This document shows, one piece after another, positions 1-64,000 of a DNA stretch of 64,000 bases. Numbering within the stretch: the stretch's first letter is position 1; every line of letters begins with the position of its first letter. The DNA is taken from contig NZ_CP036289.1 in the NCBI RefSeq assembly GCF_007748115.1, forward strand, positions 4,092,001-4,156,000. Direction: 5' to 3'. Below the pieces are notes generated by a model. That model had not been told where the DNA came from. It saw nothing but the letters and a program-made list of their open reading frames with translations, and did no database searches. A program made the position numbers and the translations under genes. Origin of the DNA: Bremerella volcania (GTDB lineage Bacteria > Planctomycetota > Planctomycetia > Pirellulales > Pirellulaceae).

Positions 1-1575
1 TTTCTTCTTTTCCTCGTAGGCACTCACGGCATTGACGACCTGCTCGATCGCGGCCTCGCGTGATTCGCGGTCGTTGGGGTCGGGATAGAGCCGCTGAAGT
101 TCCTGCTGATAGCCGATCGCCCCGATCAAGTCGCGGACGATATCGGTCAACGAATCCTTACCCAAGCGAGCGTGATAATGCTGAATCAAGCGAACGAACT
201 TGCTGATTGCCTCGGTCGTCGTGGTCGATGCCCCTCCCCGCAGCGCGGCGGCCTGGGGCAGCACTTCCCACAGCGGCTTCCCTTCGCTGGTGGCATGATC
301 CAGAAGATCCTTCACCGTTTTCTGGCCGATGCCGCGCGGAGGCGTGTTGATGATCCGCAGCAGGGCCACTTCGTCCTGGTGCGAGTTGATCAGCTTCAAG
401 TAGGAAAGAATGTCGCGGACTTCCTTCCGGTCGAAGAACGACATGCCGCCGATCAGCGTGTACGGTATGTTCATCGCCCGGAACTGCTGCTCAAACGCGC
501 GAGGCTGTTCGTTGGTGCGGAATAGAATCGCAAAGTCGCGGGGCTCTACGGCCGGATCCTGGATGCGGCGAGCGATGTCGCCGACCACTTCCTCGGCCTC
601 TTTTTCCTCGTCCTTGAAGTAGAGAACCTTCGGCTGATCGCCCCCATGCCGGGCCGCGTTCAGGACCTTGTCGTAACGCGTGCTGTTGAACGCCACCAGG
701 CGGTTGGCCACCGTCAAAATGGCGTTGGTGCAGCGGTAGTTGTCGGCCAGAAGTATGACCTTGGCTTCGGGCCAGTCCTCTTTGAAGCGGAGAATGTGCT
801 TCACTTCGGCTCCGCGCCACGAGTAAATCGACTGGTCGTCATCCCCCACCACGCACAAGTTGCGGTGCCCTTCGGTCAAACCGCGGACAATACGGTACTG
901 CGAGGCATTCGTGTCCTGGTATTCGTCGATCATCACATGATCGAACAGGGCCGCTTCCTGCTCGCGCACGGTGGGAAAGTTCGTGAACAGTTCTTCGGTG
1001 CATAGCAGCAGGTCGTCAAAATCGAGCGCCCCGCAAGATTTCAGCGCATTCTGATAGCGGCGAAACGCGACCGCGGCGAGGTGGGCCTTGTCGGTGTCGG
1101 CATGGGCGAAGGCCTCTTTGGGACGAATGCCGGCCGACTTCCAGCGACTGATGAAGTTGAGCATATCGCCAGGGCGAAGGGTCTCGTTGGGAACGCGGAT
1201 CTCTCGCAGCACACTCCGGGCAACCATTTCCTGATCGCTACGATCGTAAATCGTATACGTGTTGGGATATCCTAAATGGTTAATATGTCGCCGCAGAACA
1301 CGAACACAATGAGAGTGGAACGTCGAAACGACCGGTTCGTCCTCGGACTGCGTATTTTTTCCCAGCAGCTTAAGGGCACGTTCCTTCATTTCCGCGGCGG
1401 CTTTGTTGGTGAACGTCACCGCCAGGATGCGCTGCGGCTTGATGCCATGTCTGATGAGATTCGCGATGCGGAACGTCACCACCCGGGTCTTGCCCGAGCC
1501 GGCCCCGGCCAGCACCAGCATAGGGCCCGACAAGGTGTTTACCGCTTCCAATTGTGGCGGATTGAGTCCGTTCAC
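1..1575 (-). CDS. UvrD/PcrA/Rep-type superfamily 1A DNA helicase, C-terminal part missing
   Basis: ATP-dependent 3'-5' DNA helicase of the UvrD/PcrA/Rep group, which acts in repair and replication restart. About 525 N-terminal residues are visible; the C-terminus lies beyond base 1. I chose the GTG at 1575 because the protein then begins NGLNPPQLEAV, the family's Q-motif start. No ATG is available upstream and an in-frame TGA lies about 55 codons back. Walker A GAGSGKT is at residues 24-30, motif Ia TFTNKAAAEM at 54-63, the Walker B-type DEYQDTN near 215-222 and motif III GDDDQSIYSWRG near 245. The full-length family is about 650-780 residues, so roughly the last third is off the edge. It is divergent from the BrkB gene that follows. 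PcrA/UvrD versus Rep cannot be decided without the C-terminus. Confidence 0.9.
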   Translation of the reverse strand, partial: MNGLNPPQLEAVNTLSGPMLVLAGAGSGKTRVVTFRIANLIRHGIKPQRILAVTFTNKAAAEMKERALKLLGKNTQSEDEPVVSTFHSHCVRVLRRHINHLGYPNTYTIYDRSDQEMVARSVLREIRVPNETLRPGDMLNFISRWKSAGIRPKEAFAHADTDKAHLAAVAFRRYQNALKSCGALDFDDLLLCTEELFTNFPTVREQEAALFDHVMIDEYQDTNASQYRIVRGLTEGHRNLCVVGDDDQSIYSWRGAEVKHILRFKEDWPEAKVILLADNYRCTNAILTVANRLVAFNSTRYDKVLNAARHGGDQPKVLYFKDEEKEAEEVVGDIARRIQDPAVEPRDFAILFRTNEQPRAFEQQFRAMNIPYTLIGGMSFFDRKEVRDILSYLKLINSHQDEVALLRIINTPPRGIGQKTVKDLLDHATSEGKPLWEVLPQAAALRGGASTTTTEAISKFVRLIQHYHARLGKDSLTDIVRDLIGAIGYQQELQRLYPDPNDRESREAAIEQVVNAVSAYEEKKK

Positions 1576-1783
1576 CCGTTTCTCGTCCGTTCGCTTTCGA
1601 AGAATTCGCTGCCCGATAGCGAGCCAAGTGTCGCGTTTAGGGCTAGGGCCAATTGGCCTCCAGAGCCCATTGATGGTACGAAGTTGCCCCAACGATTTTC
1701 AATGGGGTCTTGCCTAACTTTCCACACTTACGACAACCCACGAGCTACGCGGCGACGCAAGTCCTGGCTAGAATGGCGTTTGA

Positions 1784-2725
1784 ATGTTTAGCGAAGCACC
1801 AGAAAAATCCGCCTCCCAATCCGTCATGCTCGAGCCGTGGAAAAAATTTTGTTCTCGATTCTTCGTCCGCTGGATCGAGAACGATCATTCCACGTCGGCG
1901 GCCGCGATCGCGTTTTACGTGATTTTTTCGCTGGCTCCGATTTTGGTCTTCTCGATTGCGATCGCTGGCGAGGTTCTCGACAGCAACGAAAATGCCCGGG
2001 CCGAAGCAATCTCGTTTCTCAATAACAGCCTGGGGGGCATGAAAAACAACGAGGGGGTGACCTACGGAGAGCAGATCGTACAACAGGTGCGGATCACGGC
2101 GTTTCGAGACGGCTCGATGTTTCGCACGGTTACGCTGTGCGTGATTGCCGTCTGGAGTGCTTCGGCGACCTTCGTCCAGCTTCGCAACGCACTAAACCGC
2201 ATCAACGGCTTCGCGGCGGAAACGGTCCGCGAAGGAGTGATCGCCGTGCTTTTGGGGCGGGTGCGCGCGACCGTGTTTTCGATCGGTGTGGGGCTGCTTC
2301 TCGCGGTGGCGACGCTGCTGAGTGCGTGGTCGCATACCGTCTTCGTGAAGACGCCCCTGCTAGGCTTCATTAACCCCGGCAAGCCCGATTGGCTGCCGAC
2401 GATGGCCATCTCGTGGCTGACGGTACTGGCGATTTTCTTCGCCATGCTCCGCTTTTTGCCGATGCGACGGCCACCCTGGCGGGAAGTGCTGTGCGGCTCG
2501 ATCATTGGCACCATCCTGTTTCAACTGGGCAAGTACCTGTTGATCCCCCTGGCCAACGAAAACGTCGTGGCCGAGGCCTACGTCGCCAGTAGCGTGCTGG
2601 TGGTGACCGTGATGTGGATCTTCCTGTCGACGCACGTGCTGCTGTTCGCCGCCGAGATCGGGCACATGCTGTTCGCCCCGGCGACGACGCCGTTCGAGAA
2701 ATACAAGCCGAAGCCCGAAGACTAG
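1784..2725 (+). CDS. YihY/BrkB family inner-membrane protein
   Basis: 313-residue polytopic membrane protein of the YihY/BrkB family. The family was once annotated as ribonuclease BN, which it is not; its substrate is unsettled. A short cytoplasmic N-terminus precedes the family hallmark STSAAAIAFYVIFSLAPI at residues 39-56. Further hydrophobic segments lie near 118-140, 162-186, 205-225, 232-255 and 262-288, giving about six TM helices. The charged tail EKYKPKPED is typical. The length fits the family (about 280-320). Its stop codon (2723-2725) directly abuts the stop of the convergent MocR gene, leaving no space for a terminator. Confidence 0.88.
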   Translation: MFSEAPEKSASQSVMLEPWKKFCSRFFVRWIENDHSTSAAAIAFYVIFSLAPILVFSIAIAGEVLDSNENARAEAISFLNNSLGGMKNNEGVTYGEQIVQQVRITAFRDGSMFRTVTLCVIAVWSASATFVQLRNALNRINGFAAETVREGVIAVLLGRVRATVFSIGVGLLLAVATLLSAWSHTVFVKTPLLGFINPGKPDWLPTMAISWLTVLAIFFAMLRFLPMRRPPWREVLCGSIIGTILFQLGKYLLIPLANENVVAEAYVASSVLVVTVMWIFLSTHVLLFAAEIGHMLFAPATTPFEKYKPKPED

Positions 2726-4177
2726 CTACTTGCCCGTGCGAATGTATTGCCCCATCCGTTCGACCTGGCGATGCAAAAACGGCGACCACGGGAACCCGGT
2801 GTTGATGCGAATGAAGTTTTTAAACGCGCCACTGGGAGAAAAGATCGGTCCTGGGGCGAACTGAATCCCTTCCTCGCTTAGCGTGTGGTACATCTTCATG
2901 GCGTCGACATGCCGCGGCATTTCGATCCACAGAACGTGACCGCCGGATGGGCGCGAGGCCCGGACCCCTTCGGGAAAACAATTTCGCACGGCCCGCAGTG
3001 CGTCGTCCATCTGCTCGGCAAACTGGGCACGGACTTTCCGCAAGTGGCGATCGTAGGCCCCGGTTTCGAGGATCTCGGCCGCCACCAGCTGCGGAGCGAC
3101 TGACGTGCACTGATTGACGACCAGCTTCATCAACTGGAACTGCTGCAGATACCGCCCCGGAATGCACCACCCCAGTCGCAGCCCTGGCGAAAGCGTTTTG
3201 CTGAAACTGCCGCAGTAAAGGATACGTCCCTGGGTGTCGTACGCCTTGACGGCTCGCGGCCGAGGAGACCGGAACGACAGATCGCCGTAGACGTCGTCTT
3301 CCACCAGGGGAACCTGATACCGGTTCAAGATTTCGACCAGCCGTTTCTTATTCTCTTCCGGCATCAAACTGCCGGTCGGGTTCGAGAAGTTGGAAACGAT
3401 CGTGCAGGCCGAGATGTCGTACTTACCCAGCACATGGTCGAGATGGTCGAGCTGAATGCCCGTCTCCGGATCGCAGGCCACTTCGACCGCTTTGAGCCCC
3501 AGCGATTGCAGCACTTCCAGCAGGGCGTAATACGCTGGCGATTCGATCGCCACGATGCTGCCAGGCGGGGCCACGCATTTGATCGAGAGATAAACGGCTT
3601 CCTTGGCCCCGCTGGTGATGACGATATCGTCGGGGCTGACGACGTAGCCTGCCTCGGTACCGCGCTTGGCGATCGACTTGCGAAGCGTCTCGTGCCCTGG
3701 CACGCCGTCGTAGCCAAAACAGGCATCGGGCAAGTCTCGCATCACCTTTTGATACGACTTGTTCAGCACAGCCAGCGGCATCAGTTGGGTCGACTGAACG
3801 GCGGCACCCAGCGTCGGTTCCGCCCCCGAGCCAATCGCGGCGTTCATGCGGGTCGGAATGTTCGTTTGAATAACGCACGCTTCGCCGTTGGGCTTAGTCG
3901 TCGAAAGCTTCGGCAACTCCTCCGGCGGACGACGTACGTAATGGCCTGATTGAGGACGGACCTCGATCGTTCGCCAGTCCTCGAGCAGTGCCAGCGCGCT
4001 TTTAGCGGTATTCAAGCTGACGCGATGCTCTTCGCTCAGTCGGCGGATCGACGGCAGCTTTTCGCCTGGTTCGAACGCGCCGGACTGAATCAACCGGCGC
4101 AGCTTGTCCGCCAATTGGTAGTAGAGCGTGTTCTCGTCCTCGCCGGTTGAAACGTCTGATTTGGGGGCCGATTTCAT
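2726..4177 (-). CDS. MocR-type PLP-dependent transcriptional regulator (GntR-wHTH plus class I aminotransferase domain)
   Basis: 483 residues. Residues about 15-85 form a GntR winged helix-turn-helix (YYQLADKLRRLIQSG, KLPSIRRLSEE, GHYVRR). Residues about 115-480 are a fold-type I aminotransferase domain with NFSNPTGS, VEDDVYGDL and the PLP-lysine motif GSFSKTLSPGLRLGW. MocR proteins use the bound PLP aldimine as a sensor and usually control an adjacent divergent gene. Here the neighbour is metE, 167 bp away on the other strand, so control of methionine synthesis is a reasonable inference. No operator repeat was identified with confidence. A true aminotransferase activity is the less likely alternative. 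Confidence 0.9.
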   Translation of the reverse strand: MKSAPKSDVSTGEDENTLYYQLADKLRRLIQSGAFEPGEKLPSIRRLSEEHRVSLNTAKSALALLEDWRTIEVRPQSGHYVRRPPEELPKLSTTKPNGEACVIQTNIPTRMNAAIGSGAEPTLGAAVQSTQLMPLAVLNKSYQKVMRDLPDACFGYDGVPGHETLRKSIAKRGTEAGYVVSPDDIVITSGAKEAVYLSIKCVAPPGSIVAIESPAYYALLEVLQSLGLKAVEVACDPETGIQLDHLDHVLGKYDISACTIVSNFSNPTGSLMPEENKKRLVEILNRYQVPLVEDDVYGDLSFRSPRPRAVKAYDTQGRILYCGSFSKTLSPGLRLGWCIPGRYLQQFQLMKLVVNQCTSVAPQLVAAEILETGAYDRHLRKVRAQFAEQMDDALRAVRNCFPEGVRASRPSGGHVLWIEMPRHVDAMKMYHTLSEEGIQFAPGPIFSPSGAFKNFIRINTGFPWSPFLHRQVERMGQYIRTGK

Positions 4178-4344
4178 CTGTCACCCATGCTCCCTGGGAA
4201 ATCTGATCCGGCCTGACGCCAAGCTGGATCTGTAACCCAAGACAAAACACGAATCCAAAACTGTATCCACCACTATCGTAGCGATAAACTGCTTCGACTC
4301 GCAAGTGTTATCACATTTTACCCACAATAAAGGACTGTAACCCC

Positions 4345-6633
4345 ATGGCGATTGCAACCAACCTCGGATTTCCCCGCATCGGAGGCCGGCGGGAGCTGAA
4401 ATGGCTGCTGGAGAAGTACTGGAAAGGGACCATCGGAGCGGATGACCTGTTGACCGGAGCCCATAAGATCCGAGAAACCAACTGGAAAAGCCAGGCCGAG
4501 GCAGGCATCGATCAGCTTCCCGTTGGCGACTTCTCGCTTTACGACCACGTCCTCGACTGGGCCCTCCGCGTTGGCGCGGTACCGGCCGCCTATCAAACGC
4601 CGCAGCTGGTCAGCGAACTGGATCGCTACTTCGCGATGGCCCGCGGTACGCAGAAAGGGGCCGACCTGCCGGCCCTGGAAATGACCAAGTGGTTCAACAC
4701 CAACTACCACTACATCGTCCCGGAATGGTCCGCCGATCAGGCATTCGAGCTGAACGCCGATGCATTTCTGGCCGAGATCACCGCTGCTCAAACCGTTTCC
4801 AAAGAGGTCCGCCCCGTGGTGCTGGGCCCGGTCAGTTTGCTGCTGCTGGGTAAGCTCAAGGGAAGCAGTGCGTCGCCGCTGGTGCTGCTCGATAAGCTTC
4901 TGCCGGTCTATCAACAGCTTCTGGCGAAGCTCAACGAAGCAGGCGTGAAGTGGGTTCAATGGGACGAACCGATCCTGGCACTTGATCTGGACGGCGACGT
5001 TCAAGCGGCCCTGAAGCACAGCCTGGAGTCCCTCTCCCAGTCGCGCGGTTCGGTGAAGCTCGTTCTGACCAGCTACTTCGAGTCGCTGCGCGAGAACCTT
5101 CCGTTGGCGTTCTCGCTGCTAGTCGATGCGGTGCATCTCGACCTGGTCTATGGACCCGAGCAACTGCCCGCCGCGCTCAGGCACATCCGACCGGAGCAGT
5201 TCCTTTCGCTCGGCCTGGTCGATGGACGCAACGTTTGGAAGACCGACCTGGCCAAGGCACTTGAACTAGCCGAAACAGCCGCCGCTGCGATCGGTAAGGA
5301 TCGACTGCTGATTGCTGGAAGCTGCTCGCTGCTGCATAGCCCGGTCGACCTGGCGCACGAGGCCGAACTCGACAGCGAAGTCAAATCGTGGCTGGCCTTC
5401 GCCCGGCAGAAGCTGGACGAGATTGTGATCCTCACAAGAGCGATTAACGAAGGCCAGGCATCGGTCGCCCGGCAACTGCACGAGAACGCGGCCGCGATGG
5501 AAGCCAGACGGACCTCGCGTCGCACGCACGATCCGTTGGTACGGGATCGCCAGAAGGCCATTTCGCCTGAGAGCCTGCGTCGCCAGGCCGACTATGCGGC
5601 CCGCAAAACACAGCAGCAGGAACGCTTGAACCTTCCGTTGCTCCCCACTACGACGATCGGCTCGTTCCCGCAAACCAGCGAAGTTCGCCAGGCCCGGGCT
5701 GCCTATCGCAAAGGGGACTTAGCCGCGGACGAGTATCAAAAGTTCCTGCAAACCGAGACGCAGAAGTGCATTGCCCGGCAAGAGTCGTTGGGGATCGACG
5801 TGCTGGTTCACGGCGAGTTCGAGCGGAACGACATGGTCGAATACTTCGGCGAGCAGCTCGAAGGATTCGTCGTCTCGAAGAACGGCTGGGTGCAGAGCTA
5901 CGGTTCGCGCTGCGTGAAACCGCCGATCATTTTCGGCGACGTCCATCGTCCCCGCGCGATGACCGTCGAGATGACCAGGTACGCTCAGTCGCTGACCTCG
6001 CGGCCGGTGAAAGGGATGCTCACGGGACCGGTGACCATCCTGTTCTGGTCGTTCATTCGCGACGATCAACCGCGGCGCGATACGTGCCAGCAGATCGCTT
6101 TGGCGATTCGCGACGAAGCGGCCGATCTCGAGGCAGCTGGCATCAGCGTGATTCAGATCGACGAGCCAGCCCTTCGCGAGGGGCTGCCGCTGCGAAAGGC
6201 CGATCAAGCGTCGTACCTTCAATGGGCGGTCGAGGCGTTTCGCCTGGCCTCGAGTGGGGTGGCCAACCAGACGCAGATCCACACGCACATGTGCTACTGC
6301 GAGTTCAACGAGATCCTCCCGTCGATCGCGGCCCTGGATGCCGACGTGATCTCGATCGAGACGAGTCGCTCGAAAATGGAACTCTTGGATGGGTTCGGCA
6401 GTTTCCAGTACCCCAACGAAATCGGCCCTGGCGTCTACGACATCCACTCCCCAAGAGTGCCAGCCACCAGCGAGATGGTCGGCCTGCTGAAGAAGGCAGT
6501 CGACGTCATTCCGGCTCAGCGTTTGTGGGTGAACCCTGACTGCGGCCTAAAGACTCGCGGGTGGGTCGAAGTGGAAGCGGCGCTGCAGTCGATGGTGGAA
6601 GCGGCCCGCGAGGTGCGTTCGCTACTGGCGTAG
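4345..6633 (+). CDS. metE: Cobalamin-independent methionine synthase
   Basis: 762 residues, normal for MetE. It transfers the methyl group of 5-methyltetrahydropteroyl-triglutamate to homocysteine without B12 in the cytoplasm. The N-terminal barrel begins with NLGFPRIGGRRELK; the catalytic C-terminal barrel starts near residue 430 (LPLLPTTTIGSFPQT). Zinc ligands are visible in HTHMCYCEF and NPDCGLKTRGW, and IQIDEPALREGLPLR is a further signature. The start ATG at 4345 has AAGGA about 11 bases upstream. It is divergent from a MocR-type regulator. No B12 or SAM riboswitch was recognised in the 167-bp gap. A strong hairpin follows 18 bases after the stop. Confidence 0.97.
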   Translation: MAIATNLGFPRIGGRRELKWLLEKYWKGTIGADDLLTGAHKIRETNWKSQAEAGIDQLPVGDFSLYDHVLDWALRVGAVPAAYQTPQLVSELDRYFAMARGTQKGADLPALEMTKWFNTNYHYIVPEWSADQAFELNADAFLAEITAAQTVSKEVRPVVLGPVSLLLLGKLKGSSASPLVLLDKLLPVYQQLLAKLNEAGVKWVQWDEPILALDLDGDVQAALKHSLESLSQSRGSVKLVLTSYFESLRENLPLAFSLLVDAVHLDLVYGPEQLPAALRHIRPEQFLSLGLVDGRNVWKTDLAKALELAETAAAAIGKDRLLIAGSCSLLHSPVDLAHEAELDSEVKSWLAFARQKLDEIVILTRAINEGQASVARQLHENAAAMEARRTSRRTHDPLVRDRQKAISPESLRRQADYAARKTQQQERLNLPLLPTTTIGSFPQTSEVRQARAAYRKGDLAADEYQKFLQTETQKCIARQESLGIDVLVHGEFERNDMVEYFGEQLEGFVVSKNGWVQSYGSRCVKPPIIFGDVHRPRAMTVEMTRYAQSLTSRPVKGMLTGPVTILFWSFIRDDQPRRDTCQQIALAIRDEAADLEAAGISVIQIDEPALREGLPLRKADQASYLQWAVEAFRLASSGVANQTQIHTHMCYCEFNEILPSIAALDADVISIETSRSKMELLDGFGSFQYPNEIGPGVYDIHSPRVPATSEMVGLLKKAVDVIPAQRLWVNPDCGLKTRGWVEVEAALQSMVEAAREVRSLLA

Positions 6634-6651
6634 CAACTGCCTCTATCCGTC

Positions 6652-6685
6652 GGGTGGCTCAGAGAGATTTCTCTCTGAACCACCC
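6652..6685. terminator. 16-bp hairpin after metE (repeat-like palindrome)
   Basis: Arms 6652-6667 and 6670-6685 pair over 16 positions with one mismatch and a TT loop; the core is AGAGAGATTTCTCTCT. No T-run follows, so it may be a repeat palindrome used as a 3' stabiliser more than an intrinsic terminator. A related palindrome with the same AGAGAGATT core lies at 16184-16205. Confidence 0.6.
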
Positions 6686-6719
6686 TGGCGTTTTGGGACG
6701 GAGATCGACTTTTTGCCTG

Positions 6720-6746
6720 CCTTGCCGGGAAATTTTCTCGGCAAGG
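6720..6746. repeat. Second hairpin in the metE-Dabb gap
   Basis: CCTTGCCG (6720-6727) and CGGCAAGG (6739-6746) form a perfect 8-bp stem with an 11-nt loop rich in A and T. It sits about 35 bases after the previous hairpin and 119 bases before the next start codon. Function unknown; possibly part of the same palindromic unit. Confidence 0.45.
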
Positions 6747-6864
6747 TGGGCATTAATTCTTGGTGAAAGCCGTTGAAAAGAGAACGCATTCGTGTCAAAT
6801 TAGAAGACTGCCCGCCAGCGATAATTCCCACCTCCCTACTGTTTCCGAGAAGGTCCCGCCTCCC

Positions 6865-7287
6865 ATGAAGTTTCCCGGTATGGAACTCCGCTCTTTGTCT
6901 CTGTGTTGCGCCCTGCTGATGGTGGGCGCGTTTTCGATGACTGCCATGGTTCAAGCTGAAGATAAAGATGCCGGTGATTCGGCCCGCAAGCTTCGTCATG
7001 TGGTGATTTTCAAGTTCAAGGAATCGGCCAAGGCGGAAGATATCGAGAAGGTCGAAAAGGCTTTCGCGGCCCTGCCGAAGAAGATTCCGGTCATCAAGGA
7101 TTACGAGTGGGGCACCAACAACAGCCCTGAAATGCTCGACAAAGGCTTCACTCACTGCTTTTTGGTAACGTTCGCCAGCGAAGAAGACCGTGCGGCTTAT
7201 CTTCCGCACCCGGCCCACCAGAAGTTCGTTTCGATCCTGCGTCCACACTTGGACGAAGCGTTCGTCATCGATTACTGGGCCCAGTAA
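6865..7287 (+). CDS. Exported Dabb (stress-responsive A/B barrel) domain protein
   Basis: 140 residues from the ATG at 6865. An in-frame TTG at 6760 would add residues that do not look like a signal, so I prefer 6865. An N-terminal signal peptide (SLCCALLMVGAFSMTAMVQA, about residues 8-27) precedes a Dabb domain at about 42-138, recognisable from LRHVVIFKFKE and HPAHQKFV near its end. Dabb proteins are small ferredoxin-like dimers. Most are cytoplasmic, but planctomycetes carry exported versions of unknown substrate. It appears monocistronic, with its own terminator downstream. Confidence 0.85.
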   Translation: MKFPGMELRSLSLCCALLMVGAFSMTAMVQAEDKDAGDSARKLRHVVIFKFKESAKAEDIEKVEKAFAALPKKIPVIKDYEWGTNNSPEMLDKGFTHCFLVTFASEEDRAAYLPHPAHQKFVSILRPHLDEAFVIDYWAQ

Positions 7288-7328
7288 TCGCAGCTGGCAG
7301 CCGCACGCCGCTAAATTTCGATGCCGTG

Positions 7329-7366
7329 AGGGGACCGGATAATCGGGTCCCCTTTCCTTTTTTAGC
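7329..7366 (+). terminator. Rho-independent terminator of the Dabb gene
   Basis: AGGGGACC (7329-7336) pairs with GGTCCCCT (7346-7353) over 8 bp with a 9-nt loop, followed by a T-rich tract with two C's. It lies about 40 bases after the stop codon. Confidence 0.8.
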
Positions 7367-7578
7367 TGCTAAGGTTGCCAAAACCCGCATTAAATACCTT
7401 CTTCGCTGAATTCCGCGCGAAGAGTATCATTCTGGGTTGGACGACAGCATCTGGCTTACCTATCCTTCTTTATGGACAATGACTTCGGGTTTTCCGATTT
7501 CATTGCCGATATGAACGATGAGCATTCTCCTTACGTAAAGGGAGAGATATGCTTGGCGTTTTCTGATAGGCTGCGTGA

Positions 7579-7899
7579 ATGAAACCCCGTTGGCTTTACC
7601 TTCTGCTGATTCTCGCCCTGCTGTTGCCGGCTACCCGCCCGCGGCTGGCCGGTGCGATGACCGCTGGAAGCACGCCATTGCAGGAAGCATCGCAAGGCAG
7701 CAATACCCAGACCGAGGAAGAGGAAGTTCACGAACGAACGGCCTCCTCGCGTCAAACACAACGCATTGCCCGCGGATCGCGATCGACGCTGGAAGCATAC
7801 TCGCTTCCCCAATGGAGTCGATTCACGTCCGCTCGTTCTGGCATTCCGTCCGTGATGGTGGCCACCCACAACGGTTTCGGCGGAAACATCAACTGTTAG
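7579..7899 (+). CDS. Small exported protein of unknown function
   Basis: 106 residues, not recognised. The first about 25 residues (basic start MKPR, then a Leu-rich core ending in ALLLPATRPRLAGA) resemble a signal peptide. The remainder is polar and low in complexity, with a Glu-rich patch EEEE near residue 46 and no cysteine except near the C-terminus. It stands alone, 291 bp after the Dabb gene. It could be a genuine small secreted protein or a chance ORF; the convincing signal peptide is the main support. Confidence 0.45.
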   Translation: MKPRWLYLLLILALLLPATRPRLAGAMTAGSTPLQEASQGSNTQTEEEEVHERTASSRQTQRIARGSRSTLEAYSLPQWSRFTSARSGIPSVMVATHNGFGGNINC

Positions 7900-7909
7900 C
7901 TCTTAGCAG

Positions 7910-7971
7910 GCTGCTATGCGCTTGTACGGTTCGTTTTAACGAAACCACGTTGCGCAATTTCTGTTAGCAGC
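7910..7971. other. Long imperfect inverted repeat upstream of the carbonic anhydrase gene
   Basis: Nested inverted segments lie between 7910 and 7971: GCTGCTA against TAGCAGC at the ends, GCGC against GCGC inside, and GGTTCGTT against AACGAAACC at the tip. Together they could fold into one stem of about 60 nt. It lies just after the small ORF and about 155 bases before the carbonic anhydrase start. It could end the upstream transcript or be a leader structure. There is no clear T-run. Confidence 0.4.
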
Positions 7972-8124
7972 CGCCCATTCTCGGTCTCAGTTCCGCTGAC
8001 TTTCGTTCAAAGCGGCATCTGAAATCGTGTTTCCCTGGCGCCGCTTGGTCCCTGGTATATCAGCACCACGGCAGCTTGGGTTTCTTCCCCCTAAGAGCCT
8101 GCTATTCGCAAAGAAGACGATTCC

Positions 8125-8739
8125 ATGCGCGATCTATTAACCGGTGTGACGCAATTTCAGAAAAACACCTTCCCCAAAAAGAAGAGCCGTTTTGAAGAAC
8201 TGGGACGGGGCCAAAGCCCTGAAGCCCTGTTCATCACGTGCAGTGATTCCCGAGTGAATCCCGAGCTGTTTACCAACTGCGAGCCGGGCGAAATTTTCGT
8301 CATTCGCAACGCAGGCAACATCGTCGGTCGTAAGGGTGAAGCCGACTTGGGTATGGCGGCCACCATCGAGTATGCCGTCAAAGCGTTGAGAGTCCCGCAA
8401 ATCATTGTCTGTGGTCATGCCAAGTGCGGGGCCATGCAGGGACTGATGACCCCGGAGGCGGTCACCAGCATGCCGGAAGTTGGCAAGTGGGTCTCGTTGT
8501 CGAAAAAAGCACTCGAAGATCTGTCCGTCAATCCTCACGTGGATCGTTTGACGCAGATCGTCGAAGCCAATATTCGCCTCCAACTGCGAAACCTGATGAC
8601 CTTCCCTGAAGTCGCCGACGCAGTCGAAGCGGGCAGCCTTCGACTGCACGGCTGGCTTTACGACTTCGAGACCGGCAAGGTGACTGTCCTTGCTCCAGAA
8701 ATCAATCGGTTCGTTGACTGCAACGTTCGAATTGCCTGA
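8125..8739 (+). CDS. Beta-class carbonic anhydrase
   Basis: 204 residues, a usual length. It interconverts CO2 and bicarbonate with a zinc bound by two Cys and one His. Visible ligands are C39, D41 and R43 in CSDSRVNPE, and H98 and C101 in CGHAKCGAM. There is no signal peptide, so it is cytoplasmic. The next gene, a SulP transporter, starts 28 bases downstream on the same strand and shares the terminator beyond it. The pair suggests bicarbonate uptake and interconversion. Substrate of the partner is inferred, not shown. Confidence 0.95.
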   Translation: MRDLLTGVTQFQKNTFPKKKSRFEELGRGQSPEALFITCSDSRVNPELFTNCEPGEIFVIRNAGNIVGRKGEADLGMAATIEYAVKALRVPQIIVCGHAKCGAMQGLMTPEAVTSMPEVGKWVSLSKKALEDLSVNPHVDRLTQIVEANIRLQLRNLMTFPEVADAVEAGSLRLHGWLYDFETGKVTVLAPEINRFVDCNVRIA

Positions 8740-8767
8740 ACCAACTTTTTTTCACGGAAGCAACCCC

Positions 8768-10480
8768 ATGGCTAAACAAGACACACCCCAAACGGATGCC
8801 GGTGGCTACTTCGCAGGTACGTTCAGGAAAGACTTCGTTTCTTCGATCGTCGTTTTCCTGGTTGCCCTGCCGCTTTGCATCGGAATCGCGGTCGCCGTGG
8901 GGGTCAATCCCGCGAGGGCCCTGATCACCGGCATCATCGGTGGCCTGATCGTGGGCATCTTTAGCGGCTCGCCTCTGCAAGTCAGTGGGCCGGCCGCGGG
9001 GCTGTTCGTCATCGTGGCGGACATCATCGCCCAGCAGAAAGCGAAGTTCCTCGGTTTCTTCTCCGGGCCGGAAGAAGCCGCGGACGGGGCTGCGATGACC
9101 TATGCATTGTCCGCGCTGGGGCTTTCGGTGCTGGTCGCCGGGGCGATTCAAGCCGTCGCGGGAAAACTTGGGATCGGACGCTGGTTCCAGGCGGTTTCGC
9201 CGGCAGTGATCAACGGCATGCTGGCCGGGATCGGGATCCTGATCATCGTCAGCCAGTTTCACGTGATGCTCGATCACCAGGCTTTGTGGCACGGCCACAA
9301 AGCGCACGGTGGTCTGCAATACATGGCCACCATTCCCGAAGCGATCTGGAAGTGCTTCGACCTGACCGAGGGCACTCCGCACCATCACCTCGCGGGCGCG
9401 ATTGGAATCGTCACGATCACGACAATGATGCTCTGGCAATCATTCGCACCCAAAAGGCTCAAATTGATTCCGGCGGCCCTGCTGGGGATTAGCTTGGCAA
9501 CCGTCGTTGCCATGGTGCTTAGCTTCGAGATTCAAAACCTGGTGATCCCTGAAAACCTGTTGGACGAAGTCTCGTTTCTCAACTCGACGCCTGAGTGGAT
9601 GAACTTCGTCGTCGATCCATCGGTCTACATCTCGGCGTTGGTGATCGCTTTGGTGGCCAGTGCCGAAACGCTGCTTTGTGCGACGGCTGTCGACAAGATG
9701 AAGCCCGGGCACAAAACTAACCACGATCAGGAACTCACCGCCCAGGGAATCGGCAACATGGCCTGCGGTCTGGTGGGTGCCTTGCCGATGACCGGCGTGA
9801 TCGTGCGAAGTTCGGCCAACGTCAACGCCGGGGGTCAAACCCGCGGGGCGACCATCCTGCATGGTGCCTGGCTGTTGCTGTTCATCGTCTTTTTGCCCCA
9901 GATCTTGACGCTGGTGCCGCGTGCCGCACTGGGCGCCCTGCTGGTTTACACCGGCTTCAAGCTGGTGAACATTAAGCAGATCAAGGAACTCTATAAAACA
10001 AGCTGGTCCGAGTTCGCGATCTATGCGACGACGGTCGTGTTGATTGTCAGCTTCGATCTTTTGATCGGCGTGATCGCGGGGATCGTGCTTTCGGCGATCA
10101 AACTGCTGGTGACGTTCACGCGGTTCGAGGCCGATCTGTACGTCAACGAAGAAGAGCAGAAGGCCTCGCTCAGTCTCCATGGGGCGGCCACCTTCCTGCG
10201 GCTTCCGATCCTGGCGCAGCGTTTGGAAGAGATTCCCGATAACGTTGAGTTGCACGTCGATCTGAGCAACCTCACTTACGTTGACCATGCCTGCTTCGAG
10301 TCGCTGATGGACTGGGCGAAACAGCACGAGAAGACGGGCGGCACGCTAGTGATCGATTGGAGTCAGCTGCATGGCAAATTTCAAAAGGAAGTCGACATCC
10401 GGCCCAATGGGACTACGGACGTTCAAAGAAATGGCAAGGCCAAGAGACAGTCTACTCCCGTTGGGGGAGGCATAACCTGA
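8768..10480 (+). CDS. SulP family anion transporter with STAS domain (likely bicarbonate)
   Basis: 570 residues from the ATG at 8768. A longer reading frame from 8690 would overlap the carbonic anhydrase gene and is rejected. About 10-14 hydrophobic segments span residues 20-445, beginning FVSSIVVFLVALPLCIGIAV, with the SulP signatures SGPAAGLFVIVA and ATAVDKMKPGHKTNHDQEL. A STAS domain follows at about 465-560 (VELHVDLSNLTYVDHACFESL). SulP members move sulfate, bicarbonate or dicarboxylates. Coupling to a carbonic anhydrase gene points to bicarbonate, as in BicA-like transporters. The last about 25 residues are polar and look species-specific. Confidence 0.93.
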   Translation: MAKQDTPQTDAGGYFAGTFRKDFVSSIVVFLVALPLCIGIAVAVGVNPARALITGIIGGLIVGIFSGSPLQVSGPAAGLFVIVADIIAQQKAKFLGFFSGPEEAADGAAMTYALSALGLSVLVAGAIQAVAGKLGIGRWFQAVSPAVINGMLAGIGILIIVSQFHVMLDHQALWHGHKAHGGLQYMATIPEAIWKCFDLTEGTPHHHLAGAIGIVTITTMMLWQSFAPKRLKLIPAALLGISLATVVAMVLSFEIQNLVIPENLLDEVSFLNSTPEWMNFVVDPSVYISALVIALVASAETLLCATAVDKMKPGHKTNHDQELTAQGIGNMACGLVGALPMTGVIVRSSANVNAGGQTRGATILHGAWLLLFIVFLPQILTLVPRAALGALLVYTGFKLVNIKQIKELYKTSWSEFAIYATTVVLIVSFDLLIGVIAGIVLSAIKLLVTFTRFEADLYVNEEEQKASLSLHGAATFLRLPILAQRLEEIPDNVELHVDLSNLTYVDHACFESLMDWAKQHEKTGGTLVIDWSQLHGKFQKEVDIRPNGTTDVQRNGKAKRQSTPVGGGIT

Positions 10481-10549
10481 TACGGTTCGTCAAAAGCAAT
10501 ACAATCCAACCATCCAGTCCTCGCGGCTCATGAATACCGCGTAAATATG

Positions 10550-10571
10550 TTGGTAAGCTGCCCCTTACCAA
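10550..10571 (+). repeat. Hairpin preceding the terminator of the carbonic anhydrase-SulP operon
   Basis: TTGGTAAG (10550-10557) and CTTACCAA (10564-10571) form a perfect 8-bp stem with a 6-nt loop. It lies five bases before the next hairpin, so the operon appears to end in two tandem stems. Confidence 0.55.
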
Positions 10572-10576
10572 TGTGG

Positions 10577-10615
10577 ACTCGGCGCACTCCATCCGGTGTG
10601 CCGAGTTCTTTTTTT
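10577..10615 (+). terminator. Rho-independent terminator after the SulP gene
   Basis: An 11-bp stem, 10577-10587 with 10596-10606 (core CTCGGCGCAC / GTGTGCCGAG, one G-U pair), 8-nt loop, followed by TTCTTTTTTT. This is the clear end of the carbonic anhydrase-SulP transcript. The rest of the gap to the porin gene (10616-10899) holds no gene I can support. Confidence 0.85.
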
Positions 10616-10899
10616 GAACGTTCGTGAGGTCTATTCCGCTCTTGCGAATCATTTCCCTTGAGACGCTAGCACCGCCGATGACGATCGTATCAGTTGCTCG
10701 TTCCGGATTTGTGTGCTTTATCGCTTGTTCGGGAAACTCTTGAAGCAACTTCTCTAGCAAATCTTACAGCCGGTTGGGTTCTTCCGCGCCGCTTGAAATC
10801 GATCTGCCTGGTTTGCAGCACATTCCGATTATCGCAGCTAGGCATTGGTCACTTTCCGTTCAGGATGAACGTAATTTGTGAAGTATGGAAACCCACACG

Positions 10900-12357
10900 A
10901 TGAAAACTAGCTGGACTTGCCGCGCCCTGGGGATTTGTTTGGGCGCATTGGCACCTGCTCTTGGCTACGGTCAAGAGTCGATCTACAGCGCACCGTACGC
11001 AGGCGCGCCAACGCATCAAAACACCTACGAGCAACCGCAGCAGTTCTACGCCGCTCCGGAAGTTCCACAAGCGCTGCCTGCTGTCGACACGGTTTCAGCC
11101 GCTTCGTACTACAACTTGCTCGAGCGTGTTGAAAAGCTGGAAGCAGAAGCGGCTGAGGAAGCTTGCAAAGAAGTCGACATCCTGATGAAACCCACTCAGA
11201 AGTGGACAGGGCGTATTCATGCTGACTACTGGCATTTCCCTGAGGATTCGGAACTCCCCAACTTCATTGAAACCGACAACGTGGATCAAAGCCCGGAAGA
11301 CTTTCTTGGCTTCCGTCGAATTCGTCTCGGCATCCAGGGCAACCTTAGTGAGACGATGATCTACAAAAGCGAATTCGACTTCGCCCAACCTAACGACATG
11401 GTAATCAAAGACGTTTACTTCGGCTGGGATGATCTACCATTTCTGCACACGGTACTCATTGGTAACCAGAAGCGTCCTTATGGTTTGGATCACTTAAACT
11501 CCAGTCGTTACAACGTCTTCATGGAACGTCCTTTCATCGTTGAAGCAATCAACCAAGATGCTCGGCGTGTCGGTGCCGCGTCGTATGGTTTGTCTGACGA
11601 TCAGGCTTGGAACTGGCGTTACGGTGCCTACATCATGAATGATCTCCAGGGATCCGGCGGACAATACACCGACAACTACCAATCAGAATTCGCCGGGCGA
11701 TTGGCCAATACCATCTGGTACGACGAAACCTCCGGTGGACGCGGTTACGCTCACTGGGCCGTTTCGGGTACGGCTGCGTTCCCAAGTAGTGGCGGTGCTG
11801 ACCGTTTCCGCACACGCCCCGAAGCTAGATCGGATGAACGCTGGATCGACACCGGCGTTCTCGGAGCGGCGAACTACCAGATGATCGGGCTTGAAAGCGT
11901 CGTTAACGTTGGTGCGTTCTCGTTCGTCGGCGAGTACATGGCCGTTCACGCTGATCGTGGCGCGGAACCTGATACCAATTTCCATGGCGGTTACTTCTAT
12001 CTTGCTTACTGGCTCACCGGCGAATATTCGCCATGGAGTCGTGATTCGGGCACACTCGATCGCCCCAAGCCCATCGAGAACTTTTGGTTGGTCAATCGTT
12101 GTGATGGATGCAAAAGCTACGGGTGGGGTGCTTGGCAGGTTGCCGCTCGCTACTCGTACTGCGATTTCACGGATGAAGACGTCTTCGGTGGTGTCGGTGA
12201 AAGTGTGACCTTCGGTTTGAACTGGTGGTGGAATCCGAACGCTCACTGGCAATTGAACTACATTCAAGGGCGTTTGTCTGAACGTGTAGTTTCCGGAGTA
12301 AGCACGGACGCAGGCTGGTATCAAATGATCGGCTGTCGATTTAGTGTCGACTTCTAG
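10900..12357 (+). CDS. OprP/OprO-like outer-membrane porin
   Basis: 485 residues from the ATG at 10900; an ATG five codons earlier (10885) is equally possible. A signal peptide (CRALGICLGALAPALGYGQE) is followed by a Tyr/Gln/Pro-rich segment and a short coiled coil (YYNLLERVEKLEAEAAEEA, about residues 68-86). From about residue 95 it resembles phosphate-selective porin O/P: FLGFRRIRLGIQGNL, FDFAQPNDMVIKDVYFGW, GNQKRPYGLDHLNSSRY. It ends in an aromatic-terminated beta strand (GCRFSVDF), as outer-membrane barrels do. The coiled coil before the barrel resembles periplasmic trimerisation stalks of this porin type. Transported solute is unknown; phosphate is only a family guess. Confidence 0.88.
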   Translation: MKTSWTCRALGICLGALAPALGYGQESIYSAPYAGAPTHQNTYEQPQQFYAAPEVPQALPAVDTVSAASYYNLLERVEKLEAEAAEEACKEVDILMKPTQKWTGRIHADYWHFPEDSELPNFIETDNVDQSPEDFLGFRRIRLGIQGNLSETMIYKSEFDFAQPNDMVIKDVYFGWDDLPFLHTVLIGNQKRPYGLDHLNSSRYNVFMERPFIVEAINQDARRVGAASYGLSDDQAWNWRYGAYIMNDLQGSGGQYTDNYQSEFAGRLANTIWYDETSGGRGYAHWAVSGTAAFPSSGGADRFRTRPEARSDERWIDTGVLGAANYQMIGLESVVNVGAFSFVGEYMAVHADRGAEPDTNFHGGYFYLAYWLTGEYSPWSRDSGTLDRPKPIENFWLVNRCDGCKSYGWGAWQVAARYSYCDFTDEDVFGGVGESVTFGLNWWWNPNAHWQLNYIQGRLSERVVSGVSTDAGWYQMIGCRFSVDF

Positions 12358-12379
12358 CGTGTGCCGTGAATGAAACCCA

Positions 12380-12408
12380 TTGCCAGGCTCTCTTAAAGAG
12401 CCAGGCAA
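12380..12408 (+). terminator. Hairpin after the porin gene
   Basis: Arms 12380-12391 and 12397-12408 pair over 12 positions with one A-A mismatch and a 5-nt loop. No T-run follows. It lies 22 bases after the porin stop and 46 bases before the next start, so it may reduce read-through. Confidence 0.5.
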
Positions 12409-12454
12409 CCAGCGGAAATCAACTAAGCAAAACAATTAGTACGGAGCGATCTCC

Positions 12455-13009
12455 ATGAACCGTTACCTCGCCATTGTTGGCCTCGGACTGCTGTTTTTCG
12501 GCAGCGGGTGCTGTGCGACGAAGTGCTGCACGCCGACGTGCTGCTCGTCCTACGGCAAGACCTGCTCGCCGGAAGTGAAACAAATAGAAGTCGAACACAA
12601 CTGCTACGCGGACAAGTGCAAAGACGTTTGCATTCCCGCGGTACGCTTCCCCTGGGAAGATTGCTGCTCGCCGCTGCGTTGCGGTAAAGTTCGCTCGGTC
12701 AAGCAATTGACCAAGTGGGAATACAAGTGCCCTGACTGCGAAGTGAAGTGGAACGTCATCAACAACGGCTGCTGTGGCTACGGCAACGGTTGCGGTAATG
12801 GCAACGGCTGTGGTTGTGGAAACAACTGCGGCGGAGCCTGTGGTGTTGGTTGCGGCGATCCCGCTTGTGGCTACAGCATGGACTATATGCCCAGCCAAGC
12901 CCCTCAGCCGATGCCTGCCGTGGTAACTCCGGAAACGTCTCCTTCCGAAGTTCCCCCCATGCCGCCGGTCGTGATCGAGCAGACCACCTTCTTTGCTCCG
13001 GCCCGCTAA
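12455..13009 (+). CDS. Cys/Gly/Asn-rich exported lipoprotein-like protein
   Basis: 184 residues, function not recognised. The N-terminus MNRYLAIVGLGLLFFGSGCC looks like a lipoprotein signal with Cys19 as a possible lipidated residue. Cysteine is extraordinarily abundant: CC pairs near 24 and 29, CPDC near residue 94, and a Gly-Asn-Cys tract at about 107-143 (GYGNGCGNGNGCGCG). The C-terminal about 40 residues are Pro-rich. No enzymatic motif is visible. Metal binding or disulfide-linked envelope structure are possible. Proteins of this type are common in planctomycetes, whose cell envelope is rich in Cys-rich proteins. It has its own terminator. Confidence 0.75.
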   Translation: MNRYLAIVGLGLLFFGSGCCATKCCTPTCCSSYGKTCSPEVKQIEVEHNCYADKCKDVCIPAVRFPWEDCCSPLRCGKVRSVKQLTKWEYKCPDCEVKWNVINNGCCGYGNGCGNGNGCGCGNNCGGACGVGCGDPACGYSMDYMPSQAPQPMPAVVTPETSPSEVPPMPPVVIEQTTFFAPAR

Positions 13010-13047
13010 CGAGTCACTCTCACCTCGACTCAGAGGAATTCCGACCC

Positions 13048-13083
13048 AGCCCTTGGAAGTTCCCAGCTCCAAGGGCTTTTTTA
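13048..13083 (+). terminator. Rho-independent terminator after the Cys-rich gene
   Basis: AGCCCTTGGA (13048-13057) pairs with TCCAAGGGCT (13068-13077) with a 10-nt loop, followed by a run of T's. Confidence 0.85.
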
Positions 13084-13103
13084 CGTTCGAAGGCCTTCGT
13101 TAT

Positions 13104-13250
13104 GTGTGGCACTGCCGCCCTTGGCAGTGAGAAGCTGATTGTGAGCTAGAAGCGGGATACATCTTGTGACAAGTATTCCAGTGATTCGTCCCGGTACCAA
13201 TGGATCGAACGTACCAGGCATTCACACTGCCGAGGGCGGCAGTGGCACAC
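13104..13250. repeat. 147-bp segment bounded by 26-bp inverted repeats (MITE- or REP-like)
   Basis: The unit at 13104-13129 reappears as its reverse complement at 13225-13250 with two mismatches. Each unit is itself a hairpin, CACTGCC against GGCAGTG around a 6-nt loop. The 95 bases between them are unique and non-coding. The arrangement resembles a miniature inverted-repeat element or a pair of oppositely oriented REP palindromes. No target duplication was identified. Confidence 0.6.
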
Positions 13251-13302
13251 GCAAGAAGAGTACCTCTAGGGAAATGGCCATCGATCGGTAGAATAGCCCT
13301 CT

Positions 13303-14136
13303 ATGACGCCCAACATCCTCCACATCAACTCGCCCCAAGATCCCCAACTCGTTCGCTATCAACGCGAGTTCGAGCGGAAGAGCCACATGCGTGACGGCTG
13401 CTTCGTTGCCGAGAGCCAGTTTCTCGTTCAGCGGCTGCTCGATAGCCCGTTTCACGTCGAGTCGATTCTCGTCGACGACGAAGCCAAGATCCCGGAACTC
13501 CCCCTGCGGCGAATTGGCCAGTTTCCGATCTACGTCTTGTCGCGCAGCGATATCAAGGAACTCGTGGGGTACAACTTTCATCGCGGGATAATGGCCTGTG
13601 GCGTGCGTCCCAAGCGGAGCCGTATCGATTCGGTCTTCCCCGGCGAAGTGCCGCCGACTTCCACGATCCTGGCGGCCTCGAAGATCGGAGACTTCGAGAA
13701 CCTGGGGGCGATCATTCGTGCGGCCTGTGCGTTTGGCGCTGATGCCATCCTGCTCGACGACGGCTGTGCCGATCCGTTCGCCAGGCGTTCGCTGCGCGTA
13801 TCGACAGGGCACGCGTTCAAAATCCCCATCGTCGAAAGCGAAGACTTCACCGCCGATCTGAAGCAGCTTGTCGCACTCGGCTTCGAGACCTTCGCGACGG
13901 TGCTCTCCGACGCGGCAACGCCCCTATCACAAGTCAGCCGAGCACCGCGCAGCGTGCTGCTGGTTGGCAACGAAGGGTACGGGCTCGAAGAAGAGACGCT
14001 CGCCCACTGCACGCATCAGATCACCATCCCGATGCAGCGTGGCAGTGACTCGCTGAACGTGGCGATGGCCACGGGCATCTTCCTGTACCACTTCTGCCAC
14101 ATGCAGGCCTCATCACCAGCGGACGATCTCGCCTGA
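13303..14136 (+). CDS. SpoU/TrmH family RNA methyltransferase
   Basis: 277 residues. SPOUT-class, SAM-dependent 2'-O-methyltransferase acting on tRNA or rRNA; the target is not predictable here. An N-terminal substrate-binding region at about 1-105 (CFVAESQFLVQRLLDS) is followed by the catalytic trefoil-knot domain at about 115-270: motif 1 IGDFENLGAIIRAACAFGAD, motif 2 VLLVGNEGYGLEEE, and motif 3 IPMQRGSDSLNVAMATGIF. All three hallmark motifs are intact. Its 3' end overlaps the convergent birA gene by 24 bases. Confidence 0.93.
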   Translation: MTPNILHINSPQDPQLVRYQREFERKSHMRDGCFVAESQFLVQRLLDSPFHVESILVDDEAKIPELPLRRIGQFPIYVLSRSDIKELVGYNFHRGIMACGVRPKRSRIDSVFPGEVPPTSTILAASKIGDFENLGAIIRAACAFGADAILLDDGCADPFARRSLRVSTGHAFKIPIVESEDFTADLKQLVALGFETFATVLSDAATPLSQVSRAPRSVLLVGNEGYGLEEETLAHCTHQITIPMQRGSDSLNVAMATGIFLYHFCHMQASSPADDLA

Positions 14137-14901
14137 GACGATTTGCCACGACCCGGCAGGCGTTTCGACAAGCAGTGCCCCAGTCGCGTCGATGCCGCGG
14201 CACTCTCCGGAGATCGTCTGATCGGCCTGACGAGTTTCAATCGCGCGTCCCGTCAGCAAACAATGCGTCTGCCAGTAAGGCAGCAGTCCGGCCAGCGAAT
14301 CAACGTTCTGCATGCAGAGGGTTTGAAATCGCGTCAGAAAGTCAAGCAAGATCTCCGGCAGAAAGTGCTGCACGCCAGTAACATCAGTCAGGGCGATCGC
14401 TCTTTGCTGCACGTCGGCCGGGGCGTCTTCCAGCGAGTTGTTCACGTTCACGCCAATCCCGACGCACAAGACAGGCTCTGCCGCGTCTCGCTTCTCGACC
14501 AGGATGCCGCACACTTTTCTTCCGGCCAGGAAGACGTCGTTGGGCCACTTCAGCTGAAAGGCTTCCGACTGACTCAATGTTTCCAACGTTTGGCACATCG
14601 CGACCCCAGCGATGAGCGAACACCGCGGCCAGTTGCAGGGCTCGATCGGAGTATCCTGCGTGCCCAACATCGCCGTGAACGTAAGCGCACCGTCGCCAGC
14701 AAACCAGCTGCGCGATCCCCTGCCCCGCCCCTTGGTTTGCCTGCGCGCCACGACCAGCGCCGGCAGACGCTGGCTGTACGCCGCCAGGTTGGCCAGCGCG
14801 TGATCGCTGGTCGATGGCAACTCGTCAAAAACATCGACCAGCGAGAAAGCAGCCTGACGCTCGATCTCGCGTTTTGCAGGTTCAGGAAACCAATCGCTCA
14901 T
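14113..14901 (-). CDS. birA: Biotin--[acetyl-CoA-carboxylase] ligase
   Basis: 262 residues from the ATG at 14901. An upstream extension to 15054 would run into the IS110 transposase gene and is rejected. It activates biotin as biotinyl-AMP and attaches it to the lysine of carboxyl-carrier domains. Visible motifs: STSDHALANLA, the biotin/ATP loop RRQTKGRGRGSRSWFAG, LKWPNDVFLAGRKVCGILVE and GIGVNVNN. It lacks the N-terminal DNA-binding domain of E. coli BirA, so it is ligase only. Its likely client, pyruvate carboxylase, is encoded just beyond the IS110 element on the same strand, suggesting the two genes were once adjacent. Confidence 0.93.
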   Translation of the reverse strand: MSDWFPEPAKREIERQAAFSLVDVFDELPSTSDHALANLAAYSQRLPALVVARRQTKGRGRGSRSWFAGDGALTFTAMLGTQDTPIEPCNWPRCSLIAGVAMCQTLETLSQSEAFQLKWPNDVFLAGRKVCGILVEKRDAAEPVLCVGIGVNVNNSLEDAPADVQQRAIALTDVTGVQHFLPEILLDFLTRFQTLCMQNVDSLAGLLPYWQTHCLLTGRAIETRQADQTISGECRGIDATGALLVETPAGSWQIVSGEIVRW

Positions 14902-14920
14902 AAAAGATCTTCTGATATCT

Positions 14921-14957
14921 TGTCCCCTCTCCTTCGCAGGGAGAGGGCTAGAGTGAG
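14921..14957. repeat. REP-like palindrome (copy 1), between birA and the IS110 element
   Basis: Contains CCCTCTCC-loop-GGGAGAGGG followed by CTAGAGTGAG. A diverged copy in the opposite orientation lies at 16348-16386 on the other side of the IS110 element. Such 'CCCTCTCC...GAGAGGG' palindromes are dispersed intergenic repeats in many bacteria. Confidence 0.6.
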
Positions 14958-14972
14958 CGACTGTGTTTAATT

Positions 14973-16100
<1,128 letters not shown>

Positions 16101-16183
16101 CCAATGTAAATCTAAACAGATTTCAACATACAAGGGTTTCTGGAACGACGTTTCCCTCGTATCGCCCAACGAATCAGGGGTGG

Positions 16184-16205
16184 CCCAGAGAGATTCCTCT
16201 CTGGG
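16184..16205. repeat. Palindrome related to the one after metE
   Basis: CCCAGAGA (16184-16191) pairs with TCTCTGGG (16198-16205). Its core AGAGAGATTCCTCTCT differs by two bases from that at 6661-6676, and both are preceded by GGTGGC. This suggests a dispersed palindromic repeat family. Confidence 0.55.
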
Positions 16206-16347
16206 TCGGCATCGCCGACAAGCGGCTAATGAATGGACGTTACCAAGATGGAAACCATCCCTCTTGTTCCTACTCGATGCATGAGCCGCTTGTGGCCCGG
16301 CGATGGGAACACTAGCTTCGCATGCAGTGCTTGACCTGCGGTCTGCC

Positions 16348-16386
16348 TCCTCACCCTCTCTATGCGCAGACGGTGGAGAGGGGACA
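16348..16386. repeat. REP-like palindrome (copy 2, inverted), just after pyc
   Basis: Read on the minus strand it has TGTCCCCTCTCC then, after a loop, GAGAGGGTGAG, matching copy 1 at 14921-14957. It starts four bases after the pyc stop codon and may serve as that gene's 3' hairpin. Confidence 0.55.
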
Positions 16387-16390
16387 GGAA

Positions 16391-19300
16391 TTACGACAGG
16401 CGAATCATGAGATCGCCGGTTTCGACCTGGCTGCCTGGTTTGACCAGAACCTCTTCGACCGTTCCGGCCACTTCGGCGTAGACGGTGGTTTCCATTTTCA
16501 TCGCTTCGAGCGAAAGTAGCTTCTGTCCCTTGGCGACCTTCTCGCCTGGCTCGACGGCGATGGTCACCACCATGCCAGGCATCGACGAACCGATCTGTTT
16601 CGGGTCGGCAGCATCCGCCTTTTGACGCTTGGGAACGTCCGATTCGAGCGAGTGATCCAGCACGCTGACTTCGCGCGGCTGGCCGTTGAGTTCGAAGAAG
16701 ACAACCCGCGTGCCATCGGGGTGCGGATCGCTCACCGTCAGGAACTTCACGATCAGCGTCTTCCCTTTTTCGATATCGATCACCAGTTCTTCCCCTGGCT
16801 CCTGGCCGTAGAAGAAGACCGGCGTGGGCAGATTGCTGATGTCGCCGAACTCGACTTCATGCTTGGCGAACTCTTCGTATACCTTGGGGTACAAAAGGTA
16901 CGACACCACTTCGTTGCGACTTGGCTTGCGGCCCAGGATCTTCTCGACCTTGGCTGCCGCGTCGTCGAAGTCAGCAGGCTCGAAGCTTTCGCCAGGACGG
17001 GTCGTCAGGATTGCTTCGTCCCGCATCACCCGCTTTTGGAGGCCTTCCGGGAAACCGCCTGGCGGCTGTCCCATGCGTCCCCCCAGCAGGTCTTTGATCG
17101 AAGCCGGGAAGGCCAGTTCACGTTCGGGATTGAGTACGTCCTCGGGCGTCAGTTCGTTGGCCACCATGAACAGCGCCATGTCACCGACGGCTTTCGACGT
17201 GGGGGTCACCTTCACGATGTCCCCCAGCATTTCGTTTACCTGGGCGTAGATCTCGCAGATGTCCGACCATTGATCGGAAAGCCCCAGTGCGTGGGCTTGC
17301 TGGAACAAGTTGGTGTACTGACCGCCAGGCATTTCGTGCCGATACAAGTCGGCGGTTGCTGGCAGCACGGTGCTTTCAAACGGCGTGTAGAACTCGCGAA
17401 CCGATCGCCAGTACTCGGCGATTTCGTCGATCTGCCTGGTGCCGAGCTTGCTTTCCTGCGGTGTTCCTCGCAGCATCTCGACGACCGTATTGAGGTTCGG
17501 CTGCGAGGTGCCTCCAGAGAGTGGCGCCATGGCCGCGTCGGCGATGTCGAGCCCTACCTCGGCCCCTTCCAGGATCGAAGCGGCCTGGATGCCGGCCGTG
17601 TCGTGGGTGTGGAAGTGAATCGGCAGGCCGATCTCTTCGCGCAGCGTTTTGATCAGCTTGCGAGCAGCGGTAGGCTTGCATAGCCCGGCCATGTCTTTGA
17701 TGGCCAGGAAGTGGGCCCCCATCGATTCCAACTGCTTGGCCAGGTCGACGTAATATTGCAGCGTGTACTTGTCGCGTTTCGGGTTGCTGATGTCGCCGGT
17801 ATAACAGATCGAAGCTTCGCAGATGGCACCTGACTCGATGACCGCGTCCATGGCGACCTTCATGTTCGGCACCCAGTTGAGGGCATCGAACACGCGGAAC
17901 ACATCGAGCCCGGCCTGAGCGGCCTCCTCAACGAATGCCTTGACGACGTTGTCGGGGTAGTTGGTGTAGCCGACGGCATTGGATGCCCGCAGCAACATCT
18001 GGAATAGGATGTTCGGAATCCGCTCGCGCATGTCGGCCAGCCGCTGCCACGGCGATTCCTTCAAGAATCGCATCGTCGTATCGAAGGTCGCCCCGCCCCA
18101 CATCTCGATCGAAAACAGATCGGCACAGTTGTGAGCATACGCCGGCGAGATGTTCAGCAGGTCGTTGGTACGCACCCGCGTGGCCAAGAGACTTTGGTGG
18201 GCATCGCGGAAAGTCGTATCGGTGAACAGCAGTTGGTTCTGGTCGCGAACCCACTGGGCGAACTTCTCACTGCCGAGTTCCTTGAAGCGATCACGCGATC
18301 CCTTGGGCAGCGGCGCGTCTTCATCGATCGCTGGCGTAGGTGCCGGATCGCGACGCTTGGAGATTGCTCGATCTTTGACGAGGGGATTCCCGTTGACGGC
18401 AATATCACCGAGGAACTTGAGCAGCTTCGTCGCGCGGTCTTTTCGCGGGGTGAATTGCATCAGCTCAGGCGTTTCGTCGATGAAGCGCGTGGTACACATG
18501 CCATCGATGAACGTGGGGTGTTTCATTAATCGGCTGAGAAACGGAATGTTCGTCTTCACGCCTCGCACGCGGAACTCTTGCAGCACGCGTTCCATGCGAC
18601 GCGCGGCATCGACGAAGCGGCGCCCCCGCGCGGTGACCTTCACCAGCAGCGAGTCGTAATAAGGATGCACCACGGCGCCACTAAACGCGCTACCGGCATC
18701 CAGACGCACGCCCATGCCGGCGCCGCTGCGGTAGTGGGTCACGCGGCCATAGTCAGGCATGAACTTATTCGAGGCGTCTTCGGTAGTGACACGGCACTGC
18801 AGGGCAAAGCCAAACGGCACGACCGACTCCTGGTTAGGAATGCCGATCTCGGGATGATCGAGCGATTCCCCCTGGGCGACGAGAATCTGCGACTTCACCA
18901 GGTCGATCCCGGTGATTTCTTCGGTGACGGTATGTTCGACCTGAATGCGCGGGTTCACTTCGATGAAGTAGAACTCGCCCGTCTGGGCATCGACCAGAAA
19001 CTCGACGGTACCCGCGGCGTAGTAATCGACCGCCTTACCAATAGCGACGGCCGCATCGCATAGGGCTTGCCGCGTTTGGGGATCGAGCTTGGGTGCCGGC
19101 GCGATTTCGACCACCTTCTGATGACGCCGCTGCACGCTACAGTCACGCTCGTAGAGGTGCACCAGGTTGCCTTGTTTGTCTCCCAAGAGCTGCACTTCGA
19201 TATGGCGTGCCTGTTGGATGAACTTCTCGATGAAGATGTCGGGGCTGCCGAACGCGTTAAGCGACTCGCGCTGGGCTTCTTTGAAGGCGGCCTCGAATTC

Positions 19301-19834
19301 TTCCGACGTCTTCACGACTCGCATCCCGCGACCACCGCCCCCTTTGGCGGCTTTCAGAATGATCGGAAAGCCCATCTTTTCGGCCAGCTGGCGACCAGCC
19401 GCGACATCTTCAATCGCGGCGTCGCTACCACCCAGAATCGGCACGCCCGCCTGCTTGGCCACGTTCCGGGCAGCCGTTTTGTCGCCCAGCATCTCCAAAC
19501 AGCGTTTCGACGGCCCGACGAAAACGATGCCGTTTTTCTCGCAGGCATCGGCCAAGTCGGGGTTTTCAGACATGAAGCCGTAACCCGGATGGATGGCATC
19601 GATGCCGTGCGTCTTGCACAAGTGAATCACGCCGGGGATGTCGAGATAGGCCCGAACCGGCTCACCTTCCTGACCAATCAGATAGGCTTCGTCCGCTTTG
19701 AAACGATGCAGAGCGAAACGATCTTCATAGGAATACATCCCGACCGTCCGAATTCCCAGTTCGTGGGCACTGCGGAAGATACGGATGGCAATTTCACTAC
19801 GGTTGGCTGCCAGAAGCTTGGTGATCTTTTTCAT
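16391..19834 (-). CDS. pyc: Pyruvate carboxylase
   Basis: 1147 residues, full length. ATP- and biotin-dependent carboxylation of pyruvate to oxaloacetate, an anaplerotic step. Biotin carboxylase domain at about 1-455: KLLAANRSEIAIRIFRSAHE, KAAKGGGGRGMRVV, FIEVNPRIQVEHTVTE. Carboxyltransferase domain at about 535-815: TDTTFRDAHQSLLATRVRT, KDMAGLCKP, HFHTHDT. A PYC-type tetramerisation region follows. The C-terminal biotinyl domain at about 1075-1147 has the biotin-accepting lysine in EAMKMET. The domain order is that of the single-chain alpha4 enzyme. The biotin ligase gene lies downstream on the same strand beyond an IS110 element. Confidence 0.97.
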   Translation of the reverse strand: MKKITKLLAANRSEIAIRIFRSAHELGIRTVGMYSYEDRFALHRFKADEAYLIGQEGEPVRAYLDIPGVIHLCKTHGIDAIHPGYGFMSENPDLADACEKNGIVFVGPSKRCLEMLGDKTAARNVAKQAGVPILGGSDAAIEDVAAGRQLAEKMGFPIILKAAKGGGGRGMRVVKTSEEFEAAFKEAQRESLNAFGSPDIFIEKFIQQARHIEVQLLGDKQGNLVHLYERDCSVQRRHQKVVEIAPAPKLDPQTRQALCDAAVAIGKAVDYYAAGTVEFLVDAQTGEFYFIEVNPRIQVEHTVTEEITGIDLVKSQILVAQGESLDHPEIGIPNQESVVPFGFALQCRVTTEDASNKFMPDYGRVTHYRSGAGMGVRLDAGSAFSGAVVHPYYDSLLVKVTARGRRFVDAARRMERVLQEFRVRGVKTNIPFLSRLMKHPTFIDGMCTTRFIDETPELMQFTPRKDRATKLLKFLGDIAVNGNPLVKDRAISKRRDPAPTPAIDEDAPLPKGSRDRFKELGSEKFAQWVRDQNQLLFTDTTFRDAHQSLLATRVRTNDLLNISPAYAHNCADLFSIEMWGGATFDTTMRFLKESPWQRLADMRERIPNILFQMLLRASNAVGYTNYPDNVVKAFVEEAAQAGLDVFRVFDALNWVPNMKVAMDAVIESGAICEASICYTGDISNPKRDKYTLQYYVDLAKQLESMGAHFLAIKDMAGLCKPTAARKLIKTLREEIGLPIHFHTHDTAGIQAASILEGAEVGLDIADAAMAPLSGGTSQPNLNTVVEMLRGTPQESKLGTRQIDEIAEYWRSVREFYTPFESTVLPATADLYRHEMPGGQYTNLFQQAHALGLSDQWSDICEIYAQVNEMLGDIVKVTPTSKAVGDMALFMVANELTPEDVLNPERELAFPASIKDLLGGRMGQPPGGFPEGLQKRVMRDEAILTTRPGESFEPADFDDAAAKVEKILGRKPSRNEVVSYLLYPKVYEEFAKHEVEFGDISNLPTPVFFYGQEPGEELVIDIEKGKTLIVKFLTVSDPHPDGTRVVFFELNGQPREVSVLDHSLESDVPKRQKADAADPKQIGSSMPGMVVTIAVEPGEKVAKGQKLLSLEAMKMETTVYAEVAGTVEEVLVKPGSQVETGDLMIRLS

Positions 19835-20030
19835 AGTCGGCCGTATTCAACAACCAGCTGCCCGTGATTGGGAAGCCAGATGGGAGAGATGCTGTGGGGT
19901 AAAGCCAGCCAGTATACCAGAATGTAGGCGGAAGAAACGAGCGCAAGTCGGTCATCAATTTGATCGAATCAGACACTGCCGATGACGGCTTGAGAGGATT
20001 ATGCCGACGATTCGCCATGGCTGGGCGCAC

Positions 20031-20064
20031 AAAAAAGAGAACGAGTCGTTCTGCTCGTTCTCTT
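20031..20064 (-). terminator. Rho-independent terminator of the response-regulator operon
   Basis: Arms 20035-20045 and 20054-20064 form a perfect 11-bp stem with an 8-nt loop; on the minus strand it is followed by TTTTTT. It lies about 40 bases after the response-regulator stop. Confidence 0.88.
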
Positions 20065-20105
20065 GATAGTTTTCGCTGGACCGGTTGAAGTACGTCCAGA
20101 AAAAG

Positions 20106-20864
20106 TTACGCTCGCGAGCTGCTGGCTGGCTCAGCGTAATCCTCGTCGGCGTCGGCATCGCTGCTGGGGCTGGCACCTGGATCGCGGAAGCGGTAACCGA
20201 CACCGCGTACGGTTTCGATCAGGTCGGCGAACTCAGCCATCTTGCGGCGAAGTGCCCGCACGTGAACGTCGATCGTTCGTTCCATCACGACGGTGTCTTC
20301 ACCCAAAGCAGCGTCGATCAGTTCCGAGCGGTCAAACACGCGGCCTGGCTGGCGAGTGAGCGTTTCCAGCAGGCGGAACTCGCTACGGGTCAGTTGCAGC
20401 GGCTTGCCATGGACGGTGGCACGATGGCGGCGACGGTCGATCGTCACGCCTTGGCTGGCAACCACATCGGTCGTGGTCGCTTCGGTGCCTCGGCGGCGAC
20501 GTTCCAAGGCTTTGATCCGTTCCAGCAGAACCTTCACGCTGAATGGCTTGGTGACGTAGTCGTCCGCGCCCAGCGAGAAGCCGATCAGTTGATCCGACTC
20601 TTCAGCCTTGGCGGTCAGCATCAGCACCATCACGTCTTTGGTGGCGGGGTCTGCCCGCAGCCGGCGACATACTTCCAGGCCGTCGACGACCGGAAGCATC
20701 AGGTCCAGAATTACCATATCCGGCGTCTTCACTTGCGCCTGGGTTAAGCCATCCTGACCATCGTAGGCGGAGAGCACCTCGTAGCCGGCCTGACGCACGT
20801 TGTAAGCCAACACGTCCGCCAAAGCTCGGTCGTCTTCGACAATCAGAATTTTCATTCGGGCCAT
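20106..20864 (-). CDS. OmpR/PhoB-family response regulator
   Basis: 252 residues from the ATG at 20864; three codons later (20855) is also possible, and a longer frame from 20906 would overlap phoU. The receiver domain at about 3-122 starts MKILIVEDD, with phospho-acceptor Asp in MVILDLMLP, Thr in LMLTAK and Lys in YVTKPF. The winged-helix output domain at about 140-232 has LTRSEFRLLETL and HVRALRRKM and ends with TVRGVGYRF, the PhoB/OmpR signature. An acidic Ser/Asp tail of about 20 residues is extra. It lies 34 bases after phoU and in the same operon as a PhoR-like kinase, so it is most likely the phosphate-starvation activator PhoB. Confidence 0.92.
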   Translation of the reverse strand: MARMKILIVEDDRALADVLAYNVRQAGYEVLSAYDGQDGLTQAQVKTPDMVILDLMLPVVDGLEVCRRLRADPATKDVMVLMLTAKAEESDQLIGFSLGADDYVTKPFSVKVLLERIKALERRRRGTEATTTDVVASQGVTIDRRRHRATVHGKPLQLTRSEFRLLETLTRQPGRVFDRSELIDAALGEDTVVMERTIDVHVRALRRKMAEFADLIETVRGVGYRFRDPGASPSSDADADEDYAEPASSSRA

Positions 20865-20898
20865 GTTTAGGTCCAATTTACTAAAACAAAAAAGGTTA

Positions 20899-21588
20899 TC
20901 AGTCACGTGTCATGGAGTCTGCTTCGCCGCCGCCAGAAAAACGGTGCCGGACGATGACTCCCTCTACCATGTAAATCACGTCGTCCGAAATATTGACGGC
21001 ATGATCGGAAATTCGTTCGATGTGTCGGCTGGCCGAAAAGCAGTGCAGCGCCGGAACGACTTGATCAGGGCGTTCACGCATCACCTTCTGAAGCTCTTCG
21101 ATGATCTCGCAGTTCATGCGGTCGACTTGAGAGTCCATCGCGCCGACTCGGGCAGCGGCGGCGCTGTCCATGTTGACGAACGAGTCGAGCACGTCCGAGA
21201 CCATCCCTTTGGTCATGTCGACCATGCGGGCTAGGCGTTTGGGAATGACGAACGTGGGGAACTCGATCACGCTCTTGGCTCGCTCGGCCAGGTTCACCGT
21301 GAGGTCTGCCATCCGTTCCAGGTCGTTGTTGACTTTTAGAACCGTCGCGATGCGTCGGAGATCAACGGCGACAGGCTGGTGCAGCGCGAGAGCTTTCAGG
21401 CATTCTTCTTCGATCTGTACTTCGCGCTCGTCGACGATGATGTCGATATCAATCACTTCGTTGGCAATGTGCGCGTTGCGTTCAAAGAGTGCTCGCGTTG
21501 CTTTCTCAAGCATTTCCTCGACCACTCCAGATAGCGATAGCACCTCGTGATGGAGGTGATCGAGATCGCGTTGCAGATGGAGTGGCAT
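20899..21588 (-). CDS. phoU: Phosphate signalling regulator PhoU
   Basis: 229 residues from the ATG at 21588. Two three-helix PhoU repeats with metal-binding helices can be seen: IDIIVDEREVQIEEECLKAL in the first and the matching region MDSQVDRMNCEIIEELQKVM in the second, plus NNDLERMADLTVNLAERA and SRHIERISDHAVNISDDVIY. PhoU represses PhoR kinase signalling and connects it with the Pst transporter. Here it sits between the histidine kinase and the response regulator, with no pst genes in the window. Confidence 0.95.
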   Translation of the reverse strand: MPLHLQRDLDHLHHEVLSLSGVVEEMLEKATRALFERNAHIANEVIDIDIIVDEREVQIEEECLKALALHQPVAVDLRRIATVLKVNNDLERMADLTVNLAERAKSVIEFPTFVIPKRLARMVDMTKGMVSDVLDSFVNMDSAAAARVGAMDSQVDRMNCEIIEELQKVMRERPDQVVPALHCFSASRHIERISDHAVNISDDVIYMVEGVIVRHRFSGGGEADSMTRD

Positions 21589-21759
21589 CGTGTGTCTTAC
21601 GAGGGATATCTTAGGTCCGTGGTCCGCTCGGCTCCGCCGGCTTCGGATCGAAAGCAATGGCCTCTTTCCCCGCAGGGGCTGCCATAGGAGGCAGAAATGA
21701 GGTGCTTTCGATGAACCTTATGTTAACCCTAAACTATTAAGACAATGTAAACGCAATTG

Positions 21760-23547
21760 TTAATTTGTAAGAACCCGACTTCTTTTCAGCCGAACTGTGA
21801 AGACAGACCCCTCGTCTGGGGCACTTTCCAGGTCGACGCCACCCCCAAACGAACTGGCCAAGTGCTTCACAATCGAAAGCCCCAGGCCAGTACCACCCAT
21901 TTCGCGAGAACGAGCCTTATCGACGCGGAAGAACCGCTCAAAGATCCGATCCTGGGCTTCCTGGGGAATGCCAATGCCATGATCTTGCACCGAGATGGCG
22001 ACCTGATCCCCTTCGGTCTTCCAGCGGACGAGCACGTCACCGGGCTTGCCCGAGTACTTCACGGCATTGTCGACCAGGTTCCCGACGATCGTTCGCAAGC
22101 CTTCTTCATCGGCCCGGACGTACACCTCGTCGTCCTCGGCCGATTCAACCACCAGGCGAATATCCTTCGCGGCTGCTTTGTCGCGCAGGGAATCGACGCT
22201 CCACTGGGCGATGTCCGCGACGTTCACGTCGGTGATGTCGAAGACTTCCTGTCCGGCTTCCACGCGGGCCAACTGCAGCATGTCCATGATCAGATCGTGC
22301 AGACGATCGCTCTGATCGGTGATCTGTCCGAGGAAGTAGTCGCGGTTCTCGGCGTCGTCGACGGCCCCCATGTGCAGCGTTTCGGCGTAGGCGCGAATCG
22401 CGGCCAGGGGTGTTTTGAGTTCATGGGAAACGTTCGCCACGAATTCGCGCCGGAGGTTTTCCAGACGACGCAGTTCGGTCATGTCGTGCAGCACTAACAC
22501 CACGCCGGGGCACGGATCGCCCGGCAGGCAGTTCGCCTGGATATTGATCACCCGGCGATAAGGGGACGAAACCTCGAACTCGGTCGAACATGCTTCGCCG
22601 GTCGTCATGGCCTGCTGGACCGACTGGTCGAGCGCGCGAATGCGGGTGACTTCGATCAACGGGCGGCCTTCGACCTTGTCGACGCGAATCCCCAATAGTC
22701 GCCGCACAGCGTGGTTCGCCAGTAGCACCACGCGGTCCGAGTTCACAGCCAAAACTCCTTCGACCATACTTCCCAGCACCGTTTCGATCCGGTTGGCTTG
22801 ATCACGGAGGGCCGTCTCGCGCTGCGTGACGGCCAGTGCCATGGCTTGAAAATGCCGCACCAGTTGTCCCAGTTCATCGCGCGACGAATTCCAGAGGTGC
22901 TTCATCTCGCCATTTTCAGCCAACGCGTCGCAGGCATCGGTCAGGTCGATGACGGGATCGACGGCTTTGGTTTCGACGATGCGGGTCAGCACGACACCGG
23001 CGATGATCGTCCCGATGGCGATACAGCCCACGACCAGTGCGATCGCTCCGCCGGAACTGTCGAGATTGGACTTGGTCATCCCGGCACGGACGAACGCGAT
23101 CGTATTTCCGTCGTGGACAACCCGCTGTGCGACCATCAACATGGTCACGTCTTGATCGACCAGCAGCCGCTCGGCGTAACCAAATTTCCGTGCATCGGCA
23201 TCGCGAAACTCGCTCAGATCGCGTTGGTTTTCCATCCGCCTTGGCGGGTACAGGGAGTCGGCCAAGACTCGGCCGCCATCGCTGATGATCGTGAGGTAGA
23301 AGCCTGACTCGGCGGCGTATCGTTTGACGTGGCGCTGAAGTCGGTCTTCGTCCAGCAGGTTGGGGTCTTCTTCGTTGAGAACGCTGGCCTTCACCAACTC
23401 GACAGCCGTTTCCAGGTTCCGAATTCTTTCCTGACGAACGGCTGCCTGCCGTTCTCGACCGGCGGCCCAGGTCATGGCCACCAGGGTCACAAAGCTTAAA
23501 GCTACTACCAGCAGTAAGATGTAGGTTCCTATGCGTGACCGTACCAT
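21760..23547 (-). CDS. PhoR-like sensor histidine kinase
   Basis: 595 residues. TM1 at about 6-26; extracytoplasmic sensor region at about 28-160; TM2 at about 168-190; HAMP-like linker at about 192-245. A PAS domain at about 252-360 (IETVLGSMVEGVLAVNSD, VVLVLHDMTELRRLE) precedes HisKA with the phospho-His in FVANVSHELKTPLAAIRAY (about 373-391) and HATPase_c with NLVDNAVKYS, HGIGIP and GGTGLGLSIVKHL. The TM-HAMP-PAS-HisKA order is that of Gram-positive-type PhoR. The following genes are phoU and a PhoB-like regulator, so it most likely senses phosphate status. The 171-bp gap to phoU may hold a second promoter; none was identified. Confidence 0.92.
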   Translation of the reverse strand: MVRSRIGTYILLLVVALSFVTLVAMTWAAGRERQAAVRQERIRNLETAVELVKASVLNEEDPNLLDEDRLQRHVKRYAAESGFYLTIISDGGRVLADSLYPPRRMENQRDLSEFRDADARKFGYAERLLVDQDVTMLMVAQRVVHDGNTIAFVRAGMTKSNLDSSGGAIALVVGCIAIGTIIAGVVLTRIVETKAVDPVIDLTDACDALAENGEMKHLWNSSRDELGQLVRHFQAMALAVTQRETALRDQANRIETVLGSMVEGVLAVNSDRVVLLANHAVRRLLGIRVDKVEGRPLIEVTRIRALDQSVQQAMTTGEACSTEFEVSSPYRRVINIQANCLPGDPCPGVVLVLHDMTELRRLENLRREFVANVSHELKTPLAAIRAYAETLHMGAVDDAENRDYFLGQITDQSDRLHDLIMDMLQLARVEAGQEVFDITDVNVADIAQWSVDSLRDKAAAKDIRLVVESAEDDEVYVRADEEGLRTIVGNLVDNAVKYSGKPGDVLVRWKTEGDQVAISVQDHGIGIPQEAQDRIFERFFRVDKARSREMGGTGLGLSIVKHLASSFGGGVDLESAPDEGSVFTVRLKRSRVLTN

Positions 23548-23673
23548 GGTGTCTCGTCAGTAATCGTCCCTGCGAAGAAATTGCCATCTTGTATCATAAA
23601 AAGGGCCGGGCATTTGGGCAGGGCCGAATCGGGCCTGTTTTCATGAAGTTCCATTCATAATCGGCAAGAGTTA

Positions 23674-23703
23674 CAAAAAAAGGGCGAGCCATCCGGCCCG
23701 CCC
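23674..23703 (-). terminator. Rho-independent terminator of the Tat oxidoreductase gene
   Basis: Stem 23682-23690 with 23695-23703 (9 bp, one G-U), 4-nt loop, followed on the minus strand by a run of seven T's. It lies 40 bases downstream of the stop codon. Confidence 0.88.
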
Positions 23704-23742
23704 CCTCTTGGGTTTTCTCGCATTACATCAATGCACCAACAC

Positions 23743-25131
23743 TTAGATGGTGATCGATTCGCCTGGCATCGGAACGACGTAAGGGGACTGTTCGCGCTGC
23801 TTTTCGGCGGCTTCTGGATTTGGCTTGACCGGTGCTTCGTCGTCCATGCTGGTCAACTTGTCGAAGTCAGCCAGGGCAATTTCCGAATTCAAGGCGTCCT
23901 GGTACTTTAGAACCTGACCACCCTTGCCGCTGTGACCACCGGAGTAGGTAGCCATACGACCGAAGATCGCGGTCATCGTGCTGTGGGCACCGTAGTCCCC
24001 TTCGTTCGGACGTTCGCCTTTTCGCAAGGAAGCGAACAAGTCGTGGTGCTCTTCCTGGTGACCACCACGGCCGCCTTGGCCATAGCTCCAAGCCAGATCA
24101 CCCTTGGCATCGTAGATCTTGCCGCCACTGATGTCGGCATAACCCTTCGAGCCGTGGGCATGTTCCGAAACGCTATTCCAGCAGCCAGGAATGTGGCGGC
24201 AGGAGCTCAGCATCTTTACGCCGTTGGGATAGGTGAATTCGATCATGTGGTGATCGTAGATTTCACCGTTGTCAGCACCCTTACGAACCTGGCGACCACC
24301 TTGGCCTTCAGCGGTTTCCGGCGGACCATCCATCAACCAGTTGATGACGTCGATGTTGTGGATGTGCTGCTCGACGATATGGTCGCCGCACAGCCAGTTG
24401 AAGTAGTACCAGTTACGCATTTGGTATTCGAGTTCGGTCTGCGAGGCAGAACGGTTACGAGTCCAAACGCCACCCGAGTTCCAGTAGGCTCGGCAGAAGA
24501 TGATGTCGCCGATCGCGCCATCCTTCAGGCGGTTGATCGTTTCGATGTAGGCCTTTTCATGGTGACGCTGCAGACCAACGGCGACGGCCAGGTTCTTTTC
24601 CTTGGCGATCTTGTTGGCTTCCAGCACGCGGCGAATGCCGGGAGCGTCGGTCCCGACTGGCTTCTCCATGAAGATGTGCTTGCCGGCGTTCACTGCGGTT
24701 TCAAAGTGCAGCGGGCGGAAACCAGGCGAGGTGGCCAGGATCACCAGATCGCAATCGGAATCGATCACTTTTTTATAGGCGTCAAAACCAACGAATTGAC
24801 GATCTTCCGGCACGTCGATTTGCTTGGCGTGACGGCTCTTCAGCGAACGAAGGCTCTGTTGCAGACGATCTTCAAAGACGTCGCCCATCGCGACGAGCTT
24901 GGTGTCGCCCTCGGTGTTCATGGCCTGGTCGGCAGCACCGGTACCACGACCACCACAGCCAACCAAACCAATCTTGATTTGATCGCTACCGAAAGCATGG
25001 GCGCTTTGGGCAATGCTCAGCGTACCTGCGATGGCACCACCGGCAACGAGCATGGACGAACCAGTCTTAATGAAGTCGCGCCGCGAAGTCTGGGCTGCGT
25101 CGGTCTTATTCTTCGAATCTTTCTTAGCCAT
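23743..25131 (-). CDS. Tat-exported Gfo/Idh/MocA family oxidoreductase
   Basis: 462 residues. The N-terminus has a twin-arginine signal (SRRDFIKTGSSMLVAGG, residues 16-32) and an export cleavage region ending SAHAFG. The Rossmann fold begins at about 52 with IKIGLVGCGGRGTGAADQ; the lysine motif FMEKPVGTDAPG is near 155-166. The C-terminal alpha/beta domain is typical of Gfo/Idh/MocA enzymes, which oxidise or reduce sugars and related substrates with bound NAD(P). The Tat signal fits export with the cofactor already bound. Planctomycetes carry many such paralogues, so the substrate cannot be named. It is divergent from the ApbE gene, with 188 bp between them. Confidence 0.93.
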   Translation of the reverse strand: MAKKDSKNKTDAAQTSRRDFIKTGSSMLVAGGAIAGTLSIAQSAHAFGSDQIKIGLVGCGGRGTGAADQAMNTEGDTKLVAMGDVFEDRLQQSLRSLKSRHAKQIDVPEDRQFVGFDAYKKVIDSDCDLVILATSPGFRPLHFETAVNAGKHIFMEKPVGTDAPGIRRVLEANKIAKEKNLAVAVGLQRHHEKAYIETINRLKDGAIGDIIFCRAYWNSGGVWTRNRSASQTELEYQMRNWYYFNWLCGDHIVEQHIHNIDVINWLMDGPPETAEGQGGRQVRKGADNGEIYDHHMIEFTYPNGVKMLSSCRHIPGCWNSVSEHAHGSKGYADISGGKIYDAKGDLAWSYGQGGRGGHQEEHHDLFASLRKGERPNEGDYGAHSTMTAIFGRMATYSGGHSGKGGQVLKYQDALNSEIALADFDKLTSMDDEAPVKPNPEAAEKQREQSPYVVPMPGESITI

Positions 25132-25319
25132 AGATGGAGACTCTCCGTTAAGCGTAAATATTAGATAGGGCGAGGTGGGAAAAATTTAGACGTGCGTCGT
25201 ACCATGAGGGTAAGCTTAAAGCATACTGGATTCTCAATTTCGATTCAATTATTTCCAGGCGAGATAAGGGCTTGCGTGAAATTTTTTTGCCCCCTCCTGT
25301 GCGATATGTCGGAGCGATC

Positions 25320-26363
25320 ATGACGTTACCATTCTCAAACGCAGCCGTAATCTGGGGGGCATTTCTTGTCGCTCTCAGTGCGACCGCATCACATTTGTGC
25401 GCGGACGAGGCTTCCCTTCTCACGGTCAGCCAGCCGCACATGGGGACAATCGTCCGCATAGTGGCCGATTGCGAGGATGCCCAGCTTTTTCAAAAAGCGA
25501 CAGACGAGGCCTTCGCACGCATCCGTGAGATCGAGCAGATTTGTAGCGATTATCGGAGTGATTCCGAGGTGCTTCTGCTTTCTGCAAAATCTCCCACTTC
25601 CGAGCCCATTTCGGTGAGCGACGACCTGTGGAACGTGCTGAATCAGGCTCACGCCGTCAATCGAGCGTCGCATGGGGCCTTCGACGTGACGGTCGGCCCC
25701 CTGACCAAAGAGTGGCGAAGATTCCGCCGCCGCGGCCAATTGGACCCCATGCGGATTGAAGAAGTACGAACCAGCGTGGGTGCTCAGCACATGACGCTTG
25801 ACGAAAAGCAGCACGCGGTGAGCCTGGCCGTCGGCGACATGCGGATCGACCTCGGAGGCATCGCGAAAGGATACGCCATCGACGGAGCGATCGAAGTGCT
25901 AACGAAACATGGCATCACGCGCGCGCTGGTCGATGCCGGCGGAGACATCGCCGTAACGGGTGCTCCGCGCGGTGAGCCAGGCTGGCGAGTCGGCATTGCC
26001 GGGCTCGATCCGAAGCAGCCGCCGATACTGGTCGCCTACCTCTCTGGGTGCGCGGTTGCCACGTCCGGGGACGCGTTTCAGTTTCTCGAACATGACGGCA
26101 AACGTTATTCGCACATCCTTGATCCGCGGACAGGCTACGGGGTCGATCATCGCGCTACGGTGACGGTCTTCGCCAAAACGGCAACCGAGGCGGATGCCTG
26201 GGCGTCGGCCATCTGTGTCCTTGGCCCCGTCCAGACGCCGAAGGTACTCAAGCAAGAGCCCGGCATCGCGGCCTGGATGGAAGTGCTGGTCGACGAGAAG
26301 CCGATTACCTGGGCTAGTAAAAACTTGGGCACCTGGCTGAGCGAGCATAGCCAGAAGAAATAG
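25320..26363 (+). CDS. FAD:protein FMN transferase (ApbE family), first copy
   Basis: 347 residues from the ATG at 25320, preceded by GGAG at a good distance; an in-frame start at 25272 has no such site. A signal peptide covers about residues 1-28. ApbE attaches FMN to Thr/Ser of exported flavoproteins. Motifs: PHMGTIVRIV, the conserved HGAFDVTVGPL, IDLGGIAKGYAIDGA, DAGGDIAVTGA, and SHILDPRTGYGV with the metal/FAD region, then TEADAWASAI. It is full length and looks active. No flavinylated partner (Nqr, Rnf or FMN_bind) is adjacent. A second, fused ApbE lies at 54371. Confidence 0.93.
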   Translation: MTLPFSNAAVIWGAFLVALSATASHLCADEASLLTVSQPHMGTIVRIVADCEDAQLFQKATDEAFARIREIEQICSDYRSDSEVLLLSAKSPTSEPISVSDDLWNVLNQAHAVNRASHGAFDVTVGPLTKEWRRFRRRGQLDPMRIEEVRTSVGAQHMTLDEKQHAVSLAVGDMRIDLGGIAKGYAIDGAIEVLTKHGITRALVDAGGDIAVTGAPRGEPGWRVGIAGLDPKQPPILVAYLSGCAVATSGDAFQFLEHDGKRYSHILDPRTGYGVDHRATVTVFAKTATEADAWASAICVLGPVQTPKVLKQEPGIAAWMEVLVDEKPITWASKNLGTWLSEHSQKK

Positions 26364-26370
26364 AGCTTGG

Positions 26371-26898
26371 TCAGCGAATGGATGCGAACACGGGGTCTTC
26401 CAATGCCTGTTTCCAATAGGCCAGTGTTCGCTCGGTCGCGCACTGCGACTCGATGGCCGACTTGGATACGGCGTCGAAGAACGCCTGGGCTTCCTTCTCA
26501 AACCCAAACAACCTCATGCTGCGAATGACCCGCGTGATACGCAAGTGGTTGTGGTTCATGGGAGAGTGCCAGTTCTCGCGGTTGCTTTCCAGGCTCGGGT
26601 CAGGGATGAACTGTCCCTCTTCTTCGAGTTCGAATCCGAGAAATCGTCCGAACCGCGTGATCATTTCGTGCATCCGCTGCCGGGCATCGATGTTCTCGCG
26701 CAAGACGTGTGCCGAATGCTCGTCGACCAATGGGCAATCGGGATTCACGCTGGACGTTTCATGCAGGGGAAACATCCACTGGATGATATCGTGGTGCGAT
26801 TCCAACTCGCTGTCGGTCATCGCGATCATATCGAGAACCGTTCGCCCCTGGGCATCGGTTCCCTCATGACAATAGAAATCGACAACGCGCGACGTCAT
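26371..26898 (-). CDS. OGFr-domain (opioid growth factor receptor conserved region) protein
   Basis: 175 residues from the ATG at 26898. It matches the OGFr N-terminal conserved domain, first named from animals: MTDSELESHHDIIQWMFPL (about residues 27-45) followed by a His/Asn-rich helical region. Bacterial homologues are short, stand-alone proteins of unknown function; the animal name says nothing about role. No signal peptide. Its stop lies 7 bp from the stop of the convergent ApbE gene. Confidence 0.8.
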   Translation of the reverse strand: MTSRVVDFYCHEGTDAQGRTVLDMIAMTDSELESHHDIIQWMFPLHETSSVNPDCPLVDEHSAHVLRENIDARQRMHEMITRFGRFLGFELEEEGQFIPDPSLESNRENWHSPMNHNHLRITRVIRSMRLFGFEKEAQAFFDAVSKSAIESQCATERTLAYWKQALEDPVFASIR

Positions 26899-26976
26899 GT
26901 TGACTCTCCTTAAAGCGAGGCGATGACTTACCGTTAACAATAGGCAATTGTTGACCGCTTGGCGAGATAATTCGGC

Positions 26977-27420
26977 CTACGTGGCCGGGTCGTCCGGTCG
27001 ATCATTCGCTGGTGTCAAGGATCGTCGTAGTTTTCCAACCAGCCACTGGAAACAAATTACAGGGAGCATGAAGAGAAGTCCGTAGCTGACGATTACAAAT
27101 ATGGTCTGAATAACCGCCGCTTCAGGGCTGAGTTTCACTACAACATTACCTCCAGAATCGCGCCAGACGGTGTAAGCATATGCATGCACGGCTGCAACAA
27201 GGGAAGTCGCCGTTAAGCTGGATAGAACGCCCAACAAGATCCTCCTGACGCTAGTGGATAACCAATGCGTATCATCAGAGGGTCGCAAAACAAGGACGAT
27301 GTAGAAGAGCACCGCAAAGGATACGTAGGCATACCAGTAAGACTGCGAGAGTGTATAGACGCAAAACGCTAAGCCGAATGCCAGCATGAGGGCACACAGG
27401 TGAAGGATTCTAAATTGCAT
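26977..27420 (-). CDS. Four-TM membrane protein of unknown function
   Basis: 147 residues, not recognised. Hydrophobic segments lie at about 4-22, 28-46, 60-84 and 100-128, with polar ends (the tail is PANDRPDDPAT). No catalytic motif is visible. It is divergent from the photolyase gene, with 105 bp between the starts. Base composition appears a little AT-richer than its neighbours. Confidence 0.7.
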   Translation of the reverse strand: MQFRILHLCALMLAFGLAFCVYTLSQSYWYAYVSFAVLFYIVLVLRPSDDTHWLSTSVRRILLGVLSSLTATSLVAAVHAYAYTVWRDSGGNVVVKLSPEAAVIQTIFVIVSYGLLFMLPVICFQWLVGKLRRSLTPANDRPDDPAT

Positions 27421-27525
27421 GTGTTCTCCATGGCAGTCTCGATTTGGTTCTCCCTCTCGCTTGGTTGTCTAACTAACATTCGTTCGGTTATGAAGGTTTG
27501 CCCTACCGACAGAGAGGTATAGCCT

Positions 27526-29073
27526 ATGCGACACTTGCTATTGATACTCGGCGACCAACTCGATCGCAACTCGGCCCTATTCGACGGCTACGATCCACAG
27601 AAGGACCTGCTATGGATGGCCGAGAATGACCACGAGATTACTTACGTCCCCAGCCACAAGCAGCGGATCGTCTTGTTTCTATCCGCCATGCGTCACTTTC
27701 GCAAAGAACTCAGCGACGCAGGCCGAACCGTTCAATACCATCAGCTTTACGCCGACAAGCGGAAGGACTCCGGCAAGTCTTTCGGCGAACTCCTTGCCCA
27801 GACGATCAAGAAGGAGAAGCCCAAAGCGATCCGTGTCGTTCTGCCGGGCGACTACCGCGTGAAGGAGTTACTGGAAAAAACCGCCGCCAAGCACAATGTG
27901 CCGATCGACATACTGCCGGACGTGCATTTCTACTGCACGGTGAACCAGTTTCATAAGTTCGCCCAGGGACGCAAGTCGCTGCTGATGGAAACGTCCTATC
28001 GCCAGATGCGCCGGGAACATGACGTCCTGATGCGAGACGGCAAGCCGGTCGGCGGAACCTGGAATTACGACCACGACAATCGCGAGTCGTTCTCGAAAGA
28101 GGGCCCCGGCGATCTTGGTCGACCGACTTCGTTCTCGCACGATGACATTACCAAGGAAGTGATCAAGCTGGTCAAAGAGCGATTCGCCGATCATCCCGGC
28201 GAGGTCGACTCGTTCAACCTGCCGGTCACCCCTGGCCAGGCCCGGCGGATGCTTTCGGACTTCGTCCAATATCATCTGCGTGACTTCGGCAAGTACGAAG
28301 ATGCGATGTGGACCGACGAGCCGTTTCTGCATCACTCGCGGCTTTCGACGAGCATGAACCTGAAGCTGCTAGATCCGCGAGAATGCGTTGCCGCGGCGGT
28401 CGAGGCGTACCGGGAAGGCGCGGCCCCCCTGGCCAGTGTCGAAGGCTTCGTCCGGCAGATCCTGGGCTGGCGTGAGTTCATCCGCGGCGTGTATTGGACG
28501 CAGATGCCGCAGTACGCCGAGATGAATCATTTCGACCATCAAGCCGAGTTGCCATCGTTCTTCTGGGATGGCCAAACCGACATGCAGTGCATCCGGCAGT
28601 CGCTTTCTCACATTTTGAAGTATGGCTATGCGCACCATATCCAACGCCTGATGGTGTTGGGCAACTTTGCGCTGACGACCGGCGTGCATCCCTACAAGTT
28701 TCACCAGTGGCACATGGCGATGTACCTGGACGCGGTCGACTGGGTCTCGCTGCCCAATACGCTGGGGATGAGCCAGCATGGCGATGGGGACATCGTGGGG
28801 ACGAAGCCGTACTGCTCGACCGGCAATTATGTCGACAAGATGAGCAACTTCTGCCAAGGGTGTGCCTACAACCACAAGAAGGCCGTGGGGGCAGAGGCAT
28901 GCCCGATCACGACCTTCTATTGGGACTTTCTCGATCGACATTTTGACCAGCTTCAAACCAGCTCACGCATGAAGTTGCAAATGAAGCATGTCGAGCGAAA
29001 GAGAAACTCAGGTGAAATCGCCGAGATTCGCCATCATGCGGAGCAGCTCCGCAGCGACTGGAAACTCGCTTAA
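27526..29073 (+). CDS. Fe-S cryptochrome/photolyase-family protein (FeS-BCP/PhrB type)
   Basis: 515 residues. It starts MRHLLLILGDQLDRNS, the signature of the deoxyribodipyrimidine photolyase-related group. An N-terminal alpha/beta antenna-type domain spans about 1-200; the helical FAD-binding domain follows (HHSRLSTSMNLKLLDP, ILGWREFIRGVYW, HIQRLMVLGNFAL). Cysteines suited to a [4Fe-4S] cluster appear in TKPYCSTGN, FCQGCAYN and EACPITTFYW, plus one further upstream. Characterised relatives repair (6-4) photoproducts or act as light-dependent cryptochromes. Its end overlaps the convergent lipoprotein gene by 4 bases. Confidence 0.93.
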   Translation: MRHLLLILGDQLDRNSALFDGYDPQKDLLWMAENDHEITYVPSHKQRIVLFLSAMRHFRKELSDAGRTVQYHQLYADKRKDSGKSFGELLAQTIKKEKPKAIRVVLPGDYRVKELLEKTAAKHNVPIDILPDVHFYCTVNQFHKFAQGRKSLLMETSYRQMRREHDVLMRDGKPVGGTWNYDHDNRESFSKEGPGDLGRPTSFSHDDITKEVIKLVKERFADHPGEVDSFNLPVTPGQARRMLSDFVQYHLRDFGKYEDAMWTDEPFLHHSRLSTSMNLKLLDPRECVAAAVEAYREGAAPLASVEGFVRQILGWREFIRGVYWTQMPQYAEMNHFDHQAELPSFFWDGQTDMQCIRQSLSHILKYGYAHHIQRLMVLGNFALTTGVHPYKFHQWHMAMYLDAVDWVSLPNTLGMSQHGDGDIVGTKPYCSTGNYVDKMSNFCQGCAYNHKKAVGAEACPITTFYWDFLDRHFDQLQTSSRMKLQMKHVERKRNSGEIAEIRHHAEQLRSDWKLA

Positions 29074-29477
29074 AGATCAAAGTCGATCGTATTGGACGAA
29101 TCGGTTACTTCGATGGGATCCGGCCAATCAACGCTGGTGGGTGGCAGGCCCCGCTTCACCTTCCTCTCGCGACTGGCTTCACCCGGTGGAGGTGGGCCGC
29201 CGTAGCTGATGTTCACTTTATGCGTTCCCACCATCGCGCCTTTGACGCTTTCGGTAAACAGCAGTTCGTAGTGTCCCGAGTCATTGGTCATTCCAACCGA
29301 TGGTCGGCCCCCTTCAGGAAAGAAGGTTACCGTCGCTCCGGAGAGTGGCTTACCTCCTTCGGTGACCACTCCGGTCACCTTTCCGACCGGCACGTCAGGC
29401 CCACCGAAGCACCCCACCAGAGCAAACAATGAGACAACAAGGGCGCAGTGGCATAATGCGATAGATATTTTATTCAT
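29070..29477 (-). CDS. Small lipoprotein with a carboxypeptidase-regulatory-like (transthyretin-type) beta-sandwich
   Basis: 135 residues. Lipoprotein signal with lipobox region FALVGC (Cys23). The rest matches the small planctomycete lipoproteins with a CarboxypepD_reg-like fold: VTGVVTEGGKPLSGATVTFF and SGHYELLF. These proteins are numerous in planctomycetes and commonly lie next to DUF1559 genes, as here (the DUF1559 gene is 102 bp upstream on the same strand). Role unknown, presumably in the cell envelope. Confidence 0.88.
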   Translation of the reverse strand: MNKISIALCHCALVVSLFALVGCFGGPDVPVGKVTGVVTEGGKPLSGATVTFFPEGGRPSVGMTNDSGHYELLFTESVKGAMVGTHKVNISYGGPPPPGEASRERKVKRGLPPTSVDWPDPIEVTDSSNTIDFDL

Positions 29478-29530
29478 GACACCTTTCCGGCTTCAGAGAG
29501 ACGAATAATGAAATCGATTTAGGAAGGTAG

Positions 29531-29572
29531 AAAACCAGGAGGCCCACTCCTACGAGGAGTCAGCCCCCTGGT
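29531..29572 (-). terminator. Hairpin terminator after the DUF1559 gene
   Basis: On the minus strand CCAGG...CCTGG encloses an inner ACTCCT / AGGAGT stem, giving a long, nearly continuous hairpin followed by TTTTC. It lies between the DUF1559 stop and the lipoprotein start, so the two genes may be transcribed unequally. Confidence 0.75.
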
Positions 29573-29579
29573 TCATCCC

Positions 29580-30638
29580 CTAATACTCGCCGACCGGGAC
29601 GCCGTCTGCCCGATCCATTAGTGCCGTGTAGGTGGCAAAGTCGACCGTTTCGGCAATGAATTTCACCGAACCATCCCCCAAAGCGAATTGAGCTCCGCCT
29701 GGATGGGCCGAACGGAATGCCGTCTCGTTGTAGGTGACGTTTTCGTTGCGCGAGGTTCCCATCCAACCGACGCTAACGGCATTGATGGGATACGAGGTGC
29801 AAACATAGTTCGCCATGTCCGAGCCTTCGGCATCGGTCGATCCACCATTCCACCAACCGCCGCGGACATAGCTTGCGCGAACGTCCTTATCTTGCTGATA
29901 GAAGTTTCCTTGTTCGCCGATCGCGATGGTATTGCTCGAACCATCGGTTACAGCCGCGAAGTCAACTTTCGATCCATACCACGGAGGCTGAGTCGAAACA
30001 GCTTTCGAGAGGAATGTTGGCAGGAAGCCATTGTCTGCCAGACGTCCACCCCAACCCCAAAACTGAGTTGAGTGAGCCGTGTTCGTGGTTCCTCCCTTGA
30101 AAGCACATCCCGCATTAGCCGCATAGTCCGAGATCTGGACTTCGATTTCGGCAGGAGCCCCTGCGCTTTGCGAAGCGGACGAAGTAGGTTGCGTGTACGT
30201 CTTGGGCAACGGGCTCGAAGGGCACCAGAACCCATCGACACGAGCCTCGTTCACGGCCTGCCAGGCCAGAAGCGGTGCGGCCCAGCCTGCACTATGGTTA
30301 TCGAGGCCGCCCCCAGGCAACTGCGATTGATCGTAAGCGGCTTTCTGTTCGATGAACGGCAGGATGCGAACCATCCAGGAACCACGTCGTGCCCAGCCAT
30401 TAGGCGTGTTCGATTCGGCGACATGCCCAGGCGGAAACTGCAGGTGGACGTCATGGTAATTGTGCGTCGCCAAGGCCATCTGCTTGAGATTATTCGAGCA
30501 CTGCATCCGGCGAGCCGCTTCGCGGGCCTGTTGAACGGCCGGCAACAGCAAAGCAATTAAGACACCAATGATCGCAATCACGACCAATAGTTCGACAAGC
30601 GTAAAACCTCGCTTCTCGGTACCCATTCGAGCTAACAT
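29580..30638 (-). CDS. DUF1559 protein with prepilin-type N-terminal methylation motif
   Basis: 352 residues from the ATG at 30638. The N-terminus has a type IV pilin-like signal, KRGFTLVELLVVIAIIGVLI (about residues 9-28), followed directly by AVQQAREAARRMQCSNNLKQ, the canonical DUF1559 beginning. The C-terminal H-X9-DG region is present as HPGGAQFALGDGSV. The family is hugely expanded in planctomycetes and is a lineage marker; its function is not established (secreted pseudopilin-like surface protein is the usual guess). A PAS-AraC regulator is divergently encoded 184 bp away. Confidence 0.95.
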   Translation of the reverse strand: MLARMGTEKRGFTLVELLVVIAIIGVLIALLLPAVQQAREAARRMQCSNNLKQMALATHNYHDVHLQFPPGHVAESNTPNGWARRGSWMVRILPFIEQKAAYDQSQLPGGGLDNHSAGWAAPLLAWQAVNEARVDGFWCPSSPLPKTYTQPTSSASQSAGAPAEIEVQISDYAANAGCAFKGGTTNTAHSTQFWGWGGRLADNGFLPTFLSKAVSTQPPWYGSKVDFAAVTDGSSNTIAIGEQGNFYQQDKDVRASYVRGGWWNGGSTDAEGSDMANYVCTSYPINAVSVGWMGTSRNENVTYNETAFRSAHPGGAQFALGDGSVKFIAETVDFATYTALMDRADGVPVGEY

Positions 30639-30822
30639 AGGGACTTCTCCAGATTTCAATCATGTAAGAAAAAATGAAATATGATTGGCTCAGCGAGGTG
30701 GTGGGGCTTCTCGCTAAGTGGCATGATGGAGAAGGGGCATCGCTAAAGAGTTTATTTCCCAACGACACGACTTATTTTCATTGAAACTTCCGATTTCGTC
30801 TTTGATCGAATCGACTGCCAGC

Positions 30823-31590
30823 ATGCCGAATAAATACAAAAACGAATGGGAGGCACATCTCGATCGTCTTTTTGCCCAGGCCCCAACGCTGGCACTGGTC
30901 GAAGAATTATTCGCCCGGCTCGACGATGTGAACCTCTGCATCAAAGATCTGGAGGGACGTTACCTAAGCGTAAATAGTGCATTTTTGCGCAGCGTTCCGA
31001 AACTCCGTCGAGAAGAAGTGATTGGTCGAACGGCCTTCGATATCTATCCCCAGGCCCTGGCGGTAGGCTACCAGCAGCAGGACCGGCAGCTACTAAGTCG
31101 CGGGCAAAATCTGCACGATCAATTGGAGATGATTACCAATCCCGACGGATCGTTAGGCTGGTACATCACCAGCAAGGTTCTGGCCAAGAACGTGGCCCAG
31201 GAGGTGATTGCGATCATCGGCATGTCGCGGGATCTGCACGCTCCGACCGAAAAGGACGATCGCTACAACAAGCTTTCCGTTGCCTTGCGACGCATGCAGA
31301 CTGACTTCGCCAAGCCTTTGAGAATTCAACAATTGGCCGAAGAATCGGGGCTATCGGTCAGCCAGTTCGAACGACTGATGCGAAGCATGATTCAGATCAC
31401 GCCTTCGCAGTACTTGATTCGGCAACGCGTAGAGGCCGCCGCCGTCATGCTGAGAGACGGTGGCAAGAACGTTGCCGCCGTGGCGATGGACTGCGGCTTC
31501 AGCGATCAGCCTTCGTTCTGCAAACAGTTCAAACGAATCACCGGATTGTCGCCACTGAAATACCGGAAGATGACGCAGGACGGGAAGTAG
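30823..31590 (+). CDS. AraC-family transcriptional regulator with an N-terminal PAS domain
   Basis: 255 residues from the ATG at 30823. An in-frame TTG at 30781 would add 14 residues without support. A PAS fold at about 20-135 (DVNLCIKDLEGRYLSVNSAF, GRTAFDIYPQALA) is followed by two AraC helix-turn-helix units at about 150-250 (IQQLAEESGLSVSQFERLMR; AVAMDCGFSDQPSFCKQFKR). This sensor-regulator layout is frequent in planctomycetes. It is divergent from the DUF1559 gene, a possible target. Confidence 0.92.
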   Translation: MPNKYKNEWEAHLDRLFAQAPTLALVEELFARLDDVNLCIKDLEGRYLSVNSAFLRSVPKLRREEVIGRTAFDIYPQALAVGYQQQDRQLLSRGQNLHDQLEMITNPDGSLGWYITSKVLAKNVAQEVIAIIGMSRDLHAPTEKDDRYNKLSVALRRMQTDFAKPLRIQQLAEESGLSVSQFERLMRSMIQITPSQYLIRQRVEAAAVMLRDGGKNVAAVAMDCGFSDQPSFCKQFKRITGLSPLKYRKMTQDGK

Positions 31591-31608
31591 CGTTCTGCCC
31601 GTCCTGCG
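31574..31608 (+). terminator. Hairpin overlapping the stop of the AraC-family gene
   Basis: Perfect 11-bp stem, 31574-31584 (CGCAGGACGGG) with 31598-31608, enclosing the TAG stop codon in its 13-nt loop. Only a weak T-run follows. The rest of the gap to the convergent peptidase gene (to 31869) holds no gene. Confidence 0.55.
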
Positions 31609-31869
31609 GCCACCTTTCCAGCACTTTGACTATACGTCGATGGTCTCGACGACGACTTGCGTGGTCATGGTTATTCCCCGGCTATTTGTTTTCACCTAGT
31701 GAAACAGTCCGCGTTCTGTTTGATCGGACAGACGAACCTGCGGACCACAATTTCAGCTATGTAAGATATTGCCAAACGAGTTCATCGTCTTGGCATTTCT
31801 CGATACGCTGAGTGTCGAGAATTGACAAAAACGAGTTTTGCCGAGGAATGTTTGTGAGAAAAGCATTCC

Positions 31870-33444
31870 TTAAGGCTGCACTTCCGGTTCCGCTGTTTCT
31901 TCCGCTGTATTAAGAAGCGATCGGATTGCCTCCAGCGGCAACTGGACCTGCAGCATATGCCCCTGCCGATCGACCAGCAGCGTGGTCGGATCTTGATATT
32001 GGGTCACCAGATGTTTGAAGTGATCGCTGCTTTCCACCGGAAAGCCGTTGACCTCGTAAACGCGGTCCAGTGGCTTGAGCCCCGCAAGATCGGCGACCGA
32101 ACCTGTCGTCACGTTGGTCAACATGATCGAGCCAGGCTCAGCCGGATCGTTCGTCCAAGAGATACCAACCGGTGCCGGGTTCAAGTTGAGCGTCACTTCC
32201 AGTGGCAGCGGTTCCTCCTCCCCTTCTCGCTCGACCTTCAGCACAACATTCATAGGCGCCGCTTGAACCTGGGCCAGGAACTCTTCCACGCTGGTAAGTG
32301 GGATGCCGGCAAACTCGACCAGCCGATCGCCGGCCTGAACTCCGCCGCGGCTGGCGGGACCGTCCGGGGTCACCGAAGCAATGAGCAGTCCCTGACCTGC
32401 TTGCTGCTGTTCGGAATTCCAGCGAATGCCCAGTCGCGAGCGATTCACCGACCGAGCCACCTCGAAACGCTTCCGCTCCGACTCCGATTCCAGGCGAGAT
32501 CGCGTCCGGAACGCGGGAAAGACGTCCCGATTGGCTTCCTCCCAAATCGTTTCCGCCGTAAGTCGAGCCACGGCCTGAACGCCGTCGTGATTGATCAAAT
32601 GAGCGTCATCCTGTGGACGATGGTATTCACCGTGCAGCCCCGTATGAAACATGAGCGTCGGGATCGAACGGGAATAGAAGGTGTAGTGATCGCTGTTGTC
32701 GGTCATCTCCCAGCGGAAGTCGAGTTTCAGGTCGCTGGTCATGTTGGCCCGAGCAATCTTCTGGCGAAGCCCTGGCAGAGTCCGCGTTCCGTAAACTTCG
32801 ACCCCTTGGGGTCGCAACCGGCCGACCATGTCGAGATTGACGTACAACCGAATTCGATCCCATTGGACGGTCGGGTGCTCGACCCAGTACTTCGATCCCA
32901 ACAGCCCTTTCTCTTCACCGTCCCACAGAACGAACAGAATAGTGCGCTTGGGCTTGGCTTTCATCTCGGTCAGGGCCTGAACGACTTCCAGCAGAGCGGC
33001 CGTGCCACTTGCATTATCGTCGGCACCGTTATGGACATAGCCAAACGGGCCGAAGCTGTTGGATCGACTCCCGTACCCGACATGATCGTAATGGGCCCCC
33101 ACGACGATCAGATCACCTTCGTCGGCCCCCTTCTCGCCTGGCAAGATCCCCAAGATATTTCGCGAGCCGCCATGAAACAGTTGAAAGAACGTGCCGTTAT
33201 CACCGGCTGGTTTCAGACCGTATTTGGAAAACAGCCCTTCGAGGTAATTCCCCGCCGCACGCCCTCCCCGGCTACCGGCTTCGCGTCCTTCGAAGCTGTC
33301 GTCGGCCAGGATATCGACATGCCGCTTGACGTCTTCTTTCCGGATCGTATCCAAAGCGGCCGAGTGCGAAAGCTCGCCGGCAAAGCTGGCTTGAAAACTA
33401 ACGAACCCCACCAGCGCGGCAACTGTCCCAAGACGTAACATCAT
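31870..33444 (-). CDS. Exported M28-family zinc aminopeptidase with two PDZ domains
   Basis: 524 residues from the ATG at 33444; the frame opens at 33525, but the signal peptide (MLRLGTVAALVGFVSFQASF) begins after 33444. The M28 catalytic domain at about 35-330 shows the metal and catalytic residues in GAHYDHVG, HNGADDNASG, LWDGEEKGLLGS, NLDMVGR and the final His in EYHRPQDDAH. Two PDZ-type domains follow, at about 370-440 (GPASRGGVQAGDRLVEFAGI) and 450-515 (SVADLAGLKPLDRVYEVNGF). It is probably periplasmic. The C-terminal PDZ pair suggests substrate or partner recognition. Confidence 0.92.
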   Translation of the reverse strand: MMLRLGTVAALVGFVSFQASFAGELSHSAALDTIRKEDVKRHVDILADDSFEGREAGSRGGRAAGNYLEGLFSKYGLKPAGDNGTFFQLFHGGSRNILGILPGEKGADEGDLIVVGAHYDHVGYGSRSNSFGPFGYVHNGADDNASGTAALLEVVQALTEMKAKPKRTILFVLWDGEEKGLLGSKYWVEHPTVQWDRIRLYVNLDMVGRLRPQGVEVYGTRTLPGLRQKIARANMTSDLKLDFRWEMTDNSDHYTFYSRSIPTLMFHTGLHGEYHRPQDDAHLINHDGVQAVARLTAETIWEEANRDVFPAFRTRSRLESESERKRFEVARSVNRSRLGIRWNSEQQQAGQGLLIASVTPDGPASRGGVQAGDRLVEFAGIPLTSVEEFLAQVQAAPMNVVLKVEREGEEEPLPLEVTLNLNPAPVGISWTNDPAEPGSIMLTNVTTGSVADLAGLKPLDRVYEVNGFPVESSDHFKHLVTQYQDPTTLLVDRQGHMLQVQLPLEAIRSLLNTAEETAEPEVQP

Positions 33445-33670
33445 GGCTGCTTTCCCTAAGAATCCCTGAGAGGTGCCCACCTTCACCAAGGTGATAAAAG
33501 GCACACTTTGAGTAAATGGGGACATGGTTATTCCGAATTTGGCGATCGTGGGGGCGTAAGCCCCATTTTGAACGGCTTATTTCACCGTAACCATAGGCCA
33601 TATTAGGAAAAAGCGAAGGAGGTCCCGTTGAGGGCTACGGGAAAAGGGTGTAGACTTTCGCTTTCCCACA

Positions 33671-33760
33671 GGAGAGATGGCAGAGTGGTCGAATGCGCCG
33701 GTTTGCTAAACCGGTGAACGGTGTAAAACCGTTCCACGGGTTCGAATCCCGTTCTCTCCG
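33671..33760 (+). tRNA. tRNA-Ser (GCT anticodon)
   Basis: The acceptor stem GGAGAGA (33671-33677) pairs with TCTCTCC (33753-33759). The anticodon arm CCGGT-TTGCTAA-ACCGG has anticodon GCT at 33705-33707, decoding AGC/AGU. A long variable arm (GAACGGTGTAAAACCGTTC) and the T-loop GGTTCGAATCC support a serine tRNA. CCA is not encoded. An IS-rich region begins immediately downstream. Confidence 0.97.
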
Positions 33761-33884
33761 CTTTCTAGCGAAGCCGTCAACGTAAGTCGTTGTCGGCTTT
33801 TGTTTTGCGCTGAGGTGGTCTTATTTGTCTCAGTGGCTGAGACAAAAAAGACCGAAACGGCATCCCTTACGAGCCGACGAGAAC

Positions 33885-34145
33885 AGGTGCCAGGACTCTT
33901 TTTCTTTCCCTCAAGCTTCTTTCGCCGTGGCCGATGGCGAGACCACCTCGCTGGAAAGAGCGTGTAAACCAAGGCATGTCCGAGACCGAAGTCAACGCTG
34001 TCCAACACGCCATCCGCCGAGGCTCGCCCCTGGGCGACCCCGAATGGACCCTGACAACCGCCCTGCGCTTAAACCTAGACTCGACCCTACGCCCCAGAGG
34101 CCGACCAAGGAAAACAGGTAGTGACGAAAAAGAGTCCTGACACCT
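33885..34145. repeat. 261-bp unit bounded by ~20-bp inverted repeats (AGGTGYCAGGACT family)
   Basis: The left end at 33885-33905 (AGGTGCCAGGACTCTTTTTC) and the right end at 34126-34145 are near-perfect reverse complements. A third copy, AGGTGTCAGGACTATTTCT, stands at 35804-35822. A short tandem repeat (TGACACC-TTTTCTGATA, then TGACACC-TATTCTGATA) follows at 34139-34175. These sequences accompany RAYT-type transposases and are probably their recognition ends. Confidence 0.6.
33934..34140 (+). pseudogene. C-terminal remnant of a REP-associated tyrosine transposase (RAYT)
   Basis: 68 codons remain, the last about 45 of which resemble the end of RAYT/TnpA_REP proteins: VQHAIRRGSPLGDPEWTLTT followed by STLRPRGRPRKTG. 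The catalytic HUH motif and Tyr-bearing N-terminal part are missing, so it is inactive. It lies between inverted AGGTGYCAGGACT repeats, consistent with a decayed RAYT unit. Confidence 0.65.
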
Positions 34146-34232
34146 TTTCTGATACTGACACCTATTCTGATACACACGAAATCCTTGAGTCATTATTTAA
34201 GAAATACGACATCGAGCGAATTGATTGAATTC

Positions 34233-34309
34233 ATGGACACATTTTTTGACTTTATTTCAGCCGAGATAGAGAGGACATTTGCAACTGCAGTGTGCCTCGA
34301 TGACTCAAC
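34233..34309 (+). pseudogene. 5' part of a small gene disrupted by the ISAs1-type element
   Basis: An ORF begins at ATG 34233 (MDTFFDFISAEIERTFATAV) and runs straight into the left end of the IS, where it stops inside the inverted repeat. A candidate 3' part lies across the element at 35569-35784. The family is not recognised. Continuity of the two pieces is inferred from position only. Confidence 0.35.
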
Positions 34310-35568
34310 CACGGCGATTGCACCATAACTCACCGTCCCAGCAGGACTTCCATGCGGTAGTCATCGCCCCAGCCGCATTTTAATCGTTTGTTCTTCACGC
34401 CGACCTTGGCTGTCTTGTTGTTCTTCAGCAGGCTCAGGCTCGTCCTTCGTAGCAGGCTAAAGTTGGCGTCGGCGTGCCCTTTGCGGATGCGAGATTGATC
34501 TTCACCGAACGTCACGTCCAGTTGCCAGTGCAGGCTGTTTTCAATGCCCCAATGACCGCGAACGGCCTCGGCGAAACGCTTGCCGGAAAGGTACTTGCTC
34601 AGGATATAGTATCGCACCTCGCTCGTCTCGTTCCCGCCTTGCTTCACGATATTGATCGTCATCCCGATCGCCCTCAAGTTCGACCAACGATCTCGTGTGA
34701 TGATCTCGTCGTTCACAGGGCAGATATAATAGGAACGCGACTCCTCGCGACCATGCCCTTTCTCGTGCGTTTCGTGACGGTGTACTTTGGCTCGCTTGAA
34801 ATTGCTTTCCTGCTGCGCGACAAAAAAATCTTCGATCGAATCGTGGAGGGTCGGCTGATTGCGCTTCACGGCCAGGCAATAATCGGCTCCCTGGTCGACG
34901 ATCTTCTGAGCGATGTCCTGTTGGCAACCTTGAGCGTCAATCGTCACTAAACTGCCGGAAACCTCGACGATTTCAAGCAGTTTGGGAATGGCGGTGATCT
35001 CGTTGCTCTTCGCGTCGGTTACTACCTGGCCGAGACTCACATGATTGGCAGTCGCCCAGGCACTGACCATGTGAATGGCCGCCTTGCTGCTGGCCTTGTC
35101 GAAACTCCGCCGCAGCGTCTTGCCGTCAATCGCGATGATCTGCCCGTCGGTGATTTCGTGTAAGGCGGTGATCCAAGTCAGCAAACACTTCTCAAACTCA
35201 GCCGGATTCAGCGAAGCCAAGATCGCATTAAAGCGATCGTGCGAAGGGATGCCGGAACTCAAATCAAGGAACTTACCCAGCCACTCCTTCTTCATCTCGG
35301 CCCAGTCGGCGATAGCCACAAAATCATCCGCCCCACTCATCACCGCACACAGCGCGATGGTCACGATATTCGTTAACGGATAAGTCACCTTGCGAGTCCG
35401 CGGATCGGTCAGATCGGCAAAGCACTCTTGAAGGGAAACAGGCGAACGTGACGACATGAGAAAGGCACCTGAGAACACCGGATCAGGCCGCGACAACCTC
35501 CGTCACAAAATCGCCTGACCGCCATTGCCTCAGTGTCGCAGATAACCCATCATGGCGCAATCGCCGTG
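34310..35568. mobile_element. Complete ISAs1-family insertion sequence, about 1.26 kb
   Basis: Terminal inverted repeats are visible: CACGGCGATTGCACCATA at 34310-34327 and its reverse complement with few mismatches at 35551-35568. One transposase gene lies between. The size fits ISAs1 elements (about 1.2-1.5 kb). I see no matching target duplication in the flanks. Confidence 0.85.
34330..35457 (-). CDS. ISAs1 family transposase (DDE)
   Basis: 375 residues from the ATG at 35457; a frame open to 35496 adds 13 residues. An N-terminal DDE_Tnp_1-associated domain at about 8-90 (CFADLTDPRTRKVTYPL) precedes the catalytic domain, with Asp in IIAIDGKTLRRSF, Asp in LVTIDAQGCQQDIA, and Glu in HWGIENSLHWQLDVTFGED. 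All three acidic residues are present and there is no internal stop, so it may be functional. Confidence 0.95.
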   Translation of the reverse strand: MSSRSPVSLQECFADLTDPRTRKVTYPLTNIVTIALCAVMSGADDFVAIADWAEMKKEWLGKFLDLSSGIPSHDRFNAILASLNPAEFEKCLLTWITALHEITDGQIIAIDGKTLRRSFDKASSKAAIHMVSAWATANHVSLGQVVTDAKSNEITAIPKLLEIVEVSGSLVTIDAQGCQQDIAQKIVDQGADYCLAVKRNQPTLHDSIEDFFVAQQESNFKRAKVHRHETHEKGHGREESRSYYICPVNDEIITRDRWSNLRAIGMTINIVKQGGNETSEVRYYILSKYLSGKRFAEAVRGHWGIENSLHWQLDVTFGEDQSRIRKGHADANFSLLRRTSLSLLKNNKTAKVGVKNKRLKCGWGDDYRMEVLLGR

Positions 35569-35784
35569 CCCAGGAACCTCACTGGATCTCAATCAATGGA
35601 TGATTGCGACTACTGTTGGTACTTTGACCATAACAACAAAATTGTGGAAGATGGTGAGACGAGTGAAGAAGTCAAGTTCGGCGTATTTCTTACACTAAAG
35701 AAGCATGAGCAATCAGTCACAATTCTCGGATTTCAAATGTTTCCTACCACTAGACTTCACAGGCTCTCTCAGCCATTAATGTGA
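35569..35784 (+). pseudogene. 3' part of the ORF interrupted by the ISAs1-type element (tentative)
   Basis: About 71 codons are open from the IS right end to the stop at 35784, reading ...SMDDCDYCWYFDHNNKIVE and EVKFGVFLTLKKHEQ. The family is not recognised. The reading frame within the IS gives an apparent longer ORF from 35533, which is an artefact of the inverted repeat. It is probably the remnant of a small gene. Confidence 0.35.
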
Positions 35785-35831
35785 GGAAGAAAAGAGGAAG
35801 AAAAGGTGTCAGGACTATTTCTGTAGAAAAC

Positions 35832-36050
35832 TCAAGCCCACCAGAGAATCATGACATTGTGGGTCAGCACTATCAGGTGTAATTCTTTGTCGCGGCTTGG
35901 CTCCGTTTTTCCTCGGATGAAGTTGCCTTGGCGACGCTTGATCATGCTCATCAGGGTTTCGACTTGGGCTCGTTGGCGGAATTTTTGGAATAGAAGCGGA
36001 AGTTGCATCGGTCTTCGGTAGCGTCCGCTAGACGGGATGACCGCTTCCAA
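35832..36050 (-). pseudogene. C-terminal fragment of an IS4/IS5-type DDE transposase
   Basis: 72 codons ending MILWWA. The segment RYRRPMQLPLLFQKFRQRAQ, then ETLMSMIKRRQGNF and ELHLIVLTHNVMI, matches the Y-[2]-R-[3]-E-[6]-K region and the end of DDE transposases of the IS4/IS5 superfamily. The catalytic N-terminal two-thirds are missing. It abuts the 3' end of the glycosyltransferase-like gene. Confidence 0.7.
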
Positions 36051-36052
36051 CT

Positions 36053-36673
36053 CTATTTAAGTCTCCCCGTGATCTCGCTGACGCCTGACATTTGGCGCAC
36101 GATTTGATCGCTGAAATACTTTCGCCCGTTCGCCATCTCTCGATGCATCCAGACATCCCATTCGCAACTTGCTTCCGACAATCGCTCGACAATGTCGGAA
36201 GCGTATTCCGTTCGCAAAACCATTCCGGTCGCAAGTCGAGCCCCTAGTAGTTGCCCATTGGGCCCCTTGGGGGACATTAATTGCGTTTCGTCCAGCCACA
36301 GACACTCCCAATCGCCACCGTTTACGTGGAGCAAAGATTGAAGCCGCTGCGACGCGTCGTCGCTTGGGGTGGCATCGTCCTGGAAAATCGCGAAGTAAGG
36401 GTCGCCTCGCAACAGTGCATTTTGCAGACCCTGCGAAATCGCCTGAAGCCCTGCCAGGCGGCATCCCACAGCTCTTGCCGGATAACCGTCGTGCAGCATT
36501 TTCCAATTGCGATAACACTCAAGCTCTCGCATTTCTTCGTAGGTAAGGCGAGTCTCGGCAACTCGTACGCCTGGTGAAACAATCCAGGTAAAGTCAGGGA
36601 AACTCGTCGTCAATCGCTCGAATGCCGGGGCCGTGCGAGGGGAATGGGGCAAGCTTATCAGGTAGGCAAACAT
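36053..36673 (-). CDS. GT25-like glycosyltransferase (tentative)
   Basis: 206 residues. Features recall family 25 (LPS biosynthesis) glycosyltransferases: an N-terminal YLISLPHSPRTAPAFERL, the helix RAVGCRLAGLQAISQGLQ (compare G-x-x-G-C-x-x-S-H in GT25) and an acidic FQDDATPSDD that replaces the usual E-D-D metal motif. No TM segment. Its ATG lies one base after the stop of the sulfotransferase gene, so the two are cotranscribed, suggesting joint modification of a surface glycan. It sits in a transposon-rich stretch and may be acquired. Assignment is by motif only. Confidence 0.55.
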   Translation of the reverse strand: MFAYLISLPHSPRTAPAFERLTTSFPDFTWIVSPGVRVAETRLTYEEMRELECYRNWKMLHDGYPARAVGCRLAGLQAISQGLQNALLRGDPYFAIFQDDATPSDDASQRLQSLLHVNGGDWECLWLDETQLMSPKGPNGQLLGARLATGMVLRTEYASDIVERLSEASCEWDVWMHREMANGRKYFSDQIVRQMSGVSEITGRLK

Positions 36674-36674
36674 G

Positions 36675-37322
36675 CTAAATCTGCGTAGAATCGATCTGAA
36701 TAAAATGGTTCAAAGAGTTCGCGTCTTGCTGGTCGCCAGGCTCAGACTTTTTGCGATAGTGATTGAGATGGGGAAACGGTATGTCCGGGGTTTCGATATT
36801 CAAGAAGGGGCATAACTTTTCCCAGCCTTGGCCTGAACAAATATCGATTTCAAGCAGGTCTTGCGGACGATCGACAAAATATCGGCGAACGTTGTGTCGA
36901 TGATCTTCATAAACGTCCCAAAAATGATCGCGACGAAAGTCGAGACACCCAAAGACGGACGTTCGATAATAGTAGAGGGCCCGTTCTTTTTTCTTCGCCT
37001 CATTCTTGGGCCAAAAATGGGAAGCGCTTTCCAGCCAATCCTCTTTTTGGCGAACGGTTAGAATAAATTTACTCCCCGGAAAGATCCGATCGAGTTCTTT
37101 GTACCAGAGCATTCCAATAATATCCGTCACGCCATCGTGGTTTCGCAAAGCATCAAGACGCAAGTCCCCCTTTTCTAATTGATCGAGAGTCCGCTTCTCG
37201 GAAAGCCAATGAAGCGTTCGTATACCAAGCGCATTTAACGCCTGATTGAGACTGGTCGTTCCAGTCTTTGGCATTCCGATTCCGAAAATCTTAGCGGCGC
37301 TTTTGGAATGAACTTTAGCCAA
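36675..37322 (-). CDS. Sulfotransferase family protein (P-loop, PAPS-dependent)
   Basis: 215 residues. The 5'-phosphosulfate-binding loop is clear: IFGIGMPKTGTTSLNQALNA (residues 12-31). The 3'-phosphate-binding segment FPGSKFILTVRQKEDWLES follows at about 80-98. It starts at TTG 37322; an in-frame TGA lies just upstream and the only alternatives are non-ATG. A small ORF overlaps the start by 8 bases, which would allow translational coupling. Likely substrate: a glycan or other surface molecule, in view of the GT25-like gene behind it. Related Sulfotransfer_4 proteins occur in diverse bacteria and eukaryotes. Confidence 0.82.
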   Translation of the reverse strand: MAKVHSKSAAKIFGIGMPKTGTTSLNQALNALGIRTLHWLSEKRTLDQLEKGDLRLDALRNHDGVTDIIGMLWYKELDRIFPGSKFILTVRQKEDWLESASHFWPKNEAKKKERALYYYRTSVFGCLDFRRDHFWDVYEDHRHNVRRYFVDRPQDLLEIDICSGQGWEKLCPFLNIETPDIPFPHLNHYRKKSEPGDQQDANSLNHFIQIDSTQI

Positions 37323-37521
37323 AATATTTACTCATCCTATGCCTACGAATATCGGCAGGAACTTTATTAACAAGCATTTCAGGTCCATCGACATGGACAA
37401 CATTCACGAAATATATCGGGAATATCCATAGAAGTCGAACCTCATCCGAACCGATCATCACCGCTAACATTTTCGCAATCACCATGACGGATGCCAATTC
37501 CCGATTGGCCCCACAGAGCAT
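37315..37521 (-). CDS. Small hypothetical ORF overlapping the sulfotransferase start
   Basis: 68 residues from the ATG at 37521, not recognised. It contains a hydrophobic stretch (VRLLWIFPIYFVNVVHV) and ends in a basic tail. It overlaps the TTG start of the sulfotransferase by 8 bases. It could be a leader cistron, a remnant of a longer gene, or a chance ORF. Confidence 0.3.
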   Translation of the reverse strand: MLCGANRELASVMVIAKMLAVMIGSDEVRLLWIFPIYFVNVVHVDGPEMLVNKVPADIRRHRMSKYFG

Positions 37522-37877
37522 GCATTCAACTGCTGCGACCAATCGATCCCGTTAATAGGACGATCAACACTCAGACGACTGTCTAGCGCATCAAATTGAG
37601 GAAACTCAATGAGCTTTCCCTTTTCGCTTTCGAAACGAGTCTGCCCTCAAGTCGCGAGTCATGAACCTCAGCCCAAACAACACTTACAAGTGCAACAAGT
37701 TGCAAAAATGCTGGCGCAGTCCCCCGTTTTTTTCGCTTTCAGCGTAAGGCCCGCTAGATCTTCGTAATGAAAACTGTATGGCGCGTCCTGTTTTCGCCCC
37801 AGTCAAACCGGGCCGCATTGAGACAAGACTGGCCTTCACAATAAGTAAGAATTCGTCGCCGAGTTTCACCTAACCTG
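37522..37877. other. Intergenic region without recognised features
   Basis: 356 bp between the small ORF and the 3' end of the isochorismatase-ThuA gene. I see no convincing gene, terminator or repeat here. It presumably contains the promoter of the sulfotransferase-glycosyltransferase unit. Confidence 0.4.
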
Positions 37878-39527
37878 TTACCACTTCTTCGCAGGCTCAG
37901 CCGGCCAATCTGAATTGAATTCTTCAGGAACAGGTTTCTCGGCGGCCCAGTAGATGCTGTTCAAGAGCAGGCGTTGAAACATGGGCTGGTCGAAATCGGT
38001 TTTGTGACCAAGCGACGTAAAGAACGACTTGCCACCGTCGGCTCTCGTGAACGTCCAGGCAACGGGTTCCTGGGACTTGTCTTCAATTTGGCCGGTCAAT
38101 AAGAGCGTTGCCGAATCCGCGATCGGTGACGTCTTGTAAAGCGAGCCATGTTGCGTGTAACCATCGAGCGGAACGTGTTGCATGATCGGATGATCGACCG
38201 CAGCATCCGCAGCTTTGACCCGCGAAGTAATCTTGTTGGGATAGTGACCGTGGTAATTCCCTCCGAACACCTCAGGATCAAACGCTTCCCAGGTCTCTGT
38301 CCCTTCCGGTGGCTGCTTCCAATGCAGACTAAACGCATGGCAAGCGGTCCGGATTCCGATCACAGGCTTGCCTGCGGCTACGTACTTTCGCAGAGCTTCC
38401 ATCTGTTTCTTCGACAGGGCACGACGGCGAACGCTTAAAACCAACACGTCGGCACTCTCAAGTGCGGAATCCAGACCAGGAATGTCGTCGCGATTAGTAT
38501 CGTTTGCATAGCAGTAGCTCACGCGAAAGTCCTTACCGAGGTAAGCACCGGCGAATTCCGGTAAGGTACGATTGGTTTCGTATTCGGCTTCCGCCATGGC
38601 GATCACAACGTGAGGGCGGGTATCTCCCTCAAAGACGAACGGTCGGCCGCCGATGATCTGATCGCTGGTGACCGTGGGTGCGACGAACTTTTCAATATGA
38701 GAGATGATCAGATCCGTGCCGGTGAAATGGCCTACGAACGGCCAGGCACCTGGGTTGTACATGGTGTCGGTCATGTCGCGCATGAGCACCACGTTCTTTC
38801 CATTCTTGGCCAACTGCCGCAAGCCGAATGGCCTTCCCAGCACGCACATGTTCGTGTGAACGCCGGTCAGAATGACGTTGTCGATTCCCTTCGCGGCGAG
38901 AATATTCCAGACCTCGTCCCCCTTATCGCTGATATAGTCCTTTTCGGAATCAATGGTCAGGAGGTCGGTCTGTTTCGACCAGGGGACCTTCGGATTGAGC
39001 CCTCGCCCTTCGAGTTCGGCCGCCCACTTGGCATGCTGCTCCGGGGCGTCGTCTTCACCACCATCGGACTGATCGATCGGGTAAACGCCCTTCTCTTCGG
39101 ATGGGATCTGGTAGCACCACTTGGTGATCTCATCCGGCAGTGTCGGCGACGGAGCCACAAGCTTGGCCCGCGCCCGGGCAGCGTGCTGAGCGTAGTGCTC
39201 CATGCAGCCACTGGGCGCGTGAATAATGGTCACGCCCTGGTCACGCGCGTGGGCTAGTAAGCGATTAAGACGCGGCGCGAATTCTTGGGCTCGCAGGACC
39301 GCATTCTGGCAATGATGCAGATCCCATACATCACAAACGATGATGGCCGTCTCTGATGGCTTCCAAATCTCTTCTCGCGTCAACTGATGGTAACGCCCAC
39401 TGTCAGGGCTGGTTTCCTGCTGATAACGAAGCGTCATCTCCAGGTCGCCTGCCGCACAGGGAATGGCAAACACCAAGGCTAACAAGCACGAGACGATTTG
39501 CGGCTGGTACATGATTGCAGTTCTCAT
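37878..39527 (-). CDS. Exported two-domain protein: isochorismatase-like hydrolase plus ThuA-like domain
   Basis: 549 residues from the ATG at 39527; 39512 is an alternative, and upstream starts lack a signal. Signal peptide: QIVSCLLALVFAIPCAAGD. Residues about 45-310 are an isochorismatase-like cysteine hydrolase, with Asp in TAIIVCDVWDLHHC and the nucleophile Cys in LTGVHTNMCVLGRPFGLRQL. Residues about 330-545 are a ThuA-like (glutamine amidotransferase-like) domain: PHVVIAMAEAEYETNRTLPE, DVLVLSVRRRALSKKQMEAL, GIRTACHAFSLHW, GHKTDFDQPMFQRLLLNSI. ThuA domains are associated with sugar metabolism in planctomycetes. The natural substrate is unknown. The fusion is unusual outside this lineage. 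Confidence 0.85.
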   Translation of the reverse strand: MRTAIMYQPQIVSCLLALVFAIPCAAGDLEMTLRYQQETSPDSGRYHQLTREEIWKPSETAIIVCDVWDLHHCQNAVLRAQEFAPRLNRLLAHARDQGVTIIHAPSGCMEHYAQHAARARAKLVAPSPTLPDEITKWCYQIPSEEKGVYPIDQSDGGEDDAPEQHAKWAAELEGRGLNPKVPWSKQTDLLTIDSEKDYISDKGDEVWNILAAKGIDNVILTGVHTNMCVLGRPFGLRQLAKNGKNVVLMRDMTDTMYNPGAWPFVGHFTGTDLIISHIEKFVAPTVTSDQIIGGRPFVFEGDTRPHVVIAMAEAEYETNRTLPEFAGAYLGKDFRVSYCYANDTNRDDIPGLDSALESADVLVLSVRRRALSKKQMEALRKYVAAGKPVIGIRTACHAFSLHWKQPPEGTETWEAFDPEVFGGNYHGHYPNKITSRVKAADAAVDHPIMQHVPLDGYTQHGSLYKTSPIADSATLLLTGQIEDKSQEPVAWTFTRADGGKSFFTSLGHKTDFDQPMFQRLLLNSIYWAAEKPVPEEFNSDWPAEPAKKW

Positions 39528-39659
39528 GTCGATGAGTGGCGGGAAAGTGGTGGGAAGTAACCGCAGGATAACGATCAATCGATCGATCCACAACTAAATC
39601 ACACTCTGCCCGGCCATATTCCGCAAATCGTTCGCCAAGCCTCTGGATCCAAGGCCAGC

Positions 39660-40574
39660 CTAGCCGACCGATGCTTGAATCTGCTTGATCGATGCCGTGA
39701 TTCTCTCTTGGATCGAGGCTGCTGGCTCGGAAAGCAGAGGCGAGACAGGCCCGGTTCGTGCGATTCCGGCTAGTTCAGTGGCTCGATGCAAAATCGTGAT
39801 CGGACCGAGCGAATCGCGCAGCTGTTCCAGTGGAAGGAACTTCTCTCGGATCGTTTCGGCCTGCTCGAAATCTCCCGCCTGAATCGCGCGCAGCAGGTCC
39901 ATCGAAAGCTGCGGAAACACACATCCGCAGCCGGTAGTGAAGCCACCTAACTTGAAGTCGCGCATGTGCACGATCGCTGGCTGATCCCCCAGACCGCTCA
40001 GAATCAGCTTCGTGTCGATCTTGCTGGTGAGCGAACTCAGGTAGCTGTCCTGCGTGTAGTCTTCGCGAACCACGGCATATTTGATCGCGGAGATCAAGCC
40101 ATCGTCGACCAGAGACGTCGCGTCCTCCGCGGTCATCACGCCATCGTACTTCAGGTACAGAACGATGGGTTTGCCGAGCTTCTCTGACAATCGGCGAACA
40201 CCGGTAGCGAAACCTGACGAAGTGATCACGTCACGCTGCGGTAAGACCATCACGGTGGGGAACTCGAAATCCTTCAGCACGTCGGCTTGATCCATCATCG
40301 TGCCGTAGGCGGGACCGACGGCAGGGATGACCAGGGTCTTCTCCGCTGCCAACTCGCTGACCAATTCCAGTGCTGTACGGTACTCGCCAAGCGTCAGGTG
40401 GTAGAAGATCGCGTTGCCACCGTACAGCAGCGTTGTGATTCCGCCTTGTTCGATGTGACGGATGATCTTCTCATTTTCCGCTCGGCTCAGCGAGCCATCG
40501 GCACCGCGGGCAAGAGATGGAACGGCCCAAACAGAGCGAGCAATCGTTTCGGTGGTTAATGGTTGAGTGTCCAT
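39660..40574 (-). CDS. DapA/NanA-family lyase, probably acting on a 2-keto-3-deoxy sugar acid
   Basis: 304 residues, a normal TIM-barrel length. The Schiff-base lysine is likely that in PIVLYLKYDGV (about residue 145); the start segment GGITTLLYGGNAIFYHL replaces the usual GGTTGE region. It shares an operon with a dehydratase of the IlvD/Edd family (29 bases upstream) and a GntP permease. This points to an aldolase or dehydratase for 2-keto-3-deoxy acids rather than lysine-pathway DHDPS. Confidence 0.87.
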   Translation of the reverse strand: MDTQPLTTETIARSVWAVPSLARGADGSLSRAENEKIIRHIEQGGITTLLYGGNAIFYHLTLGEYRTALELVSELAAEKTLVIPAVGPAYGTMMDQADVLKDFEFPTVMVLPQRDVITSSGFATGVRRLSEKLGKPIVLYLKYDGVMTAEDATSLVDDGLISAIKYAVVREDYTQDSYLSSLTSKIDTKLILSGLGDQPAIVHMRDFKLGGFTTGCGCVFPQLSMDLLRAIQAGDFEQAETIREKFLPLEQLRDSLGPITILHRATELAGIARTGPVSPLLSEPAASIQERITASIKQIQASVG

Positions 40575-40603
40575 GGCCTATCTCAATTCCTGATAATGGC
40601 TTC

Positions 40604-42334
40604 TTAGTAAATTTCGGGATCAGGCGTTTCTTCGCCGTGATGCAGGAAGTCAAAGTCGCAACCGGCATCGGCTTGAGTGACGTGTTTGAGGAACATTGCA
40701 CCGTAGCCGCGTTCGTATTTTGGTTTCGGTGCCGACCAACTCTTTCGGCGTTGGGCTAACTCCTGGTCGTCCACCAAAAGATCGAGCCGCCGCTCTTTGA
40801 TACTGAGTTGAATCATGTCTCCGTTACGCACCAAAGCTAACGGACCACCCACGGCTGCTTCCGGGGCGACGTGCAGGACGCACGTTCCGTAGCTTGTTCC
40901 ACTCATCCGAGCGTCCGAGATTCGCACCAGATCACGAATCCCCTGCTTCAGCAGATGATCCGGGATCGGCAGCATTCCCCACTCCGGAAAACCAGGTCCT
41001 CCCTGGGGGCCTGCATTCCTGAGGATGAGAACCGAATCGGGGGTAATGCCGGTGTCAGGATCGTTCAGTTTGGCTTTCAATTCGGCGTACGTGTCGAACA
41101 CAACCGCCGATCCCGTATGCTCCAATAGGCGCGGCGAAGCAGCAGTCGGCTTGATAATGCATCCTGACGGTGCCAAGTTTCCTCGAAGCACGAACGTGCC
41201 GCCGGTCGGAGAGATCGGATCGCCCGTCGATCGAATGATGTCCGGATCGATTACTTCGGCGCGCGCGATATTTTCTGCCAGCGTCGAACCATTCACAGTC
41301 TGGCAACTTCCTTGAATGTGTTCACCCAATTGCTTCAACAGCGCCGTCAGACCACCAGCGTCGAAGAAGTCCTCCATCAGGAATTTGCCAGCCGGGCGAA
41401 TGTTCGCCAAGACAGGCGTCGTACGCGAGAGTTCATCGAAACGCTCGAGCGTCAAATCAAAACCGGCGCGGCGAGCCATCGCGATGATGTGCACAATCGC
41501 GTTCGTCGAACCGCCGATCGCCATGCTCGTGACGATAGCGTTATCGAACGACTCCGGCGTCAATAAATCGGAAGGGCAAAGTTTCTCTTGCGCCAACTGA
41601 ACGGCCCGTCGCCCTGTGGCAACGGCCAGGCGGGAATGTTCCGAAATCACGGCCGGCACCGACGAAGCCCCCGGCAAGGTCAGCCCCATGGACTCAGCGA
41701 TGGCCGCCATGGTCGATGCGGTCCCCATCGTCATGCACGTTCCGGCCGAGCGGGCAATGCAATTCTCGATCTCGCCCCAGGCTTCATCGCACAGGTTCCC
41801 AGCACGGCGTTCGTCCCAGTACTTCCAGGCATCACTCCCGCTGCCGAGCGTTTGATCCTTCCAGCGAGCCTTGAGCATCGGGCCGGCCGGCAAAAAGATA
41901 GCCGGAAGGTCGGCCGAAATGGCCCCCATGATCATCGCCGGTACCGTTTTATCGCAGCCCCCCATCAGAACAGCCGCGTCAATCGGATGACAGCGCAGGG
42001 CTTCTTCGGTCTCCATGGCCAGCAGATTGCGATAAAGCATGGTCGTGGGCTTCATCATCATTTCGCCCAGCGACATCACCGGTATTTCCACCGGAAAACC
42101 GCCCATCTGCCAGATCCCCCGTTTCACCTCTTGTACGCGTTCGGGGAAATGCGAATGGCAGGTATTGAGGTCACTCCAGGTATTCAGAATCGCAACGACC
42201 GGCTTGCCGCGATAATCTTGGTCGTCGTACCCCATGCCCTTGAGCCGCGAACGGTGCCCGAACCCTCGGAGGGAGTCCGGGTCAAACCAGCGGCCACTAC
42301 GAAGTTTCGATTCGTCTGACGGGTTCGATGCCAT
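40604..42334 (-). CDS. IlvD/Edd-family sugar-acid dehydratase (arabonate/xylonate-dehydratase-like)
   Basis: 576 residues. The beginning, LRSGRWFDPDSLRGFGHRSR, and HSHFPERVQEVKRGIWQMGG fit the aldonate dehydratase branch, which removes water from sugar acids to give 2-keto-3-deoxy acids. Fe-S and Mg2+-binding residues are visible in NTWSDLNTCHSH, LMGGCDKTVPAMIMG and AGTCMTMGTASTMA. The C-terminus has ISDARMSGTSYGTCVLHVAP. Its neighbours are a GntP permease and a DapA-family lyase. IlvD itself (branched-chain amino acids) is less likely given these neighbours and the longer N-terminal segment. Confidence 0.9.
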   Translation of the reverse strand: MASNPSDESKLRSGRWFDPDSLRGFGHRSRLKGMGYDDQDYRGKPVVAILNTWSDLNTCHSHFPERVQEVKRGIWQMGGFPVEIPVMSLGEMMMKPTTMLYRNLLAMETEEALRCHPIDAAVLMGGCDKTVPAMIMGAISADLPAIFLPAGPMLKARWKDQTLGSGSDAWKYWDERRAGNLCDEAWGEIENCIARSAGTCMTMGTASTMAAIAESMGLTLPGASSVPAVISEHSRLAVATGRRAVQLAQEKLCPSDLLTPESFDNAIVTSMAIGGSTNAIVHIIAMARRAGFDLTLERFDELSRTTPVLANIRPAGKFLMEDFFDAGGLTALLKQLGEHIQGSCQTVNGSTLAENIARAEVIDPDIIRSTGDPISPTGGTFVLRGNLAPSGCIIKPTAASPRLLEHTGSAVVFDTYAELKAKLNDPDTGITPDSVLILRNAGPQGGPGFPEWGMLPIPDHLLKQGIRDLVRISDARMSGTSYGTCVLHVAPEAAVGGPLALVRNGDMIQLSIKERRLDLLVDDQELAQRRKSWSAPKPKYERGYGAMFLKHVTQADAGCDFDFLHHGEETPDPEIY

Positions 42335-42389
42335 CGATCAATCAATCTGCTGGGGGATTCTGCGAAGCGTTTTGGCCAATCGCGGGAGG

Positions 42390-44036
42390 TTAAACCAGTG
42401 GAAAAAGAATAGCAAAAACAAGGGTAGCCAGAAACGATACCAGCCCCATGATGGTCAACAGGACGGTAAACGTTTTCAAGGTTTCCTTCTCGGTAAACCC
42501 GCTCATCCGGCTAATGACCCAAAAACCGCTATCGTTCATCCAGGGAAGGGGCTTCGATCCGCACCCAATCGCCAAGGCCAGGTAAACCGGATGGAAGGGC
42601 AAGCCGATCTGCATGGCGACCGGCACGACGATCCCGATCGCCGTAATCATGGCCACCGTAGCCGAACCTTGTATCACCCGAATGATGGCAGTAATCATGA
42701 AAGCGGTGATCAAGAGGCCGGTCCCGCCCACGGAACTTGGAAGCGACTCGGCAATCACGGCACCGATATTCGTCTGACGAATCATCTCGCCAAACGCCCC
42801 CCCGGCGCACGTGATCAGAACCACGACGCCCCCTTCACTCAGGGCCTTCTGGACCGACTTGCCTAATCCCACCCAGGTCATCGCCGGCTTGCAAAATAAG
42901 GTCGCCAGGGCCAACAGAGCACCAATCGACAAGGCAATGTTTTTGTCGCCGAGAAAGGAAATCGCCGTATTCCAGTATTCGTTGGTCGATGCTGGCAAGG
43001 CCGTTTGACTGACCGTCTTCAGTCCCAACAGCACGATAGGAATCAAAATAGGCAGAATCGAAAACCCAAAGCTGGGCAGATCACTTTCTGCATTGGGCTC
43101 TTCGGCAATCGCCTCTTGGGCCTCAATTCTTAGCGGGATTTGCCACGTTCGATTCGCCCAAAGCATGTAGAAGTAGCCTGCGATCACGCCCCAGATGCCG
43201 ACACCGATCCCGCCGAGAATCATCGCCCCAATGCTCACGTTAAGTTCCGTTGCCACGAACAAGGGACCAGGCGTAGGAGGTACAAGCGAGTGTGCCAGCG
43301 TTCCCCCCACGACAATCGACAAGACGTATTTCAAGTAGTCTCGCCCGGTACGCTGTGCCATGGCCTGGGCGAGCGGGAGCATGAGAAAGAAAACCGTGTC
43401 GAAGAACACCGGGATCGCTAAAACGAAGCTACTGATCACAAAGGCTAATGCCGTCCAGCGTTCCCCCATCGCGTGGCGAATTCCGTAGACAATTCGCTCG
43501 GCGGCTCCACTCGACAGCAAACACTGCCCAATGATCGATGCCATGGCGATGAGGATTCCAATCTTGCCGAACGTTGATCCCAACGAATCGGCGACGCGAT
43601 TGATTGCACTGCTGCCGGCTAATTGCTTGGCTTCCCGGTACGTATCTTGGGAAACGAACCGGGCACTTGCCACTTCCATATCAGTCGGCAAATCGCGGGC
43701 GACGTAGGCTTTGGTGATTTCGTCCTCTTCCTCAAATCGGTCGACCCATACCAAAACTGGCTCTTGCTTGGACTGAACGAAGGAAGGATCGCTCGCGATG
43801 TAGTAGGCCCCCGGCTTTTTCGGCAGGCCTTCCTCGATGTCGGTGAGAACGATCTCGTTTCCCTGTATTTCTGCAATCCCAGCCGTCGCGCGATGCAGTA
43901 CGCTTTGCGAAACCGACAGGGAAGTCGTTGCCGCCGCGACGGCCAGTGCCCCAAAAAACAATGCGAGGAAGGCATGCATGCGTAAGAAGAGAACGCCACA
44001 ATTGACGATCAACATTCCTAGAACAATCGCGAGCAT
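42390..44036 (-). CDS. GntP-family sugar-acid permease with an inserted hydrophilic segment
   Basis: 548 residues from the ATG at 44036; a frame open from TTG 44087 adds residues not seen in the family. About 12-14 TM segments. GntP hallmarks: ASIIGQCLLSSGAAERI, SFVLAIPVFFDTVFFLMLP, SLVPPTPGPLFVA, and near the end VIQGSATVAMITAIGIVVP and GSKPLPWMNDSGFWVI. Between the first helices and the transport core (residues about 45-140) is a polar insert (EIQGNEIVLTDIEEGLPKKP and following) that ordinary gluconate permeases of about 440-450 residues lack. It is first in the operon with the dehydratase and lyase and would import the sugar acid. Confidence 0.9.
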   Translation of the reverse strand: MLAIVLGMLIVNCGVLFLRMHAFLALFFGALAVAAATTSLSVSQSVLHRATAGIAEIQGNEIVLTDIEEGLPKKPGAYYIASDPSFVQSKQEPVLVWVDRFEEEDEITKAYVARDLPTDMEVASARFVSQDTYREAKQLAGSSAINRVADSLGSTFGKIGILIAMASIIGQCLLSSGAAERIVYGIRHAMGERWTALAFVISSFVLAIPVFFDTVFFLMLPLAQAMAQRTGRDYLKYVLSIVVGGTLAHSLVPPTPGPLFVATELNVSIGAMILGGIGVGIWGVIAGYFYMLWANRTWQIPLRIEAQEAIAEEPNAESDLPSFGFSILPILIPIVLLGLKTVSQTALPASTNEYWNTAISFLGDKNIALSIGALLALATLFCKPAMTWVGLGKSVQKALSEGGVVVLITCAGGAFGEMIRQTNIGAVIAESLPSSVGGTGLLITAFMITAIIRVIQGSATVAMITAIGIVVPVAMQIGLPFHPVYLALAIGCGSKPLPWMNDSGFWVISRMSGFTEKETLKTFTVLLTIMGLVSFLATLVFAILFPLV

Positions 44037-44482
44037 TTCTTGGATCGCCTGATCAAGTGAAAGGATGGGGCGGGAGGAGGAAATCAAGGAGGGACGACCG
44101 GCACAATCATCGCCTGACTGGATTCGGGCGATTAAAAGCCGTGCCGTCGATGCCAGAAGGTATCAGATGGGAAGGATTCGCACAATTCCTGAGAGCTGTT
44201 CTTTGACGTATTCTCAACCATTGGCGTCGACCGAACGGCAACCTCTTTAACGATAGAGCCCGCGTCAGATATTGTATGTCATCTCGTTTTCTCCTCCCGC
44301 TGGGAAAACCTGACCAAAATATTTCTGAGAGCCTTCAAATAATAACGTTTGCTTGCAATGATCATCACTAACAAGCGCATGAGACACCCTTTTGCATGGC
44401 ATCGACGAGTTCGCTAACCCCTTGAAATGGATGGCGTAAACGCCCCCAGCTTACGCCGCTGACTTTTTGGAAACGGTTAAAA
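44037..44482. promoter_or_regulatory. Divergent intergenic region between the sugar-acid operon and malQ
   Basis: 446 bp with no gene. It must hold the promoters of the leftward GntP operon and the rightward malQ gene. No operator, riboswitch or hairpin was identified with confidence. Confidence 0.45.
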
Positions 44483-46021
44483 ATGGCAGACGATGGTTCG
44501 GTTGGTCACATCCCTCCCTTTCCTGATGGATATCGCGGTTCGGGAATTTTGCTCCACGTGACCTCCTTGCCTGGTCCGTACGGGATTGGGGACTTCGGTC
44601 CAGAAGCCATCCGCTGGATTGACTTGCTGCATGAAAAAGGTCAATCGTGGTGGCAGGTCTTACCCCTGGGGCCTACCGGCCGCGGCGGCTCGCCATACCT
44701 ACCCCTTTCGTCGTTCGCCATCAACGAGATTCTCGTCAGTCCTGATTGGCTGATCGAGGATGGGTGGATCTCCGATTCGGATGTGGAGACGCGCCTCCCC
44801 GAAGGCAAGGTCGATTTCGAGAACGTCACAACCTTCAAATATGACTTGCTGGAAAAGGCCTGGTCGAGTTTCCAGGAATCGACAGCAGAACAGCAGGCAA
44901 GCTTTCAGCAGTTTTGCGATCACCATGCCCACTGGCTGGAAGACTACGCCTTGTTTCGCGCGTTAAAAGTGAAGTACGACGACGCCGACTTCCTGATCTG
45001 GCCGCACGAACTGGTCAACCGTGAAGCGAGTGCGCTCCAAGCGGCCCATCAAGAACTTTCAACGTTGGTTCGCAAGTTTCGCTTCTTCCAATATTTAATG
45101 GCTGGTCATGCCGGGCGTGTTCGCGACCATGCCCGGGCGAAACATGTTCGCATTGTCGGGGATGTTCCAATCTATGTTTCCGCCGAATCAAGCGAGGCCT
45201 GGGCAAATCCCAGTCTATTCATGCTGGACGAAGACAAACGACCGAAGTTTGTCGCTGGCGTTCCCCCAGATTACTTCAGTGCCCTCGGTCAGTTGTGGGG
45301 CAATCCGGTTTACAACTGGGAGGCACATCGCCGCAACGGTTACCGCTGGTTTATCGATCGACTGCAATCGCTGCTGGAATACGCCGACGCGATTCGCCTC
45401 GACCACTTCCGAGGCTTTGCCGCCGCCTGGAATGTCCCCGCCAAGGCCACCACGGCAGTCGATGGTGCCTGGGTTCCGGGACCGGGTGCCGAACTGTTCG
45501 AGGCAATCCAAGCCGAGACGGGTGCGCTACCGTACATCGTCGAGGACTTGGGGACGATCACGAAAGACGTCTACGAACTTCGCGATCAGTTCGACCTTCC
45601 AGGGACGCTGGTCCTGCAGTTCGCCTTCGATGGTGATCCGAAGAACTTCTACCTGCCAGAGAACTACGTACACAACGCGGTCGTTTACACCGGAACCCAC
45701 GATAACGCTACCACTCGGCAATGGTACGAGGAACTTCCCGAGTCGGCTCGCGAGGTCGTCTGGCGGATGTTGGATATCGACCCGGTCGCCCCAGAGGACG
45801 TGACCTGGCAATTGATTCGCACGGCCTGGTCATCGAATGCCGCGCTGGCAATTGCTCCCCTGCAAGATGTGCTTAACTTAGGGGGCGAAGCCAGGATGAA
45901 CGTCCCCGGCGAGGCCGATGGCAATTGGAACTGGCGATGTCCGAGCGATTTGCTCGATAGTCATTACTTTGACTGCTTGAAGAAAGTTACCGAGCAAACC
46001 AATCGCGTTGAGAAGCCGTAG
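44483..46021 (+). CDS. malQ: 4-alpha-glucanotransferase (amylomaltase)
   Basis: 512 residues, a GH77 enzyme. It transfers alpha-1,4-glucan segments and releases glucose from maltooligosaccharides and glycogen breakdown products. It starts GSGILLHVTSLPGPYGIGDF, a typical GH77 beginning. Catalytic features: nucleophile Asp in IRLDHFRGF, acid/base Glu in VEDLGTI, and Asp in GTHDNATT. The active-site loop region RIVGDVPIYVSAESSEAW is present. The length fits the bacterial short form. Followed on the same strand by pgi (292-bp gap) and a class I aldolase, suggesting glucan-to-glycolysis flow. Confidence 0.96.
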   Translation: MADDGSVGHIPPFPDGYRGSGILLHVTSLPGPYGIGDFGPEAIRWIDLLHEKGQSWWQVLPLGPTGRGGSPYLPLSSFAINEILVSPDWLIEDGWISDSDVETRLPEGKVDFENVTTFKYDLLEKAWSSFQESTAEQQASFQQFCDHHAHWLEDYALFRALKVKYDDADFLIWPHELVNREASALQAAHQELSTLVRKFRFFQYLMAGHAGRVRDHARAKHVRIVGDVPIYVSAESSEAWANPSLFMLDEDKRPKFVAGVPPDYFSALGQLWGNPVYNWEAHRRNGYRWFIDRLQSLLEYADAIRLDHFRGFAAAWNVPAKATTAVDGAWVPGPGAELFEAIQAETGALPYIVEDLGTITKDVYELRDQFDLPGTLVLQFAFDGDPKNFYLPENYVHNAVVYTGTHDNATTRQWYEELPESAREVVWRMLDIDPVAPEDVTWQLIRTAWSSNAALAIAPLQDVLNLGGEARMNVPGEADGNWNWRCPSDLLDSHYFDCLKKVTEQTNRVEKP

Positions 46022-46313
46022 CCGTTTCGCTTCCAGCTGAGCGACGATGCCGTCACCGATCGCCCTGGTCCCCCATTGGCGTCACGTAATCTTCATCTAA
46101 CGCAATTCGCGTCAAGTTGCGGGTTTGTCCCAACTCTTCGCTGGCACGTGATCATCGCTCCACTGGTAGCCGACCCCACAAAGGTTATCTTGGTAGTTAG
46201 AGGGAGGTCTTTGCTTCGACTTCTCCTACGAAATGTGGTCAATTGGAAGTTATTCGCCCAGCGAAGATATCCCCCAGTGGTATCGCCCAGGCTTGAACGA
46301 CAAGGAATTCATG

Positions 46314-47954
46314 ATGGCATCGACGACGACTCCCCTCACGCAGCTCAACGCCTGGAAAAGCTTGGCTGATCACTTCTCAGTAATTCAGTCGACACACCTT
46401 CGTACGCTATTCGCAGAAGATGCTCAGCGAGGAAAACGGCTGACAGCGGAAGGGGGTGACCTGTTCTTTGACTACTCGAAGAACCGCGTCACCGACGAAA
46501 CGCTGAAGCTACTGATTCAGCTCGCCGAAGAGTCTCAGCTGCGCGAGCGAATCGATGCCATGTTCAGTGGCGAGAAGATCAACATCACCGAAGATCGCGC
46601 CGTCCTGCATACGGCTCTTCGTGCCCCTAAGGACAAGACGATCATCGTCGACGGTGAGAACGTCGTTCCCGCCGTGCACGAGGTTCTCGACCGAATGTCG
46701 ACTTTCTCGGATCGCGTCCGTAACGGCGACTGGAAGGGGCACTCCGGTAAACGCATCGTCAATGTGGTCAACATTGGTATTGGCGGTTCTGACCTGGGCC
46801 CCGTGATGGCATACGAAGCATTGAAGCACTTCAGCCAGCGCGATATGACGTTCCGCTTTGTTTCCAATGTCGACGGAACCGATTTCGCGGAAGCGGTTCA
46901 AGATCTCGACCCTGCCGAGACCTTGTTCATCGTCGCCTCCAAGACGTTCACTACGCTGGAAACGATGACCAATGCCAACACGGCCCGTGACTGGCTGTTG
47001 GCCGCGTTTGATGGAGACGCTTCGTCGGTGGCCAAACACTTCGTCGCCGTTTCGACCAATGCCGATAAGGTTTCGGCTTTCGGGATCGACACGGCCAACA
47101 TGTTTGGTTTCTGGGACTGGGTCGGCGGTCGTTATTCGATGGATTCGGCGATCGGCCTCTCGACCATGTTGGCCATCGGTCCCGACAACTTCAAGGCGAT
47201 GCTCGATGGGTTCCACCAAATGGACGAGCACTTTCGCACTGCTCCTTTCGAGAAGAACATTCCCGTTCTGATGGCGTTGCTGTCGATCTGGTACAGCAAT
47301 TTCTTCGGTTCGGAATCGATTGCCGTCCTTCCTTACGAGCAGTACTTGAAGCGGTTCCCGGCCTATCTCCAGCAACTCACCATGGAGAGCAACGGCAAGT
47401 ACATCACGCTAAGCGGCAACCGCGTTGACTACACAACCGGCACCATCTACTTCGGCGAGCCTGGCACCAACGGCCAGCACTCGTTCTATCAACTGATCCA
47501 CCAAGGGACGGAGTTGATCCCCTGCGATTTCATCGCCTTCGGCAAATCGCTCAATCCCCTGGGACGGCACCATGACATGTTGATCGCCAACGTCCTGGCC
47601 CAGTCAGAAGCGTTAGCGTTCGGTAAGACCGAGGCTCAGGTGAAAGAGGAAGGAACGCCTGACTGGCTGGTACCGCATCGTGTATTCGAAGGGAATCGTC
47701 CGTCCAACACGATCTTCGCCGATGAGCTTTCCCCGTCGGTCTTGGGGCAACTGGTTGCGTTGTATGAACACTGCGTATTTGCCCAGGGTAGCATCTGGCA
47801 GATCAATTCGTTCGATCAATGGGGCGTTGAACTAGGTAAACAGCTCGCCCAGAGAATCATTCCCGAACTGGAAAGCAGCGAGACGCCCGATCTTCAGCAT
47901 GACAGTTCGACCAACAACCTCATCCGCCGTTATCGCGCCATAAAGGAGAAATGA
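46314..47954 (+). CDS. pgi: Glucose-6-phosphate isomerase
   Basis: 546 residues from the ATG at 46314, 7 bases after AAGGA; a frame open to 46233 is rejected. Interconverts glucose-6-phosphate and fructose-6-phosphate. Motifs: [63 protein letters not shown], and [14 protein letters not shown] near the C-terminus. The length matches the standard large PGI. Its stop overlaps the start of the aldolase gene (ATGA-type overlap), so the two are translationally coupled. Confidence 0.97.
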
Positions 47955-48856
47955 TGTCCATCATCAGTGTCACCAGCGAGGAGTTCCTGAAGTTCCAGAC
48001 CACCCCCGGCTTTGTCGCCGCGCTCGATCAAAGCGGCGGCAGCACGCCCAAAGCACTTCGTCTCTACGGCATCAAAGAAGATGCCTGGTCCAACGATGAA
48101 GAGATGTTCGAACTGGTGCATCAAATGCGGACACGCATCATCACCAGCCCCAGTTTCAACGGCAATCGAATTCTCGCCGCGATCCTTTTCGAGAACACGA
48201 TGGATCGCGAGATCGAAGGGGTGCCAACGGCTTATTATCTTTGGGATGTGAAAAAGATCGTACCGATCCTTAAGGTCGACAAGGGCTTGGCCCCCGAGGA
48301 CAAAGGGGTCCAACTGATGAAGCCGATACCGCAACTGGACGAACTGCTGACGCGGGCCAAAAAGAATGGCATCTTCGGCACGAAGATGCGCTCGGTCATC
48401 AAATTGGCCAACCCCATCGGCATCAAAGAGGTGGTCGATCAGCAGTTCGAGGTTGCGGAAAAGATCATCGCAGCCGGCTTGGTTCCGATTATCGAGCCTG
48501 AGATCGATATCCACAGCCCGGAGAAAGCCCAAGCGGAAGCCCTGCTGAAAGAATGCCTTGCCAGCCATTTGGGGCATCTTCCCGACCATAAGTACGTGAT
48601 GCTGAAACTCACGCTGCCTGAGGAAGATGATTTCTACCGAGCTTTTGTCGAACATCCTCAGGTATTGAAAGTCGTCGCCCTGTCCGGCGGTTACACACGT
48701 GAAGAGGCCAACGAGCGTCTGAGACGCAATCACGGTGTCGTGGCGAGCTTTTCTCGAGCTCTCACCGAAGGGCTGACCGCCCAGCAAACCCCGGAAGAGT
48801 TCGACGCCATGTTGGATCGATCGATCCAAAGCATTTACGACGCATCGATCACCTAA
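47951..48856 (+). CDS. fda: Class I fructose-1,6-bisphosphate aldolase
   Basis: 301 residues. It closely resembles the single-domain class I aldolase of staphylococci: [81 protein letters not shown], and the Schiff-base lysine in [11 protein letters not shown]. It cleaves FBP to triose phosphates without metal. The start ATG overlaps the pgi stop by 4 bases and has AAGGAG upstream. A strong hairpin follows. Confidence 0.97.
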
Positions 48857-48880
48857 AAAAGCCGAACAGCAGTACCCATT

Positions 48881-48908
48881 GGCCGATCCTACACCTGTGT
48901 GATCGGCC
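48881..48908 (+). terminator. Hairpin after the pgi-aldolase operon
   Basis: GGCCGATC (48881-48888) pairs with GATCGGCC (48901-48908), with an inner ACAC/GTGT stem separated by a 2-nt bulge. No T-run follows. The remaining stretch up to the next start (48909-49274) holds no gene I can support. Confidence 0.65.
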
Positions 48909-49274
48909 GTAAAATTGGGCGGAGTAGTTTTTTGCATCCACTCTTAAGCATTTACACGAAGGAACTTAGCAGACAAGCGGCGAAATCCGTCAGCGATGAT
49001 CATTTTTTCCGGCAGAGCCCCTTGCAAGCTTGTCCGAGGCTGGTATCCTTAAAAAGTACTGAGATTCAATATCAATATCTGCCGCCAGCCTCTTTTGCCA
49101 GCGTCCAGGCACACCAACACACAATCACGTAGACCAAGTACGCGATTTGTAGTTTCTTAAGGATGCTGTTTTCGCTTTCACTTTCTCGATCGTTTGGCGG
49201 CCATGCGTGCCCTAATCAACCGTATAACCGCGGCTAAGCGGTCATCACTAACGAGCATTCGCCAGGTATCCTTC

Positions 49275-50612
49275 ATGAAATACGTGCCCATTTATAGCTT
49301 TGCTTTCCTCCTCTGGATAACTCCGCTCGTCGTCCTGCTTGTCGGCGAGTCTATTGCCGAGGAATTTCGGCCGATCGCTTGGCCCTCTTTCCAGAACGGC
49401 GGACATCTGTCGGTAGCCGGCGAACCACTTCCAACGCGCTGGTCCGCCGACGAGAACATCGCCTGGAAAGCAGAGATTCCCGGCTACGGGCAATCGACCC
49501 CGATTGTGACTGGCAGCCAGATTATCGTGACATCGACCAGTGGTCCCAATAAAGAGAACTATCACCTGGTCGCCTATTCGCTGGAAAAAGGGGAAAAGCT
49601 CTGGCAACAGGATTTCAAAAATCCCAGCCCCGTCGAGAACACCACGTACGTCAGCCGCGCTGCCCCGACCCCCATCGCGGATGACGCAGGCTACATTGCC
49701 TACTACGAAGGGGGACTGGTGGTCGCCGTTTCGCATGATGGAAGTATTCGCTGGAAACGCGACTTGGTTAAAGCATACGGTCCGATCAGTTCGCGACATG
49801 GTCTGTCTTCCTCGCTGGAACAACAAAATGACCTCGTCTTTGTTTGGGTGGAACGATCGGAAGAGCCTTACCTGGCTGCTCTCAACAAATCGACCGGAGA
49901 AACCGTCTGGAAAGTCGAGGGACTCGGCACGACGTCGTGGAGTACGCCGCGCCTGGTTCCAGTCGGCAATACCGCGCACCTGGTATGCAGCGCTAGTGGC
50001 AAGATTGCCGGGTTCGATCCAGAAAGCGGCGAGCGATTGTGGCAATTCGACCAGATCGCGAACAACACGACCTGCACTCCCATTCCACTGGGTGATGGTC
50101 GATTTCTGATCGGCGCCTCGGAGGGACGCGGCGAAGCGGCCGCGCAAACCGATGGCACATCGAACGGCGTGATCCAGATTGCCAAGCAAGATGACGGCAC
50201 CTACTCGGCAGATTTCGCCTGGCAGGCCGCGAAAGCAAAATCGAGCTTTGGCAGCCCTATCGTGGCTGACGGAACCGCTTGGTTTATCAACCGCAGCGGA
50301 GTTCTGTTTGGCGTCAATCAGGAAACCGGCAAGCAAACCACCACAGCCCGGCTGGCTGCCGGAGGTGTTTGGGCGACGCCACTTCAGCAAGGCAAGTGGC
50401 TGTACATCTTCGGCTCGAATGGGACCACTTCGATCTTCGATATGACCTCCGGCGAGACAATCGCGGAGAACTCGTTATGGGCGACCTTGGAAGGCGCCGA
50501 CGGAGAAGAGTCGTCGTCAGAGATCATTTACTCCGCGGTTCCCGTTTCCCCTTACTTGATTCTTCGTACAGGTAGCACCTTGTACGCCATCCAAGAGAAA
50601 CCATCCAGCTAA
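49275..50612 (+). CDS. Exported PQQ-like beta-propeller protein
   Basis: 445 residues from the ATG at 49275; a frame open from 49194 adds residues before the signal peptide. Signal: VPIYSFAFLLWITPLVVLLV and beyond. WD40/PQQ-like repeats occupy about 45-440, each with blades such as YSLEKGEKLWQQDF, NKSTGETVWKVEGL, DPESGERLWQFDQI and NQETGKQTT. The G-E-x-L/V-W blade motif is repeated. No PQQ-binding residues or haem site are evident, so it may be structural or a sugar/protein binder. It is the first gene in the run of exported proteins; its link to the next gene is by proximity (46 bp). Confidence 0.87.
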   Translation: MKYVPIYSFAFLLWITPLVVLLVGESIAEEFRPIAWPSFQNGGHLSVAGEPLPTRWSADENIAWKAEIPGYGQSTPIVTGSQIIVTSTSGPNKENYHLVAYSLEKGEKLWQQDFKNPSPVENTTYVSRAAPTPIADDAGYIAYYEGGLVVAVSHDGSIRWKRDLVKAYGPISSRHGLSSSLEQQNDLVFVWVERSEEPYLAALNKSTGETVWKVEGLGTTSWSTPRLVPVGNTAHLVCSASGKIAGFDPESGERLWQFDQIANNTTCTPIPLGDGRFLIGASEGRGEAAAQTDGTSNGVIQIAKQDDGTYSADFAWQAAKAKSSFGSPIVADGTAWFINRSGVLFGVNQETGKQTTTARLAAGGVWATPLQQGKWLYIFGSNGTTSIFDMTSGETIAENSLWATLEGADGEESSSEIIYSAVPVSPYLILRTGSTLYAIQEKPSS

Positions 50613-50658
50613 CGAAATCGCACCCACCAGCGAGTTCACCTTCCCCTAAGGTAGGTCC

Positions 50659-51366
50659 ATGAAACTATTGAAGACCCTCGTTACATTATGCCTTATGGCC
50701 GTGGCGACACCAGCCTACGCTCACTTTCCCTGGGTAATCATCAATGAAGAAGGGAATGTGCAGTATTTCTTCGGCGAAAACCCCGCCGATCGCACCTACA
50801 AGTTACCAGGCTCCATCGCCAAATCGGAAGTGGAACTGGTTACCGCCAAGGGCACCAAAGAAAAGTTGGAACTGAACGCAGTCGAAAAAGACGACTTCGT
50901 GGGGCGCACCACCAGCAAGCCCGTCGACAAAGCTTCGCTGCTTCAATCAAAGGTTACCTTCGGCATCTATCACGGCTCGCGACTTGACTACTACACCGTT
51001 CACCACGGCGGCAAGTTGCCTGCCTCGCGAGAAGACGCCCAAAAGCATTCCACCGATCTCGAACTGAAGGCCGACCTTGTCGACGCCGAGCATGGCGTCG
51101 ATGCTTACATCACTTGGAAAGGCCAGCCGCTGACCGACGCCGACGTTCTGCTTTTCTGCGAAGAAGGACACCAGGAAGCTTCCAAAAAAACTGACAGCAA
51201 AGGCAAAGTCTCTTTCACCGACAAAGAAGTGGAAGACGGCCTCAACGGCATCATGGTCGGGCACACCGTGAAGGATGAAAACGGCTCGCTGAATGACAAG
51301 AAATACGAATCAGCATCCCACTACCTGACCGTAACGTTTAAGGATCCGCAAGACTTCGAGAAGTAG
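50659..51366 (+). CDS. Exported DUF4198-like beta-rich protein
   Basis: 235 residues. A signal peptide (TLVTLCLMAVATPAYA) leaves a mature N-terminus beginning with His (HFPWVII), a feature of DUF4198/NikM-like periplasmic proteins, where it may bind metal. A beta-sandwich is likely (ADRTYKLPGSIAKSEVELV; LTDADVLLFCEEGHQ). No enzymatic motif is visible. Relatives occur next to PepSY, DUF2271 and TonB genes in metal-acquisition loci. It is closely followed (49 bp) by the kelch/EF-hand gene on the same strand. Confidence 0.75.
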   Translation: MKLLKTLVTLCLMAVATPAYAHFPWVIINEEGNVQYFFGENPADRTYKLPGSIAKSEVELVTAKGTKEKLELNAVEKDDFVGRTTSKPVDKASLLQSKVTFGIYHGSRLDYYTVHHGGKLPASREDAQKHSTDLELKADLVDAEHGVDAYITWKGQPLTDADVLLFCEEGHQEASKKTDSKGKVSFTDKEVEDGLNGIMVGHTVKDENGSLNDKKYESASHYLTVTFKDPQDFEK

Positions 51367-51415
51367 TGTTTTCCCTCACTCTTGGCTCTGTGGCATTCAT
51401 TTCCTATCCATTCCA

Positions 51416-54298
51416 ATGAAAAATCAACCGATGCGAACCCATCTTACCTATCTGTGCATTGCTTTGGGCGCCGCCATGGCGATTCCAAGCTACGCCATCG
51501 AAGCCGAAACGCAAACGACCGCCAAGACATCGGAGCCGACGGCTGCCAGTCTTCGTCAGGCTGCTCACGATAGTCGCGAAGTCTGGCACAACTTCCCCGG
51601 CTTCACGGCCAACATTGTGGTTTCCGAAGATTCGCAGCGATTCGAGGGAACGATTCGCGTCGAGAAGGACTTCGAGTATGTCCTCAACATCCCAGAAGAA
51701 GGCCAGAAGACTTGGCTGAAGTCGAAACTACGCTCGGTCATCTCGCATCGTGAGCCACATGCGTCTCCCGAACGGTACGACGTCTCGTTCCAAGACGAAG
51801 ACGCCCCACATGTTGCCGGCCGCCTGATTGCCGAGAACGACGGATCCGGGATTTTCCGGATTCAGGATGGTCAAATCAAGGAAGTCATCCGCCGCAACGA
51901 GTCTTCCTGGTTCGAGATCACCACGCTTGAGAACTTCACGACCCCGGCCGGCAAAGTACTGCCGCAAACCACGTCGGTCACCTTCCGAGATCCTGACACC
52001 GGCAACATCGAGTCGAATCTAAGCAACAACTTTGCTTGGAAGAAAGTCGGAAACTATTACCTGCCCGATCACTGCTACACCGTGAAGACAGGCGAGAAGG
52101 GTGAGCGTTCTGTTCGCAAGCTCGAGTTCTCGGCTCACCAGTTGCATTTGGGCGAGCCAAGTGTGGTCAAACTGCACAAGCCGCTACCGGAATCGTTGAC
52201 TAGTTTCGGGGCGGCCGTCATGGGTGACTATCTGTATGTCTTTAGCGGACATGATGGGGATGCCCATGGCTTCGGCAAAGACGTTTTGGCCGATCATTTC
52301 CGTCGGATCAAGTTCGATGATCCCAATGCCCAGTGGGAAGAACTTGCCAAGCAGGAGCCTGCCCAAAGTACCGCCCTGGTCACCGATGACACTTACATTT
52401 ACCGGATCGGTGGGCTCACCTTCCTGAACAGGGGAGACGAAGAGACCAACTTCAAATCGACAACGCATTTCACGCGGTACGATGCCGAGAAAAACGAGTG
52501 GACCGACCTGGCTCCGCTGCCCAAACCTCGTTCGTCGTTGGATGCAGCCGTGCTGGGGCGGCACATTTATGTTGCTGGCGGTTGGGATCTGCAAGGCGAG
52601 TCATCCAGCGATGCTCCCTGGCACGACGATATTTTGCGGTTTGATCTCGATCATCCCGAAAAGGGATGGGAGTCTCTTCCAGGGCCCGGCTACCTGACCC
52701 GAGCCGTTTCGGTTGCCGCCCATGATGGAAAGCTGTACCTCTTCGGCGGCATTCAGAAGAAGGGGATTACCCGTAGAGTCTCCGTCTTCGATCCCAAATC
52801 CGAGAGTTGGTCGACAGCGCCTGAGCTGAAGGCCGACAGCAGCGCCGCTGGCTTCGCGACCAGTTCATTCGCGACTGGAGGTCATCTGTACGTCACGGGT
52901 AGTTCTGGCATCCTCTATCGCCTGAGCGACGACGGTACCGACTGGGAAGTCGAAACGCGACTCATGTACCCACGCATGTTTTTGCGACTTCTGCCGGTCA
53001 CCGAAAATCGCCTTCTGGCAGTGGGTGGAACGTCCATGCTGGGAGGTCGGCTGGCAGCGATCGAATCGGTTCCGGTTCAAACAAAATCGTCTGGTCCGAA
53101 TGTTGTCCATTGGTCGGTACCGTTCGACGGCAAAGCCAAGCAAAGCCAAACGTTGGTCCTCGATGGCACGAATCTGTACGCCCTGGGGGGGAACTCCAGC
53201 CGGAAGCCGCATGACTTTACCAAGGAAACGATCCTCAAGGAAGCGTTCGTTTACGATATCGCCAACCAAACTGGCGAACGTCTGCCCGATATGCCGCATG
53301 CCCTGCAAAGTGGCACCGCGGTTCGTCATGCTCAAACGAGCGAACACAAGCATCTGCTTGTTTTGGGTGGCCTCGGCATGCCAGGCCGGGAGTTTGGTTC
53401 GCTCTCCCAGGTGCTCTCATTCAATCCTGAGAGCCAAGCCTGGACGACCGTCAGTTCGACGCTGCCAACGCCGCGAGGGATGCTCGATGCCATCAGCTAC
53501 GATGACGCCGTTTGGTGTTTCGGCGGTAGCGAAGCTGGAAAAAGCCGCGGTTTGAACGCGAATGTCTTGCATTGGTGGGGTGACGAGACCACCATCGCTC
53601 CTCTTCCTGAAGTCACCCTGCCTCACCCACGACGATCTTTTGGTGGTGCCCAGATCGGGGATGAATACTTCATGGTAGGCGGCCTGGGGGAAGGGAACAT
53701 CGTCGAGACGGTCGATGTTTTCCATTTGAGAGATCGCGTTTGGCGAACGATTGCCCCACCGCATAAGCACCGTGTGTTTCCCAGTCTGGCCAGCGATGGC
53801 AAGCGGCTGTACTTATTCGGAGGATTCTCGAATACCAATGGGCACTTCTCGCCGGAACCCTCGCTGGAGGTTTACGATCCAGCGGCAAACCGCTGGACAG
53901 TGCTCGCAGAGGAACTGCCTGGTATCGATAGCTCGATGGCAATGTTCAATTTTGGAGGTCGTCTGCTATTCTACGGTATCGACCGAGGAAAAGACGGTCA
54001 GGCCAATTTCGTCTTGTTTGATCCCAACCCTCGCGAACCTCCCGCCGAGGCGGAAGGTTTAAACTTCTCAGTCCGTCGTCGAGGTAGCGACGCCGAGGCC
54101 AACGCCAAGACGATGATGCGAAAGGATACCAATAAGGACGGCAAACTTTCGGCCGATGAGTTGGGAGATCGTCTCGGTTCGCTCATCGAGTCAGGCGATG
54201 AAAACAAGGACGGACTGCTGACGCAGGAAGAGTTGATCGCGACCTTGAAGAAGCAAGAAGAGCAAGCGAAATCAAATGAGGACAAGGACGAAGCATAG
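51416..54298 (+). CDS. Large exported protein: DUF3386-like, kelch-type beta-propeller and EF-hand tail
   Basis: 960 residues. Signal peptide (THLTYLCIALGAAMAIPSYA) at about residues 8-27. Residues about 45-245 resemble DUF3386 (ASLRQAAHDSREVWHNFPGF, ANIVVSEDSQRFEGTI, NYYLPDHCYTVKTGEKGER). Kelch repeats form two propeller-sized blocks, about 260-555 and 560-875 (LVTDDTYIYRIGGL, SSLDAAVLGRHIYVAGGW, AVSVAAHDGKLYLFGGI, GKRLYLFGGFSNTNG). The tail has two EF-hand loops, DTNKDGKLSADEL and DENKDGLLTQEEL, near 905-945. Calcium-dependent folding or binding is likely. No catalytic site is visible. It is encoded in the same run as ApbE-DUF2271 and PepSY. Confidence 0.85.
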   Translation: MKNQPMRTHLTYLCIALGAAMAIPSYAIEAETQTTAKTSEPTAASLRQAAHDSREVWHNFPGFTANIVVSEDSQRFEGTIRVEKDFEYVLNIPEEGQKTWLKSKLRSVISHREPHASPERYDVSFQDEDAPHVAGRLIAENDGSGIFRIQDGQIKEVIRRNESSWFEITTLENFTTPAGKVLPQTTSVTFRDPDTGNIESNLSNNFAWKKVGNYYLPDHCYTVKTGEKGERSVRKLEFSAHQLHLGEPSVVKLHKPLPESLTSFGAAVMGDYLYVFSGHDGDAHGFGKDVLADHFRRIKFDDPNAQWEELAKQEPAQSTALVTDDTYIYRIGGLTFLNRGDEETNFKSTTHFTRYDAEKNEWTDLAPLPKPRSSLDAAVLGRHIYVAGGWDLQGESSSDAPWHDDILRFDLDHPEKGWESLPGPGYLTRAVSVAAHDGKLYLFGGIQKKGITRRVSVFDPKSESWSTAPELKADSSAAGFATSSFATGGHLYVTGSSGILYRLSDDGTDWEVETRLMYPRMFLRLLPVTENRLLAVGGTSMLGGRLAAIESVPVQTKSSGPNVVHWSVPFDGKAKQSQTLVLDGTNLYALGGNSSRKPHDFTKETILKEAFVYDIANQTGERLPDMPHALQSGTAVRHAQTSEHKHLLVLGGLGMPGREFGSLSQVLSFNPESQAWTTVSSTLPTPRGMLDAISYDDAVWCFGGSEAGKSRGLNANVLHWWGDETTIAPLPEVTLPHPRRSFGGAQIGDEYFMVGGLGEGNIVETVDVFHLRDRVWRTIAPPHKHRVFPSLASDGKRLYLFGGFSNTNGHFSPEPSLEVYDPAANRWTVLAEELPGIDSSMAMFNFGGRLLFYGIDRGKDGQANFVLFDPNPREPPAEAEGLNFSVRRRGSDAEANAKTMMRKDTNKDGKLSADELGDRLGSLIESGDENKDGLLTQEELIATLKKQEEQAKSNEDKDEA

Positions 54299-54370
54299 GC
54301 TCTATCATCTGTTGCCCTGTATCAATGGTTATTACACGCGGTTTTTCGAAACCCTTTGAATAGCAAACGC

Positions 54371-55891
54371 ATGAAACTCCGAATCTGGAACCTTGTCTTT
54401 CTGGCGCTGCTGGCCACCACGGCAGTGCCTCTGATGGCTGACGACTTTCACTTTCACCATGAACATGTGCTCGGGACGTCTTTGCACCTGGCCATTTCAT
54501 GCGAGGACAAAGCGAGGGCCTCCATCATTGAGCGAAGCGTCCTTCAGGAAATTGATCGACTCGACGGCGTGCTCAGCCGCTGGGACGACCAAAGCGAGTT
54601 CATGGCCTGGCAAGCTGGCCATACGACCTTAGTCTCTGAAGATCTCGCCACCGTTCTACAGCGTGCGGACTATTGGCGAAACGCCACCCGCCATGCGTTC
54701 GACGTTCGCGCGGAAGCCATATCTAGCATGTGGAGGGACGCTGCTAAGAATGGCCATGCTCCCACCGACACGCAGCGACGACAACTCGCCGCTAAGCTAG
54801 AAGCCGCTCCCTACGCATGCACCAGTGACGGATCAATCGGGCGAGGTGACGACCTGGTCGTCAGTTTGGACGGCCTCGCCAAAGGCTACATTCTGGATCG
54901 AGTGTGTGATCTCGTGCAGCGAGAATATCCTGAGACACGTGATTTTCTCATCAACATCGGCGGTGACCTGCGAAAACTGGGAGACCAGCCGCTAGAGATT
55001 GCGATCGAGAATCCTCGCGATGCCTCGGAGGGCGTTCAACCACTACAAACGTTTGTCGTCGCTCAGCCGATCGCGATAGCGACCAGTGGAAGTTACCGCC
55101 GCTATCAGACCCTTGGCGATCGCCGGGTGTCGCATATTCTCGATCCCCGAACCTGCTTGCCGGCCGAACTTACTCAATCGGTTACGGTCGTCAGCACTTT
55201 GGCGATTGATGCCGATGCCCTGGCCACTTCGGTGAGTGTTCTGGGGCCGGTGGATGGGCTCGCTTTAATTGAAAGCCTGGAGGACACCGAGTGCTGCCTC
55301 GTCACCGCCTCGGGAAAACTCGTGACCTCCAGCGGATGGCCGCTCGGCACTGGAGAAGCAAACTCGCTCAAGCTCGTTGCCAACGAGGACGCGCCGAAAG
55401 CCGAACACGGTCTGTTCGTCGACTTCACAATTCAGCGAGCCGAAGGGGGGCGATATCGCCGTCCGTATGTTGCCATGTGGTTGGAAGACGCTGAAGGTTT
55501 TCCGGTCAAAACGGAAATTCTCTGGATGCAAACGGAGCAGCCTGGCCCTCGATGGCATCGCGATTTGACGCGTTGGTATCGCAATGACCGCCTCCGCAAA
55601 ACGGTCGAGAACATCGATCTGATTGACACCATTTCCGGGGTAACGCGTGGCCCAGGCGAATACAAAGCTCACTTCGACGGAACCGACAATCTCGACCTGC
55701 CGCTGGCCGCCGGCAAATATACTCTGTGCCTGGAAGTCGCACGCGAACATGGAACATATCAGATCATTCGCGAGACCTTCGAGTGGGGCGATAAGCCGAT
55801 CGCCGAGAAGAAGCTGAAAGGGAACGTGGAAGTCGGATCGATGTCATATCGCTTCGTTCCCCTGGCAGCCACGGACAAAGAGGCCCCATGA
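54371..55891 (+). CDS. ApbE-type FAD:protein FMN transferase fused to DUF2271
   Basis: 506 residues from the ATG at 54371; a TTG at 54356 adds five codons. A signal peptide is at about 1-27, followed by HFHHEHVLGTSLHLAI. The ApbE domain at about 30-325 has HAFDVRAEAI, VSLDGLAKGYILDRVCD, LINIGGDLRKLG, and VSHILDPRTCLPAE with the metal-site region IDADALATSVSVLG. Compared with the first ApbE (25320) the substrate-loop residues differ (LDGLAKGY for LGGIAKGY). Residues about 335-500 match DUF2271: FTIQRAEGGRYRRPYVAMWL, DLTRWYRND, DLPLAAGKYTLCLEVAREHG. DUF2271 is an exported beta domain often adjacent to PepSY proteins. Its stop overlaps the PepSY start (ATGA). The fusion suggests self-contained flavinylation of a partner. 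Confidence 0.88.
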   Translation: MKLRIWNLVFLALLATTAVPLMADDFHFHHEHVLGTSLHLAISCEDKARASIIERSVLQEIDRLDGVLSRWDDQSEFMAWQAGHTTLVSEDLATVLQRADYWRNATRHAFDVRAEAISSMWRDAAKNGHAPTDTQRRQLAAKLEAAPYACTSDGSIGRGDDLVVSLDGLAKGYILDRVCDLVQREYPETRDFLINIGGDLRKLGDQPLEIAIENPRDASEGVQPLQTFVVAQPIAIATSGSYRRYQTLGDRRVSHILDPRTCLPAELTQSVTVVSTLAIDADALATSVSVLGPVDGLALIESLEDTECCLVTASGKLVTSSGWPLGTGEANSLKLVANEDAPKAEHGLFVDFTIQRAEGGRYRRPYVAMWLEDAEGFPVKTEILWMQTEQPGPRWHRDLTRWYRNDRLRKTVENIDLIDTISGVTRGPGEYKAHFDGTDNLDLPLAAGKYTLCLEVAREHGTYQIIRETFEWGDKPIAEKKLKGNVEVGSMSYRFVPLAATDKEAP

Positions 55892-56505
55892 GGTCGGATG
55901 AACAGACGCCTCGCCGTCGTCGGTCATGGTATGCCGCTAGTGCCAAGCTAACGCGTTGGCTACATACCTATTTGTCGATGATTAGTTTCGCGACGCTGCT
56001 CTTCTTCTCCGCCACAGGACTCACCCTGAACCATCCAACTTGGTTCGGGGCAGACGAGGTCGTTATTCGCGAGTATGAAGGCTCGTTCCCAACTTCCGAG
56101 TTGGCCGATGAAGTGGATAAGCTATCGATTGCTGAGCACCTTCGCGCCACGCATCATCTCCAAGGGAAAGTTGCCGAGTTTGAGGTCTCGGACTTCGATT
56201 GCATGGTAACTTTCAAGAGTCCCGGTTATGTCGCAGACGTGTTCATCGACCGCGAGACCGGCAAGTATACGGTCAGTGAGGCATCCAGCGGGGCAATCGC
56301 CATCATGAATGACCTCCATAAGGGCCGCGATTCCGGCCCAGAGTGGTCGTGGGTGATCGACGTCTCGGCGATTCTTATGGTGTTGGTTTCCGTGACAGGT
56401 CTCGTCCTTTTGTTGTTCCTAAAGCGTCAACGCAACGCGGGGCTGATCGTGACCGTGGCGGGCACCATCCTTTTGGTCGTTGCCTGGCTGCTCTGGGTTC
56501 CGTAG
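55888..56505 (+). CDS. PepSY-associated TM helix protein
   Basis: 205 residues, starting 4 bases inside the end of the ApbE-DUF2271 gene. A basic N-terminus is followed by TM1 (TYLSMISFATLLFFSATGLT), an extracytoplasmic PepSY-like domain at about 50-140 (VADVFIDRETGKYTVSEA), LHKGRDSGPEWSWVIDVS, then two TM helices at about 150-175 and 182-203. This is the short PepSY_TM type, related to sections of ferric/flavin reductases and PiuB-like proteins. It has few His that could bind haem (LHTYLS, DLHKGRD), so electron transport across the membrane is possible but unproven. Confidence 0.85.
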   Translation: MRSDEQTPRRRRSWYAASAKLTRWLHTYLSMISFATLLFFSATGLTLNHPTWFGADEVVIREYEGSFPTSELADEVDKLSIAEHLRATHHLQGKVAEFEVSDFDCMVTFKSPGYVADVFIDRETGKYTVSEASSGAIAIMNDLHKGRDSGPEWSWVIDVSAILMVLVSVTGLVLLLFLKRQRNAGLIVTVAGTILLVVAWLLWVP

Positions 56506-56552
56506 GGATTTACTCGCGAAATCCATGTGAAAAACACCATATAACCAATCGC

Positions 56553-56588
56553 GGCCCCCTGACTGACACTTTGGGGGTCATTTCTTAC
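56553..56588 (+). terminator. Hairpin after the PepSY gene
   Basis: GGCCCCC (56553-56559) pairs with GGGGGTC (56573-56579, one G-U) with a 13-nt loop, followed by ATTTCTT. It lies about 48 bases after the stop. The rest of the 359-bp gap to the kinase gene has no feature I can support. Confidence 0.5.
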
Positions 56589-56864
56589 CCACGGATTTTC
56601 ACCTTGAAATTGGTTTGCATCGGTCGATTGATGCAACGTAAAATCGGGGGAGCCTAATTCATTAAGGTCTTACTGGAGCGGAAGTTTCGCAAATCACGGT
56701 AGTAAGTTCCCCAGTTGGCGAAACGCCTGGATGGATCTCTGCGTAACCATCTGTGGTCTTTTATTGACACCTTATTGGGGGATTTTTGGCAACAGCTGCG
56801 CAACCGTTTCGATAACTTCGACAGATTATCGGAATAGCGGGATGCTAATTTCAGCGATTCAGGG

Positions 56865-58556
56865 ATGTGCTTGAGTCGAGCGATTGCAACGCGTCCCATG
56901 CCGATGAGCCGCTGCCTGGGCCTGATTAGGTTCGGAGCCACCAAGCGTGAACTTCCCAGCGGAGGCGATGATTTGATTCGGATTGAAGTGAAGAAGGGCC
57001 CGATGCAAGGTCGGGTCTATGAGTTTGAAGGACACGATATTTTCCTCTTCGGGCGCGACGAGCAGCATTGTCACGCTTCGATCCAGGAAGATCCGTTCGT
57101 CTCGCGTCATCATTTCTTGCTTGAGGTCAATCCGCCCCTCTCTCGGCTTCGTGACTTGGGAAGCCGTAACGGCACGTTTGTCAACGGAAAGAAACATGGT
57201 GGCCGTGTGACGTTTGCCAGCCTTGAGAATGAAGGCAAAGTCGGCGGTTCATCGGTCGACCTGACTAACGGCGACGTCATCACAGCTGGCAAGACCGTCT
57301 TCCAGGTCTTTGTCGAAGAAAAGAAAGCCATAACGGCGACATGTGTCTTCGATAAGTTCGTGGAGGAAGACTCGCAGGAAGTTTCCTCGGGTGGTGATAT
57401 TCGTCGCACCATTACCGAACTGCCACCTCCCAGTCCTTCGTCGGCGGTTGGCCGGCAAACGATGCACGAATTACCGCCGTCGATGCCCGGCAATGCGGGG
57501 CGACAAACGATCAACGAATTGCCTCAACCGGCCCCCGGATCGAATGTCGGCAGGCAGACGATCAACGAGATGCCGCCACCGGCCGACATTTCACAGGTCG
57601 CCGGACGAGCCACGATGGTCGAAGGCGCAAATGCTCCGAATGGTGCATTTGGCAGTCGGATCGGTCATAGCGATCATGCCTACGAAGCCCCTGAACGCCA
57701 GCCAGGCGAGTTCCCCATTCTGGATGGTTTCGAGTTCAAAGAATTTCTGGGCGCGGGTGGCTTGGGCGAGGTCTACCTTGCTCGGCGAACGATCGACGAC
57801 AGCCCCGTGACCGTCAAGTTCTTGAGATCTCGCATCAACGTAAGCCATGATGCACGTGACGCCTTCTTGAAGAGCATGCAAGTCAGCGGTCGACTTCGTC
57901 ATCGCAATATCGTGCAGTCCTTCGGGACTGGCAGCATTGGCAACGAATTCTACGTCATCAACGAGTACTGCGACGGCGGGCCACTCGCCAAATTGTTTCG
58001 TCAGAAAAAGACGAACGTGCAGCCCAAACACATTGCCGTTTCGCTCTACTTGCTGCTAGACGGCCTGGCATTCGCTCACGAAAAGGGGCTCGTGCATCGC
58101 GATCTGAAGCCTTCTAACTTGCTGGCTGCCAAACGCAACAAACGCTGGATTCCCAAGATTGCTGATTTCGGTCTGACCAAAGACTTTGAAAAGGCAGGCT
58201 TTTCCGGAATGACGGCGACCGGCACCTACACCGGTAGTTTCCCTTACATGCCGCGCGAGCAATTGACCGACTACAAGTACGTGAACCCTGCCAGCGACGT
58301 CTTCAGTATGGGCGCCAGTTTTTATCGCATCATCACCGGCCGATACCCTCGTGGTGACGAGAAAGGCAGCGATCCATTGGCGCTGATCCTCAGCGGCGAA
58401 GTTCAGCCGCTGCGAAAGCGCTACCCTGGCTTTCACCCTGGTCTGGCCGATGTGCTCGACACGTCGCTGCAGACGGAATGCTGTGAACGTTTCCCCAATG
58501 CTCGTGAAATGCAAAACGCGCTTCGAGTGGTTATGAAAAAGGAAGGATGGTTGTAG
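56865..58556 (+). CDS. FHA-domain Ser/Thr protein kinase with a repeated RxT(I/M)xELP linker
   Basis: 563 residues. An FHA domain lies at about 40-150: IFLFGRDEQHCHASIQ, VSRHHFLLEV, LGSRNGTFVNGKK, which bind phosphothreonine. A Pro-rich linker at about 182-262 has repeats around Thr: RRTITELPPP, GRQTMHELPPS, GRQTINELPQP, GRQTINEMPPP and GRATMVEG. The kinase domain at about 285-560 shows the glycine loop GAGGLGEVYLARR, Lys in VTVKFL, VHRDLKPSNL, ADFGLTKD, and YMPREQ in place of the usual APEQ. It lacks a TM segment. It overlaps the next gene by 10 bases. I infer that the linker threonines are self-phosphorylated and bound by an FHA domain. Confidence 0.9.
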   Translation: MCLSRAIATRPMPMSRCLGLIRFGATKRELPSGGDDLIRIEVKKGPMQGRVYEFEGHDIFLFGRDEQHCHASIQEDPFVSRHHFLLEVNPPLSRLRDLGSRNGTFVNGKKHGGRVTFASLENEGKVGGSSVDLTNGDVITAGKTVFQVFVEEKKAITATCVFDKFVEEDSQEVSSGGDIRRTITELPPPSPSSAVGRQTMHELPPSMPGNAGRQTINELPQPAPGSNVGRQTINEMPPPADISQVAGRATMVEGANAPNGAFGSRIGHSDHAYEAPERQPGEFPILDGFEFKEFLGAGGLGEVYLARRTIDDSPVTVKFLRSRINVSHDARDAFLKSMQVSGRLRHRNIVQSFGTGSIGNEFYVINEYCDGGPLAKLFRQKKTNVQPKHIAVSLYLLLDGLAFAHEKGLVHRDLKPSNLLAAKRNKRWIPKIADFGLTKDFEKAGFSGMTATGTYTGSFPYMPREQLTDYKYVNPASDVFSMGASFYRIITGRYPRGDEKGSDPLALILSGEVQPLRKRYPGFHPGLADVLDTSLQTECCERFPNAREMQNALRVVMKKEGWL

Positions 58557-59932
58557 AGCGGATGGGATCGAAGAAGGTGTGGATCGTTGGTGCTCGCGAT
58601 ACCTGCGACATCGTCATCGATGAGCCTACGGTATCCGGCGAACATTGCCGTCTGGAATTCGATGACGGTCGAGTGTTCATCGAGGACCTCCAGTCCACCA
58701 ACGGCACATTTATCAACGGCGAACGGATCTACAAGAAGAAACAGATTCATCCCGACGCACTGGTGACCCTGGGGCGAAACGTCACCATGCCCATGCCCTC
58801 GCAGCTTTCCGGTCCGAAGCCTCCGCCGGAATTGCCCAAGGAAAGTGCTTCGGCCGCAGGTAGTGCGGAAGAAGCGCCCTTCCCCGCACATTTGATGATC
58901 GCCGGTGGCGTTGGCGTCACGATACTTCTTTTGATCATCCTGTTCGCTATCATGGCTTGGAGCGGCGGCTCTAAGGAAAGCCCGCCGGTCGCCGACAACC
59001 AGGAAGACGTCGGCTTGACCGATCCGAGCCCCGGCAAGAACAATCCTCCCAGCAACGATCCCACGCCACAGCCACCCAAGAATAATCCCCCGGAACCAAC
59101 GCCAAAGCCTCAAGAGACCGTCGCGCAGCACTCTCCCGAAGAGGCAATCTACGTGCTGGCGGTTGCCGATGAGAATCTTGAACAGCCGTATCGCATAGGA
59201 ACGGGGCTCGCGATTGGTCCCCACACGATTCTTACAACGGGGACCGCCAAGACGATTTCTGAACTTGCCCGGCAAAGGTTTCCTGAATTGATGCTGCTCG
59301 GCCCCAAAAAGCTGACGATCACTCAGTTTGTTCCGCATCCCACGTATGTGGCGGCGATGAAGGAAGGAGACGGGGCTGAGGCCAGGTTTCATAACATCTA
59401 CTCACAGATCGACATGAACGACATCAGTGGCGATCTAAAGAAAACGCTTGAGGATGCTTATCGCCATTTCATGGTGATCGCGGAGAAACCTCATCACTAC
59501 GACGTGGCCGTCATTCATGTGCAAGAGACACTTCCTTACTGGCTGCCAATGGCCGATACCGCAACGCTGCCGCCACTTTCCAAGTTGACCCTTGTAGGGC
59601 ATGGCTTTGATCGAGTCGCGCCATTTATTCCGCCCAATAGCGAATTGCCGATCGACGAGAAGACCGTACGCATTCAAAGTTCGGTGGGCGAAGCCGGCGC
59701 AGAAGAGAATGCCCGGCTGCTGATTGCCAAGTTTGATTCGCTTACCCCTACCGCTCACCTTGAAACGAACTGGAATGGATCCGCTCTGCTGAATTCTCAA
59801 GGAGAACTCGTTGCCATCTACTCGCGTCTCACACCGGAAATGACCTTGGGTTCTCCCCCCACGGGTCAAACGTTCGACGCGACCGTGATTCCCGACGTGA
59901 TGCCGTTTATCCGCCGGTTTTCAAAAAACTAA
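58547..59932 (+). CDS. FHA-TM protein with a degenerate trypsin-like extracytoplasmic domain
   Basis: 461 residues; ATG 58547 has a strong GGAAGG site and overlaps the kinase gene by 10 bases. A cytoplasmic FHA domain at about 5-85 (DIVIDEPTVSGEHCRLEF, LQSTNGTFINGERIY) is followed by a single TM helix at about 122-145 (IAGGVGVTILLLIILFAIMA) and a Pro/Asn-rich stalk to about 195. The C-terminal domain resembles a trypsin-like fold: YRIGTGLAIGPHTILTTGTA aligns with the His region but lacks the catalytic His, HHYDVAVIHV keeps the Asp, and NWNGSALLNSQGELVAIY lies where GNSGGP is expected. It is probably an inactive binding module. It would link phospho-Thr signals inside to something outside. Confidence 0.8.
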   Translation: MVVERMGSKKVWIVGARDTCDIVIDEPTVSGEHCRLEFDDGRVFIEDLQSTNGTFINGERIYKKKQIHPDALVTLGRNVTMPMPSQLSGPKPPPELPKESASAAGSAEEAPFPAHLMIAGGVGVTILLLIILFAIMAWSGGSKESPPVADNQEDVGLTDPSPGKNNPPSNDPTPQPPKNNPPEPTPKPQETVAQHSPEEAIYVLAVADENLEQPYRIGTGLAIGPHTILTTGTAKTISELARQRFPELMLLGPKKLTITQFVPHPTYVAAMKEGDGAEARFHNIYSQIDMNDISGDLKKTLEDAYRHFMVIAEKPHHYDVAVIHVQETLPYWLPMADTATLPPLSKLTLVGHGFDRVAPFIPPNSELPIDEKTVRIQSSVGEAGAEENARLLIAKFDSLTPTAHLETNWNGSALLNSQGELVAIYSRLTPEMTLGSPPTGQTFDATVIPDVMPFIRRFSKN

Positions 59933-59961
59933 TCGTGTTTAGAGCAGAGGAATATAGATCG

Positions 59962-61062
59962 ATGTCCCGACCCACCAATCTGATTTGCCTATGCTTGGCA
60001 GTGCTGTTTGCACCGGCAGTCGCGGCTCAGGCACAACAAGTTGTCGTCGAAGATGATTCGCGTCCCTGGTACTACTCGCGTTCGCCGCACATGGAAGTCG
60101 GTCTCATCTTCGGTCAAGCCGAACTGATCCGAGCCCAAGGCGAAGCTGCCGTTGATTATCAAACGGCTCGCGCAATTGCAGCCGATGCCTACGACAAGGA
60201 ATTGGACAACGCCCTGAAAGCGGTTGAGATTTACTTCGAACGCCGCGCCGTGCGAGATGCCAAGGTCCTGAAGAATCATCTCGACGAGGCCGATACCCGC
60301 AAGGAAAAGGCGCTCCGCCGATTGGTCGATCATCCGGATCTCACCGGAGAAGGCATCACCAACGGAGCGGCTTTAAACACGATGAAAGAAGCACTGCGGT
60401 CAAGCGTTCTTTCGTTTGACTACTTGAACGATGACATCGAAGTGGCCGAGTTGATGGCTCGCTTCCAATTGACGCCTGACGACCTCTCGAAGATCAATCT
60501 GAAACTGACCAACGTCCGTGGCGAGACAGGCGTATTCCAGGCCGACACCGGCAAGCTCGGCAGCTTCCAATGGTGGCCTCATCTTCTGCAGAACGAGAGA
60601 TTCAAGGAAGACCGCGAAAAGATCGAGAACAATCTGGAAGAAGTACGTCAGGCTGCTTCCCAGCAAACGGAAATCGATCCGATTCTGATCGATAAACTCG
60701 AAAACTCGATTCTGCAATTGGCCAACAAATTCCTTCAGGAAGTCGATGGACAGGCGATGGCCCGCAAAGGAGTCGCCGAGTACTACTTCTACCGCGAGTC
60801 GGAGCAACACCTGCAAAGCCTGTCGCATGCAGCTCGCCGTTTGAAGCGAGTTGGCAAAGCGGATGGAGCCTTGGTCATCAATGGCTACAACCCTTCGGTT
60901 GACGGTAAGAACTTGACCTCGCTCCTCTCGTACATGGTTCGCAACGGGGTTGAATTTGCCCCGCCTGAGCCAGGCAACGAGAATACCTATCAAAAGCTGT
61001 TTGAGATGGCGAAGAGCCTTTACGTTGCAACTTCAGCCGCTGATCCCAATCCCAATCCGTAG
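59962..61062 (+). CDS. Exported helical protein of unknown function, third gene of the FHA-kinase unit
   Basis: 366 residues from the ATG at 59962, with AGAGGAA upstream; a GTG at 59935 is possible but weaker. Signal peptide (LICLCLAVLFAPAVAAQAQQ). The mature part is rich in charged helices, with probable coiled coil at about 75-120 (DKELDNALKAVEIYFERRAV) and 225-250 (EDREKIENNLEEVRQAA). No family recognised. It follows the FHA-TM gene after 29 bases. It could be the extracytoplasmic partner of that protein's pseudo-protease domain. Confidence 0.65.
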   Translation: MSRPTNLICLCLAVLFAPAVAAQAQQVVVEDDSRPWYYSRSPHMEVGLIFGQAELIRAQGEAAVDYQTARAIAADAYDKELDNALKAVEIYFERRAVRDAKVLKNHLDEADTRKEKALRRLVDHPDLTGEGITNGAALNTMKEALRSSVLSFDYLNDDIEVAELMARFQLTPDDLSKINLKLTNVRGETGVFQADTGKLGSFQWWPHLLQNERFKEDREKIENNLEEVRQAASQQTEIDPILIDKLENSILQLANKFLQEVDGQAMARKGVAEYYFYRESEQHLQSLSHAARRLKRVGKADGALVINGYNPSVDGKNLTSLLSYMVRNGVEFAPPEPGNENTYQKLFEMAKSLYVATSAADPNPNP

Positions 61063-61071
61063 TCGCGGTCT

Positions 61072-63345
61072 TTAGTCCTCTACGCGTACGTCACCCAAGC
61101 CGGCTTCCGAATATTCGGTCGTCGGCTTGGGCTTTTTTGTGAAACAAAGCAGAATCGCCGGCAAGATGAGCAGATCACAGAGAAGTGCCGTCAGCAGCAG
61201 CCCGCACATGAGCCACGCGAAGCGAGACACCGGGGTAAATGGACTCAGGGCAAACACCAGCAGCCCCAGCGAGCAAATCAACGACGTTTGAATCATCGCC
61301 AGTCCACAGTGTTCGTAGGCAAGCCGAGTGGCCTCGGTCTTGGATTTACCGGCGCGAAGTCCTTTATTGAACCAACTAATGAAGTGTAGTGAGTCGTCGA
61401 CTGCGATTCCAAGCGCCGCACTAGCGGTCAACAGCGAACCGATTTCGACTTGAACTCCCAGGAAGCCCATCGTGCCGAATGCCAGAAGCGTAGGCAGGAC
61501 GTTGGGAATCATGCTGAACAGGCCGGTAACGAAATTCCGCAGCAGAATCATCATGATGACGGCGATCATCACGAACGCCAGGCCAAAGCTCTTGACCAGG
61601 TCGCTCAGCATCTCGCTTTGAGCTTTGAAGATGAGCGGCACCGAGCCGGAGTAAATGGGCTCGACGGTCGGATAGTTTTCCAGGGACTGATCAACACTTG
61701 CCCGCAGCCGTTCCATCAGCGCACCATAATCCAAACGGTCGGCCGCATGCACGCGAGCACTGATTCGCCAAAGCTCGTCCCCATCTTCGAGTCTCAGGTA
61801 ATTCATATCGACATAGTTCGACAGGCGTCCTTCCAGGATTTTGCGAATCGATGCACGGCGCATCACGGCGCGGAACCCTTTCTCGTCCCTGGGAGGAATC
61901 ACCGGGGCAAATGTCGCGGCGGACATGGTTGCCGAGACTCCTTCGACGTCCTGGATGCTTTGCTGCACGTGATCGATGATTCGGAATCGTTCGTCCGTTT
62001 GAATTTCCTCCGGCTGGTCGATTCGCAGGACGACTTCAATCGGAATGAGAGGGCCTACGTTTGCTTCCAACCAGTCGTAATCTCGCAAGATGGGCGCATC
62101 GGACCAAAACAGATCATGCAGTTGAGCTGACGTCGAGATCTTCCGCACACCAAACATTGAAATTAAAAGGACGACGAGAGAGCCTACGAAGATGGGCCAC
62201 TTGGCAAAACTCATGTCTCGCGAAAGCGCATCCCAAACCGGTTGCAGCCGGGAAGCCGACGTGCTTTTGTGATGCCAGGTCGCTGGATCGATGGGAAACT
62301 TGTACATCGCGGCGGGTACCCAAATCAGCAAAACGACCGCTGCAGCCAGGATGGATGCCGCCGCATACGCCCCAAAGTTGGTCACTGGACGGATCTGACT
62401 GACGGTTAACGACAACATCCCGACCGCCGTCGTTCCGGCTGAAAGCAAGCAAGGAACCAGCGCGGAACGTAGTGCCCACCCGACCGATTCCTTCGCAGAA
62501 CGCTCGGCAAGCGACTCTCGATAGTAGTTCATCAAGTGCACGCCTGAGGAAATGCTCAAGACGTACGTCAGGTTCGAGGCAAGCGTGAGCACCGAGTCCA
62601 TTTGCTGGCCGCTGAAATACATGATGGCCATGCTGAGTTGCTCGCAGAAGATCGCCAGAACGAAAACGATGATCGTTGCCCTGGCACTGCGAAAACTGAC
62701 CGCCATGATGAGAATGCACACGGCGAATGAACCAAGATTCAATGCGGCCAACGAACCTTTGCTGGCCTGATCAATCGCCACGCCGTCCAGCGTGGTACCT
62801 GCGACAATGAGATCTTCGCGACTTAGCCCATCAACCTGATTGGCCGCCTCAAGCGCGAATTCAATCGCCGCGGCTCGGTCCTCTTCCCCTTGGGGCGAGA
62901 CGACGGCGACAACACACGTCTGCTCCCCATCTTCACCGATCAACAACTGCTTGAGTCGATCTATTGCCAGGCTCTTCGGTAATTCCAGCGGCTCGGAGGT
63001 CAACGATTTCAGGGCATCTGGTCCGGTGATCACCTTACCAAACCAAACAACTTCCTTGCCATCGACTTCCATTGCTGAGCCAATTGCCTGAGCATATTGA
63101 GCGACCCGAGGGTCTTCCAGCGTGCATCCTTTCCAGCTCACCATCAGCAATTCGTCAGTACCGAATCGCTCGTAGAACCATATCAACCGCTGCGTTTCTT
63201 CAAACGTTTCCGGTAACCAGTCTTCGACCCGATTCTTGATGCCGTCCCATGCCCCTTTGGTCCCGATCATGACGATGGGAGTTACGGCCAGAAAGAATAC
63301 CAGGATGAACCAACCGAATCGGTCCTGCCACGAGGATTGGGACAT
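61072..63345 (-). CDS. RND/MMPL family transporter
   Basis: 757 residues. Two repeats of six TM helices can be seen: TM1 at about 11-27, TM2-6 at about 195-350, TM7 at about 384-400, TM8-12 at about 590-735. Large extracytoplasmic loops follow TM1 and TM7. The motif SSGVHLMNYYRES and its counterpart IAVDDSLHFISWFNKG are the D/H-containing sterol-sensing-domain-like segments of the MMPL/HAE-3 group, to which single-chain lipid or hopanoid exporters belong. No membrane-fusion protein gene is adjacent, in keeping with that group. Convergent with the preceding gene; the stops lie 9 bases apart. Confidence 0.9.
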   Translation of the reverse strand: MSQSSWQDRFGWFILVFFLAVTPIVMIGTKGAWDGIKNRVEDWLPETFEETQRLIWFYERFGTDELLMVSWKGCTLEDPRVAQYAQAIGSAMEVDGKEVVWFGKVITGPDALKSLTSEPLELPKSLAIDRLKQLLIGEDGEQTCVVAVVSPQGEEDRAAAIEFALEAANQVDGLSREDLIVAGTTLDGVAIDQASKGSLAALNLGSFAVCILIMAVSFRSARATIIVFVLAIFCEQLSMAIMYFSGQQMDSVLTLASNLTYVLSISSGVHLMNYYRESLAERSAKESVGWALRSALVPCLLSAGTTAVGMLSLTVSQIRPVTNFGAYAAASILAAAVVLLIWVPAAMYKFPIDPATWHHKSTSASRLQPVWDALSRDMSFAKWPIFVGSLVVLLISMFGVRKISTSAQLHDLFWSDAPILRDYDWLEANVGPLIPIEVVLRIDQPEEIQTDERFRIIDHVQQSIQDVEGVSATMSAATFAPVIPPRDEKGFRAVMRRASIRKILEGRLSNYVDMNYLRLEDGDELWRISARVHAADRLDYGALMERLRASVDQSLENYPTVEPIYSGSVPLIFKAQSEMLSDLVKSFGLAFVMIAVIMMILLRNFVTGLFSMIPNVLPTLLAFGTMGFLGVQVEIGSLLTASAALGIAVDDSLHFISWFNKGLRAGKSKTEATRLAYEHCGLAMIQTSLICSLGLLVFALSPFTPVSRFAWLMCGLLLTALLCDLLILPAILLCFTKKPKPTTEYSEAGLGDVRVED
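61094..61139 (+). terminator. Rho-independent terminator embedded in the 3' end of the convergent RND gene
   Basis: CCCAAGCCG (61094-61102) pairs with CGGCTTGGG (61123-61131); an inner palindrome CCGAATATTCGG (61107-61118) extends the fold; CTTTTTT follows. It would end the plus-strand FHA-kinase transcript but lies within the last about 20 codons of the minus-strand RND gene. Confidence 0.85.
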
Positions 63346-63486
63346 GAAAAAAAACCAGGTTGCGAATCAATGGGCGACGACTAGCTGCGAAATTCGTCGA
63401 TTGAGAATAACACATGCATCGTGCTTGAAATAGGATGAAATAGGAAGGACTAGCATGGCGAACTCGGCATTTCTCGGGAACAATTC

Positions 63487-64000
63487 ATGATTCAAGTCGG
63501 AAAATGGCAAATCGACATCGTCTCTGGCGGACGCTTTTTACACGATGGAGGCGTGCTTTTTGGGATTGTCCCCAAGTCGATCTGGCAGACCGTCCAGCCA
63601 GCCGATTCGCAGAACCTGGTTCCCTTGGCGATGAACTGCGTCCTGGCCCGAAGCGACTCACACTGCGTACTTATTGACACCGGGCATGGTTCCAAGCTTT
63701 CGCCTCTGGATCGGAAATCGCACGGACTTTTGCCTGGTTGGCCGCTGCTCGACGAGCTTGCCGGGCTGGGTGTCACGCCCCAGCAGGTCGACCATGTCGT
63801 CCTCAGTCACTTGCACTGGGATCATAGCGGGGGAGCAACCTCCAAGGTGAATGGTTCGATTCAATCCACATTTCCCTCCGCCCAGTACGTCGTTAATCGA
63901 CAAGAGTGGGCTGACGCTACCTCGGGACAAGTTGAGAGATCCGGCGGCTACATGCCGGCGGATTTCCTACCGCTCGACGAGTCAGGACAGCTACGGTTAG
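63487..64000 (+). CDS. Metallo-beta-lactamase-fold hydrolase, C-terminal part missing
   Basis: About 171 codons from the ATG at 63487 to the window's right edge. The metal-binding motif HLHWDHSGG is present (residues about 111-119), and upstream VLIDTGHGSKLS gives the family's Asp-Thr-Gly element. Typical members are about 280-300 residues and hydrolyse lactones, thioesters or similar. No signal peptide; substrate unknown. It is divergent from the RND transporter gene. Confidence 0.88.
   Translation, partial: MIQVGKWQIDIVSGGRFLHDGGVLFGIVPKSIWQTVQPADSQNLVPLAMNCVLARSDSHCVLIDTGHGSKLSPLDRKSHGLLPGWPLLDELAGLGVTPQQVDHVVLSHLHWDHSGGATSKVNGSIQSTFPSAQYVVNRQEWADATSGQVERSGGYMPADFLPLDESGQLRL

Follow-up and report, generated by a model that had tools for sequence, protein, structure and literature searches.

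Which metal, if any, is handled by five neighbouring genes of Bremerella volcania that combine an ApbE-DUF2271 fusion with a PepSY membrane protein? I analyzed a stretch of 64,000 nucleotides (the window; contig NZ_CP036289.1, positions 4,092,001 to 4,156,000). It is fairly likely that these genes form an iron-acquisition operon under Fur repression, encoding a periplasmic ferric reductase whose carrier is flavinylated in cis and which feeds FeoAB.

A conserved unit of five genes

Five co-directional ORFs were found on the plus strand. They encode an exported PQQ_2/BamB-like propeller protein (operon gene 1; 49275–50612; PF13360 above the cut-off; present in 8/8 genus genomes), an exported DUF4198-like protein (50659–51366), an exported 960-residue protein with a DUF3386 domain, a kelch propeller and two C-terminal EF-hand loops (51416–54298; PF11866 and kelch above the cut-offs), an exported 506-residue ApbE-DUF2271 fusion (54371–55891, with its ATG at 54371; PF02424 and PF10029 above the cut-offs), and a PepSY_TM_like_2 membrane protein (55888–56505; PF16357, 163.5 bits, above the cut-off), whose gene overlaps the fusion gene by 4 bases. 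The sequence-only reading had given the span, the domains and the 4-base overlap, and the ORF coordinates, Pfam and, for the DUF4198-like protein, the predicted fold bear it out. The signal peptides, like the cleavage site in front of His, were called by eye.

Is the arrangement maintained in relatives? Conservation of the neighbourhood had been proposed as a check, and the outcome was positive: the order PQQ-propeller, DUF4198-like, DUF3386-kelch-EF-hand, ApbE-DUF2271 and PepSY is kept in all eight sampled genomes of the genus, which is more than chance. In at least one of them (G333), the five genes sit between other flanking genes than in the window. Thus, the glycolytic genes upstream (46233–48856) and the kinase gene downstream (56865) were rejected as operon members. 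The five genes are a real, conserved unit. The PQQ propeller may, at a guess, serve as a scaffold or in binding.

Promoter-like element and Fur-type operator

A promoter-like element (TTGCAA, a 16-bp spacer, and TATCCT preceded by TG) lies at 49022–49049 on the plus strand. Its hexamers and spacing are identical in 8/8 genus genomes, and by my count it agrees with the sigma-70 consensus at 8 of 12 positions. A generic promoter scan did not call this conserved element, the counts of promoters and terminators were not above those of shuffles, and Rfam gave no match on 48850–49300. Ten bp past the TATCCT hexamer lies a predicted Fur-type operator, TGAGATTCAATATCA (49060–49074, either strand), which is conserved with the promoter-like element in the eight genus genomes and at which Fur may bind. 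Just downstream, a GCCAGC-N7-GCCAGC direct repeat (49084–49102, plus strand) sits beside the operator, an arrangement seen in 10 distinct genomes. Another 22 occurrences of the repeat in the examined DNA lack an operator in the 120 bases upstream.

Where else does this operator occur? The palindrome of the window itself was found at just two places in its own genome, one perfect and one with a single mismatch, and therefore a broader consensus was adopted. The same operator class was found 30–90 bp upstream of feoA in 11/11 genomes with a FeoA match, and the score was reached by 0–4 of 500 mononucleotide shuffles, the consensus being derived from the same genomes on which it was scored. The own genome encodes two FUR-family genes, and its sole exact TGAGANTNANTCTCA site precedes feoA-feoB, whose families were confirmed. 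Thus, the operator class common to feoA and the operon ties the operon to FeoAB. Since five sites of equal score exist in the 64-kb window, the operator alone is not significant.

Related sites (11–13 of 14) lie upstream of the cluster at other planctomycete loci (L047, L050, L053, L099, L101, L102, L104, G488 and G591), and no site of 11 or more was found upstream of the cluster in G450, L100 or L103, the latter two having little upstream DNA. In 50 non-duplicate planctomycete stretches upstream of ApbE-DUF2271 fusions, there are 19 operator sites versus 8.25 expected. In 41 stretches upstream of fusions outside the planctomycetes, there is no enrichment (15 sites versus 14.0 expected). I counted this null result, the three loci lacking a site, the five equal-score sites of the window and the origin of the consensus against the reading as a Fur-repressed ferric reductase operon.

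The operon is apparently switched on by iron shortage, judging from the operator sequence, and the metal is most likely iron because the operator is of the feoAB class. An extracytoplasmic flavin/metal redox system, possibly for metal reduction, had been proposed from the sequence; the system is supported and is now sharpened to iron by this operator class. No evidence supported copper as the main substrate, and this option was dropped. No paper on Fur or iron control in planctomycetes was found among the matches listed. The locus offers a concrete hypothesis, namely that one Fur-type operator class controls both feoAB and a flavin-based reductase operon.

Putative metal-binding partners and the choice of metal

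The DUF4198-like protein was recognized by its fold, since it scores 20 bits against PF10670 (cut-off, 34). A sequence search against solved structures gave no match with this protein. Its model (pLDDT 87.8) has 9mhj, 9mhn, 9mhl and 9mhm (Zcp) and 9gcb (a Ni-bound DUF4198 protein) as Foldseek top matches (TM 0.59–0.65), and the protein is predicted to fold like these solved metal-binding DUF4198 proteins. The mature start HFPW, with the cleavage site placed by eye, is found in 13/13 distinct genomes with a profile match (His1 codon, 50722–50724, plus strand). No second invariant His was found among these 13 genomes; Glu19 in mature numbering (50776–50778, plus strand) is invariant in all of them and is a candidate second ligand. 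At one locus elsewhere, the DUF4198-like and kelch proteins are joined in a single chain.

In the kelch protein, the DUF3386 domain spans residues 40–243 (51533–52144, plus strand; PF11866, E 1.3e-31). The EF-hand loops are DTNKDGKL and DENKDGLL, with EF-hand models just under the cut-offs; the calcium-dependent propeller proposed from the sequence, considered for these two loops, is unsupported. Kelch homologues were found in 169/297 genomes at E 1e-30. By my reading, most of the matches listed cover just some 300 of 645 residues; I discarded these as paralogues and examined the 23 near-full-length rows. Among these listed matches, kelch proteins of the same kind lack a neighbouring DUF2271 in 7/23 genomes, and thus the kelch protein is not tied to the reductase, a point that I also counted against the ferric reductase reading. 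Members of a second kelch family do not stand as proven DUF4198 fusions: their first 250 residues are unmatched by Pfam and by the DUF4198 profile, and only an HFLW start matches. In the literature searched, no paper on DUF3386 was found. The operon places a DUF3386-kelch protein in a genomic context, a first for this kind of protein among the sources consulted.

Does the unit serve a transition metal other than iron? The DUF4198-like protein might deliver nickel, zinc, copper or cobalt, and the redox part might keep the metal in the right state. This would suit the best structural matches, which are Zcp with Zn, Co or Cu and the Ni-bound DUF4198 protein, and the Ideonella DUF4198 protein, for which Ni is described as giving the strongest stabilisation in the accessible text (PMC12537917). 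I nevertheless regard it as unlikely, because the operator class is shared with feoAB in all genomes with FeoA and because published relatives are described as responding to iron and Fur (PMC8238504, PMC12004947, PMC3751524). In the compared DUF4198 structures and the accessible parts of their papers, the metals bound are Ni, Zn, Co or Cu, and iron is not among them. I counted these metals against iron as the substrate of a reductase.

A second alternative is that the unit responds to iron without assimilating it, as an outlet for electrons or as a defence against redox stress that dispenses with iron cofactors at low iron. It has been argued, in a discussion section, that flavin carriers may replace iron proteins at low iron (PMC8238504), and there is no uptake transporter among the five genes. 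However, the operator class common with feoAB, the association with the DUF4198-like protein, and the EDTA fitness defect of the Caulobacter relatives (PMC12004947) render this improbable.

In the preferred ferric reductase scheme, Fur would leave the operator at 49060–49074 when iron is scarce, and the operon would be transcribed together with feoAB. The PepSY protein would send electrons outward to the flavin on the DUF2271 domain, probably via heme held by the invariant His49 and His144; a solved-structure search by sequence with the PepSY alignment gave no match. The Thr of S-G-V-T would receive this flavin in cis from the fused ApbE domain. Once reduced, the flavin would in turn reduce ferric iron held at the His1 site of the secreted DUF4198/kelch pair, with the partners presumably in contact, and ferrous iron would enter through FeoB. 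The five exported proteins would thus probably capture iron outside the cell and reduce it by a flavin carrier fused to its loading enzyme.

A predicted, fused flavin carrier and known systems

The ApbE domain of the fusion scores 188.5 bits (PF02424) and the DUF2271 carrier domain 119.7 bits (PF10029). In the fusion model (pLDDT 91.0), the ApbE part resembles the structures of FmnB, Ftp and ApbE, and Ser, His and Asp are present at the published ApbE triad positions. Is the fusion common? Cis fusions of this kind are found across at least four phyla, and in 90/98 PepSY follows immediately downstream; five loci, taken for duplicates because their contigs had equal lengths, were left out of these counts. 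The catalytic Ser is kept in 102/102 fusions and the His in 101/102. A search for an acceptor motif had been proposed, and the fusion has its own site, SGVT (TCCGGGGTAACG; 55634–55645, plus strand), with predicted flavinylation at Thr; that this motif is atypical had been missed. SGVT departs from [S/T]GA[S/T]. The acceptor Thr/Ser is kept in 101/101 readable fusions and the motif Gly in only 27, and Val is unique to the window among the 101. The seven other genus members have SGAT (six) or SSAT (one, G442). I counted the atypical motif against the ferric reductase reading. SGVT weakens the strict motif claim for the window strain and leaves the mechanism claim standing.

It is highly improbable that flavinylation is lost or weak in this species and that the operon is a metal-binding or scaffold set with a vestigial carrier, as the unique Val and the decay in other lineages (a 111-aa DUF2271 fragment with SGAP in G307; a DUF2271 without ApbE in G450) might suggest, because the reading frame and the catalytic Ser, His and Asp are intact, SGAT is present in a close relative that shares 93% identity over the domain, and an Ala-to-Val change in the motif of another substrate is reported to leave about 50% flavinylation (PMC12052999, accessible text).

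A wider reading is possible but doubtful: self-contained, cis-flavinylated ferric reductases may form a class in several phyla, their motif having drifted to Thr/Ser, and planctomycetes may pair it with a new Fur-controlled DUF4198-kelch iron-capture protein. Since ApbE would load its own fused DUF2271, the recognition motif would be free to drift. If so, the His1/Glu19 metal site would be richer in oxygen than the nickel site of His1/His18. The approximately 100 fusions are a natural experiment on the strictness of flavinylation recognition, with enzyme and substrate in one chain.

How does the locus compare with known systems? ApbE with DUF2271, PepSY and, in part, DUF4198 has been published as the "PepSY-like" flavinylation system, for which a role in ferric reduction is suggested (Meheust 2021, PMC8238504), and thus the core of the locus is already known. 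The sequence-only reading fits in its arrangement but missed this identity. According to the accessible text of that paper, DUF2271 receives its flavin from ApbE, clusters of this kind are under Fur repression in Caulobacter and Shewanella, and DUF4198 is present in 1500/3220 clusters, being common but not universal. Like these clusters, the locus brings together extracytosolic ApbE, DUF2271, PepSY (PF16357/PF03929) and DUF4198 with a link to Fur and ferric reduction. ApbE, DUF2271 and an adjacent PepSY are all present, [S/T]GA[S/T] is absent, and DUF4198 is present by predicted fold while below the Pfam cut-off by sequence. The locus departs from the clusters described there by joining carrier and ApbE in one chain and by having a PQQ propeller and a DUF3386-kelch-EF-hand protein as additional members; moreover, the acceptor motif is relaxed in the fusions.

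Caulobacter CCNA_03155-03159, a Fur-regulated operon, similarly combines a PepSY-family membrane protein with DUF2271, DUF4198 and ApbE. In contrast, its genes are separate and include a sulfite-reductase-type flavoprotein, and a kelch or PQQ protein is not listed among its five in the accessible text (PMC3751524, PMC12004947). Insertions in CCNA_03155-03159 are reported to lower fitness in EDTA (PMC12004947). The DUF4198 metal proteins (IsDUF4198, 9gcb; Zcp, 9mhj and relatives) have a similar fold by Foldseek, and IsDUF4198 shares the mature N-terminal His. However, its second Ni ligand, His18, has no invariant His counterpart in the window protein, which has the invariant Glu19 at a similar chain distance, falls below the Pfam cut-off, and adjoins or is fused to kelch. 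What is new is the conserved five-gene order, the promoter-like element with a Fur-type operator of the class found at feoA, the predicted DUF4198-like fold with mature His1, the kelch fusion at one locus, and the multi-phylum ApbE-DUF2271 fusions.

A conserved five-gene unit

The sequence-only reading had claimed five co-directional genes at 49275-56505, and the ORFs and Pfam domains bear this out. The + strand encodes a PQQ_2 propeller, a DUF4198-like protein, a 960-residue protein with DUF3386, kelch and EF-hand parts (51416-54298; hereafter the kelch protein), an ApbE-DUF2271 fusion, and a PepSY_TM_like_2 membrane protein. The first four genes are separated by 46, 49, and 72 bases, and the final gene pair overlaps by 4 bases. 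Conservation of the neighbourhood, which that reading had left to a wider search, was also confirmed: the same five-gene order was found in all eight genus members of the class sample (G000, the window's own genome, and G205, G327, G333, G381, G442, G579, and G641). When the flanks of five of these genomes were compared, those of G333 were unlike those of G000, G205, G327, and G381. Thus, the five genes have moved as a unit, once or more. A named MAG, Planctomycetaceae bacterium Plancto4 (L103), has all five genes, with the kelch and fusion genes each split between frames.

Of 392 genomes sampled across the phylum, 39 have a DUF2271 match (36 above the cut-off), and I fetched 40 stretches around DUF2271 matches and 16 around kelch homologues. 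Among the matches listed, 23 kelch homologues are near full length (counted from rows); 16 of these have DUF2271 and PepSY directly 3′, 15 with the ApbE-DUF2271 fusion and G450 alone without ApbE. The other seven listed loci (G647, G403, G460, G448, G457, G419, and G587) have no adjoining DUF2271 within the fetched stretch. The window's own genome, a single 6.5-Mb contig, has four ApbE matches and one DUF2271 match, the window fusion, while its three FMN_bind matches lie in two frames outside the window operon. In contrast to this single DUF2271, G205 and G327 have a second operon, PepSY-DUF2271(SGAT)-DUF4198, besides the fusion operon (loci L038 and L040; DUF4198 Pfam-confirmed).

An alignment of 14 PepSY proteins shows His49 and His144 in all 14 and His26 in 11. 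These residues may bind heme, judging from the comparison with FoxB published in PMC11334425.

The fused transferase and its acceptor motif

A scan of the genome collection for the fusion (54371-55891, + strand, 506 residues in the window) gave 392 stretches, of which 326 are relatives and the best 80 were kept. By record title, the fusions occur in Planctomycetota, Verrucomicrobia, Acidobacteria, Bacteroidetes, and one record titled Proteobacteria, and one Armatimonadetes locus has ApbE and DUF2271 as separate neighbouring frames. Pooling the best scan loci with the other fetched loci, minus five duplicates, gave 102 fusions, many so closely related that counts over them are not counts of independent events. 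PepSY lies directly 3′ of the fusion in 90 of the 98 with at least 650 bases of downstream sequence.

In an AlphaFold model of the window fusion (pLDDT 91.0), the ApbE part matches solved FMN transferases. The catalytic Ser is present in 102/102 fusions and the His in 101/102; at the third position, 61 fusions have Asp, 37 have Gly, and 4 have Asn. The window domain has Ser, His, and Asp. The 37 fusions with Gly for the catalytic/metal-binding Asp (L140-L177; Acidobacteria, Bacteroidetes, and others) read xAGAL[AS]T versus ADALAT, with the Ser retained. Are these transferases changed or inactive?

The flavinylation motif is given as D-x-x-[S/T]-G-A-[S/T] in PMC12052999 (DUF2271 version, PMC8238504). 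The acceptor is readable in 101 of the 102 fusions, all except the split L103; 95 of these have Thr there and 6 have Ser. The residue just before it is usually Ala (86 fusions), otherwise Pro (14), with Val in the window fusion alone. The motif Gly occurs in 27/101 fusions and the motif Asp in 9/102, against 13 and 16, respectively, of 19 DUF2271 frames lacking ApbE, a set that takes in the downstream part of the split L103 fusion and an SGAP remnant in G307. I offer relaxation of the motif through fusion as a hypothesis, since the fused and unfused sets also differ in lineage. The window motif is D-T-I-S-G-V-T (SGVT at 55634-55645), while the seven other genus members have SGAT (six) or SSAT (G442). 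Since an Ala-to-Val change in another substrate leaves about half the flavinylation (PMC12052999), the window fusion is probably still flavinylated, at lower efficiency.

The G307 remnant (L051:18092-18427) is a 111-residue DUF2271 frame with SGAP, followed by an intact PepSY gene; ApbE was not matched anywhere in the L051 stretch, and a separate DUF2271 (SGAT) lies about 8 kb away. This frame is apparently a decayed fusion.

A putative Fur operator

A 15-base palindrome, TGAGATTCAATATCA, was found at 49060-49074, 200 bases ahead of the PQQ_2 propeller gene. In all eight genus genomes, it lies 10-11 bases 3′ of TATCCT, itself 16 bases 3′ of TTGCAA, with the variants TGAGATTTAATCTCA in G333 and TGAGATCAATTCTCA in G442. 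Other planctomycetes have related sites about 40 to 1,400 bases 5′ of the first nameable cluster gene: TGAGAATGAGTCTCA (L047 and L102), TGAGACTCAGTCTCA (L053), TGAGACTCAATCTCA (L099), TGAGAATGAGTCTTA (L050), TGATATTGATTCTCA (L104), TGAGACTCTGTCTCA (L101), TGAGATTGAGTCTCA (G488), and TGAGACTGAGTTTCA (G591). Some of these stretches contain an additional weaker site, and no related site was found in the upstream stretches of G450, L100, and L103.

Is this a Fur site? The region upstream of feoA was searched in 18 chosen genomes, 11 of which had a FeoA match. In all 11, the best same-strand site scores 11-13 of 14 and begins 30-90 bases upstream of the match, a score reached by 0-4 of 500 mononucleotide shuffles. 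In the window's own genome, a broader pattern with one mismatch allowed occurs at 9 places versus 2 for the reversed control, and its sole exact site precedes feoA-feoB (both Pfam-confirmed). This reading has limits: the 64-kb window contains five equally good sites. All upstream stretches pooled (93, duplicates included) have 36 sites versus 26.6 expected; without duplicates, the 50 planctomycete stretches hold 19 versus 8.25 expected, and the 41 non-planctomycete stretches 15 versus 14.0. It is the conservation and the feoA sites, not the single site, that suggest a Fur operator.

In 10 distinct genomes from two families (window 49084-49102; L037, L039, L041, L042, L053, L099, L211, L212, and L213), the Fur-type operator is followed by a GCCAGC-N6/7-GCCAGC direct repeat, which may be the site of a second regulator or a 5′ leader element. 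Besides the window and feoA sites, the own genome has seven further Fur-like places, three of which (G000:C1:501187, 940974, and 3740579; L079, L080, and L083) have Pfam-confirmed DUF1559 genes 130-345 bases downstream; DUF1559 matches this genome 129 times. A DUF1559 gene also lies 5′ of PepSY-DUF2271-DUF4198 in G205 and of two second-family kelch genes (L222 and L223). Some members of this pilin-like DUF1559 family may be under iron control.

The DUF4198-like and kelch proteins among known systems

The window DUF4198-like protein scores 20 bits against Pfam DUF4198, below the cut-off of 34. A model built from five sequences (pLDDT 87.8) best matches Zcp in Foldseek, in its native form or carrying Co, Zn, or Cu (9mhj, 9mhn, 9mhl, and 9mhm; E 1e-11 to 9e-11), and also an Ideonella DUF4198 with bound Ni (9gcb, E 2e-8), whose nickel is bound by His1 and His18 according to PMC12537917. 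The family profile matched 14 rows from 13 distinct genomes; all these sequences start with HFPW after a signal-like segment and have Glu19 (mature numbering), and a second invariant His is absent among them. Glu19 would stand in for His18 of 9gcb.

By profile, L101 has the DUF4198-like protein and the kelch protein fused in one chain. A second kelch family (G403, G460, G448, G457, and G419) has about 250 extra N-terminal residues starting with AHFLW (5/5), with Glu at the Glu19 position in four and Asp in G403 (read partly by eye). The likeness of this extension to DUF4198 is a resemblance only, because neither Pfam (two proteins tested) nor the family profile gave a match. Each of the five loci has a Fur-type site that scores 12 of 14 and lies 0.9-2.2 kb upstream; DUF2271 was not found in their 18-kb stretches. 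Given the single chain of L101 and these loci with no DUF2271, the kelch and HFxW segments probably work as a pair, and iron may control them even without the flavin part.

I place the window locus as a variant of the published PepSY-like flavinylation clusters, counted in PMC8238504 as 3220, with DUF2271 in 2833 and DUF4198 in 1500. Also described are Caulobacter PepSY-like clusters that are Fur-repressed and important under chelation (PMC3751524 and PMC12004947), and DUF4198/DUF2271 gene pairs raised by iron limitation in Alteromonas (PMC7190382). Because of this placement, a similar Fur, iron, and flavin mechanism is inferred for the window operon. Among the matches listed in a literature search that left most subscription journals outside its scope, the planctomycete arrangement and Fur in planctomycetes are undescribed, and a search of the same scope found no paper on DUF3386. 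The core of the window operon matches the PepSY-like clusters, but it differs from them in the carrier fused to its own transferase, the extra propeller proteins, and a planctomycete operator class common to feoAB and the window operon.
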